Virus record (IMG/VR): IMGVR_UViG_3300025687_000369
Span: 1-21,991 of that record
Length of the DNA stretch: 21,991 nt
Direction: 5' to 3' (one strand)
Origin: a virus
The position numbers were made by a program, and so were the translations under genes. The notes under the pieces were generated by a model. That model made no database searches. It was given only the letters and a program-made list of their open reading frames with translations, and was not told where the DNA came from. Below, piece after piece: positions 1 through 21,991 of the stretch. The first letter of the stretch is position 1, and each line of letters begins with the position of its first letter.

Positions 1-168
1 CTTCTTTTTCGTTATTCGAAACAGCGCAATACAGATTCTGTTAAGTCTTTGAACTATTTAGTTTATTTTGTTACTATTCACACAGTTATTTTGTTTCTAT
101 TTTGCCTCTTTTTTGTATCTGTGCAGCAACAGCACAGCACAGCGCAGTCATCTCCCCCTCCCCGGTGC
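1..168. other. AT-rich non-coding left edge
   Basis: No convincing gene is visible. The first 120 bases are AT-rich with T-runs on the plus strand. Bases 127-147 hold a short CAGCAC/CAGCGC-type low-complexity stretch and 152-165 a C-rich run, which reads as a G-rich purine run on the minus strand. The only coding candidate is a 21-codon minus-strand reading frame at 86-151, listed separately. If the leftward sigma54-like promoter at 352-368 is real, this stretch is the early part of a leftward transcript that leaves the window. Confidence 0.5.
86..151 (-). CDS. Candidate 21-aa leader peptide or small protein (weak)
   Basis: On the minus strand an ATG at 151 opens a 21-codon frame (starts MTALCCAVAAQIQKR) ending at a TAA at 86-88. 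It is considered only because a very strong purine-rich Shine-Dalgarno (GGAGG with a 5-nt spacer) sits directly in front, and because it lies downstream of the leftward sigma54-like promoter and the 102-bp palindrome. The peptide has two adjacent Cys and a basic C-terminus and matches nothing I recognise. The G-rich run may simply be compositional. It could be a leader peptide, a small protein or chance. Confidence 0.2.
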   Translation of the reverse strand: MTALCCAVAAQIQKRGKIETK

Positions 169-270
169 CTAAATCGTAACACGAATCATTCTCATTAGCA
201 TTCACGTTATCAATACCGATCTCAATTGACATTGATGATGCAAATGAGAATCATTATCACTACGATTTAG
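169..270. repeat. 102-bp imperfect palindrome with 32-nt arms
   Basis: The arms 169-200 and 239-270 are reverse complements in a single register (position i pairs with 439-i). I count 25 of 32 pairs: an outer perfect block of 10 (169-178 with 261-270), an unpaired patch of 5, then a 17-nt block (184-200 with 239-255) with two mismatches. The 38-nt centre contains a further ATCAAT/ATTGAT pair. As DNA it could bind dimeric regulators; as RNA it would fold into a long hairpin. It lies about 150-250 bp upstream of the rightward sigma54-like start, a distance at which enhancer-binding proteins act, and about 70-170 nt downstream of the leftward start. Confidence 0.85.
240..258 (+). promoter_or_regulatory. 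Fur-box-like sequence in the right arm of the palindrome
   Basis: GCAAATGAGAATCATTATC matches the classical 19-bp Fur consensus GATAATGATAATCATTATC at 16 of 19 positions by my count. The left arm (182-200, read on the minus strand) matches less well, at roughly 12-13 of 19. The match is visible in the sequence; Fur binding is inference. Such AT-rich hexamer patterns can arise by chance, and no iron gene is nearby. The iron-independent ribonucleotide reductase in this genome is the only suggestive link. Confidence 0.35.
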
Positions 271-321
271 ATCTGCATTATCAAGTGTGAGAGTCTGTGG
301 AGTACCTGTACAGCTAACCAG

Positions 322-341
322 TACTGTATAAACATACAGTG
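322..341. promoter_or_regulatory. LexA (SOS) box-like operator
   Basis: TACTGTATAAACATACAGTG has the gammaproteobacterial LexA form CTGT-N8-ACAG, with 7-bp perfect dyad arms (ACTGTAT/ATACAGT) around AAAC. It overlaps the start region predicted for the leftward sigma54-like promoter (start near 341), a position where a bound repressor would block initiation or early elongation. A second, shorter palindrome CTGTACAG (306-313) lies 10 bp to its left. LexA binding is inferred from the motif alone. Confidence 0.45.
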
Positions 342-351
342 CCTAGTGACT

Positions 352-368
352 AGCAAGATCCATGCCAA
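352..368 (-). promoter_or_regulatory. Leftward sigma54 (RpoN)-type promoter
   Basis: Read on the minus strand the sequence is TTGGCATGGATCTTGCT. This matches the sigma54 consensus YTGGCACGRNNNTTGCW at every defined base except one (C to T in the -24 block), with the required GG-N10-GC spacing. Transcription would start near 341 and run left, across the LexA-like box and the 102-bp palindrome, and out of the window. Sigma54 promoters need an ATP-driven activator, which is not encoded here and would have to come from the host or from elsewhere in the phage. Confidence 0.5.
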
Positions 369-394
369 CGCGGTGCAGATTCTGCAAAAATAAA

Positions 395-411
395 TTGGCA
401 CGATACTTGCT
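395..411 (+). promoter_or_regulatory. Rightward sigma54 (RpoN)-type promoter
   Basis: TTGGCACGATACTTGCT fits the sigma54 consensus YTGGCACGRNNNTTGCW at every defined position, with GG at 397-398 and GC at 409-410 separated by exactly 10 bp. Start of transcription is expected near 422, giving a leader of about 400 nt before the first gene at 827. A sigma70-like reading of the same bases (TTGGCA, 17-bp spacer, TATCAA) is possible but has a poor -10. Perfect consensus, correct spacing and location in a gene-free control region make this better than a chance match; activity is inferred. Confidence 0.6.
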
Positions 412-421
412 AGGCAATATC

Positions 422-826
422 AAACGGATTTGTTATTCCAAAATGTTTCTAAAAAATGGTAATATTACATTGTTTTCGCCGTTCAGCGTAGTAGACTAAT
501 CACAACTGGCAACGAAAGCCCAGCGGTGGATGCCCACCAACGGATAAGCGAGTAGTGTTAAGTCCGACCTTTACCGCGAAGGGTTCTAAATGCGGGCTTC
601 GCTGAAAGCAAGTAGTGTGGCGCGAGCGTATCGGTAGCGGGTATCCAAAGCCGAAAACGAACCACACCAAAGCCGGAACACATGGGAGACAGCCGACACA
701 CTAAACAGGAACAGTGTCGCGCAATGGGGCAGACAATCCCGCGCAATATGCACTGTTTCAGCGTTTGGGGTGTCACTTGTAAGCATTCGCGGAGTGTTTA
801 CAACTGACAAACTAAACGGAGGTTTT
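422..826 (+). ncRNA. Long structured leader or candidate non-coding RNA
   Basis: No credible gene lies in these 405 bases, and base composition becomes more GC-rich after about 500. Several local helices are visible: 525-529 with 534-538, 576-581 with 597-602, 615-620 with 662-667 enclosing 631-634 with 651-654, 694-699 with 714-719, and a competing 719-722/726-728 with 738-744. A 12-nt direct repeat AGCRAGTAGTGT occurs at 547-558 and 607-618. The spacing suggests a folded RNA following the rightward sigma54-like promoter. I do not recognise a known riboswitch, tRNA or large phage RNA class. A 41-codon frame at 682-807 exists but lacks a good ribosome-binding site. Confidence 0.3.
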
Positions 827-1264
827 ATGCAAACATTCGAGCAACTGAAAGAAGTTTCGAAGTGTTACCGAGAGCACAATGACTGCACTGTCAAGGGTTT
901 GGCTGTACTGTTTGGCTGCACCTACGGCGTGGCACATCGTGCACTTGATAAAAACGGCAGGCAGCGGAGACGCGGCGCGCCTTGGGCTACAATTAACGCG
1001 GCTATATCTCAACTGTCAGAGCGTTTCGGAGTAACAACAGAGACGTGCGGAAAGCCGGATGCGTCGGCTAGCTACGCGAGATACTGCGGATTTGAAACAA
1101 TGACAATTAAGCAGTTTATCAGGCGACACCCGAAAGGGGTTTACCTGTTAGCAATGCGGGGACACGTTGCAGCGCTGCGTGATGGTGTCTTGTACGATTG
1201 GACAGCAGACACCGCGCAGCGTAGACAAGTTACCGGATATATTAAAATCAACGGAGAGGGTTAA
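827..1264 (+). CDS. Small early protein with a possible papain-like Cys/His/Asp arrangement
   Basis: 145 aa from the ATG at 827, chosen because GGAGG sits 5 nt upstream; an in-frame start 19 codons earlier has no such site. The protein has an N-terminal NDCTVKGLA segment (Cys20), a basic GRQRRRG stretch (44-50) and a C-terminal block ending in RGHVAALRDGVLYDW (111-125, with His113 and Asp124). From general knowledge, many phages carry small proteins of this N-D-C ... G-H-x-x-A-V ... D-W layout. A nucleophile-like Cys at a helix start with later His and Asp is how papain-fold cysteine peptidases look. The 20-45 segment could alternatively be a helix-turn-helix. It is the first gene after the control region, so it would be expressed early. 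Function is unproven. Confidence 0.75.
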   Translation: MQTFEQLKEVSKCYREHNDCTVKGLAVLFGCTYGVAHRALDKNGRQRRRGAPWATINAAISQLSERFGVTTETCGKPDASASYARYCGFETMTIKQFIRRHPKGVYLLAMRGHVAALRDGVLYDWTADTAQRRQVTGYIKINGEG

Positions 1265-1267
1265 ACA

Positions 1268-1549
1268 ATGGAAAAAGTAACAATGCAAAACTTAGAGCAA
1301 ATGGCTGCGGTCATCAATAAGCAGCTAAACATAAACGCAACCGAGACATGGACAAAACAAGCGGACGGTACGTTTAAAGCTAACGTTGGGTTTTATCATG
1401 TTTTAGCGGACGGATGTGGGCACTCATTCTCCCGTATATGTAACACTGGAGGCGCGATAACTGACATTTTCAGAGGCAACACAAAACGCGAATTGATGCA
1501 ACAGATGCGCGCATTTTCTGCAGGATTAGCACATACTCAGGAGGGTTAG
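1268..1549 (+). CDS. Small early protein of unknown function
   Basis: 93 aa, unrecognised. The start ATG follows the junction cassette with GAGAGGG as ribosome-binding site; an alternative ATG lies six codons in. The first half is polar and Asn/Gln-rich; the middle has a GFYHVLADGCGHSFSRIC stretch with two Cys and two His, and the C-terminal third looks helical (KRELMQQMRAF). No signal peptide or membrane segment is seen. It is separated from its neighbours by 3 nt on each side, so it is translated as part of the early string. Confidence 0.75.
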   Translation: MEKVTMQNLEQMAAVINKQLNINATETWTKQADGTFKANVGFYHVLADGCGHSFSRICNTGGAITDIFRGNTKRELMQQMRAFSAGLAHTQEG

Positions 1550-1552
1550 ACA

Positions 1553-1744
1553 ATGAAACTTGCACCGGATTATATCAGGGTAGCTAAAAACAGCATTAGT
1601 GGAATGTGGGAAGTCAGGTTAAATTCACGGCTGCAAAGTGAACACGGTACGTTTTTTGGAGCGGAAAACAAAGCGCGCCAAATAGAATTTAAACTGTTAG
1701 ACCACGGTAAAGATTGCGAAATATCAATAGACATGAGGGGTTAA
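1553..1744 (+). CDS. Small early protein of unknown function
   Basis: 63 aa, unrecognised. The start is set by AGGAGGG in the junction cassette at 1541-1555. The sequence is soluble and mixed-charge, with a W-E-V-R-L beta-like stretch and a GTFFGAENKARQIEFKLLDHG segment likely to form strand then helix. Codon use is AT-rich like its neighbours. Placement between other tiny genes, with 3-nt gaps, is the main argument that it is real. Typical of phage early host-takeover genes, but no specific role can be named. Confidence 0.7.
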   Translation: MKLAPDYIRVAKNSISGMWEVRLNSRLQSEHGTFFGAENKARQIEFKLLDHGKDCEISIDMRG

Positions 1745-1747
1745 GCA

Positions 1748-1990
1748 ATGAAAGAAAAAGCAGAAGAATCTTTATATTCTAAAATGCAACCATCACGGGT
1801 GTGTAGTGAAGACGGCAGGCTAACAGCAATTTTATCTGCGGAAAATAGGAAACTGTACCCAGATCACCCAAAAGGTAAACCGTTTAGAGTTATCTGCTTT
1901 TACAACGACCACTATACTAGTGATTTTTATTATTCTAGTATTGAAGAGGCGCACAGGCTGATGCGCGATTACGTAAATAGTGACAACTAA
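1748..1990 (+). CDS. Small early protein of unknown function
   Basis: 80 aa, unrecognised. The start ATG follows the third junction cassette (GAGGGG ribosome-binding site). The N-terminus is charged and helical; the C-terminal half, with FRVICFYNDHY and DFYYSSIEEAHRLMRDYV, alternates strand and helix and is rich in Tyr and Phe. It ends 15 nt before the next start. No motif, signal peptide or membrane span is visible. Confidence 0.7.
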   Translation: MKEKAEESLYSKMQPSRVCSEDGRLTAILSAENRKLYPDHPKGKPFRVICFYNDHYTSDFYYSSIEEAHRLMRDYVNSDN

Positions 1991-2005
1991 ACAGAGGATC
2001 AGGCA

Positions 2006-2233
2006 ATGAAACTCTACAATGTAACGCACGGGAGCGTTGGCGTGATGCTAACGTCCCGTCAGAGCGCATACGAAGCCGCTAGAGCGATTCAAACGGCGGA
2101 CCCGTATGGTGGTATACCTTTCATATTTGAGCGCGTAGAAGACGATTCAGCAGCGCTGTCGTTGGTCTCGCAAAATGCAATGGAAAACCTGTTAAAATAT
2201 TTGGAGGTTGGAAATGGATCAGAAATATTTTGA
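2006..2233 (+). CDS. Small early protein of unknown function
   Basis: 75 aa, unrecognised. GAGGATCAGG precedes the ATG. The sequence has a strand-rich N-terminus (MKLYNVTHGSVGVMLTS), then a helical AYEAARAIQTAD and a strand IPFIFERVEDD, a compact alpha/beta pattern. Its last 20 nt overlap the 28-codon membrane peptide gene that starts at 2214, whose ribosome-binding site (GGAGG) lies within this gene. This suggests translational coupling. Confidence 0.7.
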   Translation: MKLYNVTHGSVGVMLTSRQSAYEAARAIQTADPYGGIPFIFERVEDDSAALSLVSQNAMENLLKYLEVGNGSEIF

Positions 2234-2300
2234 CGCACTGATTTGGTGCGCTGTTTGGATACCGATATTGTTGACGATGAAACCGTGGAGGCAGCTATGA
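2214..2300 (+). CDS. Tiny single-pass membrane protein (28 aa)
   Basis: ATG at 2214, with GGAGG about 6 nt upstream, opens a 28-codon frame ending at TGA 2298-2300, which shares ATGA with the next gene's start at 2297. The peptide has a short acidic-polar head (MDQKYFDA), a hydrophobic span with two Trp (LIWCAVWIPILL) and a positively charged tail (KPWRQL). That fits a single membrane segment with its C-terminus in the cytoplasm. The strong ribosome-binding site, both-side overlaps and membrane profile make it a likely gene. Candidate roles from known phage biology are membrane disturbance, superinfection exclusion or a pinholin-like activity; none is shown. Confidence 0.6.
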   Translation: MDQKYFDALIWCAVWIPILLTMKPWRQL

Positions 2301-2608
2301 CACACAGCCATTATCAAAAAGCAGAGATCAAAGTAGCAAAAGACCAGCCTACGATTTGGTTCGATGCTCTTACGATCGAGTATCTGGAGGCGTTGGTTGA
2401 ATACGACGCTGGATATATCCGAGACCGTATGGATTGGTATATGGAAGATAAGCGAGACGACATAGATGAATTTATCGAAATAGACGATATGCGTGTAGCT
2501 AACGCAGATCTTTCGGATATACTCGAACGAATAAAAGCACTCAGTGAAAAAGACGAGTTTCTGCTTTACGTTCCAGCAGAAGTCTCTTATGAAGACGAGG
2601 AGGACTGA
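2297..2608 (+). CDS. Acidic early protein of unknown function
   Basis: 103 aa from the ATG at 2297, preferred over an in-frame start 18 codons earlier because GGAGG lies just upstream and the ATG couples to the stop of the 28-aa membrane peptide. The protein is strongly acidic (many D/E, ending SYEDEED), with a long helical middle (IEYLEALVEYDAGYIRDRMD). Acidic small early phage proteins sometimes mimic DNA or bind basic host proteins, but nothing here identifies such a partner. Its TGA overlaps the next ATG by one base. Confidence 0.7.
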   Translation: MTHSHYQKAEIKVAKDQPTIWFDALTIEYLEALVEYDAGYIRDRMDWYMEDKRDDIDEFIEIDDMRVANADLSDILERIKALSEKDEFLLYVPAEVSYEDEED

Positions 2609-2691
2609 TGACGCTGCATGATTTTCTGTTATACATGATACTGTTTGGGGTTATTGTTATTTGGTTAGACATCAAGGGGAGAGACGAATGA
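2608..2691 (+). CDS. Tiny single-pass membrane protein (27 aa)
   Basis: ATG at 2608 shares a base with the upstream TGA. GAGGAGG ends about 5 nt before it. The 27-codon frame ends at TGA 2689-2691, overlapping the next gene's ATG at 2688. Nearly the whole peptide is one hydrophobic span (from FLLYMILFGVIVIWL) followed by a charged DIKGRDE tail. With its neighbour at 2214 it gives two membrane peptides within 400 bp, each slotted between soluble genes by ATGA-type overlaps. Such overlap at both ends is hard to explain unless the frame is translated. Function unknown. Confidence 0.6.
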   Translation: MTLHDFLLYMILFGVIVIWLDIKGRDE

Positions 2692-2900
2692 GTACACCAA
2701 AGAACGGCAGGGGTTACTTTGATTACGAGGCAGAGGACTTGATGCTGTACGTCAAGTGGGACTTGCACGACGACGAGATGTACGTCAACGCATATCTCAC
2801 ATCTGATTTCAAGATAGAAGTAACAGACTTTTTGTTTGACACAACGTTGGATAAGTTGTATGATTTTGCTCGGGATGAATACTGGGGAGGTTACGAATGA
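2688..2900 (+). CDS. Acidic early protein of unknown function
   Basis: 70 aa from ATG 2688, with GGGGAGAG as ribosome-binding site; the in-frame start 9 codons upstream falls within the membrane-peptide gene and lacks one. The protein is acidic and rich in Asp, Tyr and Phe (YFDYEAEDLMLYVKWDLHDDEMYVNA), with alternating strands and a C-terminal helix. Its last bases (ATGA) contain the next gene's start. Not recognised. Confidence 0.7.
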   Translation: MSTPKNGRGYFDYEAEDLMLYVKWDLHDDEMYVNAYLTSDFKIEVTDFLFDTTLDKLYDFARDEYWGGYE

Positions 2901-3082
2901 ACACACCGGATACAGTCAAGCGAGAGCAAGCACTTCAAAGTGCCAAACATGCACTGGGTTTGCTGCATGAGATGAGTGACGCAGGCACTGACGCGCTGGA
3001 TTGCTTCGCTATCTTAGATCTTGAGAACGTCGTCAGAGATTTGTCAAGAGCAGTGAAGAACTCTGAAGGGGTTGACAGCTAG
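2897..3082 (+). CDS. Small helical early protein, last of the early string
   Basis: 61 aa, almost entirely predicted helix (REQALQSAKHALGLLHEM and LENVVRDLSRAVKN), resembling a two-helix bundle. ATG overlaps the upstream stop as ATGA; GGGAGG lies 5-6 nt before it. The final codons contain the -35 box of the next promoter (3072-3077), so the early and replication units are packed together. No family recognised. Confidence 0.7.
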   Translation: MNTPDTVKREQALQSAKHALGLLHEMSDAGTDALDCFAILDLENVVRDLSRAVKNSEGVDS

Positions 3083-3100
3083 GGAAATCCATGTTACAAT
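3072..3100 (+). promoter_or_regulatory. Sigma70-type promoter of the replication unit
   Basis: TTGACA (3072-3077), a 17-bp spacer, then TACAAT (3095-3100): a perfect -35, optimal spacing and a -10 with five of six consensus bases. Transcription would start near 3107, about 85 nt before the primase-helicase start at 3192. Strong host-type promoters in the middle of the plus-strand genes fit a phage that relies on host RNA polymerase. Confidence 0.8.
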
Positions 3101-3114
3101 ATTACTTTAAAGAA

Positions 3115-3171
3115 CTGTTCAGTGCTTAACCGTATAACTTATTATAAATTTACTGTTAAGTTACTGAACAG
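3115..3171 (+). promoter_or_regulatory. Hairpin in the primase-helicase leader
   Basis: CTGTTCAGT (3115-3123) pairs with ACTGAACAG (3163-3171), and CTTAAC (3125-3130) with GTTAAG (3155-3160), enclosing a very AT-rich 24-nt loop; only a 1-versus-2-nt bulge interrupts 15 pairs. A direct repeat ACTGTTAAG occurs at 3152-3160 and 3174-3182. It begins just after the predicted transcription start and could be a 5' mRNA stabilising or translation-control hairpin, an operator, or part of a replication origin. There is no T-run after it, so a terminator is unlikely. Confidence 0.6.
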
Positions 3172-3191
3172 GAACTGTTAAGAGGACGGTT

Positions 3192-4766
3192 ATGGCTTAC
3201 TTAAAAACACATCAACCATGTGAGGACTGCGGCAGTAGCGATGCGCTCACGATCAACGACAATCGTTCGACATATTGTTATTCATGTCAGACGTACACAC
3301 CACCGGACAAGGTAAGAACTTTGCACAAACCAGAAACCAAGAAGCAGGTTAACGCCAAGCTGTTGACGGGTAGCTACTCAGCCATCATCAATCGACGTAT
3401 CAAGAAAGAGACAGCGCAGAAGTACAACGCGCTAGTCGATGGTGACAACGTTGTCTTTGGTTACTACGGTGAAGGCACTGAGCCGGTGGCAAGCAAGACT
3501 CGCTACCCTGACAAACGTTTCCTGATCGGAGGCGATTGGAACAAAGCAAAGATGTTCGGGCAGCAACTGTTCCCAGCCGGAGGCAAGTACATCACCATCA
3601 CTGAAGGTGAGTTCGATGCGATGGCTGTGTCGCAGATGTTCGACAACAAGTACCCCGTCGTTAGTATTCGGAACGGCGCAGGCAGTGCAGTTAAAGACTG
3701 TCAGGCACACTTCGAATACCTTAACAGCTTCGACAACATCGTGATCTGCTTCGATGCCGACGAGCATGGTCGGGAAGCGGCGAAGTCCTGTGCTGAGATG
3801 TTTGGTAACAAGGCGAAGGTAGTTAAGTTGACTGACTACAAGGATGCCAACGATTATCTCATCAACAATCAGGCACTCAAGTTTACGCAGGCATGGTGGC
3901 ACGCTGAGACGTTCACACCAGACGGTATTGTTTCTGCATACGAACTGCTTGATGACGTACTGGTTCCCATGAAGCGCAGTAAGTTAACGTACCCTTGGGA
4001 GCAGTTGGATAACATGTTATACGGCATACGTCCTGCTGAACTGGTTACGTTGTGCGCTGGCAGTGGTCTCGGTAAGTCAACCATACTGCGTGAGCTTGTC
4101 GTTCACATGATGCGACAGACGGATGACCCTGTTGGCTTGATGTTTCTTGAAGAGACACCGGAGCGTACACTGCGCGGCTTGATCGGGCTGGAGATGAACA
4201 AACCTATCCACCTACCAGACGTTGACTACACACCGGAAGAGGTGCTGGAAGTCTACACTGCTGGTGATTACGAGAATCGTGTATACTTCTGGGACAGCTT
4301 CGGTAGTAACGAGATCGAACGTGTGCTGGGACGGATGCGTTACTTTGTCAAAGGACTGGGGTGTAAGTTCATCGTGCTCGATCACCTGTCGATATTAGTT
4401 TCAGATCAGCAGAACGGTGACGAACGCAGGGCTATCGACATGATAATGACAAAGCTGCGGATGTTCTGTCAGGAGATGCGCGTTACACTTCTGCTTGTTA
4501 GCCACCTCAAACGTCCTGAAGGCAAGTCACTTGAGGACGGAGCAGTCACCAGCCTTGGCATGTTACGAGGCAGTGCCGCCATTGCACAGCTATCAGATGC
4601 GGTGATCGGTGCGGAACGTAACAGTCAGGCAGAGGATGCGGACGAGCGAAACCGAACGCGCCTGCGTGTGTTGAAGAACAGGTTCAGCGGTAAGACTGGG
4701 CCAGCAGGGTATCTGATTTACGATGAGAACACTGGACGTTTAAGTACTGAGGAGATTGCGCTGTGA
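3192..4766 (+). CDS. Primase-helicase (T7 gp4-like)
   Basis: 524 aa (T7 gp4 is 566). It unwinds the phage fork as a hexameric ring and lays RNA primers for the polymerase. Visible parts in order: an N-terminal zinc-binding domain with Cys10, Cys13, Cys29 and Cys32; a Toprim primase core with the ITEGEFDA motif (Glu138) and FDAD (Asp188/Asp190); then a RecA-like DnaB-type helicase with Walker A GSGLGKST (Lys295), a downstream FIVLDHLS hydrophobic-acidic Walker B-like stretch, and a LLLVSHLKRP segment typical of helicase motif H3. It starts at the ATG after AGAGGACGG and heads the unit driven by the promoter at 3072-3100. All key residues are present, so it should be active. Confidence 0.96.
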   Translation: MAYLKTHQPCEDCGSSDALTINDNRSTYCYSCQTYTPPDKVRTLHKPETKKQVNAKLLTGSYSAIINRRIKKETAQKYNALVDGDNVVFGYYGEGTEPVASKTRYPDKRFLIGGDWNKAKMFGQQLFPAGGKYITITEGEFDAMAVSQMFDNKYPVVSIRNGAGSAVKDCQAHFEYLNSFDNIVICFDADEHGREAAKSCAEMFGNKAKVVKLTDYKDANDYLINNQALKFTQAWWHAETFTPDGIVSAYELLDDVLVPMKRSKLTYPWEQLDNMLYGIRPAELVTLCAGSGLGKSTILRELVVHMMRQTDDPVGLMFLEETPERTLRGLIGLEMNKPIHLPDVDYTPEEVLEVYTAGDYENRVYFWDSFGSNEIERVLGRMRYFVKGLGCKFIVLDHLSILVSDQQNGDERRAIDMIMTKLRMFCQEMRVTLLLVSHLKRPEGKSLEDGAVTSLGMLRGSAAIAQLSDAVIGAERNSQAEDADERNRTRLRVLKNRFSGKTGPAGYLIYDENTGRLSTEEIAL

Positions 4767-4981
4767 AAAAAAAAGTAGACTGCAAGGTTGTTATCACACT
4801 TACACACAATGGTTCTTATATTGTAGAGAACAACGGAGTTACAACATGTCACGCTACATTCAAAGAAATGGTTGAAGGAAGATTGAAAAAGACCATCAAC
4901 AATAGATGGTGCGATTTGTTGAACTACATAGATGGAGCTAAATTTAAAGAAGAAGACGGGGAGCTTTTAGATGAGATGTAA
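4763..4981 (+). CDS. Small protein of unknown function, GTG start
   Basis: 72 aa. The start is a GTG overlapping the upstream TGA (GTGA) with GAGGAG about 8 nt before it, so translation is probably coupled to the helicase. The protein is basic at the N-terminus (KKKVDCKVV) and acidic at the end (KEEDGELLDEM), with short strands followed by helices. Codon use is more AT-rich than in the flanking replication genes, as often seen for recently acquired small phage genes. Not recognised. Confidence 0.7.
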   Translation: MKKKVDCKVVITLTHNGSYIVENNGVTTCHATFKEMVEGRLKKTINNRWCDLLNYIDGAKFKEEDGELLDEM

Positions 4982-5180
4982 AGCATGCAACGTAGAGCTA
5001 ACAGACTACGAGTCTACGCTGCGCTGCGCGAACACAGATGAGTTCATTGATCTCTGCATGGCATGCTTGACAGCAGGAGGTGATGAGAACTACAATGATC
5101 GTGCAGACTTGAGGACACTCGCTGATCTGCCTGAGCTACGCACATTCTTCGATGAGTTTGAGGAGTATTTAAATGAGTAA
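4971..5180 (+). CDS. Small zinc-ribbon-like protein
   Basis: 69 aa, overlapping the previous gene by 11 nt, with GGGGAG ahead of its ATG. The first 32 residues carry two CxxC pairs (Cys3/Cys6 and Cys29/Cys32) plus Cys19, a layout of small zinc ribbons; the rest is acidic and helical (PELRTFFDEFEEYLNE). Such proteins in phages can bind nucleic acid or host factors, but no specific function can be read off. It lies between helicase and polymerase genes. Confidence 0.75.
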   Translation: MRCKACNVELTDYESTLRCANTDEFIDLCMACLTAGGDENYNDRADLRTLADLPELRTFFDEFEEYLNE

Positions 5181-5221
5181 CATGAGCAGATGGTACTACG
5201 CTAACGTGACGGAGAAGTATT

Positions 5222-6859
5222 ATGACGACTGCGGTTTTGGATATAGAAACGACGCTGGATTGGAAGACGATACATCTAGCGGGAGTGTTTCTCCCGAACT
5301 CTGGGAGGAGTATTGCATGCTACAACGTTACTCAGTTAAGGGAAGCCTTGACAGGTATCTCGACACTGGTGGGCCACAACTTGATTGGCTTCGATCTGCC
5401 TAGACTGGAGGAAGTATGGGACTTCAAGTGGGACGGTCAGGTTCAGGACACTCTCGTGCTAGGCAGGCTGTACAACCCAGCCATAGACGGAGGACATTCG
5501 TTGAAACAGTGGGCTATACGTGCTGGCAACGAATTAAAAGGCGACTTCAATGTGGAAGACTTCGACGCAGGACTGACCCCAGAGATGGTGGACTACTGTC
5601 TCGCAGACTGCCGCGCAACGTGGAGCGTGTTCAACCACGTTACCCGGTTGCTAGACAAAGATCGATTCTCACAGCAATCCCGAGACCTAGAACATGGAGT
5701 GGCATTCGCAATCGCTCAACAAGTTCGCAACGGTTTCGCGTTCGACTTCGACACGGCGTGTCAGCTTCACTCAGAGCACGAGCAACGTATGCTGGAGATC
5801 AGCGATAAGATGCAGGAAGTGTTCCCGCCTATCGTTAAAGAGCGTTTGTCTCGCAAGACAGGTAAGCGTTTGAAGGATGAGATGATTGTGTTTAACGTAG
5901 GCTCTAGGCAGCAGGTTGCTGAACGTCTGTCTGCGCTAGGTGCGAAGTGGCCTGACAAAACCAAAGGCGGCAGCCCACAGGTTGACGAGACTTCGCTAAA
6001 ACGGAACGCGCATATACCGGAAGCACTTCTTGTTCTTGAGTACATGACGTTACAGAAACGTATAGGTATGCTCAAGTCTTGGATAGATAACGTAGGTATT
6101 GACGGTAGGATACACGGCTATGTCAACTCGTGCGGCGCTGTCACTGGACGCATGACACACAACAGTCCTAACCTAGCTCAGATACCATCGGAGTCTGAAT
6201 ACCGTAAATGTTTTATAGTTGAGGAGGGTAACGTGTTAGTAGGCGCTGACGCTTCAGGTCTTGAACTGCGCTGTCTTGCACACTACATGAACGATGTCAA
6301 TTACACTAGAGAACTCCTTGAAGGAGATGTACATGCAGCAACTCAAAAGGCTGCGCGACTTAGAACAAGAGATGATGCAAAGCGTTTCACATATGCTCTA
6401 CTCTATGGAGCAGGAGATACCAAACTGGGAAACCTCATCGGAGGAACTGCTAAGGATGGTAGAGATGCTAGAGACAACTACCTTAGAAGTATGTCTCCTT
6501 ATGCACAGTTGGTCGGAAAGGCTGAACGCGCAACTGAAAGAGGCTGCTTATCCGGCGTTGACAAACGCAAAGTTCGGATCAGGAACAGACACTCTGCACT
6601 GAACACACTGCTCCAGTCCTGCGGTGCTATCGTTATGAAGCAGGCGCTGGTACTGGCTGTTGAGAAACTCAAAGACGTACCGCATAAATTTGTTGGTAAT
6701 ATTCACGATGAGTTTCAGGTAGAGACTCCTGCTGAACATGGTGAAACAGTAGGCAAAGCATTAGTCCAGTCCATCATTGAGGCTGGCGAGGTTCTTGAAA
6801 TGCGCTGTCCGTTAGACGGTGAGTTCAAGATAGGTAAGACATGGGCAGAAACTCATTGA
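5222..6859 (+). CDS. DNA polymerase, family A, with 3'-5' exonuclease
   Basis: 545 aa (T7 gp5 is 704). It replicates the phage genome. The exonuclease sites are intact: Asp7 and Glu9 in VLDIET, Asp58 in IGFDLP, Tyr125 and Asp129 in YCLAD. The polymerase motifs are intact: A with Asp343 in DASGLELR, B with Arg383, Lys387, Tyr391 and Tyr395 in RDDAKRFTYALLYG, and C with His495, Asp496 and Glu497 in IHDEFQ. The shorter length suggests loss of T7-type insertions such as the thioredoxin-binding loop. Tyr391 is at the E. coli Pol I 762 position; Phe or Tyr there has been associated with virulent phages. ATG 5222 has GGAG upstream. Codon use shifts in residues about 357-460 (see findings). Confidence 0.96.
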   Translation: MTTAVLDIETTLDWKTIHLAGVFLPNSGRSIACYNVTQLREALTGISTLVGHNLIGFDLPRLEEVWDFKWDGQVQDTLVLGRLYNPAIDGGHSLKQWAIRAGNELKGDFNVEDFDAGLTPEMVDYCLADCRATWSVFNHVTRLLDKDRFSQQSRDLEHGVAFAIAQQVRNGFAFDFDTACQLHSEHEQRMLEISDKMQEVFPPIVKERLSRKTGKRLKDEMIVFNVGSRQQVAERLSALGAKWPDKTKGGSPQVDETSLKRNAHIPEALLVLEYMTLQKRIGMLKSWIDNVGIDGRIHGYVNSCGAVTGRMTHNSPNLAQIPSESEYRKCFIVEEGNVLVGADASGLELRCLAHYMNDVNYTRELLEGDVHAATQKAARLRTRDDAKRFTYALLYGAGDTKLGNLIGGTAKDGRDARDNYLRSMSPYAQLVGKAERATERGCLSGVDKRKVRIRNRHSALNTLLQSCGAIVMKQALVLAVEKLKDVPHKFVGNIHDEFQVETPAEHGETVGKALVQSIIEAGEVLEMRCPLDGEFKIGKTWAETH

Positions 6860-6885
6860 CACCCATGCTAAAAACGTGGTATAAT
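6856..6885 (+). promoter_or_regulatory. Strong sigma70 promoter for the SSB-to-reductase unit
   Basis: TTGACA (6856-6861), an 18-bp spacer and TATAAT (6880-6885) are perfect consensus boxes. The -35 overlaps the last codon and stop of the polymerase gene. Start of transcription is expected near 6892, giving a leader of about 25 nt before the SSB start at 6918, whose ribosome-binding site is AAGGAGAG. High expression would suit a stoichiometric ssDNA-binding protein. Confidence 0.85.
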
Positions 6886-6917
6886 ATTATGGTAGTTAAC
6901 CAAAAAGGAGAGTTGTT

Positions 6918-7319
6918 ATGACTGACAAACCACAACCACTAACGCTGAAGGGTACGCTTTACTGGGTCGAGCGTAACAAGCTAAACAAGTACAGCAACAA
7001 GTACCAGATTGTTCTTGGTAACCTGAGTGACAAAGCTGTTGAGGCACTCGATAACATGGGTATTGCTGCTGCTAACAAGGGTGACGAAAAGGATTACTTC
7101 ATCACCATGAAGAGTAACAACCCCATGAAGATCACGGATGAGACGGGCAGTGAGTTCGACTCTGAAGTGCTGATCGGTAACGGCAGTGAAGCAGTCTGTG
7201 TTGTTGGATACTACGACTGGTCTGTTGGCACAGGACGTAGTCCCAGCATGATAAAGTGCAAGGTCACGAAGCTGATTGAGTACGCTGACGACGTTGTTGA
7301 TGAGGAGATGGCTTTGTGA
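6918..7319 (+). CDS. Single-stranded DNA-binding protein (T7 gp2.5-like role)
   Basis: 133 aa. It has the features of a phage SSB: a strand-rich OB-fold-like body (LTLKGTLYWVERNKLNKYSN ... YQIVLGNLS ... SEAVCVVGYYDW) and an acidic C-terminal tail (EYADDVVDEEMAL), the part that in gp2.5-type proteins contacts polymerase and helicase. It is placed first behind the strongest promoter and ahead of the nucleases, as expected for an abundant replication protein. Sequence identity to T7 gp2.5 is not obvious by eye, so the call rests on layout, tail and context. Confidence 0.8.
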   Translation: MTDKPQPLTLKGTLYWVERNKLNKYSNKYQIVLGNLSDKAVEALDNMGIAAANKGDEKDYFITMKSNNPMKITDETGSEFDSEVLIGNGSEAVCVVGYYDWSVGTGRSPSMIKCKVTKLIEYADDVVDEEMAL

Positions 7320-8008
7320 TCTTGGTTGATGGGGACATCGTAGCTTACCGCTGCGCGTACAAGTCAAAAGATGATCGCGCAGAATACGCCGCATACAGTG
7401 CTGGCTCATACCTGTCTGATCTTATCAGCGACTTGTACATCCTCATCGAAGACGAACCTGAGTACCGTGTGTTTCTAACGGGAAAGGGTTCATCAAACTT
7501 CAGACATGAGTACGCTGTAACCGCAGGCTACAAGGAGAACAGGAAGGACAAGGAGAAACCTGAACACCTCGCTGTTATCCGGCAGCACCTGATAGACGAA
7601 TGGGAGGCTGTTGTCAGTGACGGAGAAGAGGCAGACGATTTGATTGCCATCGCCGCAACTAACAACCCAGACTCAGTCATCGTCAGCATCGACAAGGACT
7701 TCGATCAGGTTCCGGGTAAACACTACAACCCCAACACTGGCAAGCTGTACGATGTCAGTGAAGAGGATGCCGTTAGATTTTTGTACGAGCAGATCTTGAC
7801 TGGTGATCGTGCCGACAACATCATCGGCATCAAGGGTGTAGGCCCAGTGAAGGCGAAGAAGGCGCTGTCCGACTGCGTTACTGAACGACAGATGTATGAT
7901 GTCTGTGTTGAAATGTATGGCGATCCAGAGCGGGTCATTGAGAACGCTCGACTGCTGTACTTACGCCGCAAAGAGGGAGAGATCTGGAATGCGCCGGACG
8001 CTGAGTAA
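7316..8008 (+). CDS. 5'-3' exonuclease (PIN/FEN-like, T7 gp6 counterpart)
   Basis: 230 aa starting at a GTG that overlaps the SSB stop (GTGA), with GAGGAG upstream. Metal-binding acidic residues appear in the usual order: Asp5 and Asp7 (MILVDGDIVAYR), Glu104-Glu105-Ala-Asp107-Asp108, Asp126 and Asp128 (SIDKDFDQ), Asp164 and Asp167 (LTGDRADN), followed by a helix-hairpin-helix GIKGVGPVKAKKAL (171-184) that grips duplex DNA. In related phages it removes RNA primers and degrades host DNA. All catalytic positions look present. It overlaps the endonuclease gene by 20 nt. Confidence 0.93.
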   Translation: MILVDGDIVAYRCAYKSKDDRAEYAAYSAGSYLSDLISDLYILIEDEPEYRVFLTGKGSSNFRHEYAVTAGYKENRKDKEKPEHLAVIRQHLIDEWEAVVSDGEEADDLIAIAATNNPDSVIVSIDKDFDQVPGKHYNPNTGKLYDVSEEDAVRFLYEQILTGDRADNIIGIKGVGPVKAKKALSDCVTERQMYDVCVEMYGDPERVIENARLLYLRRKEGEIWNAPDAE

Positions 8009-8396
8009 TGTTCCCAAGGGCTACGACTCGTGGCTTGAGTGGGACTTAGCACAGGAACTGAAGGGCTGTCAGTATCACCCTTGCGCGGTTCCGTATGTGC
8101 AACACAGGCATTATCATCCTGACTTCACGTATGATGATGGTGATATAACATATTATATTGAAGCTAAGGGGAGGTTCCGTGACAAACCGGAGGCACGTAA
8201 ATATGTTGATGTCAAGAAGGCTCTCGGCTGGACGGAGGAATTGGTTTTCGTGTTCCAAAACCCAGACAACAGAATGCCAGACGCAAAACGTAGAAAAGAC
8301 GGTAGCTTCTACACTATGTCAGAGTGGGCTGAACGACACGACTTTAAGTGGTACACACCAAAGACCATACCGGAGGAGTGGAAATGCGCCACTTAA
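7989..8396 (+). CDS. Endonuclease I / Holliday junction resolvase (T7 gp3-like)
   Basis: 135 aa (T7 endonuclease I is 149). ATG 7989 is chosen because GAGGGAGAG lies just upstream; the frame extends further upstream inside the exonuclease gene without a site. The catalytic set is visible: Glu17 (SWLEWDL), Asp45 (HPDF), Glu58 and Lys60 (IEAKG), matching Glu20, Asp55, Glu65 and Lys67 of T7. The C-terminal pattern SFYTMSEWAERHDFKWYTPK with IPEEW is also close to T7. It cuts branched DNA, resolving replication junctions and helping host DNA breakdown. It overlaps the next gene by 13 nt. Confidence 0.95.
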   Translation: MRRTLSNVPKGYDSWLEWDLAQELKGCQYHPCAVPYVQHRHYHPDFTYDDGDITYYIEAKGRFRDKPEARKYVDVKKALGWTEELVFVFQNPDNRMPDAKRRKDGSFYTMSEWAERHDFKWYTPKTIPEEWKCAT

Positions 8397-9148
8397 TAAT
8401 ACCTGACACACAGATAAAACCTAACCAATCTTATGAGCACATGCGTTGGGCTGCGCGGTACGCTGTTGCAACAAAGCCTGACGTTATCGTACACCTTGGC
8501 GATCACTGGGACATGCCTAGCCTATCAAGCTACGATGTAGGTAAGAAGTCGTTTGAAGGTAGGCGTTATTCCGCTGACGTTAAGGCGGGTAACGATGCGA
8601 TGAAGTTGTTCACGGATACGATCAAGGCAGAGCAGAAACGATTACGCAAACACAAGAAGCGAATCTGGAAGCCCCGTCTTATCTTTACGTTGGGTAACCA
8701 CGAACAACGCATCGAACGTGCGGTTGAGAACGATGCAAAGCTAGAAGGATTGATGAGCTATGAAGATCTCAACCTCAAAGATTGGGAAGTACATCCTTAT
8801 CTGCAGCCAGTGCTTGTGGATGGTGTTGCTTATTGTCACTTTTTCACTAGCGGTGTCATGGGCAGGCCAGTCACTAATGCAAAACTACTACTGCAAAAGA
8901 AACACATGTCTTGCATCATGGGACACGTACAAGACAGAGACATCGCGTTCGACAGAGACGCCAGCGGAAAGCGAATGACTGCTTTGTTTGCTGGTATTTA
9001 TTATCAACACGACGAAGAGTATCTAAACCCTCAGACTAATGGGAGTTGGTCTGGGCTGTGGATGCTCAACGAAGTACAGGACGGTGCGTTTGATGAGATG
9101 CCTATCAGCATGGCGTACCTTCGGAGGCGGTATGGCAAGAACGTTTGA
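8384..9148 (+). CDS. Calcineurin-like metallophosphoesterase
   Basis: 254 aa from ATG 8384, preceded by GGAGGAG; an in-frame start 12 codons earlier lies within the endonuclease gene. Motifs in order: IPDTQIKP (the DxH motif with Gln in place of His), HLGDHWD (GDxxD), TLGNHEQR (GNHE), a histidine-containing CHFFTSG, and MGHVQDRD (a GHxH-like motif with Gln as the last residue). The fold hydrolyses phosphoesters with two metals; phage members may act on nucleotides, 2',3'-cyclic phosphates or DNA ends, and the substrate cannot be told. It lies within the nucleic-acid processing operon, and the next gene overlaps by 17 nt. Confidence 0.9.
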   Translation: MRHLIIPDTQIKPNQSYEHMRWAARYAVATKPDVIVHLGDHWDMPSLSSYDVGKKSFEGRRYSADVKAGNDAMKLFTDTIKAEQKRLRKHKKRIWKPRLIFTLGNHEQRIERAVENDAKLEGLMSYEDLNLKDWEVHPYLQPVLVDGVAYCHFFTSGVMGRPVTNAKLLLQKKHMSCIMGHVQDRDIAFDRDASGKRMTALFAGIYYQHDEEYLNPQTNGSWSGLWMLNEVQDGAFDEMPISMAYLRRRYGKNV

Positions 9149-9311
9149 TGAAATGCTAGAGTTAATCGCGCACAACATAGACGAAGTGACGTTGATGGAA
9201 GTGCTTGAGATAAACTCAGAAGATATTGTTGAAGCGTTCGCTGAACGGATACGCAGCAACCTGTACAAGTTTAACGGATTAGAGGAGGAAGTAGATGAAC
9301 ACTACGTCTGA
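9132..9311 (+). CDS. Small acidic helical protein (common in marine podoviruses)
   Basis: 59 aa from ATG 9132, with CGGAGGCGG upstream. The sequence FDEMLELIAHNIDEVTLMEVLEINSEDIVEAFAERI has the look of a short helical phage protein I associate with many T7-like marine phages, where it has no assigned function. It overlaps the phosphoesterase gene by 17 nt and the next gene by 17 nt, in different frames. A role as an adaptor or inhibitor is possible but unsupported. Confidence 0.75.
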   Translation: MARTFDEMLELIAHNIDEVTLMEVLEINSEDIVEAFAERIRSNLYKFNGLEEEVDEHYV

Positions 9312-9576
9312 TCGTAACACACCGTTTCCACGTTCGATAGATGACGCAACACCTGCTGAGTGGGATGCTATCAAACGACAGGTAGGCGGCAACCACTACA
9401 GCCGGTATGTTATCCAGCCTGTTGACTTCATCATTGCTAACAACCTTGACTGGTGCGAAGCTAACGTGGTGAAGTACATTACTAGGTGGAAGGACAAGAA
9501 CGGCGTTGAAGATTTACGCAAGGCGCAGCACTACCTTGAGATGTTGATCGAACGTGAAGTAAGAGAGAAGTTATGA
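9295..9576 (+). CDS. DUF3310-family protein
   Basis: 93 aa. It carries the family pattern VGGNHYSRYVIQPVDFIIAN, then DWCEANVVKYITRWKDKNG and a C-terminal EDLRKAQHYLEMLIE helix. Proteins of this family are widespread in phages, often beside nucleotide-metabolism genes, and some are annotated as nucleotide kinase-like, though the reaction is not established. Here it sits two genes before a ribonucleotide reductase, consistent with a link to nucleotide supply. The ATG is preceded by GAGGAGG and lies inside the previous gene. Confidence 0.9.
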   Translation: MNTTSDRNTPFPRSIDDATPAEWDAIKRQVGGNHYSRYVIQPVDFIIANNLDWCEANVVKYITRWKDKNGVEDLRKAQHYLEMLIEREVREKL

Positions 9577-9827
9577 AGGTCATTGAAGGTAAGTTCGGGA
9601 TGCAGGACAAGGAGGAAGTCAAGGCTTCTGATATGTTCCAGAATCTCGCAGACGTTACCGATATGATGGAAGAGGAAGGCGTTGAGATCGAAGCGGTTGT
9701 CGTTATCAAGACTGAAATGTACGGCATACAGGTTTTAAGTAACGACATGACACAAGCATCGGCGCACTTCTTATTATCAAAAGGATCAACAGCCATACAA
9801 CTAAACGACCTTGGAACGGAGGACTAA
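9573..9827 (+). CDS. Small protein of unknown function ahead of the reductase
   Basis: 84 aa. The ATG overlaps the upstream stop (ATGA). The protein has an acidic helical middle (ADVTDMMEEEGVEIEAVVVIK) followed by strands and a short helix (DMTQASAHFLLSKGST), a small alpha/beta domain. Its TAA shares a base with the reductase ATG (TAATG), so it is translationally coupled to that gene. No family recognised; an accessory role in dNTP supply is only suggested by position. Confidence 0.75.
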   Translation: MKVIEGKFGMQDKEEVKASDMFQNLADVTDMMEEEGVEIEAVVVIKTEMYGIQVLSNDMTQASAHFLLSKGSTAIQLNDLGTED

Positions 9828-11692
9828 TGGACGCATATCAACAATACATACACAAGTCTCGTTACGCTAGGTACTTACCAAACGAACAGCGCCGTGAAAC
9901 TTGGATAGAAACAGTCAGGCGATACGTCAACTACTGGGGCGACAACCTACCGGATAAATACCGCAAAGAGGTTTTTGACGCTATACACGACTTAGATGTA
10001 ATGCCTTCGATGCGAGCACTGATGACAGCAGGTGAAGCACTCGACCGTGACAACGTAGCTGGATTCAATTGTAGTTACTTACCGATAGATCACCCTAAGG
10101 CGTTTGACGAAATGATGTACGTGCTCATGTGCGGCACAGGCGTAGGGTTCAGCGTCGAGCGTCAGTACATTTCAAAACTACCAGAGATTGCAGAGGAGTT
10201 CCATGACACAGACAGTTGTATACACGTTTCGGACTCGAAGATTGGCTGGGCCAAAGCCTATAGGGAACTTATTGCCATGCTCTATAGTGGTCAGCTTCCA
10301 AAGTGGGACGTCTCTGGAGTACGACCTGCAGGTGCCACCCTCAGAACCTTTGGCGGCAGAGCGTCTGGGCCTGAACCTCTTGAGGATCTGTTCCGATTTA
10401 CCGTTGAAGTCTTTCGGGGTGCTGCTGGACGAAGGCTTAGTTCCATCGAATGTCACGATCTCTGCTGTAAGATTGCACAGATCGTCGTTGTTGGCGGTGT
10501 CAGACGAAGTGCCCTTATCAGTTTGTCTAACCTTACAGATGATCGAATCAGACGATGCAAGTCAGGACAGTGGTGGGTAGACAATCCGCAACGTGGTCTT
10601 GCAAACAACAGTGCTTGCTACACAGAGAAGCCCGACTTCCCAGCCTTTTTAGATGAGTGGAAAAGTTTATATGAGTCCTACTCAGGAGAACGAGGAATGT
10701 TCAGCAGAGTTGCTAGTCAAAAGCAAGCTGCAAGAAATGAGCGACGAGATGCTACCTATGATTTTGGAACTAATCCGTGTTCAGAAATCATCCTCCGACC
10801 GTACCAGTTCTGTAATCTATCGGAAGTTGTTGTCAGGTCAACCGATAGTCTCGCAGACCTCAAACGAAAAGTACGTGTTGCGACTATCCTTGGAACTCTT
10901 CAGGCTACGCTGACAGACTTCCGGTACCTGCGTAAGATATGGAAGACTAACACGGAAGAGGAGGCACTACTGGGTGTATCGTTGACAGGAATTATGGATC
11001 ACCCGCTGCTGTCAGGGAGGGAAGACAATGCAAAACTTAAGAAGTGGCTTACGGCGTTACGTGAGGAAGCTATCGCTACGAATAAAGCATGGGCTGATAG
11101 ACTTGGGATTAATCCTTCTGCTGCTATTACTGCTGTTAAGCCCTCCGGTACTGTCAGTCAGCTTGTGGATTCTGCTTCAGGGATTCACCCGAGATACGCA
11201 CAACAGTACATTCGTCGCGTGAGAGCTAGTAAGAACGATCCGTTATGTGCCGTGCTGGAGGCTGCTGGTGTGCCTGTAGAGGACGATGTGATGTCACCCA
11301 GTACCAAGGTATTCAGCTTCGTTCAGAAGGCTCCTGACGGCGCTGTGACAGCCTCAGAGATGGGTGCTATGGAGCAGTTAGAACTGTGGGAAATCTATCA
11401 GGACTACTGGTGTGAGCACAAGCCGTCGATGACTTGTTACTACAGGGATCACGAGTTCTTGGAAGTTGGACAGTGGCTGTACAATAAGTTCGATAAGATC
11501 AGTGGCATTTCTTTCTTACCGTACAGCGAACACACGTATCAGCAAGCACCGTATGAGCCGATAGATAAGCAGACTTATCAGAAGCTCAGAAAAGAAATCC
11601 CAACCGCTATCGACTGGGACATTCGTGAGGAGGATGACAGGACTGAAGGGTCACAGCAGTTAGCTTGTACAGGTAACAACTGTGAGCTTTAA
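9827..11692 (+). CDS. Adenosylcobalamin-dependent (class II) ribonucleotide reductase
   Basis: 621 aa (Lactobacillus leichmannii RTPR is 739). It converts ribonucleotides to deoxyribonucleotides with a vitamin B12-derived thiyl radical. Visible: Cys82 in FNCSY, the first active-site cysteine; NPCSE (316-320) with Cys318, the radical-bearing cysteine, and Glu320; the GGVRRSALIS segment; and a C-terminal CTGNNC (Cys614/Cys619), the C-x4-C pair that re-reduces the active site from thioredoxin. No class I small subunit or class III glycyl motif is seen nearby. It is the last gene of the plus-strand unit. Phages of the SIO1/cobavirus kind typically carry this class. Residues about 115-330 use different codons from the rest (see findings). 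Confidence 0.94.
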   Translation: MDAYQQYIHKSRYARYLPNEQRRETWIETVRRYVNYWGDNLPDKYRKEVFDAIHDLDVMPSMRALMTAGEALDRDNVAGFNCSYLPIDHPKAFDEMMYVLMCGTGVGFSVERQYISKLPEIAEEFHDTDSCIHVSDSKIGWAKAYRELIAMLYSGQLPKWDVSGVRPAGATLRTFGGRASGPEPLEDLFRFTVEVFRGAAGRRLSSIECHDLCCKIAQIVVVGGVRRSALISLSNLTDDRIRRCKSGQWWVDNPQRGLANNSACYTEKPDFPAFLDEWKSLYESYSGERGMFSRVASQKQAARNERRDATYDFGTNPCSEIILRPYQFCNLSEVVVRSTDSLADLKRKVRVATILGTLQATLTDFRYLRKIWKTNTEEEALLGVSLTGIMDHPLLSGREDNAKLKKWLTALREEAIATNKAWADRLGINPSAAITAVKPSGTVSQLVDSASGIHPRYAQQYIRRVRASKNDPLCAVLEAAGVPVEDDVMSPSTKVFSFVQKAPDGAVTASEMGAMEQLELWEIYQDYWCEHKPSMTCYYRDHEFLEVGQWLYNKFDKISGISFLPYSEHTYQQAPYEPIDKQTYQKLRKEIPTAIDWDIREEDDRTEGSQQLACTGNNCEL

Positions 11693-11701
11693 GTAACACA
11701 G

Positions 11702-11733
11702 CCTCACAGGTTTTCTTCGGAGATCCTGTGAGG
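11702..11733. terminator. Hairpin between convergent transcription units
   Basis: CCTCACAGG (11702-11710) and CCTGTGAGG (11725-11733) form a perfect 9-bp stem with a 14-nt loop, placed exactly between the reductase stop (11692) and the stop of the converging minus-strand gene (11735). T-runs are weak on both sides (TTTA on the plus strand), so it may terminate both ways inefficiently or protect mRNA ends. Its position makes a terminator the best reading. Confidence 0.75.
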
Positions 11734-11734
11734 T

Positions 11735-14323
11735 TTACAGATTATGTTCTTCCGCTACCTCATCAAACCACAATTGCTGTCGCACGCCGGGAATAAACAT
11801 GGCAGCGCGACGCATCTGCGCTGGTGTTATTTCTTCACCCATTAATGCTTTCATCCCAAGTTCAATAGCAGAACCACCAGCAGAAATTGCAGGCGGTATT
11901 AAAGTTTCAGAAGGTGACATCCCGTACTTAACTAAGTTAGGATCGAACAAGCCGCCTGATGCAAAAGACATACCTTGTCTGAAAAGCTCTTCACCGAAAT
12001 CATTAGGTGATTCTTTTCCTCTAAACATTTCTTTTCTACCGGGATCAACAATAGCATTTAGGGACAGAATAAAAGAAGTGTAACGACCTGTGTTTAGCAA
12101 GGCTTTTCCTAACAGACGACGACCCTTGGCTGTATTAAGACCTGCACGTTCTGCTTGATAGGTTGGAACAAGGACATCTTCATTAAACTTAGATGCCATT
12201 TTAGTCATGTACATACGCATTGACCACAATAGCCTACCGTTACGTGCTTCAAGATACGCAGGAGGCATTGAAGTTCGAGAGATAGGCTGAAACCTAGACA
12301 GTTTAAAGAACACAGCTTCACGTATTGCTTTATCTTTTACGTTGCCTGACTTGATCCCGTCATACAAACGCTGTATTTGCTGTTCTGTTAGTCCTTCAGC
12401 GTAATCTGACTTTGCTAGCGCGTCTATACCTTTGTTAGCAAGAGAACGCATCTGATATATTTGACCGTTTATGTTGGTTTCAACACCAAGCCTGTTAGCT
12501 TTCCTGACTCCAGTACCCGTCATAATCAAGTCAGCAAGCTTAGATACATTCCTAGGAAGCCAATGCTTGTTTTGATTGACCATCTCAGTTAAATGCTGCC
12601 GTGTTAAACCAAGGTCAGCCATGCGTAGAATACCTTCATAGCCTTTACTGCTGACTACCATATCACCATCTGTTAACAAAACAGACTTTAAAGCTTTAGG
12701 CAGCGCCTTTATAGCAGACTTAAAACTAGTGGCATACGCAGCCTGACCAAGATCGCCTGCCTGCAACACAGCGTTTTCAGGCGTGCCTAGTAAAGCCGCA
12801 TGAGAAGCGGTACGCATTATGTTAGCAAACGAACCCATGCTTTCACGACCGTCAATAGCAAACAAACGTAAGTTATCTGCTAATCTTTTAGCACCGTCTT
12901 TGCCTAACTCTTTTGCTTGATTTTTTTCAATGGCTTTAATAACTTCATCAGTGTAAGACTGTATTGAATCTAAAGTTTTACCTTGAACTTTAACATTAAA
13001 AGAACGAGCTAATGCTAAGGCATCAACAGTATCCTCATAGAAAGCCATAAAGTTTGAAACAGGATCATCAAAAGCTTCTATTGCCTGTTTCTCTGATATG
13101 AAACCTGTAGTACGTGTTACAGTAGAAGCGTCTGTTTTTGCGCGCTTTCCTCTACGCATAAAGCCTTTATAAGATGCTTCTCTTTTGCCATATAAAGGAT
13201 GGTAACCAGCTTCAAACTGTTCAGCTGCCTGTGGAAACACACGCTTCAACTCTGATTGTACAAGCTCCATTGTTGAACGCATCTTAGTAAAAGTTTTTGC
13301 AGCTTCTGGATCAATCTTGTTCAGTTCTTCAGCAGCCATGTCCAATCTTTTCTGTCTGCCAGCCGGAGAAAACACAGGAGTAAAACCGTCATCTACTTTT
13401 TTAACTGCGCCTGCATCCGCAACAAGCTTACTTGCCTTACCTGAAGCTTTAAATACTTTTGTTAGAGCATCTAATTTTTTAATCGGTAAGTTTTCTTCAT
13501 TGTGTATAGCCTGCTTCCACTGCATAGACTGAGCATCAGCAGCTGACATTGCACGCGCAGGTTGTGCGCCAACTTCTTCACGAACGTTTGCGTACAAGTC
13601 ATCACGTATATGTCTAACTTTAGCGTTAAACCTGCTTTTAGAATTCAACCCGGCTTCTGTTACGTTTCCTGCTTCTGTTCTTGACGCTGCTTCAAGCTTT
13701 GCTAACTGCTCAACGCTTTCTTGACCGCGCATAAGAGAACCACCCAGCGCGCCAAAGATAGCACCAGCACCTACAACATTCCAATCAACAGCCTCAGCGC
13801 GCTCCGCTGCACTTCCTTCGCCTTCAGCAAATTCACGCACAAGCATTTCACCGCCGCCTAAGCCAGACTGAACACCTATATTACCAAGGCGTGTTGCCAT
13901 GTTACCAACAGCGGTGCTTAACTTAAACGCAGGAATTAAAGATGTTCCAATCTCAATACCAGCCGCCAGCATAGGGTCTTCTTCTTCAAATTTTTTTTCT
14001 ACTTTGCGGTTTTCCGACAAGTATCGTTGATAACGTTCGCTTGCAGTTCCAGTGGGAACTACATCAGGCGCAACTGTTCTAACAAGTTCATCCAGACCTA
14101 CACGTAAGCCAGCAGAAATTTCGTCACCAAAACCAAAAGCAACACCATCAAGTGCTTTAAGTCCGGCTGCGTGTATAGTCCCAGACGTTGATAATTCTTT
14201 TTCTTTTTCATCAAACAAGTCAGGAACTACTAACGATTCGTCAGCGTCATCAAACAGGTCAGGGACTACTAACGATTCGTCAGCGTCATCAAACAGATTA
14301 GGCACTACTAACGATTCGTTCAT
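11735..14323 (-). CDS. Large internal virion / DNA-ejection protein (T7 gp16-like position)
   Basis: 862 aa, last gene of the minus-strand virion operon. It starts with three tandem 13-residue repeats of the type ESLVVPDLFDDAD (residues about 3-41), then a GLKALDGVAFGFGDEISAGL segment seen in large ejection proteins of marine phages. This is followed by long helical regions and alternating hydrophobic stretches (SHAALLGTPENAVLQAGDLG and TSFILSLNAIV). I see no lysozyme or transglycosylase active site, unlike T7 gp16. By order (adaptor, nozzle, then three large proteins) it would form part of the trans-envelope channel. ATG overlaps the upstream stop as ATGA. Function is inferred from synteny and size. 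Confidence 0.75.
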   Translation of the reverse strand: MNESLVVPNLFDDADESLVVPDLFDDADESLVVPDLFDEKEKELSTSGTIHAAGLKALDGVAFGFGDEISAGLRVGLDELVRTVAPDVVPTGTASERYQRYLSENRKVEKKFEEEDPMLAAGIEIGTSLIPAFKLSTAVGNMATRLGNIGVQSGLGGGEMLVREFAEGEGSAAERAEAVDWNVVGAGAIFGALGGSLMRGQESVEQLAKLEAASRTEAGNVTEAGLNSKSRFNAKVRHIRDDLYANVREEVGAQPARAMSAADAQSMQWKQAIHNEENLPIKKLDALTKVFKASGKASKLVADAGAVKKVDDGFTPVFSPAGRQKRLDMAAEELNKIDPEAAKTFTKMRSTMELVQSELKRVFPQAAEQFEAGYHPLYGKREASYKGFMRRGKRAKTDASTVTRTTGFISEKQAIEAFDDPVSNFMAFYEDTVDALALARSFNVKVQGKTLDSIQSYTDEVIKAIEKNQAKELGKDGAKRLADNLRLFAIDGRESMGSFANIMRTASHAALLGTPENAVLQAGDLGQAAYATSFKSAIKALPKALKSVLLTDGDMVVSSKGYEGILRMADLGLTRQHLTEMVNQNKHWLPRNVSKLADLIMTGTGVRKANRLGVETNINGQIYQMRSLANKGIDALAKSDYAEGLTEQQIQRLYDGIKSGNVKDKAIREAVFFKLSRFQPISRTSMPPAYLEARNGRLLWSMRMYMTKMASKFNEDVLVPTYQAERAGLNTAKGRRLLGKALLNTGRYTSFILSLNAIVDPGRKEMFRGKESPNDFGEELFRQGMSFASGGLFDPNLVKYGMSPSETLIPPAISAGGSAIELGMKALMGEEITPAQMRRAAMFIPGVRQQLWFDEVAEEHNL
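14208..14323 (-). repeat. Three tandem 39-bp units encoding a 13-aa repeat
   Basis: Units at 14208-14246, 14247-14285 and 14286-14323 are almost identical; the first two differ at a few bases and the last is cut by the start codon. They encode ESLVVP(N/D)LFDDAD-type peptides at the very N-terminus of the 862-aa virion protein. In-frame tandem duplication with little divergence suggests recent expansion by slippage or recombination. The acidic-hydrophobic unit resembles a linear docking or packaging motif. Confidence 0.9.
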
Positions 14324-15567
14324 TTAAGCCTACCTTTTCTTTTTAATGCAGCTATTGTTTTTTCTCTACTCTCACCGTATTCATCCATGTTATCTTGAAT
14401 TAATTTTTCTTCCTCCGCTGTGTATAAAGAAGGCTCCTCTGTGTTTGAAAAAAGCTCAGGCTGTGTAGTTCTTGCAATGTCTTCGCGTGCTAGCACTGCA
14501 AGCTCTCTTGCTTTTTCTCTTATTTGTTGTTCTGTGTAAGTGTTAGCACCAAGACCCAAATAAGTTTCAACTGTTTTTTCGACACCTGCTTCTTCAAGAG
14601 CAGCTTTAGCACTTCCATCGTCTATATATGCTTGTACTTCTTTATCACTAACAGTTAGGGTAGTTTTTAAAACCGCATTTCTTGTGGATTGTCTTTCAGC
14701 CTCCGCTCTTGACTCTGCTGTTTGAGAGTCTAAAACAAGTGTGGTTATATTTTTATTAAAAGTACCTAAAGCATTAGTAATTCTTTGGGCCTCGCCTACT
14801 GATGTATACGTACTGTCTTTAGGCATTGTTGCGGTAATAATCTCGTACTGTTCTGTTAAAGTTTGTTTTAAATCAGGGTCTGTTATGTTGTCAAGCCGCG
14901 TTTTAATTGCTGATGCCATCTTAGGAGCTGCTTCTTTATAGTTACCTGTATCTCTTGCAGCTTGTAAATCAAGATCAGCACGTTCTGCCTCTGCTAATTC
15001 AGTATCTGCTTGTAAAATAGAAGATGCGTATTTAACACCATCAGCAGTTTGTTTAAACGCTTCTCTAGCTTCTGATGACATTCCAATATACTTATTAATA
15101 ACAGCAGTCGTGTCAGCAGCAGTTTGTTCAGCATTAAATTTAGAACGCTGACTAATAAGCTTCATGTGTAGTCCAATGTATGGAGTAATGTCAAGATTAT
15201 TAGAAGTAGCTATGCTAAGTATCTTATCGTTTTTAGCTTTAAGCTCAGCTTCTGAAGCTGTCGTTGGATCCATGCCAGCAATTATTTTATTAATGTCGTT
15301 AGTCGCTTCTTCTTTTTTAGCATCGTTAAGAGCTTTAGTGCCTGCCATCGTTAACTGAGCGTTCCCAGTTCTTACGCCTTCTTGTTGCAATACACGAGCT
15401 TGCTCAATTGGAGAGCCTGACATGATCTGCTCCATCATAGCGTCACGGCGCTTCTTCTCAGCAGCCGCTGCAGGCGCACCGCCGATTGCACCGCCTAACT
15501 CAAACAAACCTTGACCGTAACTAGGCTGTGTCAGCGAGGCTAAAAACGATTGTCCAAAACGTGCCAT
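14320..15567 (-). CDS. Helical internal virion protein (T7 gp15-like position)
   Basis: 415 aa, overwhelmingly helical and rich in Ala, Glu, Lys and Thr, with long heptad-like stretches (ADTELAEAERADLDLQAARD; RAEAERQSTRNAVLKTTLTV). The N-terminus has a Gly/Ala-rich segment (GQGLFELGGAIGGAPAAAA) that might insert in a membrane or contact its neighbour; the C-terminus is charged and basic (KTIAALKRKGRLK). GGGAG precedes its ATG. It lies between the Gln/Ala-rich 326-aa protein and the 862-aa protein, matching the middle ejection protein of T7-like phages. No enzymatic motif seen. Confidence 0.7.
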   Translation of the reverse strand: MARFGQSFLASLTQPSYGQGLFELGGAIGGAPAAAAEKKRRDAMMEQIMSGSPIEQARVLQQEGVRTGNAQLTMAGTKALNDAKKEEATNDINKIIAGMDPTTASEAELKAKNDKILSIATSNNLDITPYIGLHMKLISQRSKFNAEQTAADTTAVINKYIGMSSEAREAFKQTADGVKYASSILQADTELAEAERADLDLQAARDTGNYKEAAPKMASAIKTRLDNITDPDLKQTLTEQYEIITATMPKDSTYTSVGEAQRITNALGTFNKNITTLVLDSQTAESRAEAERQSTRNAVLKTTLTVSDKEVQAYIDDGSAKAALEEAGVEKTVETYLGLGANTYTEQQIREKARELAVLAREDIARTTQPELFSNTEEPSLYTAEEEKLIQDNMDEYGESREKTIAALKRKGRLK

Positions 15568-15579
15568 TACTTTTCTCCC

Positions 15580-16560
15580 TTAGCCTATTAAGTTGCTCAA
15601 CAAACCATTATCGCCAAACAACGCATCAATGCCACCGCCAAGGATTTCACCCAAGCCGCCGTAGCTGTCCGTAGGTGTAGCTAGCGCACCCAACAATCCA
15701 GTTCCTAACTGGCCCATAAGGTTAGCCTGTCCAAGACCAGCGCCAAGTAACGCCTCAAGACCACCCATCGCTCCTTCGCCAAACAAACCTGCACCGTAAA
15801 GCTGACCGCGTTGTTGAAGCTGTGGGAACAACTGTGACGCCTGTTGCGCTTGTAACAACTGCGCCTGTGGCATATAGCTTGCGCCTAAGAACTGACCGCC
15901 TAGTGCTGCTTGCTGTGCCTGCTCTGCTTGCGCCTGCTGCATTGCTCCTAACATGGCTGTGTTCTGCGCTTCTGACTGTGCCTTAGCCATTGCTAGCTGC
16001 TCAGGCGTACCGCCAAACATAGCTGTTCTAACACCGCCCCTGCCCTGTGCTTGTAATCGTTCTTCCAAAGCAAGGCGCTGACGTTCTTCTTCAGGCATCT
16101 GCGCGGCTCTCATACGCTCATAGATTGCCTGCTCACGCGCAGCAGTAGGCCCAGCAGCAGCGCCAAACATACTTGCTGCATCTCCAAACATCTGCTGTTG
16201 AAACGCAGCTTCTGCAGGAGAAGTACCCATAGTTACTCGACCAGTAGCAGGATCGTAATTAAACGCGCTTCCTGTCGTAGTGGTTACGCCAAAAGGCTGA
16301 AACTTAGACTGCTCAAGTCCCTGCTGTGCAATCTGCATTGCGCCTTGCTGTGCAGCTTCGCCGATACCTCCTAGCCTATTGTATGCGTTGGCTACAGCAG
16401 CGCCGCCACCTAGCAAACCTAATAGGGGTGAAGTGCCTTTAAGAAAATTTACCCAGTTAAACCCACTAGACGGATCGCCTGTGTTTTCTGCCGTTCCTAC
16501 AGGAGCACTTCCTTGAGTCGTCAGCAGGGCTGGTGTGCCTACAGATGTGTTCGTAATCAT
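15580..16560 (-). CDS. Gln/Ala/Gly-rich internal virion protein (T7 gp14-like position)
   Basis: 326 aa. After a polar N-terminus comes a hydrophobic Gly-rich segment (SPLLGLLGGGAAVANAY, about residues 44-60), then long Gln/Ala-rich helices (MLGAMQQAQAEQAQQAALGG; QAQLLQAQQASQLFPQLQQ) and a C-terminal glycine-rich membrane-like stretch (GGLEALLGAGLGQANLMG). This composition is typical of small ejection proteins that enter the outer membrane first in T7-like phages. It overlaps the nozzle-protein stop as ATGA, directly behind the tail genes. Confidence 0.75.
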   Translation of the reverse strand: MITNTSVGTPALLTTQGSAPVGTAENTGDPSSGFNWVNFLKGTSPLLGLLGGGAAVANAYNRLGGIGEAAQQGAMQIAQQGLEQSKFQPFGVTTTTGSAFNYDPATGRVTMGTSPAEAAFQQQMFGDAASMFGAAAGPTAAREQAIYERMRAAQMPEEERQRLALEERLQAQGRGGVRTAMFGGTPEQLAMAKAQSEAQNTAMLGAMQQAQAEQAQQAALGGQFLGASYMPQAQLLQAQQASQLFPQLQQRGQLYGAGLFGEGAMGGLEALLGAGLGQANLMGQLGTGLLGALATPTDSYGGLGEILGGGIDALFGDNGLLSNLIG

Positions 16561-18089
16561 AATGTTTTACCCATCAATGCTAATACGTTAATCTCTTGAA
16601 TTGAAACCTCAGATCCGTTCATCTCAGTTTCTATGCCTACGGTAATAATAGAACCACCGCTGGTTGCGTTAATAGACTTTCTAGTAATAGACGTACCACC
16701 AGAAAACTCAGCGATGTTAAACTCTGCGTCTTGGTTGTAGAACGCTATAGAGCTAGTGTCACCACCTAGTGCAAACGAAGCTGACTTATAGTTCTCGTCT
16801 AAGTCATATGACCACTTAACGAATACCGTTTCTGTACCACCGCCTACTATTGTTGGTCGTATCTTCTTTAGAAACTTTGTTTTAGACGGATCACCAAAGG
16901 TTAAACCGGGGCTCACGTACTTAAACCGATAAGACTCTCCTTCGTCTAAATAAGTGTCGTACTCACCTATACCTGATGTTGTTCCTGTGTACAAAGTTCC
17001 GTCTGTAGGCTTACGCTCCCATGCTTCAAACTTTGATCCGGGCCACACAGTAGCACGATACGCACCGTTTTCTAGTCTGCCCCGTAGATCAAAACACAGC
17101 GTCGTGTTCTCAGCAGGAAATGTAATCAAGTAAAAAGAGTTTTCTGGGCTGTACACAGACGCAGTAGGTTCAGCCCTGTTAGCAATTAACGCAGTCAGTT
17201 GACTCTGTATGTTTCTGCTCAAGTCAGATATAGGCAAAGCCTTTTCTTGTATTGCTCGTCCTAAACTACGCAGTCCGTTTTCTGACATAAACAAAACGTC
17301 AGTACCTATGTACTGCACAGAGTTTCTACAGATGCAGCCTAGTCCCGCAACAGTATCCGTAAGGGCCATAGTTGCTGGAGAGTTAGCACCGCCGTACACG
17401 AGGATGCTGTGCCTACCAAAGATAATCAACGAGTTGTTGTGCGCTGCTAATGCACGTACTTCATCGAACCCGTCCGGCCACGCTTTCTCTACGTTAATAG
17501 AACCACTAGAACCACCTGTCCAGTCTGAGCCTATCAGCAAGTCAGACCAGTAAATGGTGTTGTTATCAGTAGCAGTGCCTACGCACCACAGCCTACCAAA
17601 AGCTGCCAGCGCCTCGTGACAGTACTGAGCAGAAGACACGGACGCACCAGCAACAGAAGACATCTTTGTAACCGCACCGAGTGCGTTGGTGTAAACAAGA
17701 GGTTCGTAACCACGCTGGAAGAAATAAGCACCCTCGTTAAAGTTTACGATCTTCCAGTTGTTGTCAGTAATAGAGTACGCTGCAGGAGTCTCATCAGCAA
17801 GTGTTCCTATGCCTGACAGTATCTTGTTGTTGCCTGTGCTAAATAGTTTGTTGTTACCAGCAGAGTCGTAGAAATAATGAATGCTGTGGATGCGGTCTGA
17901 GCCTAACTCCGTGGCGTCAGTCGTTAATACGTTGATTCCTTTACGCGCACCGAGACGTCCACGTTTGTCGATGATTGCGTTGTCAGCAATTTCAGCAAAC
18001 GAAGGATCTTGAGCCAGCGGGGAGTCTTCTGTGTTAACTCCCTTAAACGCTGGTGCTACTAGATTAATGCTTTGTAGTGGCTGAGACAT
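16557..18089 (-). CDS. Tail nozzle / DNA stabilisation protein (tail tubular B or P22 gp10-like)
   Basis: 510 aa from the ATG at 18089; a TTG five codons upstream is in frame but has no support, and the ATG shares a base with the upstream stop (TAATG). The protein is almost all beta, with repeated blade-like blocks (VNFNEGAYFFQRGYEPLVYT; HEALAAFGRLWCVG; EVRALAAHNNSLIIFGRHSI), the pattern of podovirus nozzle proteins built on a beta-propeller. Its N-terminal GVNTEDSPLAQDPSFAEIADNAII is common in this family, which closes the tail and holds packaged DNA. It follows the adaptor gene, as in T7 (gp11-gp12) and P22 (gp4-gp10). Confidence 0.88.
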   Translation of the reverse strand: MSQPLQSINLVAPAFKGVNTEDSPLAQDPSFAEIADNAIIDKRGRLGARKGINVLTTDATELGSDRIHSIHYFYDSAGNNKLFSTGNNKILSGIGTLADETPAAYSITDNNWKIVNFNEGAYFFQRGYEPLVYTNALGAVTKMSSVAGASVSSAQYCHEALAAFGRLWCVGTATDNNTIYWSDLLIGSDWTGGSSGSINVEKAWPDGFDEVRALAAHNNSLIIFGRHSILVYGGANSPATMALTDTVAGLGCICRNSVQYIGTDVLFMSENGLRSLGRAIQEKALPISDLSRNIQSQLTALIANRAEPTASVYSPENSFYLITFPAENTTLCFDLRGRLENGAYRATVWPGSKFEAWERKPTDGTLYTGTTSGIGEYDTYLDEGESYRFKYVSPGLTFGDPSKTKFLKKIRPTIVGGGTETVFVKWSYDLDENYKSASFALGGDTSSIAFYNQDAEFNIAEFSGGTSITRKSINATSGGSIITVGIETEMNGSEVSIQEINVLALMGKTL

Positions 18090-18736
18090 TACGGTGTATA
18101 CCAAACAGTTTGATCGGGAACCTTCTGTGCATCCAACGCAACAGCGTCAGACAGATATTTGTCGGCTATAGCAAAGTACTCAGGTGTTGACGTACCGCCT
18201 GTTTCTCCGCGTTCTCGTGCCAGCATAGCAAGCGCTAAGTGAATAACAGGAGCAGAAGGAATTACGAGGTTGTCTGTGTTGTTTACAAGATCATCGTTAC
18301 GAATAACAGCGTTAATCCTAATAGAGTAGACAGCATCAGGCTTAGGGTAAACACTGATCTGAGTGTCGCCGTTGCTGTCGAGACTGTCGTAAGTATAATA
18401 CTGAGGAGATCCTTCGGCTGGAGTGTTAATAAAGTACTGCTCTTCAAACCACGATTGCGGTCTGTACTCCATAAAGATGTTGTCAGTGTCGTTTACAACA
18501 GTGAGGTCTTTGTAAGTATCCTTGCTGTCTGCAATAGCGTACACATAGGTTCCGTCAACGGTAGATATTGTTTTTACTGTTCTAAGCGCAGACCAGTCCC
18601 ATGTGTTTTCTACTAATTTTTTTGCATCGTTAACAAAGTCACCAACCATTTTACTGTAAGTGTTTTCAGAAACGTTCGATACTTCGTCTTCTCGCATACG
18701 ACGCAGTACGTTGTTAACCAAGTCTAAGTATGTCAT
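18089..18736 (-). CDS. Head-tail adaptor (tail tubular protein A-like)
   Basis: 215 aa. The start MTYLDLVNNVLRRMREDEV followed by a helical VGDFVNDAKKLVENTWDWSALR is the usual N-terminus of the T7 gp11 / P22 gp4-type adaptor that docks on the portal. A strand-rich middle (GTYVYAIADSKDTYKDLTVV) and a C-terminal helix (VIHLALAMLARERGETGG) complete the pattern. It overlaps the upstream gene by four bases (ATGA) and the nozzle gene by one, forming the adaptor-nozzle pair. T7 gp11 is 196 aa, so the length fits. Confidence 0.88.
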   Translation of the reverse strand: MTYLDLVNNVLRRMREDEVSNVSENTYSKMVGDFVNDAKKLVENTWDWSALRTVKTISTVDGTYVYAIADSKDTYKDLTVVNDTDNIFMEYRPQSWFEEQYFINTPAEGSPQYYTYDSLDSNGDTQISVYPKPDAVYSIRINAVIRNDDLVNNTDNLVIPSAPVIHLALAMLARERGETGGTSTPEYFAIADKYLSDAVALDAQKVPDQTVWYTP

Positions 18737-21700
18737 GTAAGCATACCCCTATTAATAATGTTGTTTAACGCAGCTACATAATCTACTTGCGGCGACTGTA
18801 CTAAACTTTGAATTGTTGGTGCAGTATAGCTAATGCCAGATTGAAAGGTCTGAAAAGGCGCTGGTTTAAACCCACCAGTCATCATTCCTCCGCGTCCTGC
18901 GCCTCCACCGCCGCCACCGCCGTCTCCTGTTCCCGGAGCGCCTGTGCTATCCCCCGGCCCAAAACCAAGTGTTGGCCCCGGAGTAGTAGATCCAACAGGA
19001 GATGTAGGTTTATCTGGTGTACCTCCTACAGTTGATCCGGGAGTTGTTGCGCCTCCCCCAGCCTCTGTGCTTTCTGTTCCTGTACCACCTGCTCCGGGTT
19101 CAGTAGTTCCTGCTGTTCCGTTCTCTGCGTCACCCTGCACCATACCTTGTTGAGTATCTGGGCTTCCTGCCTCTACCCACTGATCGTACCAAGCCTGTTG
19201 TCCGTCAGTAGCTGTGCCTGCTTCTACTTGCGAAATAATAAAGTCTTTGTTTTTTTGCCATTGCGTTCTGTTATCTTCGACAGGCTGCTCTGTTGTTTCT
19301 GTTCCGCCGCCAAATAAAACCTCTGGTTTTTCTGGAGAAACTTCTTGTTGAAAAGTCCCGCCTGCGTCTTCTATTGCTGATGCTGTATCTTCAAAAATGT
19401 TTGTAACATCATCTTCAACAACCTGCTCTTGCTGCATTTGTTGAATTTGAGCCAATATCATATTTGCTGTTATATAATCACCCTGAGATACAGCTTGTTG
19501 GTACTGTTCTTCAAGCTGCTCTAGTTCGGCATTAACTCCGGGAGCCGGTGTTGACGGCGCTGTTTCTACTCCTGTTTCTGGTTGTTCCATGCTGTCCGTA
19601 GGATCAGGTTCAGGCTCTGTTTCTTGTACATCTTCAGGCTGTACAGGCTCAGGCTCTACAGGTTCTTCAGCAAACGGGCTTTCTTCTACGGCGTAAATGT
19701 CAGGAGAGTCAGGATCAACAAACAAAGTGCCTGATAATTCATTAGGCTCTCCGTATAAATCTAGCGGATCAGTTCCGTCTGTTATGTTCCACACACCCTC
19801 ATCTGAACCGTCTAAAGCTCCTCCAACTAAAACAACAGTATCTCCAGAAACATTGACTCCTATTCCTTGTTCTTGCATATACTGCTCAAACTCTTCTACG
19901 GAACCAAACTTTTGCATAACAGCAGAAAGTTCTTCTGTAGTCATTCTTACCTGACCGTCAGCGCCGCGTTGAACAAATAAATCATCAACAAGCTCTTGAC
20001 CACTCATGTTGTCATAATCTTCTTGAGTCATTCCAAAGCCTTGGGTAGCTCCAGAAGGATCTCCAGAAGATAAGTAATTTAAATATTCTTCTTTAGCTGC
20101 TCCTACATAGTTTCCTTCAGTGTCTACCCAACCTACGTCTGGATTGTAAACAGCAAGAACTGTACCATCCGCTCCTGTTAATATGCCGTTTTGCGGATCA
20201 AACACTTCTCCAGCAGAGGTTCCTTGTCCAACATAAACGTAAACATTTCCGTCTGTGTCTACATAATTTCCAGTATCTCTGTCAACACGTAAACCAGTAA
20301 TGTCACCTTGCGCTACAAGATTTCCGTTGGTATCTTTGTAATATCTAGTTCCTTCTTGTACTGTAAAATCAGAACCAGTAACAGGAATAATTTCAGCATC
20401 TACAGTAACTTCTTGCAAGTCAGCTCCGGTAAGCATTCCGTCGCCATCAATGTCTAACGCATCCATGGTTCCCATGTTGTCGCCGTCATAGTTGAATACG
20501 TTTCCGTTCGCATCAACCATGAGACCTTCGCCTACAGTTGTATAGTTAGGATTCAAGAAGGGGTCTTTAATGTCTGCGTCAATAAACGCTTGCTCTAATC
20601 CTTCTTGCTCTTCCAGCCAAGCATCAAATTCGTCTTCGGTAATAGTACCGTTTTCAAAGCCTTGCTGTACTACGTCACTGAGTTCGCTTACTAAACCTGC
20701 TGTAGCTAAAGACGAAGCGAGCAACAGAGGATCAATTTCGCCTGTAGCTGCGTACTGCATTAGCACGTTAGTTGCGCCAGCTTGAACCATAGCGGCTACA
20801 AACTCGCTTCCAGTGCCTAACTCCATTGCCTCATTCAGGGTTGTCATCAGTTCATCGAAGGTTCCTGACGCCTCACCTATTAAGTCTTCCAAGCCTCCAG
20901 CACTCAGGTATCCACTGAGGCCAGCCATTAGAGCACCTTCCAGACTCATTTCTCCGTTGATAAACCCGTTAGCAACTTGTGAAGAAACTGCTGATGCAAT
21001 CGCTGTAGCAGCAGAGCCAGTAATTCCTGCACTGCCTAGAGCACTAATAATCAGAGGATTAAGCGCCTGTCCTGTAGCCCACGCTAAAGTTCCTTTAACA
21101 ACAATAGGAGCAACTTCGCTCATTACTGTGGCAAACAAACCTTGCAATCCAGAAGCGCCTTCTACTGTTCTTTCGTAGTTATTCCACTGGTTGTTCATGT
21201 TAGCGTAGTTTTCGCTGAATACGCCGGGAGTGTCTTCACCTTGAATAGAACCGTCCCAAGCACCTGATTCTCCGTAGTTACCGCCAGAGAATGTAGGAGC
21301 TTCAGCGGTTTCAATAATAGTGCGTCCACCGCCGCCTTCTCGTTCTCTACGCCACGTACCGTCTGACTGTAACGTCCATCCGTTAGCCACCATCATTTCG
21401 TTGTGCAGTGGTTCCCACATCTCGTCAGCAGTTGCAGCGTCAATGTATCCAAGACGGTAAGCGTTTTGAATATAAAGCATCTGGTCGTTAGCGTTTAAAT
21501 TTTCGTAACCATAGGCTTCAGCTTCTTGATACCACTCATCCCAAGCGGCTAGACGATCTTCGTTGCTCATTGCCTCATAGTTCGTGTACGCTTGTCCTGT
21601 TTCTGGATCTACGTAAAAGCCGCTTTCCGAGCTAGGAGGACGCGAGATATAATCATCACGACCCATGATTACGTTTAACATATCGTCATAACTCATGTCA

Positions 21701-21810
21701 GAGTCAAAACTATAGCTAGAGTTTCCTTGCGTGTTTGAATCTGTGGAGTCTTCCCGAAGGTTAGGATCACCGTTTAACAGTTCGTCTTCTGTAACCATCT
21801 GTTCAGCCAT
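18733..21810 (-). CDS. Large modular virion protein with calcium-loop-like and low-complexity parts
   Basis: 1025 aa, not assigned to a named family. Parts in order: an acidic Asn/Tyr-rich N-terminus (1-215); a hydrophobic, Ala/Gly-rich region (about 222-310) likely to insert in a membrane or pack as a core; an EF-hand/dockerin-like loop DIDGDGMLTGAD (453-464) with several further DxxG(N/D) turns up to about 580; a Pro/Glu-rich linker (about 735-775); a Gln-rich helix (about 795-830); a Gly/Thr/Pro-rich tract with seven consecutive Gly (about 905-990); and a conserved-looking C-terminal tail ending IINRGMLT. GAGGG precedes the ATG. Position just before the adaptor suggests a virion or ejection protein rather than a fibre, but the role is open. 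Confidence 0.7.
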   Translation of the reverse strand: MAEQMVTEDELLNGDPNLREDSTDSNTQGNSSYSFDSDMSYDDMLNVIMGRDDYISRPPSSESGFYVDPETGQAYTNYEAMSNEDRLAAWDEWYQEAEAYGYENLNANDQMLYIQNAYRLGYIDAATADEMWEPLHNEMMVANGWTLQSDGTWRREREGGGGRTIIETAEAPTFSGGNYGESGAWDGSIQGEDTPGVFSENYANMNNQWNNYERTVEGASGLQGLFATVMSEVAPIVVKGTLAWATGQALNPLIISALGSAGITGSAATAIASAVSSQVANGFINGEMSLEGALMAGLSGYLSAGGLEDLIGEASGTFDELMTTLNEAMELGTGSEFVAAMVQAGATNVLMQYAATGEIDPLLLASSLATAGLVSELSDVVQQGFENGTITEDEFDAWLEEQEGLEQAFIDADIKDPFLNPNYTTVGEGLMVDANGNVFNYDGDNMGTMDALDIDGDGMLTGADLQEVTVDAEIIPVTGSDFTVQEGTRYYKDTNGNLVAQGDITGLRVDRDTGNYVDTDGNVYVYVGQGTSAGEVFDPQNGILTGADGTVLAVYNPDVGWVDTEGNYVGAAKEEYLNYLSSGDPSGATQGFGMTQEDYDNMSGQELVDDLFVQRGADGQVRMTTEELSAVMQKFGSVEEFEQYMQEQGIGVNVSGDTVVLVGGALDGSDEGVWNITDGTDPLDLYGEPNELSGTLFVDPDSPDIYAVEESPFAEEPVEPEPVQPEDVQETEPEPDPTDSMEQPETGVETAPSTPAPGVNAELEQLEEQYQQAVSQGDYITANMILAQIQQMQQEQVVEDDVTNIFEDTASAIEDAGGTFQQEVSPEKPEVLFGGGTETTEQPVEDNRTQWQKNKDFIISQVEAGTATDGQQAWYDQWVEAGSPDTQQGMVQGDAENGTAGTTEPGAGGTGTESTEAGGGATTPGSTVGGTPDKPTSPVGSTTPGPTLGFGPGDSTGAPGTGDGGGGGGGAGRGGMMTGGFKPAPFQTFQSGISYTAPTIQSLVQSPQVDYVAALNNIINRGMLT

Positions 21811-21991
21811 TACTTATCCCTCGCTACGCCTTTAGTTTTTTCAAACGAGCGCATAGCGCCTAACCCTAACATACCCATCAACACCGGCATCATCTCACTT
21901 AAATCCAAAGCGGGTAACGAAATATCCACGCCAGCAAGAGCACACCCGAAGTTCCCAAGAGGAACGCAGATAAAATTAAAGCCCATTCCTG
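21810..21991 (-). CDS. Small membrane protein, holin-like, cut by the window edge
   Basis: Minus-strand frame entering from the right edge and stopping at TAA 21810-21812, which shares a base with the ATG of the 1025-aa protein. Only the last 60 codons are visible; an ATG at 21986 could be the true start (58 aa) but no upstream sequence is available to judge it. It has a hydrophobic stretch (FICVPLGNFGCALAG), then a second one (MMPVLMGMLGLGAM) followed by a basic tail (RSFEKTKGVARDK). The MLGLGxxR(S/T)xEKxKGVAR ending reminds me of the three-TM holins of gene-transfer agents and related phage proteins. Lysis role is inferred. Confidence 0.55.
   Translation of the reverse strand, partial: GMGFNFICVPLGNFGCALAGVDISLPALDLSEMMPVLMGMLGLGAMRSFEKTKGVARDK

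Follow-up and report, generated by a model that had tools for sequence, protein, structure and literature searches.

A phage small-gene array that recombines at gene starts and carries two unrelated families of predicted membrane microproteins

Two frames of 28 and 27 codons, here called s28 and s27, lie upstream of the primase gene in a 21,991-base record of an uncultured bacterial virus, the whole of which was analysed and is referred to as the window. The question raised by this locus is whether frames of this size are genuine genes and, if they are, whether they belong together, as a sequence-only reading of the window had supposed in proposing a small system made up of the pair and the acidic proteins between them. 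The features of the window are collected in Table 1, and its long ORFs from 11735 onward are on the minus strand. Compared with 50,697 phage records, the window primase gave only matches of less than 60% identity, the best among those listed being that of Pelagibacter phage HTVC115P (48.7%). No tRNA was found in the window, and no Rfam family reached its gathering score there.

Table 1. Features of the window and their positions, counted from its first base.
Feature	Position	Strand	Remark
145-aa gene, PHROG 3754	827..1264	+	heads the small-gene array
D75, 75-aa gene, constant upstream partner of s28	2006..2233	+	8/8 mapped loci with s28
SD of s28, GGAGG	2203..2207	+	read directly; kept in aligned relatives
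s28, 28-aa single-span membrane microprotein gene (predicted)	2214..2300	+	
E103, acidic 103-aa gene between s28 and s27; exchangeable	2297..2608	+	
SD of s27, GGAGG inside GAGGAGG	2599..2603	+	read directly
s27, 27-aa single-span membrane microprotein gene (predicted), conserved member	2608..2691	+	
F70, 70-aa gene, constant downstream companion of s27	2688..2900	+	18/18 mapped loci
G61, 61-aa, last gene of the array	2897..3082	+	
Primase/helicase, Toprim + DnaB_C	3192-4766	+	domain matches
Family A DNA polymerase	5222-6859	+	
B12-type ribonucleotide reductase	9827-11692	+	

The coordinates, lengths and overlaps that the sequence-only reading had given for the 28-codon frame (2214-2300) and the 27-codon frame (2608-2691) were all found to be correct. 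s28 shares its first 20 nt with the 3' end of D75 (2006-2233), and its stop, TGA, ends within the ATGA of the gene at 2297. For s27, the start forms a TGATG overlap with E103 (2297-2608) and the stop lies in the ATGA of F70 (2688-2900), and the overlap of stop codon with the next gene's ATG is accordingly present for both frames as described. The ribosome-binding sites noted for them could be read directly as SDs (tttGGAGGttggaaATG and gaGGAGGactgATG). A single hydrophobic span, also noted before, was recovered in each with a peak Kyte-Doolittle 17-residue mean of 1.9 for s28 and 2.5 for s27, which by hydropathy is a stretch long enough to cross a membrane, and the charged tails proved to be basic in s28 (KPWRQL) and mixed in s27 (DIKGRDE). 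It had further been remarked that automatic gene callers usually miss such frames; common callers have a default minimum of 90 nt, and s27 (84 nt) and s28 (87 nt, stop included in both cases) fall below it. The position of the two frames upstream of the primase gene suggests that they may be expressed early.

When the two strands of all 21,991 bases were screened for ORFs of 20-45 aa that begin with ATG and have both an SD and a hydrophobic span, s28 and s27 alone were returned, both with the coupled overlap. Among 300 dinucleotide shuffles of positions 801-5200, ORFs with these ORF, SD and span features arose at 0.063 per shuffle and none had the coupled overlap. Conservation in relatives is stronger evidence for the two frames than this rarity.

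A primase search yielded 80 loci, with primases 76-100% identical to that of the window in L002-L013 and about 53-61% identical in L015-L081, while L014 is a fragment beginning inside the primase gene. At the locus itself, s27 was found in 11/11 of the relatives in the L002-L013 group that reach it; L004 starts only 14 nt ahead of the next gene, and this short piece is identical to the end of s27. For s28 the same search was positive only in part, the frame being present in L002, L003, L006, L008, L010 and L011 (6/11) and not found in the remaining 5/11 (L005, L007, L009, L012 and L013), all of which keep s27. L002 and L003 hardly differ from the window and add little weight. Both frames are present in L082, which was located by a search with the acidic gene. 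Neither was found in L015-L081, and s27 may therefore be dispensable or replaced at the scale of ~53-61% primase identity; many of these contigs start near the primase. Profile matches of s28 in L052 and L053 (E 0.54, opposite strand) were disregarded.

The window's s27 alone also retrieves a diverged clade (clade B) at E 0.0028 and 0.0061 among 26,490 segments. In this clade s27 is ~30% identical to that of clade A, the window and its closer relatives, and the layout is the same. A search with an alignment headed by the clade B s27 added five contigs, L092-L096, with no difference between L093 and L094 over the 10 kb compared; having been found by s27 itself, the five were excluded from the frequency of s27.

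An excess of synonymous changes, the substitution pattern expected of translated frames by the sequence-only reading, was found for s27 in both clades and, in weaker form, for s28. Counted from variable columns and not from reconstructed events, synonymous and nonsynonymous changes stand at 8:5 in clade A s27 (9 sequences, L002 and L003 omitted; expected synonymous share 0.22-0.30, P 0.003-0.017 depending on transition bias), at 16:7 in clade B s27 (5 distinct sequences, P 7e-7 to 1.3e-5) and at 4:2 in s28 (7 sequences, L002 omitted, P 0.019-0.051), with 3 synonymous and 1 nonsynonymous change in the part of s28 beyond its overlap with the upstream gene (P 0.04-0.07). Third positions account for 8/12 variable columns in clade A s27, 14/21 in clade B and 5/6 in s28. 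In clade A s27, pS averages 0.135 over sequence pairs and pN 0.025; the corresponding averages for s28 are 0.077 and 0.014. Clade A s27 yields few substitutions, and the evidence of selection on s28, which consists of six changes, is weak.

Residues F6, Y9, I18, W19, K23 and G24 of s27 are invariant across 11 aligned sequences from both clades, and a block at the helix end, IW[LI][DE][IL]KG, is kept where the span diverges. The change G14W in L005, L006 and L009 indicates that mid-span residues are tolerant. The start of s27 alternates between ATG and GTG according to the upstream gene, and its stop is shifted by one codon (AAA to TAA) in L093, L095 and L096 with the next start intact; the exact SD likewise varies with the upstream gene, an SD being found in every aligned row. 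Both frames were thus found to be conserved under selection on the peptide, strongly for s27 and weakly for s28. It is almost certain that s27 is a genuine gene, and s28 is very probably one as well.

These observations bear on the idea that the frames are translated spacers, in which the peptide is irrelevant and a short frame only delivers ribosomes or an SD to the gene that follows. Both ends are tightly coupled, and 4-nt overlaps make up 63 of the 127 junctions in the mapped arrays, as such a role would have it. However, the synonymous excess and the residues invariant across ~30% identity show that the peptide is under selection, and other genes of the array couple without such spacers, so that this explanation is very unlikely.

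Gene maps were drawn for 18 loci, including the window, L002 and L003 (L094 was omitted as a duplicate, and L091 represents L012). s27 is present in 17 of them, the exception being the truncated L004, and is retained although the gene to its left has changed in L005, L007-L011 and L082 and the one to its right in L008 and L009. s28 is present in 8/18, each time overlapping D75 by 20 nt (L085 ends inside D75). The interval between the two holds E103 alone in the window, L002 and L003; a 59-aa gene, H59, which is unrelated to E103, alone in L008 and L011, where E103 is absent; H59 followed by E103 in L006; and E103 followed by H59 in L010 and L082. Since its gene content varies in this way, there is no fixed module of s28, E103 and s27. 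The small system that had been suggested does not hold, as s28 is absent from 5/11 relatives keeping s27 and the acidic E103 is missing in 2/8 loci with both small ORFs (L008 and L011). s27 and s28 are not an obligate pair.

F70 follows s27 directly in 12 loci, with one gene between them in two (L009 and L013) and two genes between them in three (L093, L095 and L096). Its presence downstream in all 17 mapped s27 loci would be in keeping with s27 being the membrane anchor of a phage-only pair, made together with F70 by start/stop coupling and tethering it to the membrane, where F70 might, for instance, position replication or act on a host target bound there. The primase and other nearby genes are likewise co-inherited, however, which makes linkage alone a weak argument; the genes intervening in some loci imply that direct coupling is dispensable, and in L008 F70 is 35% identical whereas s27 is 96% identical. 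An anchoring role for s27 is for these reasons considered improbable.

A C5 cytosine methyltransferase gene (PF00145) lies directly before s27 in L095 (2379-3509). In L096, positions 4806-4988 hold seemingly just the C-terminal end of such a gene, and from this apparent remnant the methyltransferase gene seems to be decaying in place.

Other tiny putative membrane frames were identified in the relatives. Of the six mapped clade B loci, five have a frame of 25-37 aa (MLIYF...) upstream of s27, and in three a frame of 29 aa (MPTLIES...) precedes F70; a 21-aa frame (MIIIL...) lies farther upstream in L005, L007 and L009. The 21-aa and 25-37-aa families share 6/21 identities (shuffle p 0.015; E 0.34-0.83) and may be homologous. 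The tiny membrane frames of the locus suggest a repertoire and not a pair. A tentative elaboration, which we regard as unlikely, is that a fixed 27-aa s27 is accompanied by an interchangeable second microprotein of the s28, MLIYF, MPTLIES or MIIIL family, s27 serving as adaptor to a conserved inner-membrane target and the variable ones following host-specific targets, with a gene plus the SD tail of its predecessor as the unit of exchange.

The manner in which neighbours are exchanged was followed by aligning the clade A relatives to the window with BLASTN, L002 being dropped as near-identical and L012 and L013 as too diverged. Homology blocks end at 13 distinct breakpoints between 820 and 5180, ten of them no more than 12 nt from a gene start, compared with 0.96 expected (0 of 10,000 random sets as high); the remaining three are at 2323, 2868 and 3070. 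Homology breakpoints are thus placed at gene boundaries, as in the gene-boundary mosaic of tailed phages, and in L008 and L009 the s27 homology block (2608/2609-2694) is essentially the gene alone. The last 15 nt of unrelated genes preceding the same gene agree at 7.26 positions versus 5.56 (P 0.0003) and the first 9 nt after the start of genes sharing a seam at 3.23 versus 2.85 (P 0.07), both P values being optimistic owing to the common descent of the loci. The former suggests that a gene tends to travel with its own SD; shared first codons among genes sharing a seam are not claimed. The tract is a small-gene array that recombines at gene starts.

Insertions and losses were also seen along the tract. 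In L009 a 51-aa gene (4092-4247) is inserted after s27 and shares with it both the IKGRDE tail and the SD, as would be expected if the seam were duplicated upon insertion. After the primase gene, the window has a 72-aa gene (4763-4981) that is missing in L006, L008 and L009, where the join is at two gene starts (4766/4972), and that is replaced by other sequence in L007.

A strong sigma-70-like promoter (TTGACA, 17 nt, TACAAT, with TG) is predicted at 3072-3100, in the 109-nt gap that leads up to the primase gene; the 11 clade A relatives compared all have its TTGACA, with TACAAT or TAAAAT as second hexamer, and most clade B rows have a similar arrangement. With this promoter before the primase, the upstream array is probably a separate transcription unit. 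Between promoter and primase start, positions 3112-3181 carry an inverted repeat (CTGTTCAGT...ACTGAACAG) and repeated AACTGTT boxes, in place of which clade B has TTTAAAG boxes, as if a putative operator and its binder had changed together between the clades. Farther upstream, at 169-270, are inverted-repeat arms of 46 nt (72% complementary), the inner parts of which (aatgagaatcattatc) resemble the consensus of a Fur box. The stretch at 481-830, before the first array gene, is without an obvious gene and has a predicted fold of -113.6 kcal/mol over 350 nt, with no match in Rfam.

Neither s27 nor s28 has a match in Pfam or PHROG at E <= 0.1, and tblastn of both against the 50,697 phage records at E <= 10 gave no credible match, a single one at E 9 being disregarded. 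Against the same records, tblastn gave no match for clade B s27 at E <= 10 and none for clade B F70 at E <= 1. Clade B s27 does match PHROG 21338 (62 aa) weakly (E 0.016), which is taken as a lead only. When bacterial and archaeal genomes were scanned twice with alignments of s27, 105 and 92 pattern matches were obtained, none of them confirmed. Homology between s27 and s28 was rejected (window pairwise E 4.5 and 2.4, with the database size set to 100). F70 has no solved relative by sequence, and its model, a beta-beta-beta-alpha arrangement of low confidence (pLDDT 69), had no match in a fold search of the PDB at E <= 0.001; that of D75 (pLDDT 57.5) was too poor for a fold search. In the open-licence PubMed Central literature no earlier description of either family was found, which is not proof of none in print. 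s27 and s28 are two unrelated families that appear new to the libraries searched, the class of membrane microproteins itself being known.

The functions put forward by the sequence-only reading may be weighed against these searches. That s27 and/or s28 keep a second phage from entering (superinfection exclusion) or change the membrane potential during infection would agree with their place upstream of replication genes, and exclusion is known to occur through small inner-membrane proteins produced in infected cells. However, neither has a PHROG or Pfam match, exclusion families included, and the exclusion proteins known to us are larger; such a role is doubtful. As holin or lysis-control peptides they would have a single hydrophobic helix and a charged tail, but no holin family was matched in PHROG or Pfam at E <= 0.1, and the two genes lie upstream of the primase, away from lysis-type genes. 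In the related record G001, a Peptidase_M15 gene (PF08291) lies beside the terminase and a late, tail-side gene encodes a one-span protein that weakly matches a PHROG holin (E 0.043), and the suggested holin control is consequently judged extremely unlikely.

The explanation that we favour, with moderate confidence, is that s27 and s28 are unrelated phage microprotein families, each with a single inner-membrane helix and encoded in a coupled small-gene array, s27 docking on a larger membrane protein and s28 being an optional accessory. Judging from their sequences, each would insert one hydrophobic helix in the inner membrane of the host, with the C-terminus probably inside, according to the positive-inside rule and by analogy with the orientation measured for E. 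coli YohP. The array genes are coupled by their ATGA/TGATG overlaps just upstream of the primase gene. Single-span microproteins commonly act by binding a larger membrane protein, and s27 might, although less surely, dock laterally on one, most likely the host's, and alter its activity or stability. The IW[LI][DE][IL]KG block would then be the docking contact, and its conservation at the helix end fits a putative specific contact. s28 may be an optional accessory made together with D75, which is encoded just before it.

Genes of less than 90 nt are mostly absent from phage catalogues, and this locus is a clear case in which comparative evidence, not length, establishes tiny genes as real. s27 is among the most stable items of a fast-changing tract and, if it is true that it docks on a host membrane protein, would offer a very small handle toward the target of this phage group. 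The seam pattern of a gene with its preceding SD can be looked for in other small-gene arrays.

Among known systems, mobile regulatory cassettes of the T4 type use expression signals as seams for the shuffling of small genes, and the array does so too. The seams of those cassettes are intergenic promoter elements, whereas the array's seams are SDs and start/stop overlaps inside coding sequence. Exchanges in tailed phages are described, in the part of the account considered here, as occurring close to gene boundaries with gene functions kept (PMC3029335). The array resembles this mosaicism in its exchange near gene boundaries and differs from it, as far as that part goes, in having units down to 84 nt that tend to carry the last 15 nt of their predecessor, with the SD. 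Short phage genes, many previously unannotated, are presumed to act on host proteins, the examples in the relevant portion of PMC11323111 (a review of phage small proteins that cites Fremin et al. 2022) being of 51-79 aa and having repressors, RNA polymerase, toxins or quorum sensing as their targets. s27 and s28 are likewise short phage genes and, unlike the examples in that portion, are predicted membrane spans of less than 30 aa. The 27-aa YohP of E. coli is inserted post-translationally via SRP with its C-terminus inside, according to the section of PMC7549839 drawn on here. Unlike YohP, s27 and s28 are phage-borne and coupled in a gene array; without an evident sequence relation, they are like it in size, in one hydrophobic span and in a short charged flank (PMC7549839, same section).
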